Source: Candidatus Zixiibacteriota bacterium
Lineage (GTDB): Bacteria; Zixibacteria; MSB-5A5; GN15; JACZUZ01
Direction of reading: 5' to 3'
Assembly: GCA_024280835.1 (NCBI GenBank)
Contig: JAJRPJ010000008.1
Coordinates: forward strand, 209,730-273,729
Length of the DNA stretch: 64,000 nt
Positions 1-64,000 of the stretch are shown piece after piece (the first letter of the stretch is position 1; every line of letters starts with the position of its first letter). Under the pieces are notes generated by a model, which did no database searches, was not told where the DNA came from, and saw nothing but the letters and a program-made list of their open reading frames with translations. The position numbers and the translations under genes are program-made.

Positions 1-1122
1 GTGCCTGATAGTTCTGGAGTTCGTGTTTCCAAAAGGATAAGCAGTTGGGGTGAGTCGCGTCGTTTGCGATCGATTGTCGAGCCGATGCGTCCAGAGGGAT
101 TTGGGCTGATTTGCCGCACTGAATCTGAAGGCGCGTCTGAGAAAGAGCTTCTGGCTGATATCAAGCGTTTGTTGAAACAGTGGGAGACGTTAAAACAGAC
201 GATTGACACTAGCCCTGTTCCCGCTTTGATACACAAAGAGCAGGATATGGCTCTATCGATAGTCCGAGATGTTATCAATGAGTCTATGGATCATATTGTG
301 ATTGATGATCGCCGTGAGCATCGCCAATTGGTTGCTTACGTGCGTCAAATTGCTCCGCAATTGCGTGATCGGATTGAGCTTTACAAAGGTGAGACACCGC
401 TATTTGATAAGTATGAAGTTGAGCGCGAGCTTGAGAAAATGCTTGATCGGCGGGTTTGGATAAAGAAGGGCGCTTATCTGATTATTGACCAGACTGAGGC
501 GATGTTGACGATTGATGTTAATACTGGCAGGTTTGTTGGCAAGAAGGATCAAGAAGACACAATCTTTCGCACCAATATTGAAGCGGCCAAAGAGATTGCG
601 CGTCAGTTGAGGTTACGAGATTTGGGTGGTTTGATTGTTTGTGACTTCATTGATATGTATAGCCGCGACAATCGCCGCAAGCTTTATGAGACATTCAAAA
701 AAGAATTAGCCAAAGATCGCGCCAAAGGCGCTGTTAATCCTGTTTCGGAATTTGGTCTAATTGAATTGACGCGCCAGAGAGTGCGTCCGTCGTTGGTGCA
801 AGCATTTTCTGAGCCGTGTAGTTGTTGCAGTGGTTCCGGTCGTGTGCTTTCCAGAGAGACTATGCGCGCTAAGATTGATCGTTGGTTCCAGAGGGCGCAT
901 CAGGCGCGTCAGTATCGTGATTTCCATTTGGTGGTCAATCCATCTCTGGCTGATTCATTAGTTGGTGATGGTGAACCTGGCAGTAATCGCTTGCGGACCA
1001 TTATGAAGCAAAATAGTGTCCGTGTAAATTTGGTGAGAGACACACTTATTTCATTGCAGGAATTCAAAGTCTTTGAAGCTGATAAGAATGTTGAAGTTAC
1101 TGAAAAATATCAGAGCGTCTGA
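1..1122 (+). CDS. rng: Ribonuclease E/G, C-terminal part (5' truncated by window edge)
   Basis: This is the catalytic part of an RNase E/G-family endoribonuclease, which processes rRNA precursors and turns over mRNA in the cytoplasm. The frame is open to base 1, and its first residues (PDSSGVRVSKRI) match an internal family motif, so the S1 domain and true start lie upstream. Numbering from base 1, Asp172 (in IDVNTG) and Asp215 (in CDFIDM) are 43 residues apart, like the catalytic pair D303/D346 of E. coli RNase E. Cys273 and Cys276 form the CxxC zinc-link at the expected distance. The protein ends soon after the small domain, so it is the short RNase G type without a degradosome scaffold. 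A CYTH-domain gene follows after 12 bases and is probably co-transcribed. Confidence 0.93.
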   Translation: MPDSSGVRVSKRISSWGESRRLRSIVEPMRPEGFGLICRTESEGASEKELLADIKRLLKQWETLKQTIDTSPVPALIHKEQDMALSIVRDVINESMDHIVIDDRREHRQLVAYVRQIAPQLRDRIELYKGETPLFDKYEVERELEKMLDRRVWIKKGAYLIIDQTEAMLTIDVNTGRFVGKKDQEDTIFRTNIEAAKEIARQLRLRDLGGLIVCDFIDMYSRDNRRKLYETFKKELAKDRAKGAVNPVSEFGLIELTRQRVRPSLVQAFSEPCSCCSGSGRVLSRETMRAKIDRWFQRAHQARQYRDFHLVVNPSLADSLVGDGEPGSNRLRTIMKQNSVRVNLVRDTLISLQEFKVFEADKNVEVTEKYQSV

Positions 1123-1134
1123 TTAGCTAGGAAT

Positions 1135-1785
1135 ATGGAATACGAAGTCAAATTGGATTTAGGTGATCAGGCGAAGTACGAGCGTTTGGTGGCTTCACTA
1201 GGAACTCCGCAATTTGAGATTCAGCAGGAGAATTATTTTTTTGACACAAGTGAAGGCCATCTATTGGAATTGCACTGGGCTTTGCGAGTTCGGACGATTA
1301 CGAAAGTCGGAGCAGAGAAGTCTCTGGATTCGACTTCGGCTGAGATTACTTTCAAGGGCCCACAAGAAGGCGATGGTGAACTTAGCGCCCGCAGTGAGAT
1401 CAATGCTGAACTGCCTTTAGCAACAGCTACTGCAGCTATTGCCGGTGGATTCGACTTGACCGTTTTGAAGCTCGAGCCCATTGAGGCCGTGCGCAAGCTG
1501 ATTGGTGAGAGTAAGTTGATTCCGTTAGTATCTTTTAGGAATCGCAGGATAGTTTTTGATATGCGTCCTGACTGCGATTTTCCTCTGGAAATTGATATGA
1601 CTACCTTCGGAGAAGGTTCTGTACGTTACGAATTGGAAATGGAGTTTCCAGAGCGCATTGAAAGTGATTTGGCTCAGGCCACGGCCTATATTAAAAGGCT
1701 TTTTGAGAGTTTGGATATTCCATATCTCGCGCAACCAATGAGTAAATTCGCAGTAGCCCTGCAAAAACGTTCGCTTTTGAGATGA
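1135..1785 (+). CDS. CYTH-domain (triphosphate tunnel) phosphatase/cyclase family protein
   Basis: The protein is 216 residues and belongs to the CYTH superfamily (class IV adenylate cyclase, thiamine triphosphatase, inorganic triphosphatase). The signature ExExK is present at the extreme N-terminus (E2, E4, K6). It is followed by alternating charged strands typical of the tunnel fold: FFDT near 40, LRVR near 53, TFKGP near 80, RSEINAEL near 93, LEIDM near 148 and ELEMEFP near 165. The start is fixed by the motif lying at residues 2-6. Members bind triphosphate substrates with metal ions. Substrate cannot be read from sequence, and thiamine triphosphate or tripolyphosphate are the usual alternatives. 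It sits 12 bases after the RNase gene and is likely in the same transcript. Confidence 0.85.
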   Translation: MEYEVKLDLGDQAKYERLVASLGTPQFEIQQENYFFDTSEGHLLELHWALRVRTITKVGAEKSLDSTSAEITFKGPQEGDGELSARSEINAELPLATATAAIAGGFDLTVLKLEPIEAVRKLIGESKLIPLVSFRNRRIVFDMRPDCDFPLEIDMTTFGEGSVRYELEMEFPERIESDLAQATAYIKRLFESLDIPYLAQPMSKFAVALQKRSLLR

Positions 1786-1999
1786 ACCGAGTCCGCGGTT
1801 GCTATGTATAAGAGCACAACTATGTATAGAACACAATCGGCCGACATAAGGATTAGAGTTTTGAACTGATTTGTTCAACGGACCTGTCCTCCAGAATTGG
1901 TTGGATGAGCCATTCTAGTTCCAGAGCTTTAATGAGATTAACAAGTAGTAAGATAACAATGGATAATAAACTAAACTTCCTCACAGGTCTTTGAGAGTT

Positions 2000-3079
2000 A
2001 TGCAGATGAAGCAATTTTCTGAGAAAACATTTTCCAAAAATCAATTTTCCAAGAAGTATTCTAGAAGTGATAGATTCAACGCGACATTGTTTTTTCTGTC
2101 GGTAAGTTTGCTCTCACTAACCGCTGGCTGCGCTAGTACGAATTCAGCTATTGGAGATTCTGTTCTGATCAGCGACGAGTCTAAGGCAGTGTCGAAGGCG
2201 GAATCGAAGGCAGTAGTTGTTGATCAATTTGAGGGTGTCGACCTTTATGGAAGCTATTCAAGATATGATCCTCATTCATCTATTGAGAAACGCAACGCGG
2301 CTCCTAAAGGTTACCTGCAAATTCCGAATGATAGTCTTAGAGGGTTTGGGCGTTGGCTACGAGGCTATCCAATGCGTAGCGAATCCGAGCCGCTGACAAC
2401 TTATGGAGGTAACTTTCTTGCAGAGCCAACGGTAGTCGGTGGGATTATTGATTTGCCAGTTGTCTCGCCTGGGACTGGTTCTCGCGAGGTTTTGTATTCA
2501 TTTATGCATGAGTATGCCATAGTAATGCAGCGAGAAATGGAACTCAACTATCGTGGTTTGGCCGATGATTCGGTTTCTATGTACCTCTACGCGACAGGTT
2601 CATACTCAACGAATTTCAATCGTACCAAGTACTACTGGAAAGAGACTGAAGAAAAGGCGCTCGATGCAAATCTGCTGAATCGCTATACCGAATTTGTTCG
2701 TTCGGTTTCTTCATATAAGAGCTTGATCCGAGATTGTCAGGAAATCAGCATAGCTGATGTTCTTCCGGGTGATTTATTTATTCAATACGATTTTGCGCCA
2801 CGTCCGAAGGGGCATCTATCTATTGTTTTGGATGTAGCTGTTTTGGACCCAGAGGCGAACATAGCTGAGATTGGAGCTTCTCTAAAGGACAGCAGCGGCG
2901 ATCCGTATCAGCGGGTTTTTCTTTTTGGGAATGGTTTGACACCAGCCAGTAGTTTTCACATTATCAAGCCAGTGAAGCCGGGCAAGGGTAATTGGATTGT
3001 CCCGGGTGAATTGGCAAGTAAACTCAAACATATTGGGCCAGGAAAATTCTACCGTATACCTTATCAGTATTTACGTTGA
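2000..3079 (+). CDS. DUF4846-family exported lipoprotein
   Basis: This is a secreted lipoprotein. A basic N-terminus and hydrophobic stretch end in the lipobox LTAGC around residues 41-45. The mature part matches the DUF4846 pattern: a segment FGRWLRGYPMRS, a central block around SMYLYATGSYS, and the late motif DVLPGDLFIQ followed by GHLSIVLDVAV and FLFGNGLTPASSFHII. DUF4846 is common in Bacteroidota and has no established function. An in-frame TTG lies 9 bases upstream. I chose the ATG at 2000, but the ribosome-binding site is weak for either. The stop codon overlaps the TTG of the next gene, suggesting translational coupling to the beta-helix protein. Confidence 0.72.
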   Translation: MQMKQFSEKTFSKNQFSKKYSRSDRFNATLFFLSVSLLSLTAGCASTNSAIGDSVLISDESKAVSKAESKAVVVDQFEGVDLYGSYSRYDPHSSIEKRNAAPKGYLQIPNDSLRGFGRWLRGYPMRSESEPLTTYGGNFLAEPTVVGGIIDLPVVSPGTGSREVLYSFMHEYAIVMQREMELNYRGLADDSVSMYLYATGSYSTNFNRTKYYWKETEEKALDANLLNRYTEFVRSVSSYKSLIRDCQEISIADVLPGDLFIQYDFAPRPKGHLSIVLDVAVLDPEANIAEIGASLKDSSGDPYQRVFLFGNGLTPASSFHIIKPVKPGKGNWIVPGELASKLKHIGPGKFYRIPYQYLR

Positions 3080-4314
3080 CCAATTTCAAGCGATTGCGCT
3101 TGTCTAAGAGTTTTCTAATTGTGTACGTAGTCATACTGTGTCTGTTTGCGATGGCGCCCTCAGCGCTTTTTGCTAGCGCTTGGAAAGTCACACCAAAAGC
3201 AAAACTTCAGTCTGTAATCAATTCTGCCAGCGATGGTGACACATTACTATTAGCAGCTGGAACCTATTCTGCGAAATCTACTTCTTTTATTGATTCACTT
3301 TGTGGTAATTGTCAGGAGCATAAGAGTCCTGCGCGCGCTTCCTATGGTTTCCGTATCTCTGGAAAATCTTTGGTTATTGTTGGTGTGTCTGCTGAAAGTG
3401 TGATTTTGAAGACCAATAGTGGTTATGGAGTTCTTATTGAAGACTCGCCTGATGTGTCATTGCGAAATCTGACAGTGACAGGCGGCCGACGAGACGCAGA
3501 TGAAAATGCGACTGATGCGGGGATTGTTATCAGGCGTTCAACTGTCACTATTGGTGGGGTTGTTGTTCGAGATAATCCGAGGACTGATACTTCTGTTGTG
3601 GTTGGTATTGGTGGTATTGTTGGCCGCGAAGGCGCTGAGATTTCAATTTCCAATTGTGTGTTCTCCAATAATTCTTGGGATGGATTGGCTCTTTATCGAG
3701 GCGCCAGCGCCACAATTACAGATTGCCTAATAGAGAATGGTCGCGGTGTGGGTATTGGTGTGACTTGGGATGCAACTTGCATCGCTCTGCGAAATACTGT
3801 GACAGGTTACTGGAAAGGCATTGGCTCATTCGGTTCGGCTTGGTTAATTGCTCGCAATAATATTGTGCGGCACAATCTTGGCTGGGGGATTGTCGCTTCG
3901 GGGAATAGTTATCTTGAGGCGAGCAATAATGTTATTTATGCCAATGGCAATTGCGGTGTAGCTACTTGGGGGGCTGGAAGTCATGGGCGGTTTGCTAATA
4001 ATATTATTGCCAATAATGGCTGGCGTGAGCAGTGGGTTTGCCCTTGTGTTGGTGTTTGGAATTATGGCGACTGGGCCAAATGGGATTTCTCTAATAATAT
4101 TGTTTGGAATAACAAAGATGGAGAATATCGTGATATTTGGGAGCAAACAGATATCAATGGCAATCTCAATGTTGACCCGCTTTTTGCAGATACGCTCAGG
4201 TTCTTGTTGGCCCCGAACTCCCCCGCGCTGGATGCTGGAAACTCAAGTATCTCGGATCCTGATGGCTCCCAAAGCGATATCGGACGTTTTGGTGGTCCCT
4301 CAGCTAGACGATAG
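3076..4314 (+). CDS. Secreted right-handed parallel beta-helix repeat protein
   Basis: The product is 412 residues, with an N-terminal hydrophobic signal (about residues 10-33) and then a pectate-lyase-like beta-helix. Successive rungs carry short N/I/V-rich repeats such as NNVIYANGNCGV, NNIIANNG and NNIVWNN, typical of NosD/Beta_helix domains. The C-terminus has the FCB-typical ending NSPALDAGNSS then DPDGSQSDIGRFGGP. Such proteins bind or cleave polysaccharides, but no catalytic residues can be assigned. The frame begins at a TTG that overlaps the preceding stop codon by three bases. No strong ribosome-binding site is visible, so coupling to the upstream lipoprotein gene is likely. A GTG further in (base 3121) would cut into the signal peptide. 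Confidence 0.83.
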   Translation: MTNFKRLRLSKSFLIVYVVILCLFAMAPSALFASAWKVTPKAKLQSVINSASDGDTLLLAAGTYSAKSTSFIDSLCGNCQEHKSPARASYGFRISGKSLVIVGVSAESVILKTNSGYGVLIEDSPDVSLRNLTVTGGRRDADENATDAGIVIRRSTVTIGGVVVRDNPRTDTSVVVGIGGIVGREGAEISISNCVFSNNSWDGLALYRGASATITDCLIENGRGVGIGVTWDATCIALRNTVTGYWKGIGSFGSAWLIARNNIVRHNLGWGIVASGNSYLEASNNVIYANGNCGVATWGAGSHGRFANNIIANNGWREQWVCPCVGVWNYGDWAKWDFSNNIVWNNKDGEYRDIWEQTDINGNLNVDPLFADTLRFLLAPNSPALDAGNSSISDPDGSQSDIGRFGGPSARR

Positions 4315-4657
4315 CGCTTTTCCCCTTCTCCGACGTCTACCCCCCAAATAATTCAATCTTCAGCTATGCTGGCCCTTAGATATGGTTGATATCAACTACG
4401 CTGACTAGTTTTCTTGACTCTTGGACTCGTTCGGCGTGGTTTAGGCAAATTATTGCAGTTTTGGACCATCTAGCGCTCAAGTTTTGAGCGCCTGTCGCCG
4501 ATTAGTAGAGTATGACAAGACAGGCGGAAGCTTTGTTGTTTTTATTGACGTTGTTTTTATCGCCTTAATGAAGCTGAATATTGTATCTCATCGAGAGGCA
4601 ATGAACATTACTGCAATTATTGAAGTATAGAGTTTGAAACTAAATCTGGAGACAAGA
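4315..4657. other. Gene-free spacer with one perfect hairpin
   Basis: No credible gene is seen between the beta-helix gene and the next lipoprotein gene. At 4473-4491 there is a perfect 8-bp inverted repeat (GCGCTCAA, 3-base loop, TTGAGCGC). No T-run follows it on either strand, so it is not a canonical terminator. A promoter for the downstream gene probably lies in the last 100 bases, but no box is convincing. Confidence 0.5.
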
Positions 4658-5677
4658 ATGAAAACGAATCAAGCAGAAATCAATACAGGCGACAAGAAAA
4701 TGCGCTTGCCGAAACAGTTTATTGCATTGGGCGCGATTGCGGCGCTGATGTTTACCATGACATTTGGTTGTGGAGAAGATACTCCAACAGGTTCTACTTT
4801 GCAGACCGGAAATGTGTCTGATAGTTCATTCCAATTGGTCAGCAATCAGTTCTCACCAGCCGCTGCTGATATCAATGGACTAGATTGGATTGACCTGCTT
4901 ATGGGAGAGTTACCAGGGTTCACAGCTTCTAGCTCTAATGGGAGCTTTCGCCCTCTATTGGGGCGTGGTGTAGCTCAAAGCCATTCTGATACAGTCGTGT
5001 CAATTACAATTGTGGTTGATAGCGCCTCTGGATGGATTACGTTCAACGCGACTATTGCCAATTTCTTGGATACTTTCACTGTAGTTGATTCGATGCGTTT
5101 TAGTGATATAGCAAATACGCCTTTTATTCCCAGTGATTCGCTGAACACAGATTCGATTGGCAAATTGGAAATTCGTGTCCATGGTACCGCGGTGGTAAAT
5201 GACAATAGTGAGTTTGTTGGTACGGGTGTGATCGCCGCTTCAATGGATATTGATATCATTGGCCGCGATTTGGCTGGAGGATTAGATACAATTCGCATCA
5301 ATGCCACCGAAACAAATACACTAACTGGTGTGGCTTTTGATAGCGCCAATGGGCAGTGTGATATTAGCGTGTCGATGACTTCGACATTAACCAATTTAGT
5401 TGGTCTGATTGATGATACGACTGATGCGTGTCCACTCTCTGGTCAGGCGCATGTGACAGCGACTATTGACGTCGATTGTAGCGCAGGTCAAGGAACTTTG
5501 ACCTTCATGGACACATGGACTGTTACCGCTACATTCAATGGCGGAACCGACGCAACTATAGTATTTGAAAACTCGACAACTCGCTGGGAAGTCACCGAGC
5601 CATGTGGCGAAGGTCCTCCACCAGCGGCGAATTCTTTCCATCGTATGGCAGGACTCGCCAACGCGAGTATGGAATAG
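4658..5677 (+). CDS. Uncharacterised exported lipoprotein
   Basis: The protein is 339 residues from the ATG at 4658. That ATG has a GGAGA ribosome-binding site 5-9 bases upstream and is preferred over a TTG eight codons earlier. A signal sequence ends in FTMTFGC (lipobox) followed by Gly-Glu-Asp. The mature protein is rich in Ser, Thr, Asp and Val, has few lysines, and resembles beta-sandwich cell-surface lipoproteins. I recognise no family. The gene is monocistronic, with a strong terminator 50 bases after the stop codon. Confidence 0.75.
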   Translation: MKTNQAEINTGDKKMRLPKQFIALGAIAALMFTMTFGCGEDTPTGSTLQTGNVSDSSFQLVSNQFSPAAADINGLDWIDLLMGELPGFTASSSNGSFRPLLGRGVAQSHSDTVVSITIVVDSASGWITFNATIANFLDTFTVVDSMRFSDIANTPFIPSDSLNTDSIGKLEIRVHGTAVVNDNSEFVGTGVIAASMDIDIIGRDLAGGLDTIRINATETNTLTGVAFDSANGQCDISVSMTSTLTNLVGLIDDTTDACPLSGQAHVTATIDVDCSAGQGTLTFMDTWTVTATFNGGTDATIVFENSTTRWEVTEPCGEGPPPAANSFHRMAGLANASME

Positions 5678-5728
5678 CGCTTTTCGGCCTTTACTGGCCA
5701 TGATTTAGACAGGTTGTCCTGACTTTTG

Positions 5729-5773
5729 CTGAAAGCCCCGATAGAATTGACTCGATCGGGGCTTTCAGATTTT
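5729..5773 (+). terminator. Rho-independent terminator
   Basis: A perfect 14-bp inverted repeat (CTGAAAGCCCCGAT at 5729-5742 and its complement at 5755-5768) has a 12-base loop and is followed by ATTTT. It ends the lipoprotein gene just upstream. Confidence 0.85.
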
Positions 5774-5910
5774 GGGGAGTACTTGGGAGATTGAGTGTAA
5801 TTGTGGCGTATTAGACGCGGATTGGTAAACTGTTTGACATCGTGAAGATGACAGTGTAGTATCAATGCGCTGAGAGTAATGTTGTCCATTACTCTTTTGC
5901 TTCCTAAACT

Positions 5911-6000
5911 GGTGGAGTGGCTGAGTGGTTGAAAGCGGCGGTCTTGAAAACCGTTGTACCTGTGAGGGTACCGTGGGTTCAAATCCTACCTCCACCGCCA
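5911..6000 (+). tRNA. tRNA-Ser (anticodon TGA)
   Basis: This is a class II tRNA of 90 bases with encoded CCA. The acceptor stem pairs GGTGGAG (5911-5917) with CTCCACC (5990-5996), followed by G73 and CCA. The anticodon stem is CGGT/ACCG with loop CTTGAAA, giving anticodon TGA at 5945-5947 and reading UCA. There is a long variable arm (about 5954-5973) and a T-arm with TTCAAAT. All features fit serine. Confidence 0.95.
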
Positions 6001-6003
6001 GGG

Positions 6004-6023
6004 GGGGACATTGTCCCCTTTTT
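6004..6023 (+). terminator. Short terminator after tRNA-Ser
   Basis: Immediately after the tRNA CCA, GGGGACA pairs with TGTCCCC around a single T (functionally a 5-bp stem), followed by five T residues. It probably ends the tRNA transcript. Confidence 0.7.
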
Positions 6024-6095
6024 ACATTACTATCTGTTATTCTGCTGGAATCTGGAGGCGGATTACTAGGCTCCGTTAAATTATGTTGCTTGTTG

Positions 6096-6117
6096 TGTCA
6101 GGTCCTCAGACCTGACA
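6096..6117. repeat. Palindromic intergenic repeat, family R1 (copy A)
   Basis: This is a 22-base stem-loop, TGTCAGGTC / CTCA / GACCTGACA. A second copy on the opposite strand at 56905-56926 is identical in the loop and inner stem, but has compensatory changes in the outer stem. The copy here is followed by CTGTCCCC and a T-run (about 6118-6131), so it could also act as a terminator on the plus strand. Confidence 0.65.
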
Positions 6118-6165
6118 CTGTCCCCTTTTTTTGTATCTATTGTAATACTAATTTTGGAGAAGTAT

Positions 6166-6699
6166 TCAAGATGATTGTTTGTAGGCTTCCTTTATCCAAC
6201 CCAATAATTCCTTATCAATATCGGATTTTGTGAAGACTTCGACTCTGTGTGTGCACATTGCGCCGAATAGTCCTGAGTTTTTGAGACGTTCGCCTGTAGG
6301 TTTGTCTCTTAGTTTCAGACCGACATCAATTCTTGTTTTTGTGCTAGGTTGTATCAAGACGAACTGCTTCTTTGTCTTGACACTGACACTGGCTTTCTTA
6401 GGAACAACTTCAATTCCTTCTCCGAGACCTCGGATTTTCTTGATTAATAAATCATAGATCGGTTTTAGTTCTGCCTTGCCTTTGCCATACTGCACTTCTA
6501 TTAGTTCATCTGGTTTGAAGAAGTTTGCTCCTGCCTCGCGGGCTGTCATGGCGACAAAGTTGGCATAGCCGTGCGTGAAGTCATGTTCCGATTTTAGGAA
6601 TTTGATTATCTCGCCATGTTTTTCGAGTTTAGTTTTTCTTACGACTGCGACCCACTGCTTTAGCGTCTTGCCTGTCTTATCTATTAAGCCTTTTTCCAT
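6166..6699 (-). CDS. DUF4287/DUF5655 domain protein
   Basis: The product is 177 residues with two small domains. The N-terminal half (about 1-65) matches DUF4287, with its KTGKT segment, KHGEIIKFLK and the HDFTHGYANFV block. The C-terminal half (about 75-175) matches DUF5655, with KKQFVLIQP, the DVGLKL strand and the closing WIKEAY. The ATG at 6699 has GGAGGG upstream at good spacing and is preferred over the TTG one codon earlier. Members are cytosolic and often occur in mobile or accessory regions. Function is unknown, and nucleic-acid binding or transport-associated roles are only guesses. It lies beside tRNA-Ser and appears to be transcribed alone. Confidence 0.78.
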   Translation of the reverse strand: MEKGLIDKTGKTLKQWVAVVRKTKLEKHGEIIKFLKSEHDFTHGYANFVAMTAREAGANFFKPDELIEVQYGKGKAELKPIYDLLIKKIRGLGEGIEVVPKKASVSVKTKKQFVLIQPSTKTRIDVGLKLRDKPTGERLKNSGLFGAMCTHRVEVFTKSDIDKELLGWIKEAYKQSS

Positions 6700-6792
6700 C
6701 AAAAAACCCTCCGTTGAGTAAAAACAATATTCTATTCGTCATGCACTAGTTAGGACAAAGAGTAAGATTGGTATTGTAAGAAAGTTACCTCT

Positions 6793-7659
6793 TTAGTCCA
6801 GCGGGAAGAAATTTAATCGTTCTGTGTCATGGTTATCAGAGATAAACTTCGAAGGGTTGAGTCCACAAAACTCTTTGAACTCTTTTATGAAGTGGGATTG
6901 GTCATAGTATCCGCATTTGAGAGCTATTTGAGTCCACTGAATGTTATCTTCTTTTTGGATATGGAACAGAATCTCATTGAAGCGAAAGACTCTTTGTAAT
7001 TGCTTGGGTGTTAGGCCCACATTTTTTTTGAAAAGACTCAGGAAATGTTTTTTTGAGAGACCAGTATCTTTGATTAGTTCCGTAATTGTGTTGAACTCAA
7101 GAGCGGGATCGTTTTGAATCTCACTACAAATTGAGATAACATGATCATTGGGAGTTTTGTCCTTCTCATATTGAGCGAGGAGCCACTTCTCTATCAATTC
7201 GAATTTCTTTGTATGAGTTGGAGCTCCCATAAGCTTTTCTCTAAACTCAAAGATTTGATGTCCAAAGGCGTGCTCTGCGCCTACTACAGAATTCTTTATT
7301 TCTGAGAGTGACTGCTTGAAGAATGGAAACGCTCCATAAGGTTTGAATTTGATGACGAACATTTCTGAATTCGGTTGAGTGTTGATAGTGATGTATTCTG
7401 TGTGCATGCCCGAAATCCAAGCCTTTGAAAACTCGAACTTACTTTTTTGTGTGACATTGTCTGCAACGAAGCGTGGCATGTCGTCAAGTTCAAATATCAA
7501 ATAGATGCTTCCATCAGGCACAACTTTTTCTAGAGAGTGTTCTGGCGTGTAGCCTTTGAAATAAATGAACACTTCGATTAGTTCATTGAGTGGTTGAGTT
7601 GGTATGTGTGTTTCTATGAGCACTATGGGTCTCTTCTTGATTTGTTTAAGCTTCTTCAA
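6793..7659 (-). CDS. AraC-family transcriptional regulator with DUF6597-like sensor domain
   Basis: This is a 288-residue DNA-binding regulator. The N-terminal ~130 residues resemble the DUF6597 cupin-like domain found ahead of AraC DNA-binding domains (VPDGSIYLIFEL, later FVIKFKPYGAFPFF). The last ~95 residues carry the two helix-turn-helix units of the AraC/XylS family, including GLSKKHFLSLFKKNVGLTPK and the second-helix block IALKCGYYDQSHFIKEFKEF. The TTG start overlaps the 3' end of the Nnr gene by 14 bases. A GTG at 7623 with a purine-rich stretch upstream is an alternative. The ligand and targets are not evident from the neighbours. Confidence 0.82.
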   Translation of the reverse strand: MKKLKQIKKRPIVLIETHIPTQPLNELIEVFIYFKGYTPEHSLEKVVPDGSIYLIFELDDMPRFVADNVTQKSKFEFSKAWISGMHTEYITINTQPNSEMFVIKFKPYGAFPFFKQSLSEIKNSVVGAEHAFGHQIFEFREKLMGAPTHTKKFELIEKWLLAQYEKDKTPNDHVISICSEIQNDPALEFNTITELIKDTGLSKKHFLSLFKKNVGLTPKQLQRVFRFNEILFHIQKEDNIQWTQIALKCGYYDQSHFIKEFKEFCGLNPSKFISDNHDTERLNFFPLD

Positions 7660-9220
7660 CTAAGTCCAGTGCAGCTGGTAGGAACTCTATTAGGTCACCG
7701 GCAATTAAAGAGCGCTCGCCAAGTTCGCTGGCGGCTAGATCGCCTGAGAGGCCGTGGAGGTAGGCGCCGCAAATTGTGGCTTGCAATGGGGAAGCGCACT
7801 GTGCGAGGAAGCTGGCGATGATTCCAGTGAGGACATCGCCTGAGCCGCCTGTGGCCATGCCTGAGTTGCCAGTTGGATTGAGATAGATGTTTCCAGATGG
7901 GTCCGCGATTAGGGTTGGGCCGCCTTTGAGGAGGATGATAGAGTTGAATTCTCTGGCGGCTGAACGAAGCGCTTGGGCGCGTTCGGCAAAAGTTTTTGGC
8001 GGTAATTTGCCCGTTAAGCGTTTGAATTCGCCTTCATGGGGAGTTAAGATCAATGGCGCGTGATTGCCTTTTAGAATTGAAGTGTCTGTTTCGAAAGCGT
8101 TGAGTCCGTCGGCGTCTAGGACGCAGGGGATTTTGATTTTTCCGATTAGTTTTCGGATGAGGCGTTCGGTTTCGCGGTTGCGCCCTAGTCCAGGTCCGAT
8201 TAACGCTGAAGTTGATTTGTTTAGAGTTGTTAGAATATCACCAAGCGCTCGCATTGAAAGCGCTCCGCGTTTGGCAACCGAGGGCAAGCCGAGTGTCATG
8301 GCTTCGTCCAATTTGATTTCGAAAATTTGTTCAAGAGTATCTGGGCAGCCGACTGTCACTACGCCAGCTCCTGCGCGTAGGGCGGCTTTGGCGCTCAAAG
8401 CTCCTGCGCCAGTCATGCCTTTTGAACCGACTAGAGCGAAGAGTCTTCCGAAAGTTCCTTTGTGTGCATCTGGTGGGCGGGGTGGAAGATTTTCTGCGAC
8501 GTATTCTGGAGTGATAAGATTCTCGTTGATGCCAAAACTTGCAACGACAGTCACTGGGATTCCGATGTCGATTGTGCGTGTGATGCCTGCGTAGTTTTTG
8601 CCTGGGAAGAAGTAATGACCAATTTTGGGCATAGCTAAAGAGTATGTGAAGTCGGCGTTGATGCAGTTTTCTGCAATTGCGCCTGTGTCGATATCTAAGC
8701 CAGTTGGGTTGTCGATTGCGCAGATAGGGGTGTCTTGTGAGTTGAGATAAGTTATTAGGTTTGGAATTATGCCTCGAGGGGCGCCAATGACACCACTGCC
8801 TAGGAGTGCGTCGATAATCAAGTCTGATGATAATGATTCGGGAAGTTGTGCGCTGTCGGTTATGTAGTGAATGGTGACATTTGTGTCTGTCAGGCGTGTG
8901 AGATTTGCCAAAGAGGCTGGAGATAGTTCCTTGTCGGCGGATTTTTTGTCGACTGTTAGATAGACAGTGACACTGGCGCCCCAGTCTGAGAGATAGCGGG
9001 CAATTACTAGTCCGTCGCCGCCGTTGTTGCCTTTGCCACAAAAAATAGCCACTGAATTATTGGCGGGAGATTCAATGAAATCTTCAACAAGAGCTTCGGA
9101 TAGAGCCAGACCTGCGGACTCCATCAAATCTAGAATCGGAATCGCTGGGATGCCTTTGACTGCTCCATCAATTGCTGCGTTGTCCACTTGGCGCATCAAA
9201 TCTCTGCTTACGAGTTTCAT
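7646..9220 (-). CDS. nnr: Bifunctional NAD(P)HX epimerase / ADP-dependent NAD(P)HX dehydratase
   Basis: This metabolite-repair enzyme reverses hydration of NADH and NADPH. The N-terminal YjeF_N epimerase domain (about 1-210) contains GKGNNGGDG and the DALLGSG block. The C-terminal carbohydrate-kinase-like YjeF_C dehydratase domain (about 225-515) contains KGTFGRLFALVGS, GPGLGR, LDADGLNAFE, LTPHEGEF and the ATP-site motif GGSGDVLTG. The length (524 residues) is normal for the fused bacterial form. The ATG at 9220 starts directly before the conserved MKLVSRDLMRQVD; a TTG ten codons upstream is less likely. It is divergent from the RNA methyltransferase gene, with 197 bases between them. Confidence 0.93.
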   Translation of the reverse strand: MKLVSRDLMRQVDNAAIDGAVKGIPAIPILDLMESAGLALSEALVEDFIESPANNSVAIFCGKGNNGGDGLVIARYLSDWGASVTVYLTVDKKSADKELSPASLANLTRLTDTNVTIHYITDSAQLPESLSSDLIIDALLGSGVIGAPRGIIPNLITYLNSQDTPICAIDNPTGLDIDTGAIAENCINADFTYSLAMPKIGHYFFPGKNYAGITRTIDIGIPVTVVASFGINENLITPEYVAENLPPRPPDAHKGTFGRLFALVGSKGMTGAGALSAKAALRAGAGVVTVGCPDTLEQIFEIKLDEAMTLGLPSVAKRGALSMRALGDILTTLNKSTSALIGPGLGRNRETERLIRKLIGKIKIPCVLDADGLNAFETDTSILKGNHAPLILTPHEGEFKRLTGKLPPKTFAERAQALRSAAREFNSIILLKGGPTLIADPSGNIYLNPTGNSGMATGGSGDVLTGIIASFLAQCASPLQATICGAYLHGLSGDLAASELGERSLIAGDLIEFLPAALDLVEEA

Positions 9221-9417
9221 ATATCTGCCTGTCTGCTTGCTTGGGTACAATTGGTTGAAACAAATAGCCAGCTAGTACTGGACTAGGTGAATAATAGCAC
9301 AACGTTGAGCGTCTGCCAATTCTCAATTTGGCAGTCGCGTATGACAACTATTTTACTTATACTATGTGGGCATGAGTTAAAACGATTGAAGAAACCTCAA
9401 ATGTTTAAGTTAGCGCA

Positions 9418-10410
9418 ATGGATAAACCCCAAAATAGCAGTACTGAAATGAGTAAGTCTATCTCCAAGTCGTTGGGTGACAAGTCTGAGTTTCCGAAAAT
9501 TCCAGATGAGTTTTTGGAGCGTTATGCGCCTTTGGTTGATGATGTTGATGAGTTTGTTGGGTCGTTGCGGACTCCTTTGGCTAAGGCGTTTCGGGTTAAT
9601 CCGCTGCGTGCCGAGGTTGAGGCGACAATCGAGAAGCTAGAGCGACATGGCGCGAAGTTGAAACGTTGTGAGTGGTATCCTGATGCTTTTGTTTGTGAGG
9701 GAATTGATCCAAATTCGACTATGGAGAACTTCTTGGGATTGATTTATGTGCAGGAGTTGACTTCGATGTTGCCGCCTTTGGTGGCTCGCGAGGAGTTGAC
9801 CAGCGCAGGTTTGGTTTTGGATGCCTGTGCGGCGCCAGGGTCGAAGACTACACAAATTGCGGCGCTGATGCGCAACGAAGGCGCTTTGGTGGCTAATGAA
9901 CCGAACTTTGGGCGGACGCGGTCTTTGAAACATAATCTTGCGCGGTGTGGGGTTCTTAATACTACTATTACCAATTTTGATTTATTGCAATTTCCTAAAG
10001 ATGTGGAATTTGATGTGGTTTTTGTCGATGCGCCTTGTTCATCGGACGGCACAGTGCGTAAGAGTCCGAATATATTGAGGACTTGGCGCAAGGAGCGGTC
10101 GTTGAAATATATGAACTTGCAAAAGCAATTGATTCGCAAGGGTTTTGAGTTGCTTCGTCCTGGTGGGGCTTTGGTTTATTCGACTTGCTCGCTTTCACCG
10201 ATTGAGAATGAAGTCGTGGTGGATTTTCTGCTACGGAACTTCGATGCCAATATCGAATGGACACCAGTTCCGCATTTTCAATTGACTCCCGCTTTGACTG
10301 AGTTTGAAGGTGTAACATTTCGCCCTGAGGTTATGCGCGCGGCGCGTATTTGGCCACATCATAATGACACTAACGGCTTTTTCGTCACCAAAATTCGCAA
10401 AGGACTTTGA
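9418..10410 (+). CDS. NOL1/NOP2/Sun-family RNA (cytosine-5) methyltransferase
   Basis: The protein is 330 residues and is predicted to transfer a methyl group from S-adenosylmethionine to C5 of cytosine in rRNA or tRNA. It has the AdoMet-binding motif LDACAAPGSKTTQIA (about 137-151), the Asp of the second strand in VVFVDAPCSSDG, and both catalytic cysteines: the PCSS cysteine (about 205) and the STCSLSP cysteine (about 257). It is shorter than RsmB and RsmF and has no fused RNA-binding domain. The next gene, four bases downstream, encodes a PUA-like protein that may supply it. An alternative start at the ATG 10 codons in is possible. The exact target nucleotide cannot be read from sequence. 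Confidence 0.9.
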   Translation: MDKPQNSSTEMSKSISKSLGDKSEFPKIPDEFLERYAPLVDDVDEFVGSLRTPLAKAFRVNPLRAEVEATIEKLERHGAKLKRCEWYPDAFVCEGIDPNSTMENFLGLIYVQELTSMLPPLVAREELTSAGLVLDACAAPGSKTTQIAALMRNEGALVANEPNFGRTRSLKHNLARCGVLNTTITNFDLLQFPKDVEFDVVFVDAPCSSDGTVRKSPNILRTWRKERSLKYMNLQKQLIRKGFELLRPGGALVYSTCSLSPIENEVVVDFLLRNFDANIEWTPVPHFQLTPALTEFEGVTFRPEVMRAARIWPHHNDTNGFFVTKIRKGL

Positions 10411-10414
10411 GAAT

Positions 10415-10873
10415 ATGAGCGAGCGAATAGAACGGGACGAAGTCAACCGAATTATTACTGCGCTTTGTGAACGGTTTGGGGTTGATGAGAGTGTCTTTGA
10501 GGATTGCGCGCTGTATCTTGGTTCTAAAGGTAAAGTGTATTTGCATCACTTGCCTGCGCCTGAGATTGTCGGCGCGGCGATTGTGGGGATGCACATTGCG
10601 ACAGTTGCCAAAACGGTCAAGCCGACGACGAATTTCTTTCAGACTTTTGGGAGGCATTTGCGCAAGAATGTTGTGCATGTCTCGAGTGATGTGGCTAGAG
10701 AAATGATTATTGGACAGGAAGTCTTGGCATTGCCGCAGGACTGCGAAGAGGTGACGACAGGCTATGTGGCGATTGCTTGTGATGGTCGGCCGTTTATGTG
10801 TGCTTTTTTGAAGGACGGTGAGATTAGGAATATGCTTTCGAAGGGTCGTCGGCGGGTTGTTGAGCTGATTTGA
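10415..10873 (+). CDS. PUA/Nip7-like RNA-binding protein
   Basis: The product is 152 residues from the ATG at 10415, four bases after the methyltransferase stop codon; an upstream in-frame start would overlap that gene. The N-terminal part (LYLGSKGKVYLHHLPAPE) precedes a block TTNFFQTFGRHLRKNVVHVS. A C-terminal PUA-like fold follows, containing GYVAIACDGRPFMCAFLKDG and ending in LSKGRRRVVEL. This arrangement resembles Nip7 and the PUA domains attached to archaeal and eukaryotic Sun-family methyltransferases. I infer it binds the RNA substrate of the neighbouring enzyme. The family call is by eye and could be a distinct PUA subgroup. Confidence 0.6.
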   Translation: MSERIERDEVNRIITALCERFGVDESVFEDCALYLGSKGKVYLHHLPAPEIVGAAIVGMHIATVAKTVKPTTNFFQTFGRHLRKNVVHVSSDVAREMIIGQEVLALPQDCEEVTTGYVAIACDGRPFMCAFLKDGEIRNMLSKGRRRVVELI

Positions 10874-10896
10874 GTATTAGGACGAAGAGTAAGTTT

Positions 10897-11217
10897 ATGT
10901 GTTCGGTTACTGAAGTGGAAGATAGTATACAAAGTTGGTTGCTCAATGAGCTTGCTAAGCTTAGTGAAGAACTATCAAACTTGAAATTGCGAGCTGGTAA
11001 AGTTGAGATCAAGAAAAATGATGGCGACGAATCAGGAAGTGAAATATGCGTTTGGGTATATGATGCGTCCGACTCATTGCATGTCATAGATGTTATCGAA
11101 TATCACATTACAGGGTCCTTGGCTATAGGGAAATCTTTGAGTGAGATTAAGTTATTCTTGTCAAATGCTTTGAAAGCAATAGTTGATGAGAGACGATCTC
11201 AACTCTCTGAAGATTGA
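10897..11217 (+). CDS. Small unknown protein
   Basis: The product is 106 residues from the ATG at 10897. A TTG at 10870 that overlaps the preceding stop codon would add nine residues. It is acidic, with a helical N-terminal half rich in Leu, Glu and Lys, then a beta-rich stretch (EICVWVYDASDSLHVIDVIEYHI), and a C-terminal helix. There is no signal peptide and no membrane segment. I do not recognise the family. It lies in the same orientation as the methyltransferase and PUA genes and is followed 22 bases later by a tiny membrane-protein gene, so the two may form a unit. Confidence 0.6.
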   Translation: MCSVTEVEDSIQSWLLNELAKLSEELSNLKLRAGKVEIKKNDGDESGSEICVWVYDASDSLHVIDVIEYHITGSLAIGKSLSEIKLFLSNALKAIVDERRSQLSED

Positions 11218-11239
11218 TTTTAGATACTGGGAGTGAATT

Positions 11240-11374
11240 ATGGGTTTAATTTTCGCGACTATAGGCGCAGTACTTGGAGTTGTACTGCTGATTGGATTGG
11301 TTTGTAAGTTGTTCTTGGGTTGGAGTTGGAAGAAGTATTTCTCCGAAATATTGGAAGCGCTTATACCATGGTAA
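11240..11374 (+). CDS. Small single-pass membrane protein (44 aa)
   Basis: This is a short open frame with a good ribosome-binding site: GGAG, six bases before the ATG. The product starts MGLIFATIGAVLGVVLL, giving one hydrophobic segment (about residues 2-24). It continues into an aromatic, basic tail (GWSWKKYFSEILEALIPW). It follows the 106-residue gene by 22 bases. The last 16 bases of the frame lie in a 30-base sequence repeated exactly at 11681-11710, so a later duplication has copied its 3' end. Function is unknown. Confidence 0.55.
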   Translation: MGLIFATIGAVLGVVLLIGLVCKLFLGWSWKKYFSEILEALIPW

Positions 11375-11388
11375 GACTTATTGGAGGA
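11359..11388 (+). repeat. 30-bp direct repeat, copy 1
   Basis: This sequence spans the last codons and stop of the 44-residue gene. It is identical over 30 bases to 11681-11710, 322 bases downstream, and the similarity continues imperfectly for about 12 more bases. Confidence 0.9.
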
Positions 11389-11458
11389 TGACTTTGGTTT
11401 GTACCGAAAGAGTCGAAACCGTTAGGGTTTCGACATACGGAACTTGACATATTGGACT

Positions 11459-11573
11459 GGTGGCCTGCCCCTCTGGGGCAGGTTTCTAGTTAAACAGTTG
11501 TTAATTATGGGTTCACAATTGTACTCAGTGTTGCTTGTCTACTAGAAACCCGCCGCAGAGCGGACGGGCCACC
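11459..11573. repeat. REPIN-like inverted pair (family R3)
   Basis: Two ~32-base palindromes face each other. At 11459-11490, GGTGGC is followed by CTGCCCC-TCT-GGGGCAG and GTTTCTAGT. At 11541-11573 the reverse complement has the same flanks with a different GC-rich stem around the same TCT centre. Two REP-type hairpins in inverted orientation with a ~50-base spacer are the hallmark of a REPIN, the unit moved by RAYT transposases in other bacteria. No such transposase is in this window. Confidence 0.6.
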
Positions 11574-11680
11574 AGCCCGGATGGTATGCTGGAGTTACTA
11601 ACGGATCATTGAGGATAGATGAAATTGAACATGTTGAACCAGCAATCTAACTTATCACACCGCAAGCGGTGCGGCACCCT

Positions 11681-11710
11681 GCTTATACCATGGTAAGACT
11701 TATTGGAGGA
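11681..11710 (+). repeat. 30-bp direct repeat, copy 2
   Basis: This is an exact copy of 11359-11388. The two copies bracket about 290 bases of palindromic repeats, which is consistent with a duplication or an inserted small element. Confidence 0.9.
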
Positions 11711-11820
11711 CGTGACCTTGGTTGTGGTTCTTGCACCCACATACTTACTTCTAACGAGGGACGTATGAAAGAATTGGCACTATCAGAAATACAAAGAAGA
11801 AGTGCGCTTTGGTGAATAAA

Positions 11821-11870
11821 ATGTCGGGTTTCTATATCACATAAATGTGATTCCGGAACCCGACCTACGG
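11821..11870. repeat. TCGGGTTTC palindrome, family R2 (left copy)
   Basis: The outer arms GTCGGGTTTC and GGAACCCGAC pair with one wobble. The inner hairpin is ATCACAT-AA-ATGTGAT. An inverted copy with the same outer arms but a different inner stem lies at 13107-13150, on the far side of the TPR gene. Confidence 0.75.
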
Positions 11871-11891
11871 TACTATGGAGGCAGTATAAGC

Positions 11892-13106
11892 ATGAAGATT
11901 ATTCTCCTATCGCTTGCGTTTATTTCTATTTTCACAATTACGACTCTCGCCAGCAGAAATAAAGTCTTGAATCATAAAATCGAGAAATTGAGTCGCGATG
12001 CACAGATTCGTGTAAACAAGAAGGAATGGAAAAAGGGCTTTAAGGCATATCAGCGCTTAGCTGCATTAGCCCAGAAAGACAAAGTCATTGATTCATTTGT
12101 GCCGTTCGCGTACAACAATGCCGGATTCTGTTTACAAGTGCAGAACGAATTTGATGCGGCAATTTCTATGTATGACTCGGCGCTAATATTCTTGACCGAT
12201 GAAACTCAATCGTACGAACTTTGGCGCAATGTAGCGCTATACAACAAGGCGTGTGCATTGCGACACATTGGTAAGACAGATTCCTCACTTGTATTGACAA
12301 AAGAAGTTTACACGAATTGCATTGCAAATAGAAACCTTAGCAAGCGCATGCTGGGCATTACTCGTACGGCTCTAACTCAAAACTACTTAGCCAGCGGCGA
12401 CACAACATCCGCCGAATCGACTTTTGTGGAAATCTGGAGCGAAACAGTTGAGGCGATTGGAGAGGGCAAAGGTAGTTTGCGGGCGCTTTCGAATGTGGTT
12501 ACAGACTTGGCTACGGTGTATGTTGGCCGTAAAAAGTGGGAAGATGCTGCGAAAGTTTACGGTTATATTGATGAAATATCGGCAAGTGTGGAAGAAGAGA
12601 ATAGACAACTAATAAAAAAACTTTTTCCCGAAATGAAGATTACAGGAGACTATGACGTCAATCAACCGCCTCCTATCACCAGATCGGAACCTAAGTACGC
12701 GGGTACCGCTCCTTCCAAGATCGACGGCTACCTAGTCCACTGGCGACCCGACATTGAGAGAAACTATCGGGTTGCCCGCGCCAGAGGGATTTTCGAACGA
12801 GAGCGTGATTCATTGGAGAAGTCTGAAAAACTCTTGAAGGACGCGCGCGACTTCGCCCTCAATTATTACCGTTCGCCTTCCATACAGACGATCGATAGTT
12901 ACTTAGATTTGTCCAAGCTCTACGTGAAGATGAAAGAGAATCGTAAGGCCTCCAAACTAGTCTCGCGAGCGGTCAAAGACATGGAAAAGCTTAATGGGAA
13001 TGCGCTTTTGACACAGGAAACATACTTGAATGAAGCAATCGAGATTTATATTGTATTAGGTAAGGAAAAGGATGCTGCTAAGCTCAGAGCCAAGAAAGCT
13101 AAGTGA
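11892..13106 (+). CDS. Exported TPR-repeat protein
   Basis: The protein is 404 residues from the ATG at 11892, with GGAGG about 12 bases upstream. A signal peptide (about residues 1-19, MKIILLSLAFISIFTITTLAS) leads into a long helical region. Tetratricopeptide-type helices are recognisable: YNNAGFCLQVQNEFDAAISMYDSAL around 70-95, YNKACALRHIGKTDSSL around 118, and further pairs to the C-terminus. No lipobox cysteine is present, so it is probably periplasmic. TPRs mediate protein contacts, and the partner is unknown. The gene is bracketed exactly by two inverted copies of the R2 palindrome. Confidence 0.75.
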   Translation: MKIILLSLAFISIFTITTLASRNKVLNHKIEKLSRDAQIRVNKKEWKKGFKAYQRLAALAQKDKVIDSFVPFAYNNAGFCLQVQNEFDAAISMYDSALIFLTDETQSYELWRNVALYNKACALRHIGKTDSSLVLTKEVYTNCIANRNLSKRMLGITRTALTQNYLASGDTTSAESTFVEIWSETVEAIGEGKGSLRALSNVVTDLATVYVGRKKWEDAAKVYGYIDEISASVEEENRQLIKKLFPEMKITGDYDVNQPPPITRSEPKYAGTAPSKIDGYLVHWRPDIERNYRVARARGIFERERDSLEKSEKLLKDARDFALNYYRSPSIQTIDSYLDLSKLYVKMKENRKASKLVSRAVKDMEKLNGNALLTQETYLNEAIEIYIVLGKEKDAAKLRAKKAK

Positions 13107-13150
13107 CGTAGGTCGGGTTCCGAAGCGTCGCAGACGCGCAGAAACCCGAC
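13107..13150. repeat. TCGGGTTCC palindrome, family R2 (right copy)
   Basis: It begins at the base after the TPR gene's stop codon. The arms GTCGGGTTCC and GAAACCCGAC enclose GCGTC-GCA-GACGC. It is the inverted counterpart of 11821-11870, sharing 16 identical bases on one arm and 11 on the other. It could also terminate the TPR transcript, although no T-run follows. Confidence 0.75.
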
Positions 13151-13390
13151 ATCTCCCCTAAAGATACAATTTCCCCACCAACTCGCCACAAAATCTCCAC
13201 CTCCCCATAAGTGATGAAACAACTCACTAACACAACCAAACTGAACTAACCGAACAAAATCACTACAGCATCCACAACTCACACACCCATATATGCAAAA
13301 CGAACCCATTTGCATATTGAAATCACTCCTCTCTAGAGAGAGAAATCAATGCGCTAGCGGCAAAACAAATTCAAAAATGATGTGTGTGGA

Positions 13391-14665
13391 CTATTTGAAC
13401 GGCTCTTCACCTAGCAGAACTAGGCGTAGCAGATTCAATGCAGCGGCTACTGATCTTTGGCGGTTCAAGGCTCGGTCTTTGCCGAAGAGGAACTTCTTGG
13501 AACGGACTTGTATCTCGTTGTCAGTGTTGTGCGCGATAGCAATGTAGGTCAGGCCAACTGGTTTTCCGTCACCGTTTTCATCGCCGCCGCCATCTGGGCC
13601 AGCGATGCCTGTCACACTGATGGCATAGGTTGTTTTGGCGTTCTTTAGAGCGCCGAGAGCCATCTCTTCGGCGGTCTCTGGTGAGACTGCTCCATGCTCT
13701 TTGATAGTCTTCTTACTGACACCCAGCAAGTCGACTTTGGCTTGGTCGCTGTAGGTGACAAAGCCTCTATCAAGATAGCGAGACGAACCTGGCACATCAG
13801 CCAAAGCGCCGGCTATCAGACCTGCGGTGCAGCTCTCAGCTAGCGCCACAGTTGAGTTTGATTCAACCAAGAGAGCGCCAACAGAGCTTTGCAAAGTCTG
13901 GTCATCTTCGCCATAGACCAAATTGCCGAGCTTGCGCTTGAGCCAGCCCTCAGGTTGCTCTATTAAGTCACCAGCCAGACGAGTCTGCTCGGCATTAACA
14001 GTCAGCCGTAAATCGACTCCATAGATATGCGCCAGATAGGCCAGTTTGACACCGTCGGGCATGGGAATCTCTGGGGCAATTTTTTCAGCCAGCGAAGATT
14101 CACTGATACCGCTGGTGCGAACTAGTCGCGAGTAGGTAACCGAGCTTCCGATTTGTTTTTGTAATAGCGGCAGTAGTTCATCATCGACGATTTGTTTCAT
14201 CTCAGCCGGCACACCAGGCAGAGCGATGCAAAGTTTGTTGTCCTCTTCAAAGAGAATACCAACAGCCGAGCCAAATTTGTTCGGCAAAAACGTTGCGCCC
14301 TGAGGAAGTAACGCTTGGTTTTGATTTATTTCAGGCATTTCAATTCCGCGCGCGGCATAGCGAACTTTGATGTCTTCGAGAATTTCGTCATGAAAAACCA
14401 GATTGCGGCGAAAGACTTTTACCAATGCGCGTTTGGTTAGGTCATCATCGGTTGGACCAAGTCCGCCAGTAAGTATGACAAGATCGACACGACGCAGTGC
14501 GCCATTGATAACCGCTTCCATATGGGCGACAGTGTCACCAACAGCGGTTATAAAAGGAGTTTCGATTCCGATAGTTAGCAAGCGCTTGGCCAGCCAGACG
14601 GCATTCGTGTTGACTATGTGTCCAGTGATGACTTCGTCACCGATATTAATTATTTCAGCTTTCAT
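13391..14665 (-). CDS. cinA: CinA-family protein (NMN amidohydrolase / ADP-ribose pyrophosphatase type)
   Basis: The protein is 424 residues, the usual length. The N-terminal MoCF_biosynth/COG1058 domain (about 1-170) starts AEIINIGDEVITGHIVNTN and contains LTGGLGPTDDDLT. The C-terminal PncC-like nicotinamide-nucleotide amidase domain (about 260-420) contains ALAESCTAGLIAGALADVPG, VSPETAEEMA and VTGIAGPDGGG. Full-length CinA proteins salvage pyridine nucleotides by deamidating NMN, and are linked to competence in some Gram-positives. The ATG at 14665 is directly at the conserved N-terminus. It lies in the same orientation as pgpA and pgsA upstream, 33 bases after pgpA, and is likely co-transcribed. 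Confidence 0.95.
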   Translation of the reverse strand: MKAEIINIGDEVITGHIVNTNAVWLAKRLLTIGIETPFITAVGDTVAHMEAVINGALRRVDLVILTGGLGPTDDDLTKRALVKVFRRNLVFHDEILEDIKVRYAARGIEMPEINQNQALLPQGATFLPNKFGSAVGILFEEDNKLCIALPGVPAEMKQIVDDELLPLLQKQIGSSVTYSRLVRTSGISESSLAEKIAPEIPMPDGVKLAYLAHIYGVDLRLTVNAEQTRLAGDLIEQPEGWLKRKLGNLVYGEDDQTLQSSVGALLVESNSTVALAESCTAGLIAGALADVPGSSRYLDRGFVTYSDQAKVDLLGVSKKTIKEHGAVSPETAEEMALGALKNAKTTYAISVTGIAGPDGGGDENGDGKPVGLTYIAIAHNTDNEIQVRSKKFLFGKDRALNRQRSVAAALNLLRLVLLGEEPFK

Positions 14666-14698
14666 TACTGTGATTATTCTCTTTACTGATAATATGAG

Positions 14699-15196
14699 TT
14701 ACGACCAATATGCCATAGCTATCAATATTCCTTGCACAGCCAGATTGGCTTGGATACCAGCGACGACATCATCAAGAGTGACACCCCAGCCGCGTGGAAG
14801 TTTTTCGGCGACATTCGCAGGCCAAAGTTTGATAACATCAAAGACGCGAAAGGCGATGAAACACATGAAATAGTTCAATGGGCTAAGAGGCACAAAGAGC
14901 AAAGTGATAAACATCCCAGCCCACTCGTCTGATACAATCGACTTGGAATCATGCCCGAATAATTCTTCGGCCTCCCCTGCAACCCAGATTGACACTAGTG
15001 TAGTAAAGAGCGCAACAGCGCCTAATAGCAAAAGATTATCACCAATTAGATAGTAGGCAATCAGCAAGGGTGGAATAGAGCCAACGGTGCCAGCGGTTAT
15101 CGGACTATAGCCGACATAGAATCCAGTGGCTAGAGCTTTGATGATTCCGTCTTTGAGAGAATTCTTTGGTTTAGTTTCAGTGCTTTGTTTCATCAT
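14699..15196 (-). CDS. pgpA: Phosphatidylglycerophosphatase A
   Basis: This membrane enzyme dephosphorylates phosphatidylglycerol phosphate to phosphatidylglycerol. It has about four hydrophobic segments. The family signature includes GYSPITAGTVGS near the N-terminus, the acidic block IVSDEWAGMFITL, FRVFDVIKLWP, and GVTLDDVVAGI near the C-terminus. I chose the ATG at 15196; an in-frame TTG at 15211 would add five residues. pgsA, encoding the preceding step of the same pathway, lies directly upstream and ends 24 bases before this start, so the two steps are encoded together. Confidence 0.94.
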   Translation of the reverse strand: MMKQSTETKPKNSLKDGIIKALATGFYVGYSPITAGTVGSIPPLLIAYYLIGDNLLLLGAVALFTTLVSIWVAGEAEELFGHDSKSIVSDEWAGMFITLLFVPLSPLNYFMCFIAFRVFDVIKLWPANVAEKLPRGWGVTLDDVVAGIQANLAVQGILIAMAYWS

Positions 15197-15220
15197 GGTT
15201 TCTTGTTTCAAGAGAGTCTC

Positions 15221-15808
15221 TTATTTCATCACAGTTTTTAGAATTGAATAGTGCTTGAAAACATAGTCGACACCTGTTAGAGCCGTCACTAAAGCTGTCA
15301 GTCCGACAAGATAATCAAAACCAAGTTCGGCTTGTGCGCGGCTGATGAGAGTGAACTCTTCACCCATGTGAATATAAATAGTGTCGATATTGATATAGAT
15401 AAGGATAATTGCCAGAGAAACCATTTGCAAAGCAGTTTTGACTTTCGCCCAATAGGTCGGAACTATCACCATTCCCTTGTATGCCGCTAGCGATCTGAGA
15501 CCAGTTATTAACAATTCTCGGCCAATAATCACTGCCACCATCCAACCACGCACATAACCCAGCGCCACAAACGAAATGAAGGCAGAGGAGACGAGAACTT
15601 TGTCGGCCAGTGGATCAATGAACTTTCCGAAGCTGGTTATGATACCGTACTTGCGTGCGTAGTAGCCATCGGCCAGATCGGTGAGAGCCGCAATGAGGAA
15701 CACAAGCAAGGCCGCTAGCCGAAAATAAACATTGTCGACCAAAAACAGGGCGACAAAGACTGGCGAAAGGACTATGCGCAATAGGGTTAATTTGTTCGGA
15801 GTGTTCAT
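15221..15808 (-). CDS. pgsA: CDP-diacylglycerol--glycerol-3-phosphate 3-phosphatidyltransferase
   Basis: This integral membrane enzyme makes phosphatidylglycerol phosphate from CDP-diacylglycerol and glycerol-3-phosphate. The CDP-alcohol phosphotransferase signature D-x2-D-G-x2-A-R-x8-G-x3-D-x3-D is complete (DLADGYYAR, then GKFIDPLADK, about residues 43-69). Around it are about five or six membrane segments, and the length (195 residues) is standard. The ATG at 15808 starts at the conserved MNTPNKLTLLRI. It heads the run pgsA-pgpA-cinA. Confidence 0.95.
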   Translation of the reverse strand: MNTPNKLTLLRIVLSPVFVALFLVDNVYFRLAALLVFLIAALTDLADGYYARKYGIITSFGKFIDPLADKVLVSSAFISFVALGYVRGWMVAVIIGRELLITGLRSLAAYKGMVIVPTYWAKVKTALQMVSLAIILIYINIDTIYIHMGEEFTLISRAQAELGFDYLVGLTALVTALTGVDYVFKHYSILKTVMK

Positions 15809-15989
15809 CGTTCTGCGAATGTACTTTCAGAGTGGCTAAGGGTCAATGCGCAGAAGTGTTAAAGAGAGGAGAAAATAGAATAGTTAGGAAACAATTATCA
15901 GGGAGCTTTCGGAAACCGAAGTTACGTACTTGTCCAAACAAATAATGATTAGTCAAGAATAGTCTATTCTCTTGGCCAAAATGAGCTAG

Positions 15990-16068
15990 ATAAAAAAATC
16001 CCAGGAAGATTGCTCTTGCCTGGGAGGACGATGAAAGGTAACCCTCAAAAGTTATCCTTTCCGATTGC
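15990..16068 (-). ncRNA. Predicted small RNA with own promoter and terminator
   Basis: On the minus strand, TTGACA (16102-16097) is followed after 16 bases by TATACT (16080-16075), a near-consensus sigma-70 promoter. Transcription should start near 16068. The RNA would be about 79 nt. It forms a first hairpin (GAAAGG-A-TAAC ... GTTACCTTTC, about 16031-16059), then a short C-rich linker (ATCGTCC), then the terminator hairpin TCCCAGG...CCTGGGA (16025-15999) followed by seven T residues. The linker plus the start of the terminator reads GTCCTCCC, complementary to a Shine-Dalgarno sequence. I do not recognise a known class. Confidence 0.6.
15992..16025 (-). terminator. Terminator of predicted small RNA
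   Basis: A perfect 7-bp stem, TCCCAGG/CCTGGGA, with a 13-base loop is followed by TTTTTTT on the minus strand. Confidence 0.85.
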
Positions 16069-16074
16069 AGATGA

Positions 16075-16102
16075 AGTATACTACATGCAGAACTCATGTC
16101 AA
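16075..16102 (-). promoter_or_regulatory. Near-consensus sigma-70 promoter
   Basis: The -35 TTGACA (6/6) and -10 TATACT (5/6) are separated by 16 bases on the minus strand. It is positioned to drive the ~79-nt RNA that ends at the terminator at 15992-16025. Confidence 0.65.
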
Positions 16103-16360
16103 GGATTTTTTGCCCAGAACCATCAAAGAACCACACTGTGGGACAACGGCTTACAGAGTTACCCACAATTCTTAGCCCATCAAGGTGGCTCGGAGACCCT
16201 TGACTGGCTAATCAAAGATTATTTGGCAGAAACGCGTTTTGAATCGTTAACGAGTCAATCGTCTGGTATTTCTATCGGAGTACAAGGAAAAATATTCTTA
16301 CAGCATAGGAGACGGAAAACTTTTCCATCTCACTGTTTTGCAGTTCTAAATCCTGTACAA

Positions 16361-16395
16361 AAAAAGTCGCTGGCGCCCTCACAACGCCAACGACC
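16361..16395 (-). terminator. Strong intrinsic terminator
   Basis: A 10-bp stem with one G-T pair, a ~9-base loop and a run of seven T residues on the minus strand. No protein gene precedes it. Confidence 0.85.
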
Positions 16396-16545
16396 GGGTG
16401 GGCAGGGATCGAAGCCCCATCGAAATGAGACCTCGAACTTTACTAGAGGGAGATGGCTTCCAGCCCCCTCCAAGTCTTGCAGCCCAAAAACAGAAAATTT
16501 CCTTGAATTACCGCCCAATTCCACTACAATGGAAACGGCAAGGAG
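16361..16545 (-). ncRNA. Candidate structured RNA ending in intrinsic terminator
   Basis: The 3' end is marked by GTCGTTGGCG / CGCCAGCGAC (10 bp, one wobble) followed by seven T residues on the minus strand. Upstream lie several possible stems: CCTTGCCG...CGG...CAAGG enclosing TTCCA-TTGTAG-TGGAA, and GGAG...GGCT-GGA-AGCC...CTCC. The 5' end is a guess from a weak promoter-like TTGCGA-N16-AATACT. I tested it against tmRNA, RNase P RNA, SRP RNA and tRNA signatures and found none. The size would suit a 6S-like or orphan RNA. Confidence 0.4.
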
Positions 16546-16764
16546 CAAGAAGTATTCTAGAAAGCAGTACTCTCGCAAGCATTCTCTACTCCAAGAACGA
16601 TAACCGCCCAAAACGATAATAGGTTCCTCGGAGCGGAGTGATTGACGATCTTTTTCACCGTATTTGTCGAGATTCTGCGCTATTATCTTTATCGAAGGTA
16701 ATTGACTGTTTCAAATGCCTGCGACCCCATGCGCTGACGTGGGAATTACTGTATATTGAATAAT

Positions 16765-16806
16765 CTGGCCTTGACTGGCCAGCGTGGCGAGCCTTATTTT
16801 GGCTCG
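16765..16806 (+). promoter_or_regulatory. Tandem hairpins in the 5' leader of the next gene
   Basis: CTGGCC/GGCCAG (16765-16782, 6-base loop) and CGAGCC/GGCTCG (16788-16806, 7-base loop) are two perfect 6-bp stem-loops. They end 12 bases before the ATG at 16819. No Shine-Dalgarno sequence is visible there. They may control translation, or they may be a terminator-like boundary. Confidence 0.45.
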
Positions 16807-16818
16807 TAACTTTGCACA

Positions 16819-18072
16819 ATGGACTTGAACCATATAAGGACTATTATCTTGCAGGCAGAACAACAACAGAATACTATCGCGAGCGATTTATTTCAAAAAT
16901 GCACCGACTTCACAACTGCTCAGGAGGTGCGTGATACTGGACTCTATCCGTTTTTTCATCCGATTTCCTCCGAACTAGGAGACGAAGTTGTCATCGAAGG
17001 CAAGCGGATGATTATGATCGGCTCCAATAATTATCTCGGACTGGTCAACGACCCACGAGTCAAAGAGGCCTCCGCAGAGGCAGTTCGTAAATACGGTTCT
17101 GGTTGCACTGGCTCACGCTTTCTCAATGGCACAATAGATTTGCACATTGAGCTCGAAAGCCGCTTGGCGAAATTTATGGGCAAAGAATCGGCACTGGTTT
17201 TCTCGACTGGTTTTCAGGCAAATTTGGGAGCTATTTCATGTTTGACCAATAAAAATGATACGATTGTTATTGACCGCGCAGACCATGCCTGCATTATCGA
17301 TGGCTGTCGTCTCAGCTACGCTCGAACTGTGAAGTTTCGCCACAATGATATGGAGGACTTGGAACGAATTCTCAAGAATGTTACCAAGGCCCGCCCAAAT
17401 GGTGGGATATTGATTGTCGTTGATGGCGTCTTTTCGATGGAAGGTGATATTACGCCATTGCCGAAATTAGTTGAATTGGCTAAGCGATTCGGGGCCAGAG
17501 TCTATGTTGACGATGCGCATGCTATTGGAGTGATTGGCGAGCGAGGTTCGGGAACCGCTTCGCACTTTGGACTAGTTGATGAAGTTGATATTACCTCCGG
17601 AACTTTTTCAAAATCATTCGCTTCACTGGGTGGGTTCATAGCTGGTGATCGGCAAGTAATTGATTATGTCAAACATCTCGGACGCTCCCTAATATTCTCA
17701 GCCTCAATCACACCTTCGAGCGCAGCGGCCGCGTTGAAAGCTCTGGAGATTATTGAAAGTGAGCCTGAGAGACGAGAAAAACTTTGGCATAACGCGCATC
17801 GTATGCACCGCGAATTGAGAGCTTTGGGCTTTAATATCGGCGATACAGAGACACCTATCGTTCCGATTATTATTGGCGAGTCTTCTCTAACACTTACTTT
17901 CTGGCGGCAGCTGTTTGACAATGGTGTTTTCACCAATGCGATTATCGCGCCAGCGGTTCCAGCTGATAGGACTATGTTGCGAACTTCTTACACTGCAACA
18001 CTAACAGAAGAGCATTTGGATACGGCCCTGTCGACCATGGAGCGCCTTGCCAAAAAACTTGGCATAATCTAG
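16819..18072 (+). CDS. Alpha-oxoamine synthase, serine palmitoyltransferase-like
   Basis: This is a PLP-dependent class II aminotransferase-fold enzyme of 417 residues that condenses an acyl-CoA with an amino acid. It shows GSNNYLGL (about 73), SGCTGSRFLNG, the His-rich DRADHACIIDG, VDGVFSMEGD, the PLP-binding DDAHA, and the lysine motif GTFSKSFASLGGF. The GTFSKS form matches bacterial serine palmitoyltransferases rather than BioF or Kbl. I therefore infer 3-ketosphinganine synthesis from serine and palmitoyl-CoA. The GNAT-fold gene that follows supports a sphingolipid role. About 20 extra residues precede the usual family start, so a later start is possible. KBL/BioF remain alternatives. Confidence 0.85.
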   Translation: MDLNHIRTIILQAEQQQNTIASDLFQKCTDFTTAQEVRDTGLYPFFHPISSELGDEVVIEGKRMIMIGSNNYLGLVNDPRVKEASAEAVRKYGSGCTGSRFLNGTIDLHIELESRLAKFMGKESALVFSTGFQANLGAISCLTNKNDTIVIDRADHACIIDGCRLSYARTVKFRHNDMEDLERILKNVTKARPNGGILIVVDGVFSMEGDITPLPKLVELAKRFGARVYVDDAHAIGVIGERGSGTASHFGLVDEVDITSGTFSKSFASLGGFIAGDRQVIDYVKHLGRSLIFSASITPSSAAAALKALEIIESEPERREKLWHNAHRMHRELRALGFNIGDTETPIVPIIIGESSLTLTFWRQLFDNGVFTNAIIAPAVPADRTMLRTSYTATLTEEHLDTALSTMERLAKKLGII

Positions 18073-18170
18073 AAACTGACCTGTATGTAGTTGTGTCTTG
18101 GTCTCGATGTGAGGCTAGGACGCTTTGGCTCTCTATTGCAAAACCCGATTAAGAACAACCGAAATAGACT

Positions 18171-19295
18171 ATGCAAACAAATATTATTGAAGTCGATTCC
18201 CACAAACTTCTTAAGGAGTTCATTCGTTTTCCGGCCGAACTCTTCAAGGATGACCCCAACTTTGTTTGTCCGCTTGAGTCTGAACGACTTGAGTTTTTTG
18301 ACAAAAAAAAGAATCCATTTTTTTCAGGAGCGAAGACTAAGCTATTTCTGGCGTATCGTGGCTCTGAAGTAGTAGGTCGGATTTCTACTTGTGTTTATTT
18401 TGCGCATAATGATTTGCACCATGATAAAGTTGGTTTCTTTGGCTTCTTTGATACTATCGATGACAAAGAAGTCGCACATGCCTTGCTGAAGGTGGCTTTG
18501 ATATCACTCAAGAAGGAAGGCATGACCGCGATGCGCGGCCCAGCTAGTTTTTCGTTGAATCATGAGTGTGGGCTTTTGGTTGATGGATTTGATTCTCCTC
18601 CAGTGGTGATGATGACTTACAATCACCAGTATGCGATTAGCTTGGTTGAAAGTTTCGGACTTGAAAAAGTCATGGATCTTTACGCATTTACGATTTCTGA
18701 CGAAAAACCTTTCCCAGAGCGTATCTTGCGAATAACTGAAAAAATAGCCAAACGTAGCGGTGTCACCGTCCGTAAGATAAACATGAAGCGTTTCGATGAG
18801 GAAGTTCAAACTCTCAATGCGATTTACAATTCTGCTTGGGAGGACAATTGGGGTTTTGTACCGATGACAAACGAGGAGTTTGTCTTTATGGCCAAGAACC
18901 TTAAACAAGTGGTTGATCCTGACTTGGCTTTGATTGCCGAGGTTGAAGGTCGTCCAGTGGCGTTTTCTTTGACTTTGCCAGATATTAATCAGGCTTTGAT
19001 TCATTTGGATGGCAAACTAGCGCCGTTTGGATTACTGCAACTAATCTGGCATACAAAAATTAAGAACAAGATTGATAGTGTGCGCACAGTCACAATGGGT
19101 GTTATTCCAGAATACCGTAAACGCGGGATAGATACACTACTATATGTAAAGACTTATGTTGATGGCACTGCCAAAGGTTACAGACGCTCAGAACTCTCGT
19201 GGGCGTTGGAAACCAATACGCTTTTGCATTCTTTAGTGGAAGGTATTGGAGCGGAAAAATACAAAACTTATCGACTTTATGAAATGCCCATCTAA
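18171..19295 (+). CDS. GNAT-fold acyltransferase-like protein (YghO type)
   Basis: The product is 374 residues and cytosolic. The N-terminal third carries the block FPAELFKDDPNFVCPL and FFSGAKTKLFLA, followed by GPASFSLNHECGLLVDGF. The C-terminal half has GNAT-like elements: VAFSLTLPDIN, then TVTMGVIPEYRKRGID, with the R-K-R-G-I segment at the acyl-CoA pyrophosphate-binding position. Similar proteins sit beside serine-palmitoyltransferase-like genes in several phyla, and a GNAT-like protein has been proposed as the bacterial ceramide synthase in Caulobacter. I infer N-acylation of the long-chain base made by the upstream enzyme. This rests on gene order and fold, not on a demonstrated activity. 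Confidence 0.7.
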   Translation: MQTNIIEVDSHKLLKEFIRFPAELFKDDPNFVCPLESERLEFFDKKKNPFFSGAKTKLFLAYRGSEVVGRISTCVYFAHNDLHHDKVGFFGFFDTIDDKEVAHALLKVALISLKKEGMTAMRGPASFSLNHECGLLVDGFDSPPVVMMTYNHQYAISLVESFGLEKVMDLYAFTISDEKPFPERILRITEKIAKRSGVTVRKINMKRFDEEVQTLNAIYNSAWEDNWGFVPMTNEEFVFMAKNLKQVVDPDLALIAEVEGRPVAFSLTLPDINQALIHLDGKLAPFGLLQLIWHTKIKNKIDSVRTVTMGVIPEYRKRGIDTLLYVKTYVDGTAKGYRRSELSWALETNTLLHSLVEGIGAEKYKTYRLYEMPI

Positions 19296-19317
19296 GTTGC
19301 TGAGTACTAAACTAACT

Positions 19318-19908
19318 ATGCGACACTCATCTATGAAACTATTCATTGTTGCTTCATTGGCGATATTTGTTCTCGGTTCTTGTACGGCCAAATACCAAAA
19401 TCGTTTGCATTTGGTTAATGAAGACGGTAGAACTATTCTTAAGCCGAAAGAGTCGTTCTATGTCGAGAATATGGTGATTTCGTCACCGTTCACAGATATT
19501 TATTATCGCGCTGGAAAAGGACATCTAGCGGCGTTGGCTTACTCTATCAAAGACGCAGTCACGACTGCCGAAAATGCAAAGAATGATGTGACACAGCGCC
19601 ATCCACGCACAGACTATCGCATGATATTGCCACTACCAGAAAAGATCACAACTGGAGAAGTGGAATTGGACAATTCTGCTTTTGTCAGAGATTTCTCGAC
19701 AGCAGAACTTACAATTGCTGAAAGGACTTTTCTGTTTGCTGGCGGGACATTCTCAATTGATTCAATCAAGTCCTCTGACTTGTATACATCGCTGAATGCA
19801 GTCTTTCGTTCTTTGAAAGGTGATTCATTGACCTACGACGGTCAGATGAAGTTTATCATTCGTGACAGCTTTAGTTTCCGCGGTACGATTTATCATCGCC
19901 TGAAGTAA
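19318..19908 (+). CDS. Uncharacterised lipoprotein
   Basis: The protein is 196 residues from the ATG at 19318; an ATG at 19333 would be five residues shorter. The signal peptide ends in the lipobox FVLGSC, then TAKYQNR. The mature part is beta-rich with no domain I recognise. It contains a Pro/Lys stretch YRMILPLPEKITTGEVELDN in the middle. It starts 22 bases after the GNAT-fold gene in the same orientation and may belong to that operon, perhaps in the cell envelope. Confidence 0.7.
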   Translation: MRHSSMKLFIVASLAIFVLGSCTAKYQNRLHLVNEDGRTILKPKESFYVENMVISSPFTDIYYRAGKGHLAALAYSIKDAVTTAENAKNDVTQRHPRTDYRMILPLPEKITTGEVELDNSAFVRDFSTAELTIAERTFLFAGGTFSIDSIKSSDLYTSLNAVFRSLKGDSLTYDGQMKFIIRDSFSFRGTIYHRLK

Positions 19909-19936
19909 AAAAATAATTAAAGGTTCCTCATCAATT

Positions 19937-20425
19937 ATGGATTGTAAAGAATACAAAAGACTCTACAGTGAGATTTATGGTGTGCGCGGTATTTCACAGG
20001 AAGAGTCGGTCAGTGACAAGTTTATTGACTGGAGTGAGCATAGCCACGAGTGTAACTCATGCAGTGATTGGTCGACAGCGAACGCAATCCGTGAAAACGG
20101 ATTCAACCCTGATCAATATCCTTGTGTACACATCGGCGCTCACCTCGCGCAAACATGTGACGAACACCCAGACCCTCACGATTGCACTCGCACCTTGCTG
20201 GGTCATAGTCCTAAGTTTGACGAATATTATATATATGACCGAAATATGGAAAGCCCAGCAAGTTATACAATTAACTATTGTCCGTGGTGTGGAGTAAAGC
20301 TCCCTGAATCCAAGAAAAACCGATGGTTCAGAGAATTAGAGGAACTCGGTTTCGAAGATGCTCTGTTTGATGAAAACATTCCCGAAGAATACAAGACGGA
20401 TCGTTTGTATAAAGGGTTTCACTAG
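19937..20425 (+). CDS. DUF6980-type protein with CPWCG zinc-ribbon-like knuckle
   Basis: The product is 162 residues, cytosolic and cysteine-rich. The C-terminal half matches DUF6980: a CxxH region (PCVHIGAHLAQTCDEH), then INYCPWCGVKLPESKKNRW, ELEELGFED and a final IPEEYKTDRLY. The paired cysteines and histidines suggest zinc binding. The N-terminal ~50 residues carry an extra CNSCSDW knuckle. AAAGG lies about 12 bases before the ATG. The function of the family is unknown. It is convergent with the PAP2 gene. Confidence 0.75.
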   Translation: MDCKEYKRLYSEIYGVRGISQEESVSDKFIDWSEHSHECNSCSDWSTANAIRENGFNPDQYPCVHIGAHLAQTCDEHPDPHDCTRTLLGHSPKFDEYYIYDRNMESPASYTINYCPWCGVKLPESKKNRWFRELEELGFEDALFDENIPEEYKTDRLYKGFH

Positions 20426-20501
20426 TTGCCGTAACCACACACGTTTATTGAATTGTTCCAAGGCGCCCCAAGGGACGCCACTACGATAAGTGGTTGGTGT
20501 G

Positions 20502-21095
20502 TCAGACTTGATCGAGTGTGCAAAAAAAACGCTTCTCTCCCCAACAGTTTAGTTTGCTGAAAATACAACCGACTACTGTTCCTAGTAGAGCCCCGATGGT
20601 TATGTCTATTGGGTAATGGACTCCGACAAAAACTCTGGAGAGCGCTATCAAGACCGCGACTACTATCACAGTTCCAATCGTATTCTTGGCGAATCGTGTA
20701 ATGCACGGTGTGACTCGCCAGAAGAAGATGGCAACTGTGAAAGCGGTGGTGGCATGTGACGAAGGGAATGACTTGCCTGAGCCACAATCCACCAACAAAT
20801 GTAAATTCGTCAACATGGTGGGGTCAGAACATGGGCGGATTCTTGCGACCCAGGGTTTGATAATTGAACTTGAGATATAATCTCCTAGCAAGACTACTAT
20901 AATAGAGAATACGGCCGCGCGGCGAAGTTGATTGTCACCTTTCCAAAGAACAAGCAAAACAGACAGACCAAAACCAATACGCAAAAAATTATCATTGGTC
21001 AAAATCGGCATTAAGAAATCAGTGAGTGGATTTGACAATGTTTGATTGATGAAAACAAACGTTGCGCTATCAATACTTTGTATAGTCTCGAACAT
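20502..21095 (-). CDS. PAP2-superfamily membrane phosphatase
   Basis: The protein is 197 residues with about six membrane segments. The three phosphatase motifs are complete: KPWVARIRP (about 80-88), FPSSHA with the catalytic-cycle histidine (about 111-116), and SRVFVGVHYPID (about 155-166). Such enzymes remove phosphate from lipid substrates (phosphatidic acid, undecaprenyl pyrophosphate, PGP or sphingoid phosphates) at the periplasmic face. Substrate cannot be assigned from sequence. The start is ATG at 21095, ten bases after the YigZ gene, so the two are probably co-transcribed with dprA. Confidence 0.88.
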   Translation of the reverse strand: MFETIQSIDSATFVFINQTLSNPLTDFLMPILTNDNFLRIGFGLSVLLVLWKGDNQLRRAAVFSIIVVLLGDYISSSIIKPWVARIRPCSDPTMLTNLHLLVDCGSGKSFPSSHATTAFTVAIFFWRVTPCITRFAKNTIGTVIVVAVLIALSRVFVGVHYPIDITIGALLGTVVGCIFSKLNCWGEKRFFCTLDQV

Positions 21096-21105
21096 AATAA
21101 CTTTT

Positions 21106-21759
21106 CTAATTCCGTTTCATAAAAACACCCTGTCCGTGTGTTAGCTCAGTGAATTTGGCGCCGAATTCATCCGCTCGTGAGACTCTAAGCCGCACTGAGA
21201 GACAAACTTTTTCACTAAACTTTGAATCATCGATAATCGCTGAGAAATCATTGAGCAAGTTTAGAACTTGTTGATATTGGCTAAACTCGGTTTCGAGATC
21301 GAATGCGTGATAGTGATAATTCTCCACAAGACCAGCATTGTCCAATGCCATAGACGCAGATTCAGAATAGGCACGCACAAGTCCACCAACACCGAGATTT
21401 GTGCCACCGTAATAGCGTGTCACTATCACCAATGTATCGACCAGTTTCCTCCCAAGCAGTTGATCATAGATTGGTTTACCCGCCGAGCCACTTGGTTCGC
21501 CATCGTCGGAATAGCGAAAAATATTTCTGTCTTGCGCGGAGCCTACAGCGTCAATGGAGAACTCAGGTTGAATTACATAGGCGTAGCAATGATGAGTAGC
21601 GTCGAACTCTTTTTTCCGAAAAACGGCTAAAGTTTCTTCGGCTGACTCTCGTGATGATCTGGCTATTGCGCGAGCGATGAACCGCGAGCCTTTGACTTTT
21701 ATTTCGGCATCAGAGTCACGCGCAACGGTCAAGTAATTATCTACGATATTTGCGCTCAT
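21106..21759 (-). CDS. YigZ/IMPACT family protein
   Basis: The product is 217 residues from the ATG at 21759; longer readings run into the dprA frame. The IMPACT N-terminal domain (about 20-125) contains KGSRFIARA, the conserved THHCYAYV, FRYSDDGEPSGSAGKPI and TRYYGGTNLGVGGLVRAY. The C-terminal DUF1949-like domain follows. Family members occur in all domains of life and act on translation or ribosome-associated processes, but the bacterial role is not settled. The start lies four bases after the dprA stop codon, which indicates coupling. Confidence 0.92.
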   Translation of the reverse strand: MSANIVDNYLTVARDSDAEIKVKGSRFIARAIARSSRESAEETLAVFRKKEFDATHHCYAYVIQPEFSIDAVGSAQDRNIFRYSDDGEPSGSAGKPIYDQLLGRKLVDTLVIVTRYYGGTNLGVGGLVRAYSESASMALDNAGLVENYHYHAFDLETEFSQYQQVLNLLNDFSAIIDDSKFSEKVCLSVRLRVSRADEFGAKFTELTHGQGVFMKRN

Positions 21760-21763
21760 TGGC

Positions 21764-22729
21764 TCAAACCAGACAGCGGAGAATTGTGTCCATGTCTTCG
21801 GGATACTTGACTGGCACAGCGCCGATTTTAACAAATGGCTCAAGCGCCTTTTCATCGTGTATTTCAACTTCAGTCGGAACCAAAATAAACAATAACTTAC
21901 CTGACTCAACACAACTTTGGGCCACATCTAGTGAGCCGACACTATCACTAGTGACTTCGCCGATGACCACCGCTTGAGCCAAGGCGCTCATGAGACGATT
22001 GGCTTCGCTCGCGTGTTCGGCTTTGAATTCCAATTCGGGCGAGTATTCACTAAAGACACAGCCGCTGTTGATCACTTGATCAAAGACGGGCGCGCAGTCA
22101 TCGGGGTACAAATTATCAAATCCAGAAAGCGCAATCGCGCAAGTCTTTCCTTCGGCGGTGAGCGCCCCGACCAACGAGCTTGAATCAATGCCTTTGGTCA
22201 GTCCTGAGACCAAAGTGACTCCCGCATCGGCAACACGGGCGCCAAAATCCACTGCGACGGAAATACCTTCTTGGGAGGCTTCCGAACAGCCGACAAAAGC
22301 AACAGATTTCGAGTTGGGGGCGCTTATGGCGCCTCGATAAAAAATAATTGGTGGCGGATCATTTAGCTCCCGAAAACCATCGGGATATTCTTTATCGAAG
22401 AGCGTTAGGTATTCGATACCCCGAATTGAAAGAGTTTTGATAAAGGCCTCAGCTTGGGGCAGGAATTTGTAGGCCTCAGCTAATTTGAGGGCATTCTCAT
22501 CATCTAATTCAAACCGCTCCTGCAAATCTGTCGCTTCGGCGGACAGGAGTTGCTCCGCTGTCCCAAATTCAGCCAACAGTCGACTGAAAGCGCGTGCGCT
22601 TAGTCCGCCATGTCGCAGAGCGGTCCAGGTTTGGCTTTCGATAGAATATTTTTCGATTTGATCGATATGCTCTATCTGCTCGGCATGGCCAGCTTTATCT
22701 GTATTATTATCGTTCATTGTCTCTTTCAT
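21764..22729 (-). CDS. dprA: Divergent DprA/Smf-like protein
   Basis: The protein is 321 residues. The N-terminal ~80 residues are helical, as in DprA. Then comes a Rossmann-like domain with YRGAI, VAFVGCSEASQEG, VTLVSGLTKGIDSSS, SGFDNLYPDD and CVFSEYSPE. The overall order is that of DprA, which loads RecA on incoming single-stranded DNA. However, the usual GSR motif is GCS here, and the FPxRNR block is reduced to HASEANR. No C-terminal winged helix is present. It may be a degenerate or re-purposed DprA. It heads the three-gene run dprA-yigZ-PAP2. Confidence 0.72.
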   Translation of the reverse strand: MKETMNDNNTDKAGHAEQIEHIDQIEKYSIESQTWTALRHGGLSARAFSRLLAEFGTAEQLLSAEATDLQERFELDDENALKLAEAYKFLPQAEAFIKTLSIRGIEYLTLFDKEYPDGFRELNDPPPIIFYRGAISAPNSKSVAFVGCSEASQEGISVAVDFGARVADAGVTLVSGLTKGIDSSSLVGALTAEGKTCAIALSGFDNLYPDDCAPVFDQVINSGCVFSEYSPELEFKAEHASEANRLMSALAQAVVIGEVTSDSVGSLDVAQSCVESGKLLFILVPTEVEIHDEKALEPFVKIGAVPVKYPEDMDTILRCLV

Positions 22730-22819
22730 GCGCTTGAATCGGTCTGAGTTATATCAATCAGTCTACAGCAAAAAATCATCTTGCCCAAGCTATCGCGCAA
22801 GAGACGCCAAGTCAATTCG

Positions 22820-22862
22820 ACAAATCCTACAAATCCTACAAATCCTACAAATCCTACAAATC
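22820..22862. repeat. 9-bp tandem repeat
   Basis: Four perfect copies of ACAAATCCT plus a seven-base partial copy, in the spacer between the divergent dprA and TPR-lipoprotein genes. Confidence 0.95.
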
Positions 22863-22971
22863 AACGTTGCCTAGTGGCTTGTCAAGAATCTTGCTGAGGG
22901 CTATATTTCTCTGGAAGATTTTTCTAAGTAATTATCCACCTAATTGTCTGACTAATTGAAGATTAACTAAT

Positions 22972-23889
22972 ATGAAAACTTACTTTACGGATATGGATTC
23001 GAGCGCTGTGAAACCACAAATATCTCAGAGAGGCCGCTTTTCTTTGCGAAGAGCTGTAATGGCGTTAGTCGCTCTGGCTCTGATTGTAAGTATCGGCTGT
23101 AGCAAGAAACAAGATTTGACTTCGTTGAAGGCCGAGGCTATGGCGCAAATTGGCTCTGGAGAATATGCGCCGGCGCGTGAGGGCCTGCAAAAAGCGCTTA
23201 AGCTCAAGCCAACCGACAAAGATATCTTGCTTTACTTGGGAATCGCTAATGCGGCGCTCCAGAACCATGACACAGCCATTTCATATTTTCGTAAAACCAT
23301 ATTGCTGCACGGCGCTGAAAAAGAGACTGCAGAAAGAATGATTCTGTCTGCACTAGAAGTGAATGATTGGGATGCCGCGCTTGAGGGACTTGAATATGTT
23401 GCAAAGTCTGGAGTTGAGCGCTCTGAATTGTTTGATCAATTCTATGAACTGTATATGAATGCGGGCTACTATTTGGCGGCTTCAAATGTGTTGGACACTA
23501 TGATTAAGCTCACACCCGATAGGAAGAAACTGTATTTGCATTCTGCGACCGCCAAAGGTTTGCTTGGTGAATATGCCAAAGCCCAAATGATTTTGCAGGA
23601 AGCAATTCGTCGTTTTGGCCCGAGCGTTGAAGCCTATAGTAATATGGGAATTATTAAGATGCGTCAGGATCAAATCAAGAAGGCCGAAATATTTTTCCGC
23701 AAGGCCTACGCGATTGATACGACCCGTGATGATGCGCTTTTGAACTTGGGCAATTGCTTATCTTCGTTCAAGAGTCACGAAAAGAAACGTGAAGCGCTGG
23801 CTTACTATAAACGAATCTCGCAAGACATGTTCGACAAATTGAGGTTAGACACAGTATTGGCGAAGTTGGAAGTTGAACTACGGAATTGA
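22972..23889 (+). CDS. TPR-repeat lipoprotein
   Basis: The product is 305 residues. After a long cytoplasmic N-tail (about 28 residues, basic) a hydrophobic stretch ends in VSIGC, a plausible lipobox at about residue 43, followed by SKKQD. The rest is made of TPR helix pairs, for example YAPAREGLQKALKLKPTDKD, AISYFRKTILLHG and IKKAEIFFRKAYAIDTTRDD. Such lipoproteins usually scaffold envelope complexes. An internal start (for example the ATG at codon 8 or the one just before the hydrophobic stretch) would shorten the unusually long N-tail. Confidence 0.78.
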   Translation: MKTYFTDMDSSAVKPQISQRGRFSLRRAVMALVALALIVSIGCSKKQDLTSLKAEAMAQIGSGEYAPAREGLQKALKLKPTDKDILLYLGIANAALQNHDTAISYFRKTILLHGAEKETAERMILSALEVNDWDAALEGLEYVAKSGVERSELFDQFYELYMNAGYYLAASNVLDTMIKLTPDRKKLYLHSATAKGLLGEYAKAQMILQEAIRRFGPSVEAYSNMGIIKMRQDQIKKAEIFFRKAYAIDTTRDDALLNLGNCLSSFKSHEKKREALAYYKRISQDMFDKLRLDTVLAKLEVELRN

Positions 23890-23955
23890 TTGATAGTCAA
23901 ACAACAAAGTTTTGTGCGTAAGAAACACTCTCTTCACCTCTCTCAGAGCAATAGT

Positions 23956-25722
23956 TCACACTTGAGTGGCGCTATTGAGCCCATTGCGTGAACGCGTTAG
24001 TAGAACTACAATCACGACAATACTCATCAGAGATATAAGTAATCCCCAATAGAAGTACGGAGTTCGGTAGCGCAATAGGATTGTTGATTCGCCTGCTGGG
24101 AAAGTTACTGCTAGCAAGTCCTGTTCGGCGCGTAGAGCGCTGGACTTCGGCTCTATTATTTCCCAACCTGAGTCGTAGCCCATACCCAAGATTATTTCTC
24201 CAGCGCTATCTGCGCTTAGATTGTATTTGATTTCTGAGCCACGGTATGAGCGGTTGATGATTTCGGCAGAGCCGCTTAGAACATATTCTGGCAGGACACT
24301 TCCCTCAGCTGTCACTAAGCCTCGTCCCTCTTCATATGCCGAAAGCCAAGGCGCAAGTATCACTCCCTGATTATTTAGAACTGCCTGGTAGACAGTATCT
24401 GGTTTGCCAACTGTTTGTTTGAAATCCTCCTGCCATGTTCCTTTGATTTGATTGCGAACGAATGGTTGACTTAGCGATTGTACCGCAATCCAAGCATTGA
24501 CTGTGATTATCGAAGCTAACAATAATGTCGGCGCTAGTCTTAGCGCAGTTGGTAAGGTTGTCCTTGACTTGAACGTCGCGACAATTCGCTCACGGAACGA
24601 ATCAAATCCGAATCCTGCCAGAAGCCCTAGAGTCAACACTACAAATTGGAATGAACGCCCAGGGGCGCGGCTACTAGAGAACCCTGGCAAGTGTGACATT
24701 AAACGCCACGGCGACCATTCGGCAAAACCACCGAGACCATGCAGAAAAAAGAACAACGCCAACGCCAGCCAAATCCATGAACGTGAAAAGTTCCGCAGGC
24801 CATACCAAGCGCTTAGCGCTAGCGCGGGCAGGAAAATAAAGGCGCCGTACTCATGCCAACCACCAGCAAGACCGAGTTCGCGGTGACTATAGAGACCTTG
24901 GTCAAAACTGAAGAACGCTGCCGAGAGCGCTTGTAGCGGAACAATGTCCAGTGGTTCTCCCGCCCAGAAATTGCTTTGGAGGTGGATAAACATCGGGAGG
25001 AACTTTATGGCCGCAATTCCCAATCCTAGCGCCCAGATGAGTGTCATACGATAGAGCGGCGTAATCGTTTTGTCACGCAGAGAAAACAGCAAAGCAACTG
25101 CGCCGATGAACGTTGAAGTATACAAGAACGGCGCAGCGGCTCCATTGCCGAGAATCATCAGGGCCAACGTGAGAGCGCCATAGATGACATAGCGTACATT
25201 TGTGAATGACTTAAGCCAACAATATCCGACCCAAGGCAAGAAGCAAAATTGCGTGAAAGGAATATGTCCTTCGGAAAAATGTAAAGCGAAGAAAGCCGAG
25301 CCAAAATAAATTGAGGCAAACAAATAGCCAGCGTTTTCGGACATACCTAGCGCGCGAGCAAAACGCACACTCCCCCAAAACCCTAGGAAATAACAGATCA
25401 TCACTTGCAGTTTCAAACCGACAACCGCGCCGAAGGTCAACGTTAGCGCGAAGAACGGTGAGAAGGTTGCAACTTCGGGGTGGTGAAATAAAATATTGCC
25501 GCCACCGATATATGGATTCCAAAACGGGAATTGTCCGAATTTCAAGACCATGACTCTTGAGACTTCAGTCATGGCGGTGAACAACTCCCAGTCATGCACG
25601 CCAAGCTTTGAACCGCTCAGCAAGAACGCCAGCGAATAGATTAGCGCCGCTTGGGCGCATATTAGCGCTTCGCGTTTGTAATTAGCCTTGCTCGGATCAG
25701 GAATTGAGTGACTTCCAACCAT
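23956..25722 (-). CDS. Large polytopic membrane protein, YfhO/GT-C-like
   Basis: The protein is 588 residues with a dozen or so hydrophobic segments and a small soluble C-terminal beta domain (about 440-560) before a last membrane helix. The arrangement (an early membrane-facing HDWE motif, FPFWNPYIGGG and HHPEVATFSP, then many helices and a periplasmic C-terminal part) resembles the YfhO-like and GT-C glycosyltransferase proteins that use lipid-linked sugars. No activity can be assigned. Its start overlaps the upstream membrane-protein gene by 26 bases, so the two are translated together. Confidence 0.65.
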   Translation of the reverse strand: MVGSHSIPDPSKANYKREALICAQAALIYSLAFLLSGSKLGVHDWELFTAMTEVSRVMVLKFGQFPFWNPYIGGGNILFHHPEVATFSPFFALTLTFGAVVGLKLQVMICYFLGFWGSVRFARALGMSENAGYLFASIYFGSAFFALHFSEGHIPFTQFCFLPWVGYCWLKSFTNVRYVIYGALTLALMILGNGAAAPFLYTSTFIGAVALLFSLRDKTITPLYRMTLIWALGLGIAAIKFLPMFIHLQSNFWAGEPLDIVPLQALSAAFFSFDQGLYSHRELGLAGGWHEYGAFIFLPALALSAWYGLRNFSRSWIWLALALFFFLHGLGGFAEWSPWRLMSHLPGFSSSRAPGRSFQFVVLTLGLLAGFGFDSFRERIVATFKSRTTLPTALRLAPTLLLASIITVNAWIAVQSLSQPFVRNQIKGTWQEDFKQTVGKPDTVYQAVLNNQGVILAPWLSAYEEGRGLVTAEGSVLPEYVLSGSAEIINRSYRGSEIKYNLSADSAGEIILGMGYDSGWEIIEPKSSALRAEQDLLAVTFPAGESTILLRYRTPYFYWGLLISLMSIVVIVVLLTRSRNGLNSATQV

Positions 25723-26701
25723 TGGCGCTCGCTTTTTTCATTAACAGTAACGCTCCAACTAAAACAAGCGGAGCGAACTCACCGAATATGCGGGTCTCGT
25801 TGATATTTCCAATCAACATCATCGCTACAAAGAATGGCCCAAGGATTACTAATGCGCCTCTGATGAAATCAGCATCGATTTTCTTGCGCCACCAAAAGAC
25901 TGGCGCCCAGAGAAAGCCAAAACTCGAAAGCAAAACCAAAACACGCAATGGTGAGAACAGAAACTCAAGATTTGAATCCAGATGTGTTCTATCACCAGCG
26001 ACTCCGTAGATTTCGAACATACTGCCAGGGTTGTCAGCATAGATGTGTGACAGCCAATACTTTATTGCGATCCAGAGAATAAATTGTGCGGCTATATGTA
26101 GCCAAATCGTTTTTGGAGTGACGCGCTTCCAGCTAACGAGTAAGTAGAGTAGTGTCACAAAGCAGGTTGTTTCGCGGTTGAATGTTGCCAAAACAAATAG
26201 TGGATAATACCAGCGCCAATTGCTGCGACTCATTAACGCCAATAGCAATGTGAAGAACATCACCGCTGGCAAATCTGACGGAATAAAGATTGCTATCTCT
26301 TGAGGCAGAAGATAATTCCAAGGGAGGATGAGCAAGATAGCGCCAGCGAAAATATCTCGCGCTTTGCCTTTGAAATATGGAGCCAGTAAATAACGCAGTG
26401 ACAATACAACGCCGATGACTGCTAACGCTTCTATTGATTGATATAGAACCCCTATTGAAACTCCAGTTAGGTCATGCAGCTTTCCAACTGAGTAAGGAAC
26501 AAGGATGCGGTATTGAAACGGACGATAGGCGGAGCCATCGATGAGCGCTTGCATGCTCGCCAAAGGAAAATCGCGATTGAAAATAAATCGTAGTGACGAA
26601 AAATATATTGCGCCTGCGCCAACGGTTAGCCAGTAGCCCACTAGCCAATAGGGCGCGCTACCATTAGAATCTTGACTACCTGTCTGCGATGGGCGTGACA
26701 T
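25697..26701 (-). CDS. Polytopic membrane protein with RPFQYR and NRET motifs
   Basis: The product is 334 residues with about nine hydrophobic segments. Short polar motifs lie between them: YRPFQYRILVP (about 58-68), NRETTCF (about 172-178) and NETRIFGEFAPL (about 300-311). These recur in an uncharacterised family of bacterial membrane proteins that I cannot name. The charged motifs at loop positions are compatible with a GT-C-type or polymer-related enzyme. It is the first gene of a pair with the YfhO-like protein and overlaps it by 26 bases. Confidence 0.6.
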   Translation of the reverse strand: MSRPSQTGSQDSNGSAPYWLVGYWLTVGAGAIYFSSLRFIFNRDFPLASMQALIDGSAYRPFQYRILVPYSVGKLHDLTGVSIGVLYQSIEALAVIGVVLSLRYLLAPYFKGKARDIFAGAILLILPWNYLLPQEIAIFIPSDLPAVMFFTLLLALMSRSNWRWYYPLFVLATFNRETTCFVTLLYLLVSWKRVTPKTIWLHIAAQFILWIAIKYWLSHIYADNPGSMFEIYGVAGDRTHLDSNLEFLFSPLRVLVLLSSFGFLWAPVFWWRKKIDADFIRGALVILGPFFVAMMLIGNINETRIFGEFAPLVLVGALLLMKKASANGWKSLNS

Positions 26702-26761
26702 CTGAGTCTGTGTTCGCTTTTTTGTTTTGGTTCTAGCTGTACTTTGCTGCGACGTGAGTCT

Positions 26762-27400
26762 TTAGGCTGTTGTGACGCTCATCAGTTCAGCTAGTTTTTC
26801 TTTGAGACCACTGGCTGAGGTGAAAAGGACTGCGCTAAGACCAGCTTTTTTTGCGGCATCGACATTGGATTGTTTATCATCGACAAAGATTATCTCACTA
26901 GCAAGTCTACCAGAGCGCTCGATAGCCGTTTCGAAGATTCCAGACTCTGGTTTGACGAAACCAGTATTGAAAGAATTGCAACTAGTTTTGAAAAACTTGA
27001 AGTAATCAAACTCTGTGCGCACATGATCAAGATGCCAAACATTTGTGTTGGACATCAACCACAGTTCGTTTTCGGCAGCTAGTTCTTCTACTAACATGCC
27101 CATCTCTGGCCGGGCTTCAAAGATATGCTGATACATCTGCCGAAACTTGGCGGCGAACTTTTCTGTCGGCTCAACGTCCATGATTTGGCAGCAACGATCG
27201 TAGAATTCACTGGCGACAATCTGTCCGCGATCAAATTGCATCCCCGGAGAATCCTCATCGGAGAACAGGCTGGCGCTCAATTCCGCTCCAGAGATTTTGC
27301 AAAGCGCATCTAGTCGTTCGGTGCGTAGATCAGAGCGCCAAGTCACCAAAGTGTTGGCGATATCAAACAGTATCAATTTCCCTTTGTTTGAATCAGACAT
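26762..27400 (-). CDS. HAD-superfamily hydrolase
   Basis: The protein is 212 residues and cytosolic. It has the HAD-IA order of motifs: nucleophile FDIANTL (about 12-18), LMSNTN (about 114-119), the lysine of GFVKPESGIF (about 146), and FVDDKQSNVDAAKKAG (about 171-186). The second Asp of the classical DxD is Ala here, as in the FDxGN group, where the general acid is less strict. An AAGGAG ribosome-binding site precedes the ATG. Substrate is unknown. Confidence 0.85.
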   Translation of the reverse strand: MSDSNKGKLILFDIANTLVTWRSDLRTERLDALCKISGAELSASLFSDEDSPGMQFDRGQIVASEFYDRCCQIMDVEPTEKFAAKFRQMYQHIFEARPEMGMLVEELAAENELWLMSNTNVWHLDHVRTEFDYFKFFKTSCNSFNTGFVKPESGIFETAIERSGRLASEIIFVDDKQSNVDAAKKAGLSAVLFTSASGLKEKLAELMSVTTA

Positions 27401-27441
27401 TGAAAATAATACTCCTTGAACTGCAGCGGTTTGTTAAATTG

Positions 27442-27483
27442 TTAGCAGTCATTGCGAAGAGCTTCCCTCGCAATGACTGCTAA
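27442..27483. repeat. Perfect 16-bp inverted repeat
   Basis: TTAGCAGTCATTGCGA (27442-27457) and its exact complement (27468-27483) are separated by 10 bases. It lies between the CDGSH gene and the HAD gene, both on the minus strand. No T-run follows on either side. The GTCATTGCGA core resembles a dispersed repeat that I recall from other bacterial genomes. Confidence 0.85.
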
Positions 27484-27505
27484 TATTGATTTCAGACAAA
27501 TACTT

Positions 27506-27709
27506 CTAAACAGGGTCACTACTGAAATTGCAACCCTTATGGGCGCCGTCACAATACGGTTTTTTTTGTGACGCTCCGCAACGACAGAGTGCGAACTTTT
27601 CGCGGACTTCCATCGGTTCGCCGTCAGGGCCAATCATTTCGACTGGACCTTCGACAAGAATCGAACCGTCTTTGCGTAGTGTCAATTTTACTTTTGCGCT
27701 GTCTGTCAT
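27506..27709 (-). CDS. CDGSH iron-sulfur domain protein
   Basis: The product is 67 residues, soluble, and a single CDGSH domain. The cluster-binding signature C-x-C-x2-S-x3-P-x-C-D-G-(A)-H is complete (CRCGASQKKPYCDGAH, about 42-57). It provides three Cys and one His for a redox-active, labile 2Fe-2S cluster. The N-terminal half is a small beta segment. Bacterial members are thought to act in redox or iron-sulfur transfer. No partner is evident. It is downstream of the ornithine aminotransferase gene only in the sense of sharing the strand, 53 bases after its stop codon. Confidence 0.93.
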   Translation of the reverse strand: MTDSAKVKLTLRKDGSILVEGPVEMIGPDGEPMEVREKFALCRCGASQKKPYCDGAHKGCNFSSDPV

Positions 27710-27762
27710 GTGCTGAAGCTCCCTTTTCTATTTGTGCTTAGATATTGCTTTGGACAAAAACT

Positions 27763-29073
27763 TTAGCAAAGCACTTTTTCCATGCGTTCACAAATATAAT
27801 CAATTTCAGCGTCACCAATTGTCAGTGGCGGAGAAATTCTGATTGTGTGGCCATGACTATCATTGGCCATCATGTCCATTTCCAGCAGTTGGTGACAATA
27901 CTTCATAGCGTCACCGTCATTGACTTCGACACCAATAAATAGTCCGCGACCACGTACTTCTTTGATCTTGCTGGATTTTTTGGCAATTTCTTCGAGACGG
28001 GCTTTGAGCTTGGCTCCCATTTCTGCAGAGCGCTCAGAGAGACGGTCGGCTACATGGTTATCCAAAGCAGCGATTCCAGCGGCGCAAGCCAGCGGATTGC
28101 CACCGTAAGTCGAACCATCTTTGCCAGGTGTGAAAACCATGTCCATCAGTTTTGAGTTTGTCACCAAAGCTGACAGTGGTGTTAGGCCGCCCGAAAGAGC
28201 TTTGCCGAGAATGACTGCGTCTGGAATGACATTCTCATGCTGGAAACAAAAGTCTTTACCCGTGCGGCCCAGACCAACTTGAATCTCATCAAAGATGAGC
28301 ATCAGGTTATTCTCATCAGCAAGTGTCCGTAGGCCTGCGAGAAAATCTGGTGGCGGGACATTCATGCCGCCTTCGCCTTGCATCGGCTCAACAAGAATTC
28401 CGCAAGTGTTTTCATTGACCAACGCTTTGGTAGCCTCAAGATCGCCATAGGGCGCCGAAGGAAAACCAGGAGTCATCGGGCCGAAACCTTCGCGATATTT
28501 CTCCGACGAGCTGAACGAAATCACTGAAATTGTGCGGCCGTGGAAATTATTATCAAAGACAATAATCTCTTGTTTGCCATCTTCAATTCCGCGCTCTTTC
28601 CAGCCATAATAACGCGCAAGTTTCAATGCGGTCTCTACAGACTCCACACCACCGTTTTTCGGCAGAGATTTGTTGCCATTGGCGCCAAAACGAGGGCCAA
28701 GCTGTGGCAAGAAAGTTGAGAGTTTCTTGAGGAAAATCGACAGAGCCGAAGTGTAGACAACATTTGAAATCACTGAACCACGTTTTTCAGTCAGAGAATC
28801 CACCACACCTTGAACAATCTTAGGATTGTGGTGACCTGCATTCGCTGAGCTATAAGCCGCGAGGCAATCAAGGATTTTGCGTCCATCGGCTGTGTAGAGA
28901 TAGCAACCCTCGGTTTTGCGAACCACTGTTGCCAGACGCTCATAGTGATGCGCGGCATACTGATGGTCATCATCGATGACTTGCTTGTCAGATGAGCTAA
29001 AGAATTCATTATCAGGAAACATGTTTTTGACTTCCGCTCCGTCAGTCTTGGTAGTTGTTGTTGGATTTGTCAT
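27763..29073 (-). CDS. rocD: Ornithine aminotransferase (class III)
   Basis: The protein is 436 residues and a PLP enzyme that converts ornithine plus 2-oxoglutarate to glutamate semialdehyde plus glutamate. It shows the ornithine-aminotransferase N-terminal block (LYTADGRKILDCLAAYSSANAGHHNPKI), NNFHGRT, VEPMQGEGGM, the cofactor aspartate in IFDEIQVGLGRTG, and the PLP lysine in LGKALSGG. The last ~100 residues are typical for class III. The ATG at 29073 gives a slightly long N-terminus. Its upstream spacer is unusually rich in degenerate 15-bp repeats. Confidence 0.88.
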   Translation of the reverse strand: MTNPTTTTKTDGAEVKNMFPDNEFFSSSDKQVIDDDHQYAAHHYERLATVVRKTEGCYLYTADGRKILDCLAAYSSANAGHHNPKIVQGVVDSLTEKRGSVISNVVYTSALSIFLKKLSTFLPQLGPRFGANGNKSLPKNGGVESVETALKLARYYGWKERGIEDGKQEIIVFDNNFHGRTISVISFSSSEKYREGFGPMTPGFPSAPYGDLEATKALVNENTCGILVEPMQGEGGMNVPPPDFLAGLRTLADENNLMLIFDEIQVGLGRTGKDFCFQHENVIPDAVILGKALSGGLTPLSALVTNSKLMDMVFTPGKDGSTYGGNPLACAAGIAALDNHVADRLSERSAEMGAKLKARLEEIAKKSSKIKEVRGRGLFIGVEVNDGDAMKYCHQLLEMDMMANDSHGHTIRISPPLTIGDAEIDYICERMEKVLC

Positions 29074-29125
29074 GCTATTATTCTTTCAAAATTAAGTTCG
29101 TAGATATTTTGCTTAATACAGCTTG

Positions 29126-29244
29126 TTTAAAAACACTTTGTTTAGAATCACTTTGTTTGAAGCCATCTTGTTTGAAGCCATTGGATTCAAAACTATTAAA
29201 TTTGAAACCATAGTATTCAAAATGATTGATTCAAAAGTAATTTT
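29126..29244. repeat. Degenerate 15-bp tandem repeats
   Basis: Eight consecutive units (seven of 15 bases, one of 14) follow the pattern TTTGAA-CCAT-TTG, running from TTTAAAAACACTTTG to TTCAAAAGTAATTTT. They lie about 50-170 bases upstream of the ornithine aminotransferase start. Confidence 0.8.
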
Positions 29245-29295
29245 CAGGACTTAGGCTTTAGTAAGCCTACTCCCAAATATTAGAAAAGCTGGACA

Positions 29296-29445
29296 TTAGA
29301 CGAATGAGCTGCGTTCCCAGCTCATCCAGAGATGTTGCTTGTGAACCCCGCCGGTCCAGTTGTTTGAGACACAGAAAGCGCTGGCTTGGGTCTCATCGAG
29401 ATGGATTTTATCGAATTCTCTGATTTTGATAATCATTTTCTTCAT
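29296..29445 (-). CDS. Possible small protein (49 aa)
   Basis: The frame runs from ATG to TAA and encodes a basic N-terminus (MKKMIIKIREFDKIHLDE) and a Trp-rich C-terminus (NWTGGVHKQHLWMSWERSS). The composition looks protein-like, but no Shine-Dalgarno sequence is visible and I recognise no family. The 3' end lies in a GAGCTG hairpin. It may be a chance frame in an RNA leader. Confidence 0.3.
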   Translation of the reverse strand: MKKMIIKIREFDKIHLDETQASAFCVSNNWTGGVHKQHLWMSWERSSFV

Positions 29446-29814
29446 AAACAACGAAATTTAGGTAAAGAAACGGGCTGGGAACGATTTACGAGGGCTTCTT
29501 GCCCTCTAAGGCGCCAACAAATCGACCGCTAATCTGTTACAAGATTTTGAAACCAGCGGCTTACTCCTTCCGTAACAAACAGAAGAAGAGACCAGCCGAT
29601 TTCAGAGACTCAATATAAAGAATACAAACGGCTTGTAAAGCGCCTTATCTGGCTCTAACTGGCCAGAAAAACAGACGTTATTGGGTTTATTCGCATTTTG
29701 GGGGGCTACGAGAAAGCCGAATTAGGCCTATTCATTGACCCAGAGGCGTTATTATCTGTAGTGTTTCCGCATAGCATATCTAGCAAACGAGTTGCACTAG
29801 TACTGACAGTAGTC

Positions 29815-31200
29815 TTACATTTGTCTTCGAGAAAGAATTGTCACCCCGATGAAGAAGGCGGTAACTCCGATTGTCACTAGGATTCCGACTGGTAGGAGCA
29901 TTTCCTGATATGACAGGCCCCGCCAGATAGCCCCTTCAAGCGCTGTGATTCCCCATCGGACAGGGCTTAGCGCTCCGATTTCAACCATCCACGACGGCAT
30001 GGCTATCAAAGGAATCATTCCTCCGCCAACCATCGAGAAGACCAGCATGATTCCCCAACCAGCGCCAGATACTGCGCGTTCGGTTTTGCCCATCAATGAA
30101 ATGACCATCATGATTCCCACAAAACAAATCGCGCAGGCTACAATAGCCAAAGCGAGCTTGAGGGGATCATCAATGCGAACATCGAAGACAACGTATCCTA
30201 TAGCCATCAGAATAGCGCAAACGCTAATGGCTGCAATAAAACAGGCCAGTCCTTTCCCACCGATTATTTGAGTGTAACTCAGTGGCGCCAAACGCAAACG
30301 AACTAGTGTTCCATGTGTCTTCTCAGTGACAATCGATAGCGCGAAAGCAGTCACACAACCCAGTAGACCCCAAATCAAGGCCTGCGGAAAAGTTATTTCA
30401 AAGGCTGAATGGGGTCGCTCACGGTCATCAACGACAGCATGGATATTGAATTCGGGACCTTGGAACGGCCCGCTATCAGCCAAACCATTTGCTGCTGTTG
30501 CTGTACTGGAATCAGGATTAGCGCTGTCTGTGACACTATCATTGTCTGAGAAACTATGACTGTCTGCAACTTGCTCTTTGATTGAGTCCATTTTCCCGTA
30601 GAAAGATTCTAAACTGCTAAGCAACTCTTGCAGGTTGTCACGTTGGGAGGCGTCGATACCTGACTTTGAGACATTGAGGGTGTCGAGCGTCTCGGAGCTT
30701 GTTCGGAACATATCCATTGCCGAAGCTGGATCACTGAATTGACCCATGACTAGTGAGAAATGTGTTTGTGTCAGCAGTCCTTGCAATACTGCGGCCTCAG
30801 CTTTACGTGAGGGATCAATACCAACTTCAAATCTAGGTATCCCACCAGGATAAAGAGATAAACCGCTTTGGGCTGCGGTGTCGGGCATCAGGGCTATATA
30901 CGCGCTACGTCTGCCAACTCGCACACTTTGACGCGCATCGACCATATTAGTGTCCGTGACGCTAAGCGCGTTAGATTCACTCAATAGTTTTCTATACTCG
31001 ATCGCATATTGACTTCCAGAAGTTTCATCAACAAAGGCTAGCCGCATTTTCCCGCGACCGCCACTTCCGCCCATACCACCCATCACAGAGCCAAAGAACA
31101 GCGCCATGATCAATGGAAAGGCCAGTAACCAGAATAAGCCTGCACGATCACGAACCAAAAGGCTTAGATCTTTTGCCGCCATGTGCCAAATTTCGCGCAT
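29815..31200 (-). CDS. ABC-2 type exporter permease
   Basis: The protein is 461 residues. There is one membrane helix near the N-terminus (about 17-38), then a long periplasmic domain (about 50-270) with a Ser/Asp-rich low-complexity stretch around 215-240. Five or six membrane helices follow to the C-terminus, ending in RRQM. This is the ABC2_membrane_3 layout used by drug, sodium or polymer exporters. It pairs with the ATPase gene upstream, whose stop codon overlaps this ATG (TAATG), so the two are translationally coupled. Substrate is unknown. Confidence 0.85.
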   Translation of the reverse strand: MREIWHMAAKDLSLLVRDRAGLFWLLAFPLIMALFFGSVMGGMGGSGGRGKMRLAFVDETSGSQYAIEYRKLLSESNALSVTDTNMVDARQSVRVGRRSAYIALMPDTAAQSGLSLYPGGIPRFEVGIDPSRKAEAAVLQGLLTQTHFSLVMGQFSDPASAMDMFRTSSETLDTLNVSKSGIDASQRDNLQELLSSLESFYGKMDSIKEQVADSHSFSDNDSVTDSANPDSSTATAANGLADSGPFQGPEFNIHAVVDDRERPHSAFEITFPQALIWGLLGCVTAFALSIVTEKTHGTLVRLRLAPLSYTQIIGGKGLACFIAAISVCAILMAIGYVVFDVRIDDPLKLALAIVACAICFVGIMMVISLMGKTERAVSGAGWGIMLVFSMVGGGMIPLIAMPSWMVEIGALSPVRWGITALEGAIWRGLSYQEMLLPVGILVTIGVTAFFIGVTILSRRQM

Positions 31201-32090
31201 TAGTCTCTCAGTTTCGTTCCTGTGATATTTAGAAACACTGTTTCAAGATTCGGACGTTCGACATTCAAGCTTCGAAATGTCACACCACTATCGGTTAGCT
31301 TGGCAATCAACTCCATGGGCTTTGGTGTCTTGGCGTGGAGAGTATGTCCATCTATTGTGACATCACTTGAAAGCGCCAAATTCGGCTGCTCTTCAAACTC
31401 TGCTGTGACAATTGATGGACCGCCGTGCCGCTCAATTAGCTCTTCGACTGTGCCAATATCTTTGATTTGGCCGTTATCCATGATTGCCACACGATCACAT
31501 AGACGCTGCGCCTCTTCCATATAGTGAGTTGTGTAGAGAATTGTGCACCCCGATTTCTTCAATTCCTCTATGCGTTCAAAAATCAGATTGCGTGATTGAG
31601 GGTCGACTCCGACCATTGGTTCGTCCAATGCCAGAAACGGTGGGTCGTGCACCATCGCACAGGCAAGGTTCAATCTTCTTTTCATGCCACCTGAATAGGT
31701 GTTGATCCTATCGTCTTTGCGATCAACAAGAGCCGCTAAATCGAGAGCATACTCGACTCGCTCTTTTAGTTTGGCGCCTGAGAGTCCGTAGAGTTTAGCG
31801 AAAAACTCTAGATTCTCCTGAGCGGTGAACTCATCGTAGAGAGCCAATGATTGCGGCGCGGCGCCAATGTTCAATCGATACTCTCGCAAGCTAGAATCAT
31901 TGACATCCGCTAATGAAACAGCGCCAGAGTCAGGTTCAAGCAAGCCAACTATCATATTGATAGTTGTGCTCTTGCCGACACCATTGGGGCCGAGCAAACC
32001 GAATGTCTCCCCTCGCTTGATGGAGAATGAGAGTCCTCTGACGGCCTGAATTTCACCGAATGATTTCTTTAGTTCTGTAACAGTCAGCAT
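31200..32090 (-). CDS. ABC transporter ATP-binding protein
   Basis: The product is 296 residues. It has Walker A GPNGVGKST (about 35-43), a Q-loop near AAPQSLALY, the signature YSGGMKRRL (about 133-141), Walker B FLALDEPMVGVDP and the switch histidine in TTHYMEEA. The last ~80 residues form a regulatory tail like that of DrrA/NatA-type exporters. The ATG at 32090 is at the conserved N-terminus; a TTG four codons earlier is less likely. It energises the ABC-2 permease encoded directly downstream. Confidence 0.93.
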   Translation of the reverse strand: MLTVTELKKSFGEIQAVRGLSFSIKRGETFGLLGPNGVGKSTTINMIVGLLEPDSGAVSLADVNDSSLREYRLNIGAAPQSLALYDEFTAQENLEFFAKLYGLSGAKLKERVEYALDLAALVDRKDDRINTYSGGMKRRLNLACAMVHDPPFLALDEPMVGVDPQSRNLIFERIEELKKSGCTILYTTHYMEEAQRLCDRVAIMDNGQIKDIGTVEELIERHGGPSIVTAEFEEQPNLALSSDVTIDGHTLHAKTPKPMELIAKLTDSGVTFRSLNVERPNLETVFLNITGTKLRD

Positions 32091-32186
32091 AGCTATCGAC
32101 AATATTAGTTCTTGGAGGTATTTAGCGCCACTTAATAACTAACTTCAATACGTTATAAGTTCTCTAAGGTTGCCAACTTAGTTCAA

Positions 32187-33269
32187 TTATTTTCGTCCGA
32201 AAAAGCTCATTACAACACCCACCCCAAAGAAGAACACATTGACTCCCCAAGCCGCAACATTGGGGGGAATTTCTCCATGCGCCCCAAGAGATTTTATGAC
32301 TTTGTACGAAACAAAGTATAACAGAATAAATCCAGCGGCCCCCGCCAAAGACCCAGCCATGCCGCTCTGACGACGACGTGAAGCCAAAGGAATGCAAAGA
32401 ACCATTACAACAAAGGATGTGAATGGAAATGAGACTTTTGTCTTCAACTCGATTGTTTCGGCAAGATGAGGTCCACCTGTGCGTTTCATCAGGTTGATAT
32501 AGTATGTGAGCTCTTCATAGCTCATATCTTCGGGAGAACCGAGCCGGCGCTCCAAATCCTCTGGTTTGTCGGTAATCAACGGCGCAGGGAGTGAATCAAA
32601 AACTGTGAAAGTCTCAACTGAATCAATAGAGCTGCGTGTCGAGCCGTCGTAGAACATCCAGCCCCCTCTATTGAAACGCATCTCACGAGCAGTGATGAAC
32701 TTTCCCATTGAATTACCTGCCGAGCGTTGATAGAGTTTGATGCCTTTTCCTGTGCGGTCAGGGACACTGTACAAATCAATCACATAGTAGACAGAGTCAG
32801 AAACTTGGCGATATAAATTGCGGCGATTGATAACTGAGCTTTTGGAGCGTTGATTGATAGTGAACTCTTTGAGTTCGACCATGCGACGATTCGCAGGTGG
32901 AAAGATGAATTCGTTGTAACAAAAATGCGCCGCTCCGATAAATAGCGCTACTATCAATAACGGCAGTGAAAACCTAAAGACAGAAATTCCGCCAGCTTTA
33001 ATGGCACGGATTTCATTATTACTAGCCATCGAACCAACAGCAAACAAACCTGCTAGAAAAACAAAAATCGGCAAGAATGATTTTACTGCCCAACCAGAAT
33101 AATAGAGATAGTAGAGCGCTATGTCTTGGGCTGGAACATTATGATCCACAAAATCTCGAAGCTTCTCTATTAGATTGATAGCGACAACCAGAACTATCAC
33201 CGCTAGAGTAACCACTAAGAGAGCTCGAAAAAACTGCCCCAAGATATATCTGTCGAGAGTTTTCAGCAT
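32187..33269 (-). CDS. lptG: LPS export permease LptG-like (YjgP/YjgQ family)
   Basis: The protein is 360 residues with the LptF/LptG layout: helices at about 13-35, 57-79 and 97-118, a periplasmic beta-jellyroll of ~140 residues, then three C-terminal helices. It starts LKTLDRYILGQFFRALL, as in the family. In the inner membrane the LptB2FG complex pulls lipopolysaccharide out and passes it to LptC. It pairs with the second permease gene 29 bases upstream. Which is LptF and which LptG is assigned from length and order only. Confidence 0.88.
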   Translation of the reverse strand: MLKTLDRYILGQFFRALLVVTLAVIVLVVAINLIEKLRDFVDHNVPAQDIALYYLYYSGWAVKSFLPIFVFLAGLFAVGSMASNNEIRAIKAGGISVFRFSLPLLIVALFIGAAHFCYNEFIFPPANRRMVELKEFTINQRSKSSVINRRNLYRQVSDSVYYVIDLYSVPDRTGKGIKLYQRSAGNSMGKFITAREMRFNRGGWMFYDGSTRSSIDSVETFTVFDSLPAPLITDKPEDLERRLGSPEDMSYEELTYYINLMKRTGGPHLAETIELKTKVSFPFTSFVVMVLCIPLASRRRQSGMAGSLAGAAGFILLYFVSYKVIKSLGAHGEIPPNVAAWGVNVFFFGVGVVMSFFGRK

Positions 33270-33298
33270 AGACTATTTGTTCGCTCAATCAGTAACAT

Positions 33299-34669
33299 CT
33301 ATCGTTTCCAGCGCAAGAATGACAGAAACTGTTTTTCTGTATGCACCAGATACACAAAATATAAACCAATACCACTTATTAAGAAATTCGCTGACCACAT
33401 CGCCCAGAATGGATTTGTCAAACCTCTGTCGGCCATACTCTCTCCGCCAATCAGGAACGCCCAATAGACTACAAATAGCCCCAGAGAAACTGAAATCGAA
33501 TAACCCATCCCACTGCGTCTGCCGAGAATCGCGAGCGGAGCGCCAAAAAGCACAAAGGCGATACAAGCAAACGGGATGGAATATTTCTTATAGATTTCTA
33601 TTTGATACTTGTAGGTTAGTTTTTTCTGATTTTTGATTTGGCTGGACGATCTATCTAGTTGGCGATCAATCGAAGCGAATTGATTCTGCACTTGTCTTAG
33701 CGCTAGTGAATCGATTTTGGCAGCTGACAGAACAATTGGATTGTCAGCCGCTGGTGGTAGGGATTCTTGTTTGCCAGCGTCAGGCAATGTGTCCTGCAAA
33801 AGTCTATCTACTTGCGTCATCACCAAAGTCCTAGCGCGCTCGCGATATGGTTCTGCCGAGCGTTCTACTCGTGCGATATAGTCATTCATTTCTTGGACAT
33901 TCATTTCGCGGTCGGTCTTTTGTTTTGAATCAGTGCGTTTCAATTCCGAGCCAATATCAGTGACATAGAAAATCTGCTTGCTGAATTGCACTTGGCGATA
34001 TTTCTCAGGTTCTGCGAGATCCATTTCGTGAATCTCGCCATCATAAAGAGTGAACTTGATAGTGTTACCCTTATCCACGAACTCCATCAAACCATGATCG
34101 GCGAGAATCGACACAGGTTGCTCGGGGTTTCGAATGTCATTGATACGCACTCCTCGGACTTCGGAGGTTTTATGATCCACCCCATCTAGAAGTATCAAGT
34201 ACCCCCGAATATCATCGACAAACAAACCAGGTTGAAAAACCAAAGTCGGTCGCATCGAGCGAATATCACCCATCAATATCCGCGCCTTGTGATTTAGTTT
34301 CGGTAAGACCGCGTCATTGAATTCTATCATCAAACCAGTTAGGACAACAGTGGCCAGTAACACAGGAGTCAGGACACGCATGAGATTGATCCCAGAGACT
34401 TTGATTGCCAGCATCTCCGAGTCCGAGGTTAGGCGCCCAAAAGCGGTCAAAGTCGCCACAAGAGTCGCCATCGGAACCGAAAGCGCCAACATCCAAGCCA
34501 AGTTGCACCACAATAATTCTAACACCACCCAGCCTGAAACCGACTTACCAACCACTAAATCGACCATGCGTGGCAAAGTCTCCAAAATCAGCACAAAAGT
34601 GATGATGAAGAAGGCGAAGACAAATGGTGAGATATGCTCTTTGAGAATGTAGCGAGTTAGGATTTTCAT
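33299..34669 (-). CDS. lptF: LPS export permease LptF-like (YjgP/YjgQ family)
   Basis: The product is 456 residues, longer than the partner because of an insertion of about 90 residues in the periplasmic domain (about 225-345), rich in Gln, Ser and charged residues. It begins MKILTRYILKEHISPF and has three N-terminal and three C-terminal membrane helices, including PFACIAFVLFGAPLAILGRRSG. It forms the LptF-LptG heterodimer with the downstream gene product. The presence of both genes argues for a lipopolysaccharide-bearing outer membrane. Confidence 0.88.
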   Translation of the reverse strand: MKILTRYILKEHISPFVFAFFIITFVLILETLPRMVDLVVGKSVSGWVVLELLWCNLAWMLALSVPMATLVATLTAFGRLTSDSEMLAIKVSGINLMRVLTPVLLATVVLTGLMIEFNDAVLPKLNHKARILMGDIRSMRPTLVFQPGLFVDDIRGYLILLDGVDHKTSEVRGVRINDIRNPEQPVSILADHGLMEFVDKGNTIKFTLYDGEIHEMDLAEPEKYRQVQFSKQIFYVTDIGSELKRTDSKQKTDREMNVQEMNDYIARVERSAEPYRERARTLVMTQVDRLLQDTLPDAGKQESLPPAADNPIVLSAAKIDSLALRQVQNQFASIDRQLDRSSSQIKNQKKLTYKYQIEIYKKYSIPFACIAFVLFGAPLAILGRRSGMGYSISVSLGLFVVYWAFLIGGESMADRGLTNPFWAMWSANFLISGIGLYFVYLVHTEKQFLSFLRWKR

Positions 34670-34935
34670 GCTTATTGGAGGCTATATATTTCTCTTATCC
34701 AAGTTCAAAATCTCAGTTAGCTAAGACTTGCTGAAGACTCATCCGCTAACTTCTTCGACAGCGAATATAGACTCAACAGCAACCAGAGCCAACTAATAGC
34801 GACTCCAGAAGCATTATATGCCTCAATCAATTGTGTGTAGCGAATCAGAAAAAATCTCTGCCCTTTGACGGCCATCCCTTGAATCATTATCTTTAGCCCT
34901 AGATTGGCAAGACAACCATTCATGAGGCCGAAAAG

Positions 34936-35922
34936 ATGACAGCAATAAAAGATTTTGTGACTGGAGAAGTAATTGAAGGCTTCTTCGCAGCGCTCAACAT
35001 AGAAGAACGCGATTTCAAGGATACTTCCAAAGGGCGTTTCCTGAGTTTGGAATTACGCGATAGAACAGGCGAGGCCACTGCCAAATGGTGGGATTGGGGC
35101 AAAAGCGGGTTGACCTTGGCGGATATTCCCATCGGGACTGTCGTCAAAGTTCGTGGCCGAGTCGAGGAATACCGCGAGCAAAAGCAGGTGGTTATCGGCA
35201 AAATGCGCCCTGCGCTACCTGAAGAATATGACTCCTCGATTCTAATTCCGACTTCAGATCAATCTGAGGAGCAGATTATTGAGCGAATCAACGCCCTGCG
35301 TGAGAGACTTACAGACCCGTTTGTTGTTCAGCTCACCAATTCATTTTTCGATGATGAGGAGATATTCGCAGGTTATTTGAAAGCGGCCGCCGCTGAACGT
35401 AATCATCACGCCTTTGTGCGTGGTTTGGCGGAGCATAGCTGCAATGTCACTGAGCTAGTACTCTCTATGGCTCAGCATTATCAGCATCTCAATTCCGACT
35501 TGCTGATTTTTGGTGGTTTATTCCATGATTATGGAAAAATGCAGTCCTACAATATCTCAACTACGATTCAATATTCACTTGAAGGCCGTTTGGTTGACCA
35601 TATTTCTCTAGCTGATGCCGAAGTCACCGCACATGCCCAGCAAATTGAGAATTTCCCGCCAAATCTACTCTTGCGAATTCGGCACTTGATTCTTACGCAT
35701 CATGGGATAAAAGAATACGAATCGCCAGTTGAGCCAATGACCCCCGAGGCAGTTTTGCTGAACTATGCCGATTTGATTGATTCGCGCATGGAAATGGTGC
35801 GTATGGGCCGGAAAGTCATCGACACTGGCGGCTGGGCATATGTTAGGCCATTACGCAAGAATTTCTATTATGGACCCATGGAAGAGGAGTCGCCTGATGA
35901 CGCCTCTTCGCTAGAGGACTAA
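34936..35922 (+). CDS. YhaM-like 3'-5' exoribonuclease (OB-fold plus HD domain)
   Basis: The protein is 328 residues. An N-terminal OB-fold nucleic-acid-binding domain (about 10-95) has GRFLSLELRDRTGEATAKWW and VVKVRGRVEEY. It is followed by an HD metal-dependent hydrolase domain with HHAFVRGLAEHS (about 156-167), the HD pair in FHDYGK (about 196-201), the late histidines in LILTHHGIKEY, and a final Asp in NYADLIDSR. Family members degrade RNA and DNA from the 3' end and take part in RNA turnover or replication. GAGG lies eight bases before the ATG. It diverges from lptF. Confidence 0.85.
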   Translation: MTAIKDFVTGEVIEGFFAALNIEERDFKDTSKGRFLSLELRDRTGEATAKWWDWGKSGLTLADIPIGTVVKVRGRVEEYREQKQVVIGKMRPALPEEYDSSILIPTSDQSEEQIIERINALRERLTDPFVVQLTNSFFDDEEIFAGYLKAAAAERNHHAFVRGLAEHSCNVTELVLSMAQHYQHLNSDLLIFGGLFHDYGKMQSYNISTTIQYSLEGRLVDHISLADAEVTAHAQQIENFPPNLLLRIRHLILTHHGIKEYESPVEPMTPEAVLLNYADLIDSRMEMVRMGRKVIDTGGWAYVRPLRKNFYYGPMEEESPDDASSLED

Positions 35923-35990
35923 CAGGTTTCTGACGATGTAGTTTGCAGGGCTTGATTTAGTCGGAGATTTCCGTAAGTTTCGCCTCGCTA

Positions 35991-36026
35991 TGGGAGTCCC
36001 ACCAGATTTGGTCGGAGCCGCTCCCA
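35991..36026. repeat. Hairpin repeat just upstream of tRNA-Ser
   Basis: The outer stem TGGGAG/CTCCCA encloses a second hairpin ACCA-GATT-TGGT. Read on the minus strand, it begins TGGGAGCGGCTCC, which is REP-like. It ends about 12 bases before the tRNA gene and may be a terminator remnant or a dispersed element. Confidence 0.5.
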
Positions 36027-36037
36027 CCCAGCAAAAC

Positions 36038-36127
36038 GGAGAGATGGCCGAGTGGTTGAAGGCGCACGCCTGGAAAGCGTGTGGGGCTTAACGGTTCTCC
36101 AGGGTTCGAATCCCTGTCTCTCCGCCA
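36038..36127 (+). tRNA. tRNA-Ser (anticodon GGA)
   Basis: This is a class II tRNA of 90 bases with encoded CCA. The acceptor stem pairs GGAGAGA (36038-36044) with TCTCTCC (36117-36123). The anticodon stem CACGC/GCGTG has loop CTGGAAA, giving anticodon GGA (reads UCC/UCU). There is a long variable arm, and the T-loop TTCGAAT is correct. Confidence 0.95.
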
Positions 36128-36238
36128 TTATTTTTCTTCAAATCTACTTTACTTCTAACAACAGAATGTCAGTTTTGTTGGCAACTTACAATAAGTCCTG
36201 AGGGTTGATTGATACCATAGAGACAAAGAGCGATTTGC

Positions 36239-37027
36239 ATGAGCCAAGACGAAAGTAGGACAATAGACGGTAATGAAGGGCAAAGCGCTTATTTCCTGAC
36301 ATGGCTGAGAAAGATTCGCTTTTGGTCATTGGTCGGCTTCTTGTCGTGGATTGGCTCCATCCTCCTAGCTGGACGCCTTATCTGGGAGCAAACAATATTG
36401 AGTTGGGCGAAGGGTCCACAAATGATTGGGTTCTCTCTTAGCCACGGGAGCTATGGACTTTTGCTCTTAGCGCCATTCGTGTTACTTTTCTGGTTTGTAG
36501 CAACATTGACTTTAACCCTCATAAAGCTAATAAAGAAAAAACCAGTTTCCTCAAATAAATGGCTCTCGATATTCCTGACATTCATTACTTTGGCAACCTT
36601 CTACCCGTCTTATGGATTCTGGCAGTACTTGTTTGCCGAGCGAATTGCAAATGGCCCCCATGCCGCCGAATTTCTCTCCTACGCTGCCACATCTAATGAC
36701 TTTAGAACTGTGAGAGAGATCTTGAGGTACGGCGTACCTATCAACACCAGTGACCCAAAGGACAAAAACACTGCGCTCCATTCCGCAGCTATCGGCGGTG
36801 ACGTAGAAATTGTAGGGTATCTTATAGACAAAGGCGCAGACGTAAATGCAACAAATCGCTTAGGAGACTCTCCACTAGAAAATGCATATTCGATGCACAA
36901 CGACTTTGTTGCTCAACTCTTGATCAAACACGGAGCGCTTCAAATCCGAGGCGCCGAGACACAACGTGACAGCGTAACTACCAATAAAGTGCGTGACTTG
37001 ATTGAAGAGATGGTTCGCCCGAAATAG
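36239..37027 (+). CDS. Membrane protein with C-terminal ankyrin repeats
   Basis: The product is 262 residues. There are three membrane helices (about 28-48, 70-95 and 107-128), then ankyrin repeats from about 145 to 235. The repeats include DFRTVREILRYGVPINTSD, KNTALHSAAIGGDVEIVGYL and GADVNATNRLGDSPLENA. Ankyrin repeats bind partner proteins; here they should face the cytoplasm if the N-terminus is inside, but orientation is not certain. It follows tRNA-Ser and is convergent with the surface operon. No partner is evident. Confidence 0.8.
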   Translation: MSQDESRTIDGNEGQSAYFLTWLRKIRFWSLVGFLSWIGSILLAGRLIWEQTILSWAKGPQMIGFSLSHGSYGLLLLAPFVLLFWFVATLTLTLIKLIKKKPVSSNKWLSIFLTFITLATFYPSYGFWQYLFAERIANGPHAAEFLSYAATSNDFRTVREILRYGVPINTSDPKDKNTALHSAAIGGDVEIVGYLIDKGADVNATNRLGDSPLENAYSMHNDFVAQLLIKHGALQIRGAETQRDSVTTNKVRDLIEEMVRPK

Positions 37028-37037
37028 TATTAAGCGA

Positions 37038-38798
37038 TTAGAAGGATCTGACTAGAGAGATATTGCCGCTGGTTTCGTTGAATTCGTTGGCCAAGGGATT
37101 GTCACTGGTGAAGCGGGTGTGATTTACTGCGACAGACAGATTGCCAATTTTATTGAGGGGATATGCACTGCGTAAGTTTAGACGTAACGAAGTGTTTTCG
37201 TTGTCATCGGAGATATTGACAGAGGCGCTGGTTATTAAACGATTTCTCAATGTTCTGTGCCGAAGCGAACCGCCGTAAGTTTTTGTAGTCAGCCAACCTT
37301 TTTCAGATCGACGACTCACCACAGCATTCACATTGGGCGATAGAGTAACACTGGAGCCTAGAGCGATTGAAGAGCGAAGTGTGGCAGTATGTGAATCGAA
37401 CTCAGATTGTTGACGGAGCGTGTTACTCTCGCGTGACGTTTGATAGGTATAGTTCAGACCAACACTTCGGACAACTCCATGACGGAATGAAAACGTGTGT
37501 GCGTTACGAAATATCCAATTGTTGTTTTCCAACAGCGCCAAAGAATCGGTTGCGTCATTAGCCAAGCGCACAAGCGCGACACTGGTAGTGACACTCCATC
37601 TAGCGGCAGGACGATTTGTCAAGGCCAGAGTAAAACGGTTGCGTTTGGTGGTAAAACGTTTTTGCTCTATCAGGTTGTCCTGCTGAAGCGAGCCCTTGAA
37701 ACGCACTTGCGTCTTACGCCCTCGAAATGAAGCTCCAAAACGAACTTGTTTGTAATCCACAGGTAACGAAGCCGTGGCCAGCGAAACATAGCCTGGGCCT
37801 AAGTAACTATAGCCAGCGCTAAACATTACTTTCTTTGTCGCCCGAACTTTCACATCGGTTATGTAACTATAGTCAAACGACGTACTGACATTAGGCGAGA
37901 GCACATTGTTCAAAGCATCTGGAATTTCATCGGCATCCAGAGATGTCGCTCGTCTGTCACGCGTATTGGCGCTACCTGCTAGTTCACCTTTCCATTTAAC
38001 TTTTCCTGACAATGCTGAGAGATTAAAAACAGTTGCCAAAACAACATTTTCTTGCGGCGTAACTGATAGTGGATTCAAAGTTGTATCACCAATAGTGTCA
38101 TTGACTAGCGCCGAATCTCCAATCGGCGCTGACGGCGGGTCATTGATTGAACCTAGCTGATCCCGAGCGCTCAAAGCTATGAAAGTAATGTTTGTCCCTT
38201 TCTGCGAACCCACTCCCAATGACGCTCCATAGATCCTGCGCTCATAGGAACGATTGTTATCAACGGTGGACACCGCTCGATTAGTGACACCACCAATCGC
38301 TTTGAGAGTTATAACCTTTGGAGAAATAGCAAACGATGCGCCACGTATTTTGATACCGTTGATAGTCAATCGTGTATAGTTTTCTGTGAAATCTCCAGCG
38401 TGCGCCTCACCCCATGACCATTTAGGATTAACGCCACCCTGATTCAGCTCCTGCCTACCTGTTGTGTTTTCAGTTGAAAGCAAGAAGTTGAATTTGAAAT
38501 CGAGAGTTTTGTATAGTGAAAGTGTCGGCGAGAATGACAAACGCGCAGTAGATGATGGTCTCCGCCTCTCGCGGCCATCAATACTATATAATTCGCCGAA
38601 GAAATTCAGGGAGCCATGTACAGAGACTGGCGAGACACCGGAGCTTGCCTGTGTACCGCCAGAACTATCTGCGACACTTGGCGCGTCTTGAGCATTTACA
38701 CTAGGCGCAAACAATAGCAACACCAGCGCCAAACAAGTCAACCGCCCAATAGCGCTAGCTGACAATTTGAACACACCATTTTGTTCTGAACTTCTCAT
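37038..38798 (-). CDS. Predicted outer-membrane beta-barrel protein
   Basis: The protein is 586 residues. A signal peptide ends near residue 36 (PSVNAQD). After a Ser/Gly-rich linker come about 500 residues of alternating hydrophobic/polar strands with frequent aromatic girdle residues (for example LDFKFNFLLSTENTT and YKQVRFGASFRGRKTQVRFKG). It ends in a terminal Phe (NISLVRSF), the usual outer-membrane insertion signal. No plug or TonB box is seen. It is the last gene of a three-gene operon, and its ATG overlaps the upstream stop codon (ATGA). It is the obvious candidate for an outer-membrane anchor or export pore for the two large partners. No named family is recognised. Confidence 0.7.
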   Translation of the reverse strand: MRSSEQNGVFKLSASAIGRLTCLALVLLLFAPSVNAQDAPSVADSSGGTQASSGVSPVSVHGSLNFFGELYSIDGRERRRPSSTARLSFSPTLSLYKTLDFKFNFLLSTENTTGRQELNQGGVNPKWSWGEAHAGDFTENYTRLTINGIKIRGASFAISPKVITLKAIGGVTNRAVSTVDNNRSYERRIYGASLGVGSQKGTNITFIALSARDQLGSINDPPSAPIGDSALVNDTIGDTTLNPLSVTPQENVVLATVFNLSALSGKVKWKGELAGSANTRDRRATSLDADEIPDALNNVLSPNVSTSFDYSYITDVKVRATKKVMFSAGYSYLGPGYVSLATASLPVDYKQVRFGASFRGRKTQVRFKGSLQQDNLIEQKRFTTKRNRFTLALTNRPAARWSVTTSVALVRLANDATDSLALLENNNWIFRNAHTFSFRHGVVRSVGLNYTYQTSRESNTLRQQSEFDSHTATLRSSIALGSSVTLSPNVNAVVSRRSEKGWLTTKTYGGSLRHRTLRNRLITSASVNISDDNENTSLRLNLRSAYPLNKIGNLSVAVNHTRFTSDNPLANEFNETSGNISLVRSF

Positions 38799-40918
38799 TT
38801 TGTGAGGACTTCAATTTCACTAGAGCGTAATCCCTCGACGCCATTTGCGCCAACAGCTGAGAGTGAATAATAATATCTTGTTTTGGCGTTAATACTATTG
38901 TCTTGATAACCTGTTTGCTCACGAGGGATTAGCGCACCTGAAATCATTTCGGCGACACCCGAAACAGACCGACGGTAAACACGATAGCCGTCAACATTGT
39001 CTTGGTTGGTGGCATTCCAAACAATACGCACGCTGTCACCATAATTGAGGCAACGGATTCCACCAGGCGGCAACAATGCGCCAACAGCTCTGGTAATAGT
39101 CACGGAATGTGAATACTCACCTTCGACAGCGCCTGAGGTGACAGAGCGGAGAAAATAGTCATACGAACTTCCATAGCCAGTGGCTAACGTGTCAGTGAAG
39201 TGGCCTGTCATAAACAAGACTGGTAAAGAGTTCAAGCGCACTGCGCTGGAATAGTTATTTTCAGGCGCTCGATAGACATTGTAACCGAACACTGAGTTAT
39301 CAGTAGGTGGCAACCAAAAGAGTCGATTGCCATCGATGTCGGCATGACCGAAAAATGACTGTGGAGCCTTGGGAGTTTCGTCGCCCTCCGCCAGAGATGA
39401 ACCAGAGACCGCTTCGGTATAAGGACTATACTGATCGCCAAATGTCACTGAGCGTAGAGCATACATATAAGTTCCGCGCGATGACAAACCATAGGTGGTG
39501 TCCACCCAAGCTGAATCTTGTCGGCCTATTAACTCTGAGACTTGCGTAAAATCGCTCCCCCAACTTCGAGCGCGATAGACATAGTAGCCACGCACTAGAG
39601 AATCTGTGACAATTTGCCAAGCCCATTTCACAGCGCCAGTGTCAGATTCGGTCTGAAGTCCATTGGGCGGCAATGGACGTACTGGGGTGTGGAACATTGC
39701 GATCGCCTGAGCGGACTGACCAGATTCGTTACCTGAGCCATCCAAGGCGGAGACTCGATAATAGTAATCCCTGTGCAAAGTTGCAGTGTAGTCAATGTAA
39801 TAGGCGCTATCACCTGGAGTTGGAGCGCTGTTCATCTGGACAAACATAGAATCGGCGCTCAGACTGCGAAAAATGTTATACCCAACCACATCAGGCTCAG
39901 AAGGTTTATCCCAAGTGACACGAATGCCACTGCGTCCACCGATAGCCATGATGTTTTCTGGTTTTTCTGGGGCGCTATTGTCACGCACTCGCACAGGTTG
40001 CGCAACACGTGGACTCTCATTGCCTGAGTAATCTACAGAAACAACTGAGTAGAAATATGTGCGTTGATTGTAAACGGTTGAATCAACAAAACTCATCTCG
40101 GGCGCTTCGCTATCATCATCACCAAAAACCAAAGCCAAAATATCAGTGCGATTCAAACGCTGAAAATATCCAGCGCTATCAGAAGCGCGATAAACATTAA
40201 AACTAAAGGCTCCCGAGTCATCGGGGTTGGCTGTCCATGTCAAAGTGGCCAGCTCATCATCTGTTTTTACCTGCACAGAAGTTGGCCCAAGTAAATTGAA
40301 CAGCGGTACTCCGACGGTGACTTCGACCGTATCTGTTGGCGTGGATTCGACACCTGCGCTATTGACTTGGGTGCAATAGTAGACATATGTCGAATCAATA
40401 TCGACTAACGTATCTAGAACTAGGTGGCCCATAGATTTTCTAAATGGTTTGAGCAAAAGTTCCAGAGATTGAATACGCTCATCATTGTTGACAATCATAT
40501 TCCACAAATCAGTGGTGTCCTTGGCGCCAATGAATGAGACAATTCCATCGACTCCCTCTTCGGCATAGGCGCGCAATTCTTGGAATGTGCCAATGCGGCT
40601 TAACGGAGCTTCGGTCACACGGACTTGCAGTGTGTCACTCTTAAGACGTCTATATATATGATAACCAATCCATCCGTCATACTTCGCTGCGCTTGATTGA
40701 TGTAAAGCGGGTCCGTCAATCACCAGCATGACACCCGTCGGCGCCGATTGCGCATAGAGTTTGAATTCAGAACCAGATTGCGCGGCGCCGTTCCTTGGAG
40801 CTAGACCAATTGCCAATGTTAACCCCAGCAAAGCAACCAACTGAGCGCCTTTGCGATGAACTCTCTTAAAAGTTGAATTATCTTTTTGCATAGTTTTGGA
40901 CTTAATAGTTGTTCTCAT
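38795..40918 (-). CDS. Secreted fibronectin type III repeat protein
   Basis: The product is 707 residues with a signal peptide (cleavage near APRNGAAQ, about residue 47). It carries about five to six fibronectin type III domains. Their recurrent signatures are WTANPDDSGAFSFNVYR, VTWDKPSEPDVVGYNIFR, LPPTDNSVFGYNVYR and IVWNATNQDNVDGYRVYRR, each followed by a YYY(R/S)xxAxxxxGxEs strand. The N-terminal ~170 residues contain an extra domain that I cannot name. Such proteins act in surface adhesion or binding of polymers. The ATG directly abuts the stop codon of the giant upstream gene, and the stop overlaps the barrel gene, so all three are translated as a unit. Confidence 0.82.
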   Translation of the reverse strand: MRTTIKSKTMQKDNSTFKRVHRKGAQLVALLGLTLAIGLAPRNGAAQSGSEFKLYAQSAPTGVMLVIDGPALHQSSAAKYDGWIGYHIYRRLKSDTLQVRVTEAPLSRIGTFQELRAYAEEGVDGIVSFIGAKDTTDLWNMIVNNDERIQSLELLLKPFRKSMGHLVLDTLVDIDSTYVYYCTQVNSAGVESTPTDTVEVTVGVPLFNLLGPTSVQVKTDDELATLTWTANPDDSGAFSFNVYRASDSAGYFQRLNRTDILALVFGDDDSEAPEMSFVDSTVYNQRTYFYSVVSVDYSGNESPRVAQPVRVRDNSAPEKPENIMAIGGRSGIRVTWDKPSEPDVVGYNIFRSLSADSMFVQMNSAPTPGDSAYYIDYTATLHRDYYYRVSALDGSGNESGQSAQAIAMFHTPVRPLPPNGLQTESDTGAVKWAWQIVTDSLVRGYYVYRARSWGSDFTQVSELIGRQDSAWVDTTYGLSSRGTYMYALRSVTFGDQYSPYTEAVSGSSLAEGDETPKAPQSFFGHADIDGNRLFWLPPTDNSVFGYNVYRAPENNYSSAVRLNSLPVLFMTGHFTDTLATGYGSSYDYFLRSVTSGAVEGEYSHSVTITRAVGALLPPGGIRCLNYGDSVRIVWNATNQDNVDGYRVYRRSVSGVAEMISGALIPREQTGYQDNSINAKTRYYYSLSAVGANGVEGLRSSEIEVLTK

Positions 40919-43900
40919 CTAAAAACTCGCACTGACAGATGTGCCTGAATTACTGGAATATTTCACTTGGGCTTTCAGATTCAGGCAGACTTTTCCGCCA
41001 ATACCACCCCAATAACAAATGCCCCATTTCTTTTTGGAGCAATAACTGCAAACACTCCAACAGTTAGCGTTGCAGCCGCCAACTTTCGCCTCGAGACGCG
41101 CATCGGCGGTGCCGCTAGCCCTGAAGCCATAGGAATCATTCGCCAAGTTCGCAGTTAGAGAAAAGCCGCCTGAAGCTCGAAGTTCACCGAAGACATTGAA
41201 GTCCACATATCCGTAGGCGCTGGCGTTAACACCCACACCACCTTCAACTGTTCCATCCCAACCACCCATCAGGTAGCCATGCTGGCCGAGTGCGACTCCC
41301 CAGCCAATGTTGCCCCATTGACCGTCGAATGAGACATTCCTCTGCAAATCTACAATGTAACCATTTATGCGCCGTGACTCTCCGCGATAGAAGAAGTCCC
41401 AATTTTCAGCAAAAACTATCAGGCCATTAGCTGTGAAGAATTGCAAGAAGTTTGCATTGGCTCGGCCGTGCACAAACCAATACTTGCCGAACTTTGCACC
41501 GATATCTATTTGGCCATTGATAACCAATGGGCCTTTGCTGTATTCCATAGTGATTGCGCCATCGAAACGAGACTTCGGCAAATCGAGTTTGAACCAAGCG
41601 TGTCCTAAAGCCAGCGCTCCTCCCCCAACCGAGGCGTCACCTTCACCGTAGATAATTATACCTTCGGGTGTGCGGTAGACATCGACAAGAATATCCAACG
41701 CGACACTCTTCTCTGATGTGGCTGGCGCGAATGTCCCTCCAAGCGAGAAGCGCCAAGTGTCACCATTTCGCCCAACACCTCCTGAGGCATTGACTAACAT
41801 AGCAACTCCACCCAGAGGAATCCGTGTACCGCTAGTGACTTTTATCCACCAATTGGTACTGCCACCATATCTAAACTCGGCGCCGGCGCTAAAGGCTGGA
41901 CGCACGTTTAGCAGTCCTTCGCCCTCAAAGAGTGTATCTGACCAGCGTATTCTAAACTGCGCTTCAGTTGGCCCCGCAAAGAACCCGAAACCGATTTCAT
42001 CAACAGTCACTTTGCTATTGCGATAAAAACGAAGATTGCCCACTTGGGCGTTCAAGCCTTTGATAGCGCCAAGACGCACACCGCCTGTGATACCCACAAA
42101 CTTATCCCCAGCTTCGCTGGTATCAAAAACCAGCTCTTCCAGCGACAAAGCGAAGACACTTTTCATAGTCATGGTTTGGTTAAAACCAATTACGCCATAA
42201 ACTTCATCGTCTTCGGTGTACTTCAAGTTCTGGAAAGTAATAGGCTTATCCAGCGCCGCCATATTCAACTTGCCCGTGAATGCGAAGTATTGTTTGTTGG
42301 CAACTGTATCAATATCCCAATTGTCTGTGCCGAATGTAATCTCTTCGATGTCAAAACTTTGCCCATAGAGTTCAACTCTGGCATTGTCACCCTCGGCGGT
42401 GACAGTTGCCGAAAGGAAATCACCCTTGGATGAAACGTGCAAATCCTTCAAGCCAAACTCTCGGCCCCCCAGACGTGTCATTTCAATTGAGCCGTTGACC
42501 CAAATACCTGTATTGTTCCAAGTTGTTGAGCTGTCATAAACAGTAAAAGCATACAACGGAATCTTAACCGCTGGCTCTGTCAGTATTGTTATAGCTTTGA
42601 GTCGCAGGTCATCATTCTCATCATTGCCAATGAGCAAGTTTTCCATGCCGAGTTTGAATTTCTCACCGAACATCAATGAACCATAGAAATGGAATCCAGC
42701 TGTGTCGATAGTGGTCTTGGTGTAATCAATTGCTAGTGTCACACCTTTTAGCTTTGCTCGAACTTCTGTATCGGTTGCTGTAATTCCAAACCGTTGCAAA
42801 CCTCTATTGACTCCATCAGACCAGAACGACGGCGCCTTCGTTTGCGGGATAGTCATATCTGACATGAACGTCTCAGGGAAGAGCATTGTAGTCTGATCCC
42901 AGAGGGTAATTGCGCCACCTAGACGACCAACTCCCAATGAATCCAGCCACTCTAATTCCAAACCACTTGAATCACTCAACACACCACTGAAGTTGAAGAG
43001 ATTAACTTCAAGCTCGTTGCTTGCCAAACGAATCTTTGATTTGGTTGGTTTTAGATTCGAATCTAGCTCTACTTTTTCAAAGCGAATCTGTGCGGTAGAA
43101 TCGCTTGGAGCTAGGCCAAATGTACTTTTGATATTTGTGATAGCGCCAGTGACATATTTCTTACTACCGACAGTCCACAGTGAATCAAGGACAATCGGGA
43201 ATCCAAACAGCGAATCCAGCGGTGATGACTCCAATGTGATACTTACATTCTGGATATGGTCTCCAGCTTTGACTGACCAATTCTTATTAAGACGACCAAC
43301 CTTGTAGCCAGCTTTGATGGCCACCAAAGTCAGTGGCGTTCCTACTGGAATATTTTTCAGAACAAACTTGCCACGCTTATCAGTCTTCGCGGTAATACCT
43401 TTTGTGCCTTCAACAGTGATAACCACCGCGGCTATGGCTTTGGCGCTATCTTTGCTTTTGACTGTTCCGCTAAGGCGAGCGCCAGGAACCATCTCAACTA
43501 CCAACTCAGAGGTTCCAACACTGCGCTTCACTGACACTGTTGTTGAAAATGGAACAAAATCTTTGTCGAATGTTTCTGATTTCGGAACAGTGACTTTTAA
43601 CTCCTGATGTCCAATATCAACTCCGTCAAAAACAACACGTCCATTAAAATCAGTGGTCTTGGACGGATTCTTAGCTAAAGTGACTGTCATACTCGGCAGA
43701 GCTTTGCCAGTGGACTTATCCACGACGCGCACGCGATAGCGACCAGTGAACTTTTGGAGTGTGATTTCAACTTCGGTGGTGTCAGCATTGCGTACCATCA
43801 CCGAGATTGTGTCGTCTTGGTGATGGAACGAAGAGAAGAACAACGACAGTTCTCCGAGTGGCATATCTGACAGCAAGAACTTTCCAGAATTATCGGTAGT

Positions 43901-46597
43901 GACGAAAATCGGTAAGTCGTCGGATTTGACATATGCGTTCCGCAGTGTATCACCGTTTGACGATTTGATAATACCTGAGATATAGCCTTTGCCCTTCGGC
44001 TCGAGCAGAGAAACTGTAATCCGCTGTCCATTGATAACTACAAATTCTGGCCCTAGTATCAAGCGCTTGCTAGGCGTCATCGCTGTGATCCAATATGTGC
44101 CAGGCGTAACCTCATCGAAACCATAGGCGCCATCACCACCAGTTTCAGCGACTTCCACTGGATACATCATAGTGTCACCGCCACCAAATGGTGAAATCTG
44201 CCATTTCCACAGAGCAACCTTGGCCATCGGCGTCCCTGAGCCATCCTGCCCAGAGATTATTCCATGGACAAACCCACCACGCGGACGCAATTCAAAATTG
44301 ACCTGTTTACGTTGCCCGTGTTCCGAAATTCGTGCCTCAGCCATAGCTCCATGATGATAATCCGAGGTCACACGCAAGACATAATGCTCAGCCTCTTGCT
44401 CACTGTCATTGATCGGAATATTCGGCATTGTGAAGGAACCATCAGGCCCAGAGACAGCAACATCCAGCGGCTCGCCATAAATAGCATCTGTTTGTCCGCC
44501 CCAAGCTCCAGAATCAACAGGAGTTGCTGTTGTGTCATTGGCTGAAGATGAATCGACACTGCCTAGCTTTGGTATCCAACTATATAGCGCAACACGTGCG
44601 CCCTCAACTGGCGCATCTTCGCTTCTCACGATACCTGCAATAGTAGCTGTTTTGGCGTCTAGTGTATGCTCTCCCGTCTCTGTGAGAGTTCCAGCTGAGA
44701 CCGACAGCTCATCTGACAAATAAGTAAGAAAACGCCTGTCGTTGACAGTCAGGCGCAATGCTGGCTGACTGACAGAGACGATTTCTTGCCGAGTACGTCT
44801 AATACCACTGCTCGTTGAACTCAAATCAATATCGACATCAACAGTTGTTGAAACATTGTCGAATCGAAACTGACCATCCGCTTTAGAATATACTGATCGT
44901 ATGCTAGCGCCATCTACTCGGATGACTTCGTCTGTTGAACCCCGTGAAAACTTTCGCCCGAAAATCACAATCTCCGATGTCGTCCTGACAGTTACATCAG
45001 TTGAAATTGAAAGCTCAACAATAGCGCCTTCCACTGGAACCTGAGAACCGCCCAAGACGTTGGTCATAAGAGTACCTGTAATCGCTGCCGACTTAGGTTT
45101 TAACAGCAGAATGAAATTATCTATGTCCCCCTCTTGGTAGGCCTGAGATTGTTTGGGGGTTGTGGCGAAATGTGTTTCACTTCCAGGAACAGACAAACCG
45201 AAATAGGTAGAGTTCCTCGCATTGGTGAATGTGAATTCGCCTTTATCATTGGCCACTGTATGAAGCGAGGGGCCGATTGTAACCCATTTGCGCGTGATAG
45301 ATGAAATACCAAATCTATTCGATCGCGTATTGACCCTCAACTTACGAGCCTGATAGGTGAGAGCTACATTCGGAACTGGTTCATCGGTAAGCAAATCACG
45401 TACAACTCCTGCAAGAAGCTGATAACCTGGCGGCGAAAGAAGTAGGCGAAATTCTCCGCCGCGCATGTTTCCAGCAAGAAAGTATTTTGAGCCAACAAAT
45501 TTTCTAGTATCGTGGGCGAAGGCGCTGATTATTAGCTCATAGTATGATTCATCTTTGAGGTCGCTAAAAGTGAACACACCAGTTCCCGAACTTCTGACAA
45601 CAGTCGGCTCTGGCGCCCGACTCCAAGTTGTATCAGAGCCAGAGACTTCCATCTCAATCTCACGGTATCTAACGATGGCATTACCCAACGGATTCCCACT
45701 GGCGCTGTCGCGAATAATACCACTCAGCGAAGCTGGCTCTGGGGGTGTGGTCGTATCAGCGTCATAGATGAATGTCCAGAATTCACTCTTGCCGTTATTA
45801 GATGTTGGAGGATAACCATTGTCATCAAGCGCCTGAATCTGCCAGACATAAAGTTTGTCTTTGATTAGTGGTAACGCATATAGTGGATACTGCAAACTAA
45901 CCCCAAACAAAGCAGGCTCTTCATGCAGTGGCACATTGGCATTGAGCGCATGCGACGGCGCCTGCCCCTCAAAGACTTCGGCTAATCGAAAAGTGTAGTG
46001 AACGGGAAAACCTACTGGAGCCTGAACAGGTGTCCATTGGAAAGTCGGGAAAAGATCAACGACAGTATCAGCATCATTGGGGAAAATGAGATATGGTGGA
46101 TCAGGAAAAACTATCGTGAAAGTAGCGCAAATATCTGTCAACAAGACAATATCATTTTGATCGCGCAATTCTAGGCAAATCGTATACTCACCCTCTGGTA
46201 AACGACCTGTGCGGACAGCTATGTCCTTAATACTACTACTATAATCGACTGTCTTATAGTCCACCATATCTGGAGTCGCGATATCCTGAAAGCTACCCGG
46301 TGGAAAGAAAAACAAGCCGCTATTGGCAGTTAACAGAACACCACGGCGACTTTCTGTGATAGTAGCAAAGAAGCGCACCTGAAGAGTCACACCACTATCA
46401 TTGGTGGCTGAGATAGAGCCAATAGATGGGTTGGATTCCCAATCAGAGAGATAGGGCGATGGGAAAGGGTCAATAAAGACGCTAGCGGTAATCCCTGTTT
46501 GTGCGCTGGCGTTAGATGCGCCCCCAGCAAGAAATAGAGCGGCGACAATAGATACTATATACATTATGCTGAGTATTTTAGTAGAACGACGATTCAT
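40919..46597 (-). CDS. Giant surface protein with carboxypeptidase-regulatory-like modules
   Basis: The protein is 1892 residues from the ATG at 46597; a start 19 codons earlier would bury the signal peptide. After the signal (about 1-33) come two beta-sandwich domains (about 35-270; SNPSIGSISATNDSGV, and later PTFQWTPVQAP) resembling N-terminal regions of Bacteroidota surface proteins. About eight CarboxypepD_reg-like modules follow (about 285-1140). Each opens with G(I/V)(I/V)-type strands such as SLSGIIRDSASGNPLGNA and RLSGTVKSKDSAKAIAAV. The remaining ~730 residues form a highly repetitive beta-strand region, ending in a cysteine cluster (CNANCWSVCSYC) and a terminal Phe. The 3' genes encode an FN3 protein and an outer-membrane barrel. 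I infer a surface-exposed or outer-membrane-embedded structure; its function is unknown. Confidence 0.82.
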   Translation of the reverse strand: MNRRSTKILSIMYIVSIVAALFLAGGASNASAQTGITASVFIDPFPSPYLSDWESNPSIGSISATNDSGVTLQVRFFATITESRRGVLLTANSGLFFFPPGSFQDIATPDMVDYKTVDYSSSIKDIAVRTGRLPEGEYTICLELRDQNDIVLLTDICATFTIVFPDPPYLIFPNDADTVVDLFPTFQWTPVQAPVGFPVHYTFRLAEVFEGQAPSHALNANVPLHEEPALFGVSLQYPLYALPLIKDKLYVWQIQALDDNGYPPTSNNGKSEFWTFIYDADTTTPPEPASLSGIIRDSASGNPLGNAIVRYREIEMEVSGSDTTWSRAPEPTVVRSSGTGVFTFSDLKDESYYELIISAFAHDTRKFVGSKYFLAGNMRGGEFRLLLSPPGYQLLAGVVRDLLTDEPVPNVALTYQARKLRVNTRSNRFGISSITRKWVTIGPSLHTVANDKGEFTFTNARNSTYFGLSVPGSETHFATTPKQSQAYQEGDIDNFILLLKPKSAAITGTLMTNVLGGSQVPVEGAIVELSISTDVTVRTTSEIVIFGRKFSRGSTDEVIRVDGASIRSVYSKADGQFRFDNVSTTVDVDIDLSSTSSGIRRTRQEIVSVSQPALRLTVNDRRFLTYLSDELSVSAGTLTETGEHTLDAKTATIAGIVRSEDAPVEGARVALYSWIPKLGSVDSSSANDTTATPVDSGAWGGQTDAIYGEPLDVAVSGPDGSFTMPNIPINDSEQEAEHYVLRVTSDYHHGAMAEARISEHGQRKQVNFELRPRGGFVHGIISGQDGSGTPMAKVALWKWQISPFGGGDTMMYPVEVAETGGDGAYGFDEVTPGTYWITAMTPSKRLILGPEFVVINGQRITVSLLEPKGKGYISGIIKSSNGDTLRNAYVKSDDLPIFVTTDNSGKFLLSDMPLGELSLFFSSFHHQDDTISVMVRNADTTEVEITLQKFTGRYRVRVVDKSTGKALPSMTVTLAKNPSKTTDFNGRVVFDGVDIGHQELKVTVPKSETFDKDFVPFSTTVSVKRSVGTSELVVEMVPGARLSGTVKSKDSAKAIAAVVITVEGTKGITAKTDKRGKFVLKNIPVGTPLTLVAIKAGYKVGRLNKNWSVKAGDHIQNVSITLESSPLDSLFGFPIVLDSLWTVGSKKYVTGAITNIKSTFGLAPSDSTAQIRFEKVELDSNLKPTKSKIRLASNELEVNLFNFSGVLSDSSGLELEWLDSLGVGRLGGAITLWDQTTMLFPETFMSDMTIPQTKAPSFWSDGVNRGLQRFGITATDTEVRAKLKGVTLAIDYTKTTIDTAGFHFYGSLMFGEKFKLGMENLLIGNDENDDLRLKAITILTEPAVKIPLYAFTVYDSSTTWNNTGIWVNGSIEMTRLGGREFGLKDLHVSSKGDFLSATVTAEGDNARVELYGQSFDIEEITFGTDNWDIDTVANKQYFAFTGKLNMAALDKPITFQNLKYTEDDEVYGVIGFNQTMTMKSVFALSLEELVFDTSEAGDKFVGITGGVRLGAIKGLNAQVGNLRFYRNSKVTVDEIGFGFFAGPTEAQFRIRWSDTLFEGEGLLNVRPAFSAGAEFRYGGSTNWWIKVTSGTRIPLGGVAMLVNASGGVGRNGDTWRFSLGGTFAPATSEKSVALDILVDVYRTPEGIIIYGEGDASVGGGALALGHAWFKLDLPKSRFDGAITMEYSKGPLVINGQIDIGAKFGKYWFVHGRANANFLQFFTANGLIVFAENWDFFYRGESRRINGYIVDLQRNVSFDGQWGNIGWGVALGQHGYLMGGWDGTVEGGVGVNASAYGYVDFNVFGELRASGGFSLTANLANDSYGFRASGTADARLEAKVGGCNANCWSVCSYCSKKKWGICYWGGIGGKVCLNLKAQVKYSSNSGTSVSASF

Positions 46598-46931
46598 AGG
46601 TAAGACCGCAATCAAGGTTCCGAATCTTTGATAGGAGTCTATGAACACACTCACTTACGAGATATCTCCAGCCTAAATGTTTGAAGTTCAGTAGTGTAGA
46701 ACATTCGATAGCCTTGTTGACTCCTAATTGGCGAGAGTAAAATGCGGACTGAAGTAGTACATGTCAAGTCACATGATTTGCCTCCGAAACGCTCTGCGTG
46801 ACCAAAAAATGAGTATGCTGCAGTATAAGTAAAGGCCTCGACATGGAAACGTGAGTCTCCAAGCCGAGGCCTTTGAGAAGGGATAATGCTCTAAATCAAG
46901 TACAAATATTATCGCAACTTCATTCGTGGCT
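46598..46931. other. Spacer between the two surface operons
   Basis: It holds a terminator-like inverted repeat (46831-46874) that serves the PorV-like gene, and upstream sequence for the giant operon. TTGACA on the minus strand at 46768-46763 is a possible -35 box, but the -10 is poor. No gene was found. Confidence 0.55.
46831..46874 (-). terminator. Terminator of the TonB/PorV operon
   Basis: A perfect 10-bp inverted repeat, AAAGGCCTCG and CGAGGCCTTT, has a 24-base loop and ends in TTTACTT on the minus strand. It lies 57 bases after the stop of the PorV-like gene. The T-tract is weak, so efficiency is uncertain. Confidence 0.65.
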
Positions 46932-47930
46932 CTAGAAGAGAACCTTACCAGTGAACATTACGTCACTTTCAAAGAATTCTGCTTCGCGCCAGGCGGCTTC
47001 AAACGTGAAACGTGTTTCAGCAATTTCCACGTTGATACCACCACCGACCGAGAGACCATACTGATAGTCTTTTTGATCGCTGTAATTGTACGCTCCGCGA
47101 ACGAAGTACTTATCGTCATAGCCGTATTCAAATGCGCCAATCCAGAGGTCACGACTAAAGTTGTTCGACTGGAAGTTCCCCATGAATGAGAACTGGTGCT
47201 CATTGTCAGTTGGCGGTGAGAACTTAATGCCTAGATTAACAAAACTAGGTAGTTCCGCCGCCGCATTCAAGGGACGTACAGAACGCGGACCAAGGTCCTC
47301 GTCCTGACGATCAAAGCCACGACCGCTGTACTTGATTGACGGACCAACGTTCTTAATCACCATACCCAATTGCACTCCATGCCACTGCGGCTCAAACATG
47401 AACCCAATATCGAATGCAAAGCTATTGGCCGAAACTTGAGCAATGCGCTCATTGATGAAGTTGGCGGTGATTCCGAAGTTAACCTTGTCAGTCATTTGAC
47501 GTGAGAATGTCAAACCAACCACTGAAAGTGTCGGGCTAAATGTCACGCCCGTACCTTCTGGCTGGGCTTCGGTTGTTTCTTGAATGCTACCAATATCAAC
47601 AAACTTTCCAGAAAATGCGAAAGTTCCGAGATCGCTAACTTGGGTAGAAGCCCCGATAAAGTTCACTGTGATATCCGCAAAATACGGCATGTTCATGAAC
47701 ATCACTTCGGTTCCATCCTGACGGCTAACACCAGCGGGATTCCAAAACGTGGCTTCAACGCCCGTAACATCGGCGATAACACCTCCGCCAAGCGCAAACC
47801 CTCGCGCTCCGACGGGAATCAATAGTTCTTGTCCGCCGGCCGAGCCAACTCGCAAAGAACTTCCCGCAAACGCGCTCGACGCTACCAACAGCGCGGACAT
47901 CGCCACGAGACTTAGTTTTATTTTATTCAT
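46932..47930 (-). CDS. PorV/PorQ-family outer-membrane protein
   Basis: The product is 332 residues from the ATG at 47930, with GAGGAG nine bases upstream. The signal peptide ends at AFAGSS. The start of the mature part, AGGQELLIPVGARGFALGGG followed by GVEATFWNPAGVSR, is the classical opening of PorV/PorQ and related FadL-like 14-strand barrels. It ends in a terminal Phe (MFTGKVLF). In Bacteroidota, PorV shuttles T9SS cargo to the cell surface. Here it follows a TonB-dependent receptor gene and a large secreted protein gene with a T9SS-like C-terminus, which supports a similar role. Confidence 0.85.
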   Translation of the reverse strand: MNKIKLSLVAMSALLVASSAFAGSSLRVGSAGGQELLIPVGARGFALGGGVIADVTGVEATFWNPAGVSRQDGTEVMFMNMPYFADITVNFIGASTQVSDLGTFAFSGKFVDIGSIQETTEAQPEGTGVTFSPTLSVVGLTFSRQMTDKVNFGITANFINERIAQVSANSFAFDIGFMFEPQWHGVQLGMVIKNVGPSIKYSGRGFDRQDEDLGPRSVRPLNAAAELPSFVNLGIKFSPPTDNEHQFSFMGNFQSNNFSRDLWIGAFEYGYDDKYFVRGAYNYSDQKDYQYGLSVGGGINVEIAETRFTFEAAWREAEFFESDVMFTGKVLF

Positions 47931-47951
47931 TACTATATGTCTCCTCAATCC

Positions 47952-50900
47952 TTAGAAGTTCTGCAATTGTTCGGCTTCGGTAAAGATCGCCATCTTGCCG
48001 ATCTTCTCTGCGCCACTCGGGGTTGTCACTATATAAATATAAATACCAGAGGCAACAGGCAGACCATTATCGGTCTCTGTATCCCACGTAATCCAAGACT
48101 GCACCGCATCATCTTTTTCAAACGTTCTTACTAGCTCACCACTGAGACTAAAGAGACGAACTGTACATTTGTCTGGCAGATTGGTAAAACGAATCTGTCT
48201 TTGGAACTGACTAGATTCATACTCTGCAAAGAGATAATACGGATTCGGAACTACATTGACTCGACTGAGGTCAGCGTCACCCAAAGTTGCAGAAATAGTC
48301 GGCGCATTCGGTGTGAATGTGAACACATCCGTTGGTGAGTTAACTAGGTTCGGTGTTAGAGTTAAGATACACTCCTCGGCAAGCTGCCCACGCGATGAAC
48401 CACGTTCATCCATCCAAAGCACCCACATTCCGTCTTCAACAGCGCCGCCAGCGCCCGCCCAGAAATCAATCGTACCACCCGTTCCGTCACCATACATGGT
48501 TCCAGATGGGTCATAAGTCGAATTGAGTATCCAAGTGTAATTGAAGCGTTGGTCGCCACCATTTGGTAGCGCCGCATCCATCGTTTCTTCACTCAGATTC
48601 CATGCAAAGTCAGCGTCTCTGTCGCGAATTACGACATTTAGCTGACGCGGACTACCTGGAATACTGACGTCCCAAGCAGTGAAAGGAACATCAAAAAATC
48701 CCTCAAAAGAGGCGCCGCTAAAGCCCTGATACATAAACGCCTTTTGCGTTTGTGCAGGGTCATCGACGACATACGGCTCACCTACAGTATACGAGCCATC
48801 ACTATTGAGGTCAGTGTATGAGGCCATAGGACGGAAACGAACCTCGACCGTCTTATAGTCAGCGGCTCCAAGTGTTGTGGCGCCCCAGAAATTCGGCTCC
48901 ATATAAATACCACCAAAGAGCAACTCACCACCAGATTGTCCATCGGCTGTGAACCAACGTGAACCACCAGCATAACCGTTGTCAGCTATTGCAACAGGGC
49001 TTATGTTCAACGGACTAGCGCTAGCGTAGTTGAAACTCTTGCCTTGGAGAGGCGGGCCGGAAACTTTCACCTGTAATCCTTCGACGACTGCATAAAGCTC
49101 GTCGTTAGATTGATTTGTCTGACCTGCGAGCAGAGTCGTGGAAGTTGTGTTGTTCACCAAGTTCCAAACAATCCCTAGTATTGAGTCATTCACAAAAACT
49201 ACCGAATAACTGTCGCCTGTCAGCGCTACTGGATCAACAACGATTGGCGTAACTGAACCATCAGATGGACCAGTGTGAGTCACAGCTAGGGAATCATTGC
49301 CAGAGCTATTAACGATAGTTCCAGCGCGTGTTCCTTGCGGGGTCACTCCAACAACTGTTGAAGCAGTCAAAGTCTTTGGTGTTTGTGTTGGGTCAAGTGT
49401 GTAGGCCTCAACACGGAACCAATAGTCAGTAATGTTATTTAGACGTCCACCTTTGAGGGCGTCCTGAGTAATTGACATCTTACGGTTAATTCCGCCGTCA
49501 TTACCCAATTGCACTGGCTTGCTGACAACCAATCCGCTTTCAAGATCAAATTCGTCATCAAAAACGATAGCGTTTCCATCATTCACATCAGTCGTCCGAA
49601 GACGTTTCCAAGGACCTGTCGGAGACTCGCCTTGATAAACAGTGTAGCCTTGGAAGGGGTAGGTTCCATTGTTCATTTCTGACTCTGGTCCCCAAGACAG
49701 CACTACCTCATTCGACAATTCACTGACTTGAATAACAGGTGGATCTGGCTGAACTGGCAGATTAAAGAACAGTTCATAGGCTGACTGAGCGAACTTATCG
49801 TAGAACTTCATCAACGAAATCGAAGTCAAACGGTCAATCGCTTGGCCAACAATAACCGCCGCGATAATTTCTGTGCTATCACCTGGACGGAAAGTAATCG
49901 GTCCAGTCGAAAGCATGAAACGACGATCCGATGGATCTGAATCAATAAATCCAGTTCCTGTAGTTGGGTCACCATTTCCATAGAAGTTAGTTGGTGAACC
50001 AGTGGTTGGGTCAATCAACGCTCCACCAGTCTTATCGAGACCTGTCATAAAGCCATAGGTCTCGGTACGATTGTTTGGATCGGTTCCGTTGATATACTTA
50101 TTGAATGATACCAATGGTAGATTCTTGAACCCTGCCATCTTCTGGCCCCACATGATAGCGGTGTCTGACAAATCTCCTGTAGAATCCAAAGGACCTTGGA
50201 AGAAGTCAAATCCGACGGCAGGTGGATTTGAGCCATATATTTGATCGCTGTTGTTCGCATTGAACACATAGCCCAACGACAGCTCGATATCACTACCGAC
50301 TAAGTCATCACCAGCGCCACCCAAGTCAGGGTCACTCCAGAGTGAGATATACATATTCTGTAGTGTCTTGTTGCCTTTGTTAATAATCTTATAACGCAGG
50401 AAGAAGATATTTCCTAAGGCATCCTCGCGGTTGAAAGCGAAGGTGGATTGCTGAACCTCAAGACCCAATGGCGCTGTACTACCAGCGTCATTAGTATGCT
50501 TTGAAGGATCGGCGTCATTAAACACCGTCCACACCATTTGATCGCCTGTTAGCAGTGGAAGTCCTGCGCTATCGACAGGCGCTCCATCGGCAACTGGCCA
50601 ATCGAGATAATCCTGATTCGGATTACTAGCCATACTATCTTTATACAATTTGTACGGCCTAAATGTAGCGACATCTGGATCGAAAGTTCCACCAGACATT
50701 GTCCCCGGAGTGAACTCCGAGGAAAACTCTGACATCACGATTAGCGTGTCATTGGCGACAGCCGAATCAATGGCGCCAATCCATAAACCAGCTGCAAAAA
50801 CACAGCTCTTGTTGGCTTGGCCATTGGCGATATTGTTTAACCCAGCGTAGGGATAAACCATTCCACCGCCACCACCGATATTTAGTTGAGCTACAAAATC

Positions 50901-51083
50901 ACGGGCAAAGCCGCCATCGTTAGTTAAATACGAGAAAATCTTATTGGCGTCGATGAAAGCATCCGTTGTTAAACCCGACGAAAATCTCGGCGGTGGATAC
51001 TTATCGTTCCGTGGGGCGCTGCTAACTGCCGAACCGACAATTAGTATCGCGCATGTGAATCCTATTACGTGTTTTAGTTTCAT
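47952..51083 (-). CDS. Large secreted protein with FlgD-Ig-like / type-A sorting C-terminus
   Basis: The protein is 1043 residues from the ATG at 51083, with GGGA just upstream. The signal peptide ends near AVSSAPR. The body is beta-rich with many Asp, Gly and Asn. It includes a block LYKDSMASNPNQDYLDWPVADG and an FN3-like domain (VSELSNEVVLSWGPESEMN, about 440-470). The last ~90 residues fit the FlgD Ig-like/T9SS type A sorting fold: NVVPNPYYLFAEYE, CTVRLFSLSGELVRTFEKD, and PVASGIYIYIVTTPSGAEKIGKM. It is encoded between a TonB-dependent receptor and a PorV-like protein, so I infer it is surface cargo or a surface lid for the receptor. Substrate is unknown. Confidence 0.82.
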   Translation of the reverse strand: MKLKHVIGFTCAILIVGSAVSSAPRNDKYPPPRFSSGLTTDAFIDANKIFSYLTNDGGFARDFVAQLNIGGGGGMVYPYAGLNNIANGQANKSCVFAAGLWIGAIDSAVANDTLIVMSEFSSEFTPGTMSGGTFDPDVATFRPYKLYKDSMASNPNQDYLDWPVADGAPVDSAGLPLLTGDQMVWTVFNDADPSKHTNDAGSTAPLGLEVQQSTFAFNREDALGNIFFLRYKIINKGNKTLQNMYISLWSDPDLGGAGDDLVGSDIELSLGYVFNANNSDQIYGSNPPAVGFDFFQGPLDSTGDLSDTAIMWGQKMAGFKNLPLVSFNKYINGTDPNNRTETYGFMTGLDKTGGALIDPTTGSPTNFYGNGDPTTGTGFIDSDPSDRRFMLSTGPITFRPGDSTEIIAAVIVGQAIDRLTSISLMKFYDKFAQSAYELFFNLPVQPDPPVIQVSELSNEVVLSWGPESEMNNGTYPFQGYTVYQGESPTGPWKRLRTTDVNDGNAIVFDDEFDLESGLVVSKPVQLGNDGGINRKMSITQDALKGGRLNNITDYWFRVEAYTLDPTQTPKTLTASTVVGVTPQGTRAGTIVNSSGNDSLAVTHTGPSDGSVTPIVVDPVALTGDSYSVVFVNDSILGIVWNLVNNTTSTTLLAGQTNQSNDELYAVVEGLQVKVSGPPLQGKSFNYASASPLNISPVAIADNGYAGGSRWFTADGQSGGELLFGGIYMEPNFWGATTLGAADYKTVEVRFRPMASYTDLNSDGSYTVGEPYVVDDPAQTQKAFMYQGFSGASFEGFFDVPFTAWDVSIPGSPRQLNVVIRDRDADFAWNLSEETMDAALPNGGDQRFNYTWILNSTYDPSGTMYGDGTGGTIDFWAGAGGAVEDGMWVLWMDERGSSRGQLAEECILTLTPNLVNSPTDVFTFTPNAPTISATLGDADLSRVNVVPNPYYLFAEYESSQFQRQIRFTNLPDKCTVRLFSLSGELVRTFEKDDAVQSWITWDTETDNGLPVASGIYIYIVTTPSGAEKIGKMAIFTEAEQLQNF

Positions 51084-51130
51084 TGTATTTCCCTTCAAAT
51101 CACCTGTTTTAAATGATTATTCCTTTTGGC

Positions 51131-53959
51131 TTAGAAGAAGAAGTTCATTCCGAACAAAATGATTCTTGGATTCGAAAAGTTTGTTGGGTCATTGGCGCGC
51201 AAGTTGGACAGCTCAGTTCCGTTTTGATTTGCGAAAAGCGCGTCTGGGTTTTGTGTAGCATCGGCAAAAGTTTGACCAGGAGCAGTCGTGAGCCAACCAG
51301 TATTGTCTGGATCGCCTGTGGACTCATAAACAAAGATTGCATTCTTCGTGTCGAGAACATTTTGCACCCAAACATAAGCATTCAACTTTGCGCCAAAAAT
51401 TTTGAACGTCTTATCGGCTTTTAGGTCAATCACCATATTGGTCGCGCCATAAACTGAGTTCACAGGAGCGTTGGCTTCCGGAGAAACAGCCGCTAACGAG
51501 TTCTCATTATAAACAACAGACGGAGTGTATGGCGTGCCACTTGAGAACTTAAATACTGTTGAAACACCAAAGTCTTTCAGGATTGACGAATTTCCACCGA
51601 AGTCACGAACATCAAATGTTCCGACCAGTGTATGTCGTTGGTCATAAGAAAGCGCGCTGGCCTGTATGGGTGCATTTGCCGATGTCCAAGCAACATTACG
51701 CTGGGTTCCTGCAAATGAGCCAGTTCCTGTAGCCGAAGACAAAGTGTACTTGGCTTCAAACCTGACAGCGTGAACGCGACGCATCCTGAGTCCAACTTCC
51801 AAGCCCTTAATTGTGGCGAAATCACCATTTTGATAGATTTCAAATGATTTTGGAGTCGCTGGCTGTGAGACGACTTGAATCAGGTTTGTGATGTCTTTGT
51901 AGAAAGCAGTAACATCAATCGCCGCAAAACCGCTGATTCGACGAGTTATACCCATCTCGTAAGCAGTTGTCCGTTCTGGCTCCAAGTTTGGATTACCGAC
52001 TGGGAAGTAGTAACCAGCATTAACTGTTTTGTACTCAAAATAGTTAAATCCAGTGTAGAGCTTATCAAGGTCAGGACGCTTGAAGAACTTACCAAAGCTA
52101 AAGTGCATACTGGTGATTTCATCAAGTGGAAAGGCAACACCGAGACGTGGTGAAAAATCGCTGATTGTTTTGGCATCAACCAAGTCAACAGCGTCCAAAG
52201 TATTATCACCAGTAGTGCCTAGTGGATTATTCGGATCTACGAATTGTTTCGTTTTATAATCGAAATAGTCATAGCGAATACCCGCCGTCAAAATCATGCC
52301 GTTCCAATCGTACTTGTCCTGTACGTATAACGAAATGCTGATTGGTTTCTTGGCCGCGTCACGACCACCGAAATCACCTTCAACGCCCTTGCCATTGAAG
52401 CCATAGTAGTTAGCGTCCTGCCATTGTGCGGCGGAATCAGTCTTACTAGCGACATTGAATGGAATTATGTGGTTGAAACGGCGTAGTACGTGTTGTTGAA
52501 CATCGAATCCAGCCTTGAACAAATGACCACTCTTGGTTCTTGATGTAATGTCACCCTTACCCTGTTTATAGGTAGAAATACGACGTAAGTATCCACCTAC
52601 TGTTGAACCTGGGTTGTAGAACAGATTCAAATCGACGTTTCCGCTGGTCGGATCACCAGTGAAGACATCGTTGGTATAGCTGGCAAGATCATTCCAAAAC
52701 ACACCATCACCAGTCTCGCGCTCTGTGCGGAAGTATGCTCCAGCGAGAGTGTAGAATGTTGACGGGCTAAGCGTATGTGTCAATCTCGTATGGAAACCAA
52801 AGTTTTGGTCATCATAGCGTCGATTGTGCGCCGAGTTGAACAACTGGGCATGGCTATATCGTTGCCATCTGTCACGCGAGGCGTTACCACCAATTTGCAA
52901 GGATAAATTTGAAGACAACTTAATCTTCGTCTTACCTTGAAACGTCCAGCCGTTTTGAGAGTTATTTGGCAACTGTTTGTCACCACGCAAATTGACGATG
53001 CCGTTGATGGCTTCTCCAGTAATTGGTGATGGTGATCTATCACCAAAGTAATTTCTTTCTCCCGAAACGTAGAATGTTGCGTTCTCAAAGAAAGGCACTG
53101 GGCCACCAAAACTAAGGGCCCCAATATTCTGGTTGAAACCCTTGTCTCCAAGGACATTGTCTGTGACAATTTCAGCTGAGCCACTATAATTCTCACCACC
53201 AGATTTTGTAATAGTGTTAATAATAGCAGCCGAGACAAAACCATACTCTGCTGGGAAACCACCAGTGATGATTGAAACTTCCTCGATGGCATTATTGTTA
53301 ATTGAAGTTGTCGACAGTCCTGAGAGAGGATCCTGCTGCGAGAATCCATCAACAAGGTAAGCGACCGATGATGGACGACCACCACGAATGTTTAGTTCGG
53401 GGCTATTTGTTCCTTCACGGCCACCACGAGCTCGGTTGCCAGAGCTTTGACGGAAGGTTACTACTCCAGTCTGAAGCTGAACGACTTGCTCATAACCACG
53501 TGTCGGCAGGTTTTTAATTTCTGCCGCTGTGACTGTTGAAACTGAAAGGTCACGGCCTCTTTCGACCAATGGTCTCTCAGCGGTAACAGTGACCCCCTCC
53601 AACTTGGTGGTCGCCATTTGCAAACTAGCGTCGTAGTTAGTTGTCTTATCGGTAGAGACAACAATGTTTTTTACCGAAAGAGTTGCAAAACCGACGGATG
53701 AAATTTTCATCTCGTGAGCGCCAACCTCTACTCGCAAAATAAAATATTTTCCTTCGAAGTCAGTGACCCCGCCAAGTTCTGTTCCGACAATTGAAACCGA
53801 TGCGCCGACGATCGGCTCATTGGTGGAACCGTCGATAACTGTACCGGCAATACGTCCCGTGACTCCCGCTTGGGCTGCGCTAGCGCATAGTAACGCTAGC
53901 GTTAACCCGATGAATCCAAGTGTGTTACGAATTCCTTTCACTCGAAACACTCCTTTCAT
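51131..53959 (-). CDS. TonB-dependent outer-membrane receptor with carboxypeptidase-regulatory N-terminus
   Basis: The product is 942 residues. The signal peptide ends at SAAQAG (about residue 32). A CarboxypepD_reg-like domain (about 33-115) contains GRIAGTVIDGSTNEPIVGA. The plug domain (about 135-245) contains LNIRGGRPSSVAYLVDGFSQQD and ITGGFPAEYG. The beta-barrel (about 260-942) ends in LFGMNFFF with a terminal Phe, as in CirA/SusC-type receptors. It imports a substrate in a TonB-dependent manner; ligand is unknown. It heads the operon with the secreted cargo-like protein and the PorV-like protein. A 24-codon frame in front of it (53925-53999) has a good ribosome-binding site and overlaps its start. 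Confidence 0.92.
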   Translation of the reverse strand: MKGVFRVKGIRNTLGFIGLTLALLCASAAQAGVTGRIAGTVIDGSTNEPIVGASVSIVGTELGGVTDFEGKYFILRVEVGAHEMKISSVGFATLSVKNIVVSTDKTTNYDASLQMATTKLEGVTVTAERPLVERGRDLSVSTVTAAEIKNLPTRGYEQVVQLQTGVVTFRQSSGNRARGGREGTNSPELNIRGGRPSSVAYLVDGFSQQDPLSGLSTTSINNNAIEEVSIITGGFPAEYGFVSAAIINTITKSGGENYSGSAEIVTDNVLGDKGFNQNIGALSFGGPVPFFENATFYVSGERNYFGDRSPSPITGEAINGIVNLRGDKQLPNNSQNGWTFQGKTKIKLSSNLSLQIGGNASRDRWQRYSHAQLFNSAHNRRYDDQNFGFHTRLTHTLSPSTFYTLAGAYFRTERETGDGVFWNDLASYTNDVFTGDPTSGNVDLNLFYNPGSTVGGYLRRISTYKQGKGDITSRTKSGHLFKAGFDVQQHVLRRFNHIIPFNVASKTDSAAQWQDANYYGFNGKGVEGDFGGRDAAKKPISISLYVQDKYDWNGMILTAGIRYDYFDYKTKQFVDPNNPLGTTGDNTLDAVDLVDAKTISDFSPRLGVAFPLDEITSMHFSFGKFFKRPDLDKLYTGFNYFEYKTVNAGYYFPVGNPNLEPERTTAYEMGITRRISGFAAIDVTAFYKDITNLIQVVSQPATPKSFEIYQNGDFATIKGLEVGLRMRRVHAVRFEAKYTLSSATGTGSFAGTQRNVAWTSANAPIQASALSYDQRHTLVGTFDVRDFGGNSSILKDFGVSTVFKFSSGTPYTPSVVYNENSLAAVSPEANAPVNSVYGATNMVIDLKADKTFKIFGAKLNAYVWVQNVLDTKNAIFVYESTGDPDNTGWLTTAPGQTFADATQNPDALFANQNGTELSNLRANDPTNFSNPRIILFGMNFFF

Positions 53960-53999
53960 AGCATTCCTGAAGTTTCAGTGAGTTATCTATTTCATTCAT
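53925..53999 (-). CDS. Possible leader peptide (24 aa) of the TonB operon
   Basis: GGAGG at 54011-54015 is followed 11 bases later by the ATG of a 24-codon frame (MNEIDNSLKLQECYERS...). It runs 35 bases past the TonB receptor ATG in another frame. The TonB gene's own ribosome-binding site is weak (AGGA), so translation could be coupled through this frame. Alternatively the annotated receptor start is wrong. Confidence 0.3.
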   Translation of the reverse strand: MNEIDNSLKLQECYERSVSSERNS

Positions 54000-54689
54000 T
54001 AATCTTCGTTCCTCCATATAGCAACACCATCCAATTCGTACTTTAGTAGATAGTATTATCCCAGCCCGAAAGAGCTAGTGTTCAACGCTTTATGCAATAA
54101 AAAACTTGGTTTTGCATGATATTTTGGAACGTTTTTTCAACAAAATTGTTAAAGAATCCTTTTGTCAAACAACTTTTTTGTCAGCCTGGCTGAACGTAGC
54201 TAGCCACAATAGTCTCGAATGTTGCCAACAAACACTCAATATAGAGAGTGTTTTTCGTTGAAATGGTTGCTAGGAAAATGCTTTCAAGAAAGCTCAATTA
54301 CCAATAATCAACAAAATTGCATGAGTCCTTGCATCGATTAGCTTGTTTAGTAGCTCCAAGGCCTTGGGGCCCTCACTTGGGCAAAGTACAAGAGCAGTCC
54401 ATTGCTCGAATCCTCCTTAGACCCCGAATTGGGAAATTCGGGAATAGGTATATTTCAAGACAGGCTGATATGGCGTGTGTAAGGCATTGGTAAGATGTCA
54501 AGCTGGAGCTAGGCTGTCAAGGGGAATTAGAAGTTGCCTCCAGCGACCTCTAGCTTTGTTACTGTAAACTGGGGCTTGTCTCAGTAATAAATTTCCCCTA
54601 TGCTTGGCAGGTGAAGTTGGTTTAGCGCCACACATTGACCGAACAAAAACACAACACAAAAAAACAACAAGGCAACCAGAACGAGAGTT
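53960..54689. other. Spacer between divergent TonB operon and leuB-like gene
   Basis: It contains a possible bidirectional terminator AAACACTC/GAGTGTTT followed by TT (54230-54255) and a perfect 8-bp hairpin CCCGAATT-GGGA-AATTCGGG (54423-54442). The first ~100 bases are the leader of the TonB operon, including the 24-codon frame. I see no other gene here. Confidence 0.55.
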
Positions 54690-55763
54690 ATGAAGACGCA
54701 TAAGATAGCAATCATCGGGGGCGATGGAATTGGGCCAGAAGTTACAACCGAAGGGATGAAAGTCCTTGATGCAGTCGCGCAATTGGAGGGTTTCAAACTT
54801 GAGAGAGTTGTGTATCCGTTTGGTTCTGAACATTACTTAAAAACTGGCGAATTGATGCCCGACTCGATTTGGGAAGAGCTCAAGGGTTTTGATGCGATTT
54901 TCCTGGGGGCGATTGGCGATCCTAGAGTTGAAGTAGGCTTGGTTGAACGTGCGGTTATAGCGGGGATTCGGTTTAAGCTGGACTTGTACATCAACTTGCG
55001 ACCTATCAAGCTTTATAGCGAAGAGCTTTGCCCACTGAAGAATAAGACCTGCGAAGATGTGGATATGTTAATTATCCGCGAGAATACTGAAGGGGCCTAT
55101 ATGGCTTTGGGCGGTATTATGAAAAAGGGCACACCTGATGAAATCGCGATTTGCGATATGGTCTGGACCAAACGTGGCTGTGAGCGAGCGATCGAGTATG
55201 CGTTTGAAGTGGCGCGTAAGCGTGATAAGGACAAGAAAGTCACGCTGATTGACAAGGCCAATGCGATTCGGGCGATGGATATTTGGACACGGACTTTTGA
55301 GGAAGTCGGCGAGCGCTATCCTGATATCAAGCGTGAGCATGCCTATATTGACGCGGCTTGCATGTGGATGATTAAGAATCCCGAATGGTTTGATGTGGCT
55401 GTGACTGCCAATTTGTTTGGGGATATTATCACCGATTTGGGCGCTATGGTTCAGGGCGGTATGGGTATCGCGGCTTCCGGTAATATTCATCCTGGTAAAG
55501 TTTCGATGTTCGAGCCGATTCATGGTTCGGCGCCAAAATACAAAGGCAAAAATGTGGCCTGTCCGATTGCGGCGATTATGGCCGGTGCGATGATGCTCGA
55601 TTTCCTCGGCGAAGCTGGCGGCTCGGCTCGTATCGAAAACGCTGTGACGACAATTCTCAAAGAAGGCAAGTTGCCCTCACTTGATGCCCGTTCAGGACAC
55701 AAAACCTCCGATGTCGGTGATATGGTCGCCAAAGCGGTGACAGAAGTGAGTGTTGGAGTGTAA
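54690..55763 (+). CDS. leuB: 3-Isopropylmalate dehydrogenase-type enzyme
   Basis: The protein is 357 residues of the isocitrate/isopropylmalate dehydrogenase family, using NAD(P)+ and a divalent metal. It has the nucleotide-fold start [29 protein letters not shown] with INLRPIKLY (the substrate-loop form of many LeuB proteins), [11 protein letters not shown], the catalytic lysine in [12 protein letters not shown], the metal aspartates in [12 protein letters not shown], and [15 protein letters not shown]. Tartrate or homoisocitrate dehydrogenases are alternatives, and no other leucine-biosynthesis gene is nearby. ACGAGAG precedes the ATG. Confidence 0.8.
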
Positions 55764-55827
55764 CGAGTCAAAGTAATTATTGCAATGTATGACGACCTTT
55801 GATTTCCTATTTTAGGCATCCACTCAA

Positions 55828-56730
55828 ATGAGAACATTTAGAATTCTATTGATGTTGTTGTTCCTCTGTTCGTGCGCTGAGAGCGCAGAAGGCAAGAAAC
55901 CAAATATCCAGACATCCGGAGCAGAAATTTTGTCCGTTTCTGCTAATGGTGAATTTGCGGTCTTAGGGCTGTGGCAAGTCGCAGGAGAAAACATAATTCT
56001 TGCTTGGGAATTGGTCCGAGTCACTAGTCTAGAAGAAAATCGTTATGAAATAATTGATACACTTCCAGGAGAACAAGACTCATTTGGATTCTGCAGTGAC
56101 AGCGTAGTGTACTGGATGCCACATGAAAATGGAAGGTCTAGATTGCTCATGCGGCATGTTAGTGAACCAGGCTCTCTAATAGTGGTGATTGAAAAAGAAT
56201 TCACAGACACGGTTAAGTATCCAGGATTTGATTTACACACACTCTCCTACTTTCATCTTAAAGATTCACTCATGTCAACGAGAACGGGACTATGGAGGCT
56301 AAGAAGTGATGGGTCTGTGGTTTCTATTTTGCAATTGGAAAATAGAGGCTTTGATGCGTTTAGCCTTGATGGCTTAGAATATCTGTTCGAATTGGACCCC
56401 GAGAGGTGGTCACAGAATCCTCGACACTGGGATGTTTATTCATATAATATCACTGATAGCGTTCTTAAACTCGAGTACTCACAGAATATTCACTCACCAG
56501 GGTCGATGACTACCAGAGGGATAGGGAAACCCATTTTCTTCTTGGATTATTCACTAGAACTCCAATCGTTGAATGTTTTTGAATTTGACCGCTTGACTCG
56601 AGAAAAGAAAAGATTGACGGATTTGAAGCCGCCGAAGCGGGTCGTTGGATTCGATTTACTAAGAAACTCTATATTAGTACATGTTTCAAATTCAGACAAG
56701 CAGGAAGAGTGCATGATAATCGATAGATAA
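55828..56730 (+). CDS. Uncharacterised lipoprotein
   Basis: The protein is 300 residues. The signal sequence MRTFRILLMLLFLCSC ends in a lipobox (LFLCSC), followed by AESAEG. The mature protein is beta-rich with regularly spaced motifs such as SANGEFAVLGLWQVAG and LRSDGSVVSILQL, which might form a propeller-like fold. I recognise no family. The gene follows the leuB-like gene by 64 bases and may be a separate transcript. Repeat-rich sequence starts directly after its stop codon. Confidence 0.6.
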   Translation: MRTFRILLMLLFLCSCAESAEGKKPNIQTSGAEILSVSANGEFAVLGLWQVAGENIILAWELVRVTSLEENRYEIIDTLPGEQDSFGFCSDSVVYWMPHENGRSRLLMRHVSEPGSLIVVIEKEFTDTVKYPGFDLHTLSYFHLKDSLMSTRTGLWRLRSDGSVVSILQLENRGFDAFSLDGLEYLFELDPERWSQNPRHWDVYSYNITDSVLKLEYSQNIHSPGSMTTRGIGKPIFFLDYSLELQSLNVFEFDRLTREKKRLTDLKPPKRVVGFDLLRNSILVHVSNSDKQEECMIIDR

Positions 56731-56865
56731 TTGGTTCCGTATGTCGAAAAGCCTATGGCTGGGCGGCCGTGACCTTGGTCGCGGTTTCAACACCATTTAG
56801 TGGTTCGTTGGGTTTATATAATCTAATGGATGTCAAAGTTTAACACCGTAGCCTAAACAATGAAA

Positions 56866-56883
56866 CAGGGACGAACGTCCCTG
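56866..56883. repeat. Perfect palindrome with AA loop
   Basis: CAGGGACG and CGTCCCTG are separated by AA, and the sequence continues CCACCCTGCC. A hairpin with the same AA loop and a similar right flank (GGCACCCTGC) is at about 11660-11682. Confidence 0.7.
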
Positions 56884-56904
56884 CCACCCTGCCATCCCCA
56901 AAAA

Positions 56905-56926
56905 CGGCAGGTCTGAGGATCTGCCG
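56905..56926. repeat. R1 palindrome, copy B
   Basis: On the minus strand it reads CGGCAGATCCTCAGACCTGCCG. Compared with copy A at 6096-6117, it shares 17 of 22 bases. Four of the five differences are in two base pairs that changed together (T-A to C-G, T-A to G-C). Confidence 0.75.
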
Positions 56927-57030
56927 CAACGGTAAATTCACTCTTCGACTCTTTAAGACTCGGACTTGCATCGTGAGTCATTCGTCAAACACAAGATTTT
57001 CTAATCTCAGCTACTTGTTAAAAAAATCTA

Positions 57031-58677
57031 CTACCCCGCACAGCATGACAATTTGCTGACGTCTTTTGTGAATGTTTGGGCGCATAGTTTTAGGCCTTCT
57101 ACCATTGTTAGATAGGGAAATAGTAAGTCAGATAAATCATGCGCAGTCATATTGTTTCGAATTGCCAGACCAGCTGATTGAATGATTTCTCCAGCTTCAG
57201 GAGCAAGTATTTGTGCGCCGATTATGCGAAGTGTGCCTGCTTCAGCCACCAGCTTGATAAATCCCCTTGTCTCGAAATTGGCCAGCGCTCTGGGTAAATG
57301 TTCGAGGTCCAGTCGACGACTCTCAGTTTCGATTCCCTTAGCATTGGCTTCGGCTTCGGTTAATCCAACTGTCGCGACAGCAGGATCAATAAATACAACA
57401 GCAGGCATTATATCGATATTCAGTTGCGCGGAACCACCTGTCATATTGATTGCCGCACGTGTACCCGCCGCGGCGGCCACATAGACATACTGAGGCATAT
57501 TAGTGCAATCACCAACCGCGAAGATATTTGAGTTGGAAGTAGAAAGACGTTCATTAACAATGATGGTCCCGTTTTCGTCAGTCTCTACACCTACTGATTC
57601 AAGGTTTAGTGATGCAGTATTGGGTTTTCGTCCTGTCGCAATTAAGAGACGGTCACTCTTGAGAGTTCCTGCATCTGTCTCAAGAGTAAACTCATTCTCT
57701 TGATAAGAAACAGACTGCGCCTGAGTATTATTCAAAACTTTGATGCCTTCAGATTCAAATGCCTCAGTAACTCCTAATCCAAGTTCTGGGTCTTCACTAT
57801 ATAAGAGAGTATGGCGTGCAAGAATAGTTACTTCAGTTCCTAAACGTCTATAAGCCTGTGCGAGTTCTAAAGCAATGACGGAAGAACCGATTGCGATTAG
57901 TCGTTGTGGGATTTCCTCCGCTACTAAGGCCTCGGTTGAGGTCCAATATGGTGAATCTGACAGACCTTGAATTGGAGGTATGGTCGATGAGGCGCCAGTG
58001 GCAATCAGGATATAATCAGCTTTCAGTTGCTCTTCTGTTCCATAGCTATGAATAATAGCTAAGGTATTTGAATCTTTGAAATGTGCAGTTCCTTGGATGA
58101 GTGTTATTGAAGGGTCACTATCCAAAATACTTTGGTACTTGGCTTGCCGTAGTTCCTCAACGCGAGCATTCTGCTGTTGAACATGGGCGCGACGGTTTAG
58201 CTTTGGTTCGCTATTGACAAGACCTTCAAAGGGGTTACTACGTTGAAACTGCGCAAGCTGTGATGCACGAATCATTATTTTGGATGGTACACATCCAATA
58301 TTTACACATGTACCACCCAATGTGGATTTTTCGATAATAGTGACTCTCGCACCATTTTCTGTGGCTTTGATAGCCGCCGCAAATGCTCCCGAACCACTAC
58401 CAATTATCGCTATGTGTAGTTTCCCACCTGAACCATTGTTACGACCCGCAGAATCGGCATCTGGTATAAGTCGCTCTTGCGCCTTGAATCCAGCAGACTC
58501 GACAGTTTCTATGATTTTGCTAACTGGAGCGCTATCAGAAATATCAATGATGGCTTCTCCTTTTTGATACGAAACATCAGCGCTAATTCCCGGAAGTGTT
58601 TCTAGCGATTTCTTGATAGCTGTTGCACAACCATCGCAGGTCATGCCTGTGATGTCTAATTCTATTCTCTGTGTCAT
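57031..58677 (-). CDS. merA: Mercuric reductase with N-terminal HMA domain
   Basis: The protein is 548 residues, cytosolic, and a flavin enzyme that uses NADPH to reduce Hg(II) to volatile Hg(0). The N-terminal heavy-metal domain (about 1-70) has the metal-binding GMTCDGCA. The FAD-binding start IAIIGSGSGAFAAA and the redox-active GGTCVNIGCVPSK (Cys pair) follow. The NAD(P) site is near IAIGSSVIALELA. The C-terminus ends in LSCCAG, the vicinal Cys pair that hands mercury to the active site. The set of cysteines makes a true MerA far more likely than lipoamide dehydrogenase. GGAG precedes the ATG. It is the last gene of the mer operon. Confidence 0.95.
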   Translation of the reverse strand: MTQRIELDITGMTCDGCATAIKKSLETLPGISADVSYQKGEAIIDISDSAPVSKIIETVESAGFKAQERLIPDADSAGRNNGSGGKLHIAIIGSGSGAFAAAIKATENGARVTIIEKSTLGGTCVNIGCVPSKIMIRASQLAQFQRSNPFEGLVNSEPKLNRRAHVQQQNARVEELRQAKYQSILDSDPSITLIQGTAHFKDSNTLAIIHSYGTEEQLKADYILIATGASSTIPPIQGLSDSPYWTSTEALVAEEIPQRLIAIGSSVIALELAQAYRRLGTEVTILARHTLLYSEDPELGLGVTEAFESEGIKVLNNTQAQSVSYQENEFTLETDAGTLKSDRLLIATGRKPNTASLNLESVGVETDENGTIIVNERLSTSNSNIFAVGDCTNMPQYVYVAAAAGTRAAINMTGGSAQLNIDIMPAVVFIDPAVATVGLTEAEANAKGIETESRRLDLEHLPRALANFETRGFIKLVAEAGTLRIIGAQILAPEAGEIIQSAGLAIRNNMTAHDLSDLLFPYLTMVEGLKLCAQTFTKDVSKLSCCAG

Positions 58678-58714
58678 ATGTTACTCCAAATGCTTTTTGT
58701 TTTGCTATTACAGT

Positions 58715-59332
58715 TTAATACACTAGATAGCTATCTGCCTGTTGCCTACGATTAAGAAACTCTTTTAAGGATAGTGGAGTAGTGATTTTCTCGATGCTAG
58801 GGCTTCGCTTTAATGGACTATCCTGCAAATCAACAAGATTGGCCATGAACCCGTTATAGGTAATCTTGACTCCCATTTCATTCAGCCAATAGAGATAGTC
58901 TCGATATGCTTTGGGCATGTTTTCTGGTTTAATAGGATAGAGTTCGGACATGATCTTTTTGAGTTTCGAGGGTACTTCGTAACCATAACTATGCGGGCGA
59001 CCATCTGACTCGACTTTTAGATCATATACTCCAGCGGCGTCGTAGAACATTTCAACATCATACCCCTCCGCCAACCCTCCAAAGGCTACATTAAACGCTA
59101 CACATCCTGGGCTGTCATCATGCTCAAAACTTGTTTCATAATGTATAAGTAGCTTCTTACCATTCTTGGGCGCATTAGAAATGAAGTCAGGAATAAGTGG
59201 TATGGTTATCTTTGTAGAAGCTTTATCGGCGGAACTACCTCCACCGCCTGAGTTACAAGCCGTCAATAGAAACAACGTCGCAATTGCAACACTGTTTATC
59301 AGGGCGCTAGAGAATGGACTGTTTTTTCTCAT
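58715..59332 (-). CDS. DsrE-like lipoprotein of the mer operon
   Basis: The product is 205 residues from the ATG at 59332, four bases after the merT-merP stop codon. The signal peptide ends in the lipobox LFLLTAC, followed by a Gly/Ser stretch (NSGGGGSS). The mature domain resembles a DsrE/sulfurtransferase-like fold: KKLLIHYETSFEHDD, AFNVAFGGLAEGYDVEMFYDAAGVYDLK, then YRDYLYWLNEMGVKITYNGF. The expected active-site cysteine near the end of that block is not present; the only mature cysteine besides the lipid-attachment one is in DSPGCVAF. Its position between the transporter and merA suggests an extracytoplasmic role in mercury or thiol handling. That role is an inference. Confidence 0.65.
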   Translation of the reverse strand: MRKNSPFSSALINSVAIATLFLLTACNSGGGGSSADKASTKITIPLIPDFISNAPKNGKKLLIHYETSFEHDDSPGCVAFNVAFGGLAEGYDVEMFYDAAGVYDLKVESDGRPHSYGYEVPSKLKKIMSELYPIKPENMPKAYRDYLYWLNEMGVKITYNGFMANLVDLQDSPLKRSPSIEKITTPLSLKEFLNRRQQADSYLVY

Positions 59333-59336
59333 CTCG

Positions 59337-59927
59337 TCATTTGCTTTCGATAAGTTTTGGTTTGTAACCGACTGATTGAATTGCAGACTCAACCTTGGCT
59401 AAATCTGTATTTGCATCATTGTACCAGATGTAAGCCTTACTTTCTGTGAAGCTGGATTTTACACTGTCCACTACTCCTGTGGCATTCACGGCGCCGTCGA
59501 TTGCTATTTCACAGCCGCCACATGTCATACCGTCCACTTGATAAACTGCGAAATGAGCTGATGATGAACCGCCTTCACTTGGGATAGGAGTTGTTCCGAG
59601 TACATATGGATAGACTGACCAGCTCAGGAAACCAAAGACCACGACCGTAGAAATAGTAAGCATCGTTTTGGTGAATGTCTCATTCACCATTTTGCATGCC
59701 GTTCCAGCGCATTTCTTCTTTTCACGAAAGTACAACCAGTAGGACACTCCCACTCCAACTATTGCAAGTGGAAGTATGTACCATTTAATAGCGCCCATGG
59801 TCGATGATAGCCCAGCTACTCCTGCGGTACCGACACCAAGTAGCGTTAGCCCTAGTAAAATCAATGGCGGCAAACAGCATGAAGAAGCAGCTATCGCTGA
59901 GAGAATTGAAACTTTCTTCGCATCCAT
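59337..59927 (-). CDS. merT: Mercuric transporter MerT fused to MerP-like HMA domain
   Basis: The protein is 196 residues. The MerT part has a first helix with the vicinal cysteines SSCCLPPL (about 15-22), two further helices, and a loop cysteine pair (KKCAGTACKM, about 72-81). The C-terminal ~70 residues are an HMA domain with GMTCGGCE (about 133-140), equivalent to the periplasmic MerP. So uptake and scavenging are combined in one polypeptide. Mercury would pass from the HMA domain to the membrane cysteines and on to MerA. AAAGGAAA lies upstream of the ATG. Confidence 0.9.
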   Translation of the reverse strand: MDAKKVSILSAIAASSCCLPPLILLGLTLLGVGTAGVAGLSSTMGAIKWYILPLAIVGVGVSYWLYFREKKKCAGTACKMVNETFTKTMLTISTVVVFGFLSWSVYPYVLGTTPIPSEGGSSSAHFAVYQVDGMTCGGCEIAIDGAVNATGVVDSVKSSFTESKAYIWYNDANTDLAKVESAIQSVGYKPKLIESK

Positions 59928-59948
59928 ATATCTATATTTCCTTTGAGT

Positions 59949-60347
59949 TTATTTCTTCACGGATTCAAAAAGAATTGGGCAGTTCGTGATTGTCTTGGAA
60001 ATAGAACACTGGTTAACTAGGTCAGCGAGAACAATCTCCATCGATTTCAAGTGTTCTATCTGTAACCGTATTTTATCTAATCGCGTCACGGCAAACTCCT
60101 GAACCTCAGAACATCGATTCACTTTTCCGTCTGCCATACCAAGCAGAGTTTTGATATCGTTCAGACTGAAACCAATGTCTTTAGCTCGCCTGACAAACTT
60201 CAATCGCTCAACGGCGTCATTGTCGTAGACTCTATAGTTTGACTCGGAGCGCGCTGGTTTTGCTAGCAACCCCTTTTGCTCGTAGAACCGAATTGTCTGA
60301 GTGTCTGTATTTGACTCCTGCGCTAATTGTCCAATAGTCATTTTCAT
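59949..60347 (-). CDS. merR: Mercury-responsive MerR regulator
   Basis: The product is 132 residues. The N-terminal winged helix-turn-helix is clear (IGQLAQESNTDTQTIRFYEQKGLL). The three metal ligands Cys79, Cys114 and Cys123 keep the exact spacings (35 and 9) of Cys82, Cys117 and Cys126 in Tn501 MerR. That identifies a mercury sensor rather than a zinc, copper or lead sensor. It is the first gene of the operon and precedes merT-merP by 21 bases, unlike many proteobacterial mer loci where it is divergent. It therefore probably autoregulates. Confidence 0.93.
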   Translation of the reverse strand: MKMTIGQLAQESNTDTQTIRFYEQKGLLAKPARSESNYRVYDNDAVERLKFVRRAKDIGFSLNDIKTLLGMADGKVNRCSEVQEFAVTRLDKIRLQIEHLKSMEIVLADLVNQCSISKTITNCPILFESVKK

Positions 60348-60377
60348 CTTTCCTTTTTCTCATTCATACCTATATAC

Positions 60378-60401
60378 AACCTTATAGTATACAATAAGGT
60401 T
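60378..60401 (-). promoter_or_regulatory. Putative MerR operator
   Basis: AACCTTAT and ATAAGGTT form an 8-bp dyad around an 8-base centre, 31 bases before merR. MerR-type operators lie between -35 and -10 boxes with long spacing. TTGTAA overlaps the left side on the minus strand, but a matching -10 is weak. Confidence 0.6.
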
Positions 60402-60955
60402 ACAAGAAATGAGAAAATATATGGATTTCTTTAATTCAGTAGCAAAAAACAGGCTGAATGGCTATGACTTTAAGGGATTGGGGCTTGTTTACAAAGCCCG
60501 AAGCCGTTGCGTTGTGTCACTGACACCCAGTGGGTGTGACCCGACGCTTTCTCTATGAAAAGGTGTCAGGTCACAATTTTCAAAAAGAGAAAATCAAGAC
60601 CCTACACAACAGGTGGGCGCTTAATCAACTATCCCCTTCGACTGGAATAAGGACAAAAGGGTACGACGAAAGGAGTGTCTGACGGTCCGTAGATCGGGTT
60701 TCCGCGTTCGATAAGACTGACTTCGGAACTCCAGCCAAGGACTGCCCTTTCTCTTCAACTACCCCCACTTGCCCCAGCTTACTATTCCAGTATATATTCC
60801 TCGCCGTGATTGTTCAGCGGGGTGGGGAGATTTTTTCTTGAAAATTTCTGCTGGATTGGAAAACTATTGCGGTGGTTTTTGGTATAAATTCCATTGAGCG
60901 AAATCTTAACTTACAGACAATAATACATTGACATAAACTATTGCAGGACAACTAA
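60402..60955. other. Spacer between merR and the gldA-like gene
   Basis: No gene was found. It holds a GGGCTTG/CAAAGCCC hairpin (about 60481-60499), a GACACCCAGTGGGTGT palindrome (60522-60537), a partial R2 repeat (CGTAGATCGGGTTTCCG at 60688-60704) and, just before the gldA-like leader, a weak GC-rich stem followed by a T-run (about 60765-60838). Confidence 0.55.
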
Positions 60956-61702
60956 ATGAGTGAACAAACAGCAGAGCCGATGATTGAGGCGCGGGGGCTT
61001 TCCAAGTACTATGGGGAGTTTGTGGCGATTGAGGATATTAGTTTCTCGATTCCCAAAGGCCAAGTGGTGGCTTTTTTGGGGCCTAATGGCGCAGGCAAGT
61101 CCACGACTATGAAAATTTTGAGCGGATTCTTGGCTGCCAGTAAAGGAGCTGGGCGGATTGCGGGGTTTGATGTCGCTACTGAGCGTTTGGATGCCTCGCG
61201 GGCTTTGGGGTATTTGCCAGAGAATGGGCCGCTTTATGAGAATATGACACCACGTGAGTTGCTCGAGTTTTTTGGCGAGGCGCGGGGTTTGAAAAGTAAG
61301 GCTCTGGCTGATAGAGTTGAGCGAGTGGTTTTCCAGACGGATTTGAAAGAGGTTCTTCAAAAGCCGATTTCGAAACTCTCGCGAGGGTTTCGGCAAAGAG
61401 TCGGACTGGCGCAGGCGCTGTTACATGATCCGCAAGCGTTGATTATGGACGAGCCGACATCGGGGTTGGACCCGAATCAGATTCGTGAGTTTAGAAAGAA
61501 TATCAAAGAACTAGGTAAATCGAAAACAATTTTGATTTCGACACATATTTTGCAGGAAGTTGAAGCGGTGGCCGATAGGGTGTTGTTCATTCATAATGGT
61601 CGATTAGTTTTTGATGGAACTCCTCAGGATTTACATAAGGACTGCACACTTGAAGAGAGTTTCTATCGCTTGACTGGTTCTAAGCAGGAGGTAAATGTCT
61701 GA
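60956..61702 (+). CDS. ABC transporter ATP-binding protein, GldA type
   Basis: The product is 248 residues. It has Walker A LGPNGAGKST (about 41-50), the signature LSRGFRQRVG (about 139-148), Walker B ALIMDEPTSGLDP and the switch histidine in ISTHILQEVEAVADR. The sequence type (GYLPENGPLYENMTPRELLEF) is typical of GldA-like ATPases. AGGA lies eight bases before the ATG. Its TGA overlaps the ATG of the next gene by one base, so the ATPase and permease are coupled. In Bacteroidota, GldAFG is needed for gliding; outside that group these genes are common in non-gliding bacteria, so motility should not be assumed. Confidence 0.92.
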   Translation: MSEQTAEPMIEARGLSKYYGEFVAIEDISFSIPKGQVVAFLGPNGAGKSTTMKILSGFLAASKGAGRIAGFDVATERLDASRALGYLPENGPLYENMTPRELLEFFGEARGLKSKALADRVERVVFQTDLKEVLQKPISKLSRGFRQRVGLAQALLHDPQALIMDEPTSGLDPNQIREFRKNIKELGKSKTILISTHILQEVEAVADRVLFIHNGRLVFDGTPQDLHKDCTLEESFYRLTGSKQEVNV

Positions 61703-64000
61703 TGGCAAACTCCCAGAAAAAAAGCATAAGCAAACATGGCATCAACAAAGGTTTGATTTTTGCAGTCGCTAAGCGCGATTTACGTTCGTATTTCATGAAC
61801 CCATCAGGTTATGTGTTTTTGACATTATTCATTTTCCTCAGCGCCGCGGCGGCTTTTTGGAGTGAGGATTTTTTCCAGAACAATTTGGCTAATCTTGATC
61901 AACTGAATAATTACTTTCCATATCTGTTGCTGTTTTTTATTCCAGCGCTGACGATGAGTGTTTGGGCCGAAGAGCGCAAGCAGGGCACTGATGAGTTGTT
62001 ACTGACACTACCAGCAACAGACTTGGAGATTACACTAGGAAAGTATCTTGCGGTTTTGGGTGTTTATAGCGCGTCACTGGCGCTATCGCTCAGTCATGTG
62101 CTGGTGCTGTCATGGTTGGGTGAGCCGGACTTCGGATTGATGTTTGGTAATTATTTTGGTTACTGGATGATTGGCGCGGCTTTGGTGGCGGTTGGGATGT
62201 TGGCTTCGGCGCTCACTTCGAATGTGACAGTCTCGTTTATTTTGGGGGCTATTTTTTGCTCGCTGTTAGTATTTGTTGATTCACCGCAATTTGCATTTAG
62301 TGAGACATTTGGCAAAGCCCTAGCGCCGTTAGGACTATTTCGTCACTTCAACGACTTCACTCGTGGTGTGATTAGTTTTTCGGGGTTAGTGTATTTTACC
62401 TCGATTGCTTCATTGGCGATATATTTGAACATTGTGGTTTTGGGTCGTCGTCATTGGTTACGTGAGAAAACTTCGACGTTGAGTATGCAGAATCACTATG
62501 CGTTTCGCACTGTGGCATTGGTGGTGATTGTCATTAGCGCAACTGCGATTGCTGGTTATTCGGCTCTGAGAATTGATGTCACATCAGAGGGATTGCATTC
62601 GCTATCTGACACTACGGAAGAGTTGCTGGCGGCTTTGCCTGATGGCCAACCTGTGTTGATTCAGGCTTTTATTAGCCCTGAGGTTCCGCAGAATATGGTT
62701 GAGACACGCGAGAATATTATTGGATTTTTGCGCGAAATTGACGCGCAAGCTGGCAATAATGTGCAGGTCATTATTCGAGAAACTGAGCCGTACACACAAA
62801 ACGCTCAGGACGCCAGAGAGAAGTTTAGCATTTTACCTCGTGAGTTGATTCTCGGCGGCACGGCGCGGACGAATATTGAGAATGTGTTTATGGGAATTGC
62901 TTTTACTTGCGGGTCGCGCGAAGATGTGATTCCGTTTTTTGAACGTGGGATGCCAGTTGAGTATGAGCTGACACGCAGTATTCAATCGGTGGCGCAAACT
63001 CGGCGCAAGAAAATAGGAGTTGTCACTACTGACGCCAAACTTTTGGGTGGATTTGATTTTCAGACTTTCAAGAGTAGTCCTTCCTGGCCGATTGTTAGCG
63101 AATTGCAAAAGCAGTATGAAGTGACACAAGTTGCGGTGACCGATTCAATCACTGAGACTTTTGATGGACTGCTTGTGGCCCTGCCTTCATCGCTGACACA
63201 ACCAGAGATGGACAATGTGATGGCCTATATCAGAACTGGGGCGCCGACTTTGATGTTGGTTGACCCGATGCCGACTTTTGATATGGGATTGGCTCCACTT
63301 CTGCCACGTAATGCAGGTGATAATCCATTTCAACAGAACAAACAAGCCAAGCGTGACCCTAAAGGTGACTCAAAATTGCTGTTGGCGGAGTTTGGTATTG
63401 AATGGAGTCCAGGGGATGTTTTTTGGGACGCTTACAATCCACATCCAGAGTTGGCGCAGTTACCACCTGAGTTGGTTTTTATTTCTCAGGGGAATGGCGC
63501 TGAGGCGGCGTTTAACGCGGAGGAGCCAGTTAGCTCTGGTTTGCAGGAATTGGTTTTGCTTTACCCTGGGATTTTGACAAAGTCTGGGACGATTGATGTT
63601 AACTTTACCCCACTTCTTTCTAGTGGGGCGACATCTGGAACGCTTGGATTTCAGGATTTAGTGCAAAGGAGTTTCTTCGGGCTTTCTTTGAATCGAGCGC
63701 CACGGCGAATTGGTGATCCGCTTTTTTATGTTCCCGCTGTGAGAGTCTCTGGTGACTTGCCGACTAAGAACTCCTCGGATGCTCAAGCGAAGGTGAATAT
63801 GATTGTCATTGCTGATTTGGATTTTGTTGGCGATCAGTTCTTTCAAATTCGCAATATGGGCAATAAGAACTTAGCTTTTGATAATATTCCATTTTTTCTG
63901 AACTGTATGGATGTATTGGTTGGTGACACATCATTTATTGCTCTACGTAAGAAGCGAGTGAAACATCGCACATTGACCACAGTCGAAACTCAGTCACGCA
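61702..64000 (+). CDS. GldF-GldG-type fusion permease (3' truncated by window edge)
   Basis: The frame is open from the ATG at 61702 to the window end, over 766 codons. The first ~285 residues are an ABC-2 permease with about six helices, including IPALTMSVWAEERKQGTDEL, a GldF hallmark, and TLPATDLEITLGKYLA. A further helix (about 275-295) then leads into a long periplasmic GldG/ABC_transp_aux domain (YSALRIDVTSEGLHSLSD, later GLLVALPSSLTQPEMDNVM and TLMLVDPMPTFD). The C-terminus with a final helix should lie beyond the window. It forms one transporter with the GldA-like ATPase. Confidence 0.88.
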   Translation, partial: MANSQKKSISKHGINKGLIFAVAKRDLRSYFMNPSGYVFLTLFIFLSAAAAFWSEDFFQNNLANLDQLNNYFPYLLLFFIPALTMSVWAEERKQGTDELLLTLPATDLEITLGKYLAVLGVYSASLALSLSHVLVLSWLGEPDFGLMFGNYFGYWMIGAALVAVGMLASALTSNVTVSFILGAIFCSLLVFVDSPQFAFSETFGKALAPLGLFRHFNDFTRGVISFSGLVYFTSIASLAIYLNIVVLGRRHWLREKTSTLSMQNHYAFRTVALVVIVISATAIAGYSALRIDVTSEGLHSLSDTTEELLAALPDGQPVLIQAFISPEVPQNMVETRENIIGFLREIDAQAGNNVQVIIRETEPYTQNAQDAREKFSILPRELILGGTARTNIENVFMGIAFTCGSREDVIPFFERGMPVEYELTRSIQSVAQTRRKKIGVVTTDAKLLGGFDFQTFKSSPSWPIVSELQKQYEVTQVAVTDSITETFDGLLVALPSSLTQPEMDNVMAYIRTGAPTLMLVDPMPTFDMGLAPLLPRNAGDNPFQQNKQAKRDPKGDSKLLLAEFGIEWSPGDVFWDAYNPHPELAQLPPELVFISQGNGAEAAFNAEEPVSSGLQELVLLYPGILTKSGTIDVNFTPLLSSGATSGTLGFQDLVQRSFFGLSLNRAPRRIGDPLFYVPAVRVSGDLPTKNSSDAQAKVNMIVIADLDFVGDQFFQIRNMGNKNLAFDNIPFFLNCMDVLVGDTSFIALRKKRVKHRTLTTVETQSR

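Follow-up and report, generated by a model that had tools for sequence, protein, structure and literature searches.

The closest described relatives of the gene cluster analysed here are found among the polymorphic toxins, a group whose C-termini are variable. TANFOR (TIGR02542) is the signature of a class of such toxins in Bacteroidota (Jana et al. 2020, PMC7073777). The gene neighbours of TANFOR include FN3 proteins, whose enrichment is given in Table 1 of that study, and substrates of the type IX secretion system (T9SS). The same work links TANFOR to T9SS-bearing genomes and offers export of the toxins by T9SS as a hypothesis only; the neighbourhood test in it was built on known domains, and neither barrel nor porin appears as a word in the paper. 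A second point of reference is a Burkholderia biofilm operon that encodes a LysM-FecR protein and a CHASE2 histidine kinase and is without a barrel (PMC5192318).

The locus described here lies in the window, a stretch of 64,000 nucleotides that belongs to a 3.3-Mb Zixibacteria genome, the closest named relative of which is Candidatus Zixiibacteriota Dive100_bin1.56. Reading of the sequence revealed three touching genes on the minus strand between positions 37038 and 46597, in the order giant, FN3 protein and barrel, and an upstream boundary:

40919 to 46597, minus strand: giant exported protein, 1,892 aa from the ATG at 46597 or 1,911 aa from a GTG at 46654
38795 to 40918, minus strand: FN3-array protein (A3 family), 707 aa, with a signal peptide
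37038 to 38798, minus strand: putative outer-membrane beta-barrel (A4 family), 586 aa, with a signal peptide and the C-terminal residues ...SLVRSF
46831 to 46874, minus strand: terminator-like hairpin, the upstream boundary of the trio

The three genes are where the earlier note had placed them, with the start of the giant at the same ATG, and the abutting and overlapping starts and stops that it described are confirmed. The ATG of the FN3 gene (40918) begins at the next base after the stop codon TAG of the giant, and the ATG of the barrel gene overlaps the FN3 stop codon by 4 nt (ATGA, 38795–38798). The hairpin is near perfect, with 19 pairs, a folding energy of −32 kcal/mol and a z of −8.3; it is followed by a T-rich stretch and stands between the giant and an upstream PorV-family gene. 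Scans for promoter and terminator consensus sequences gave counts near chance. Because the hairpin lies upstream, 10 nt separate the barrel gene from the end of a convergent ankyrin gene and the trio alone is shared between the window and a same-genus relative, the transcription unit is most likely the trio. Further upstream, at 46932–53959, lies a separate T9SS-flavoured tandem unit made up of the PorV-family gene, the gene of a 1,048-aa protein whose tail is weakly T9SS-type/FlgD-like, and a TonB receptor gene. These genes were considered as members of the system and rejected, because they are away from the giant in genome G074 and the strong hairpin lies between.

The longest frame of the giant spans 40919–46654 from the GTG, and the Sec signal peptide (MNRRSTKILSIMYIVSIVAALFLAGGASNASA-Q) starts at the ATG at 46597. 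The protein is made up as follows:

46499 to 46597, minus strand: Sec-type signal peptide, read by eye from the sequence
45743 to 46498, minus strand: A1 module, about 250–270 aa, taken as a remote TANFOR domain, with the motifs ...RTGRLPEGxYxxC... and ...NNGKSEIWTF
43205 to 45733, minus strand: eight CarboxypepD_reg-like Ig-fold modules, a spacer and the least conserved segment of the giant, placed with Pfam and by eye
40922 to 43204, minus strand: A2 C-terminal region, about 760 aa, amphipathic and beta-rich, the best conserved segment of the giant, with a final Phe
40985 to 41074, minus strand: six-cysteine cluster near the C-terminus, four positions of which are invariant in the family

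About eight CarboxypepD_reg-like modules had been proposed from the first reading. Visual inspection gives eight, at residues 308, 411, 523, 670, 794, 890, 972 and 1059 in the GTG numbering, and Pfam recognises four stretches (PF13620/PF13715, E 1e-34), so that the count rests partly on inspection. The cysteine cluster is borne out by six cysteines within residues 1861–1890. The A2 region matched no Pfam family and no solved structure. The last 312 or so residues of the giant have the densest alternating strands of all sequences tested, at 5–6 per 100 aa (z 3.2–4.7), in a crude test by which a barrel and a soluble amphipathic sheet are indistinguishable; members of the giant family end in Phe or Trp.

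No toxin domain was found in the giant with Pfam or NCBIfam, and no immunity gene lies downstream of it in the window, where the FN3 and barrel genes are found instead. Comparison with G074 gives identities of mostly 81–93% in the C-terminal region, mostly 76–77% in A1 and 56–68% in the first spacer modules, a pattern that is the opposite of that of a polymorphic toxin. Since its C-terminus is the best conserved part and a toxin domain and an immunity gene are both missing, the giant is no typical toxin.

TANFOR was the sole NCBIfam model that A1 matched repeatedly, in 6 of 15 members and with a best E of 1.2e-5. The A1 module of the window scores 13.5 bits, far under the curated cut-off of 67 bits, and none of the TIGR02542 matches in the 277 Bacteroidota genomes sampled, which are to large proteins (E 5e-9 to 7e-6), exceeds that cut-off either. 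These Bacteroidota TANFOR-type proteins match A1 over its full length (E 2e-33 to 2e-25), and profile–profile alignment of A1 with the Bacteroidota set using HHalign gives 100%, E 2.4e-39. Moreover, relatives of A3 are present in four of four Bacteroidota TANFOR-type clusters and relatives of A4 in three of the four. From a near-complete SprA match, we infer that genome G333 and its group are Bacteroidota. We take A1 and TANFOR to be one homologous module, with A1 a remote branch. The earlier note recognised no described system with this set of genes and is corrected here: the trio has known relatives, since the N-terminal part of the giant is a remote form of TANFOR and its FN3 partner is a known TANFOR neighbour (PMC7073777, Table 1); the part of the trio that had gone unrecognised is the barrel partner.

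Among the Zixibacteria, A1 proteins have at least four unrelated remainders: the 1.9-k type of the giant in the window, a 1.5-k type that stands alone, a 3.9-k type accompanied by genes for FN3, TPR and barrel proteins, and a 1.2-k beta-helix type that adjoins a barrel gene. The second of these, an A1 giant some 1.5 k residues long and lacking any Pfam domain, is seen at G000:C2:525-5009 (L039) and L011:5229-9773, and in G074 it is divergent from the giant of the trio.

The FN3 protein gave no Pfam fn3 match; nevertheless, the assignment made at first reading stands, since the A3 family profile matches the FN3 arrays of titin, fibronectin and other proteins of solved structure (2e-19). The third protein, proposed at the same time to be an outer-membrane barrel, found no match in Pfam, in NCBIfam or among solved structures, and by these searches A4 is an unnamed family for which neither collection has a model; one distant member has a weak OMP_b-brl match. 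The proposal is nevertheless supported by the marks of an outer-membrane barrel that A4 proteins bear, namely a signal peptide, alternating strands and a C-terminal aromatic beta-signal. Strand density exceeds that of shuffled sequences (z 1.2–4.1 across members), and most members end in Phe, the C-termini SLVRSF, GYRYRF, GYTFTF, RFESRF and GYSYKF all having an aromatic residue last. Composition, strand pattern and C-terminal residue thus make A4 barrel-like, and it is probably an outer-membrane beta-barrel. A relationship to SprA was considered and rejected: HHalign gives 29% over barrel strands, a weak and probably generic alignment, and the SprA profile TIGR04189 matched neither the window barrel nor the four relatives scanned against NCBIfam.

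Nine of the 132 Zixibacteria genomes have a match to the giant, in some cases to the N-terminal module only. The order giant, FN3 protein, barrel is complete in G074, G058, G059 and G060, and in G111 and G021 it holds as far as the contigs reach. Two genomes outside the Zixibacteria share both the gene set and its order: G267, where the giant has another C-terminus, and G323, where it has the A2 C-terminus. No relatives were found on viral contigs. The scattering of homologues by which the earlier note proposed to refute its operon was looked for and not seen; the three genes recur side by side in relatives. An operon that joins an exported giant to an outer-membrane barrel is supported, and so is the suggestion, drawn from the zero spacing of the genes, of a single complex. 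The frame of the giant is split in two related MAGs (G058 and G060; L032 and L034), once by a frameshift and once by a single TAG. Gene fission was considered and rejected, because the lesions lie at different sites and are more likely assembly error or decay.

The pairing of A1 with A4 extends well beyond the trio. Of 386 genomes, 20 carry A1, 23 carry A4 and 17 carry the two together (Fisher p 6e-22); among the Zixibacteria, the two are found together in 9 of 132 genomes (p 4e-13). By manual count there are 34 distinct A4 loci, 26 of which encode an A1 protein in the same cluster, and contig ends cut five of the other eight. Three loci with adequate flanks (L132, L136 and L139) are without a detectable A1 gene. 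In a set of 72,556 plasmid records, the barrel search and the TANFOR-type searches returned nearly the same records. Plasmid pEMTOL03 of Emticicia oligotrophica (L162, 8878-19391) encodes a barrel, a 2,719-aa A1 protein that ends in a WHH/HNH nuclease, and a SUKH-type protein. Runella pSP2_2 carries genes for a barrel, a 2,151-aa A1 giant and an FN3 protein in an order unlike that of the trio, and the cysteine-bearing C-terminus of this giant is weakly A2-like (E 1.8e-6, without HHalign support). A Persicobacter cluster likewise consists of barrel, FN3 protein and A1 protein, and in the Bacteroidota clusters generally the gene order differs from that of the window. On a Bergeyella porcorum plasmid (L076), several truncated TANFOR-type modules and a deaminase-domain protein are encoded in tandem, and the same plasmid has a gene for an A4 barrel at another place.

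A1 and A4 also meet in a compact cassette found in several lineages outside the Zixibacteria (L124, L125, L128–L131, L127, L132 and L085). Its genes encode, in order, an A1 protein of about 355–405 aa, a FecR protein of about 225–250 aa, a barrel of about 730–840 aa with an extra N-terminal part, and a CHASE2 protein with an adenylate/guanylate cyclase domain. The FecR gene lies between A1 and A4 at seven loci, and a CHASE2 gene follows A4 directly at at least seven, the cyclase domain being seen in six and one being cut by a contig end. We found no description of the combination A1–FecR–A4–CHASE2 in the literature searched.

Overall, the trio is a non-toxin variant of the TANFOR-type cluster, and the overlooked barrel is the most constant partner. 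The explanation that we favour, with about even confidence, is that the trio represents, in the Zixibacteria, a gene cluster spread over T9SS-bearing lineages and encodes a barrel-docked surface protein that uses the TANFOR platform. What the data show is how the genes are built, that A1 is homologous to TANFOR-type proteins, that A4 is barrel-like and that A1 and A4 are paired in a conserved way. AlphaFold models of the A2 region and of the barrel, limited to two sequences, had a pLDDT of 28–29 and a pTM of 0.2 and gave no usable fold, so that we infer the mechanism: that A1 docks physically on the barrel, that the giant lies at the surface and what its C-terminal domain does there. All three proteins would be exported by Sec and the barrel inserted by BAM; the A1 module of the giant would dock on the barrel, with the FN3 protein bridging the two, and the eight Ig-like modules would form a stalk. 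What this stalk would hold out at the cell surface, as the working part of the protein, is the conserved, amphipathic and disulfide-capped C-terminal domain. Other members have a nuclease at that end, or a free-standing A1 accompanied by FecR and a CHASE2 cyclase.

The strongest alternative is that A4 is a dedicated translocon and A1 its secretion signal, which would amount to two-partner-like export with unrelated parts. There is one barrel per A1 protein and the genes often abut, the Emticicia toxin gene beginning 54 nt and the Runella giant 16 nt after the barrel gene and the A1 and barrel genes of G629 overlapping; the presence of both toxin and non-toxin payloads in the family is also what a secretion signal and its channel would predict. 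However, no POTRA or TPS domain was found, the trio giving no Pfam match to the TpsA haemagglutination domain or to a POTRA-bearing TpsB, and in the compact cassette an A1 protein of some 355 aa has little else beside FecR and the CHASE2 cyclase, so that export of a cargo is not obvious. We prefer docking to pure export because the A1 of the cassette has almost nothing attached; the toxin genes that abut the barrel gene keep export in contention, but we consider it rather unlikely.

A further alternative is that the giant is a type IX substrate, as has been proposed for TANFOR toxins, with the barrel merely an anchor or accessory. The host genome has a homologue of SprA and encodes 47 C-terminal sorting domains of the T9SS, SprA and sorting-domain proteins are present in 17 of 17 carriers tested, and outside the Zixibacteria SprA is found in all 14 A4 carriers as against 68 of 254 genomes (p 3e-9), in line with the link between TANFOR and T9SS genomes in PMC7073777. 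This explanation is nonetheless improbable. None of the three trio proteins has a T9SS C-terminal sorting domain of type A or B (Pfam, NCBIfam), and SprA occurs in 126 of 132 Zixibacteria, most of which are without the trio; SprA therefore marks the lineage and does not show that the giant is exported by T9SS.

The FecR and CHASE2-cyclase genes of the compact cassettes would fit a sensory complex in which the barrel and A1 protein detect an outside cue and signal inwards. Such a role is very improbable for the trio, because neither the window nor the other giant clusters read, by position and size of the genes, have FecR, CHASE2 or a cyclase beside it. Least probable of all, and by our estimate scarcely credible, is that the C-terminus of the giant is itself the membrane part, as an autotransporter-like or TamB-like barrel or amphipathic groove with A4 as a second membrane component, since its dense strands and terminal Phe or Trp would suit a soluble amphipathic sheet equally in the strand test, six clustered cysteines close to the final strands are not what a barrel usually has and Pfam gives no autotransporter or TamB match.

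The docked surface protein thus remains our preferred reading of the trio, and the wider family makes the A4 barrel a strong candidate for the outer-membrane partner of TANFOR-type giants. A barrel family without a model tracks the TANFOR-type module across lineages while payloads and neighbours change, and so provides a testable candidate for the outer-membrane step of TANFOR, with the barrel–nuclease–SUKH cluster of Emticicia pEMTOL03 as a named, culturable test case. The occurrence of the A1–A4 pair beside FecR and CHASE2 cyclases suggests an outer-membrane docking device shared by secretion and signalling. More tentatively, and with the balance somewhat against it, A4 and A1/TANFOR may constitute an undescribed system for export or display at the outer membrane, one that differs from types IX and V and is shared, across T9SS-bearing lineages, by clusters for toxins, structural proteins and signalling.

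Compared with known systems, the trio resembles two-partner secretion and autotransporters (type V) in that a large exported protein is encoded beside a barrel, but it is without a POTRA, haemagglutination-activity or autotransporter domain. Its compact A1–A4 relatives sit with FecR and CHASE2-cyclase genes, as in FecR-CHASE2 operons, whereas the window trio has no such neighbours and the published operon (PMC5192318) has a kinase and no barrel. With T9SS (SprA, PorV) it shares a host that has SprA and many sorting-domain proteins, and a PorV-family gene lies just upstream; the trio proteins nevertheless lack a sorting domain, and the alignment of A4 with SprA (29%) is weak and probably generic. 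From the TANFOR toxins the giant of the window differs in having a conserved C-terminus, neither toxin domain nor immunity gene, a score below the cut-off and a host in the phylum Zixibacteria, and the barrel of the trio goes unmentioned in PMC7073777. It shares with these toxins a homologous N-terminal module, a Sec signal, very large size, FN3 neighbour genes and a T9SS-bearing host, and in Bacteroidota an A4-family barrel adjoins the toxin-type genes too, one of them an HNH-nuclease member that has a SUKH immunity gene. The TANFOR module and its FN3 neighbours were already known (PMC7073777); the new part is the A4 barrel.
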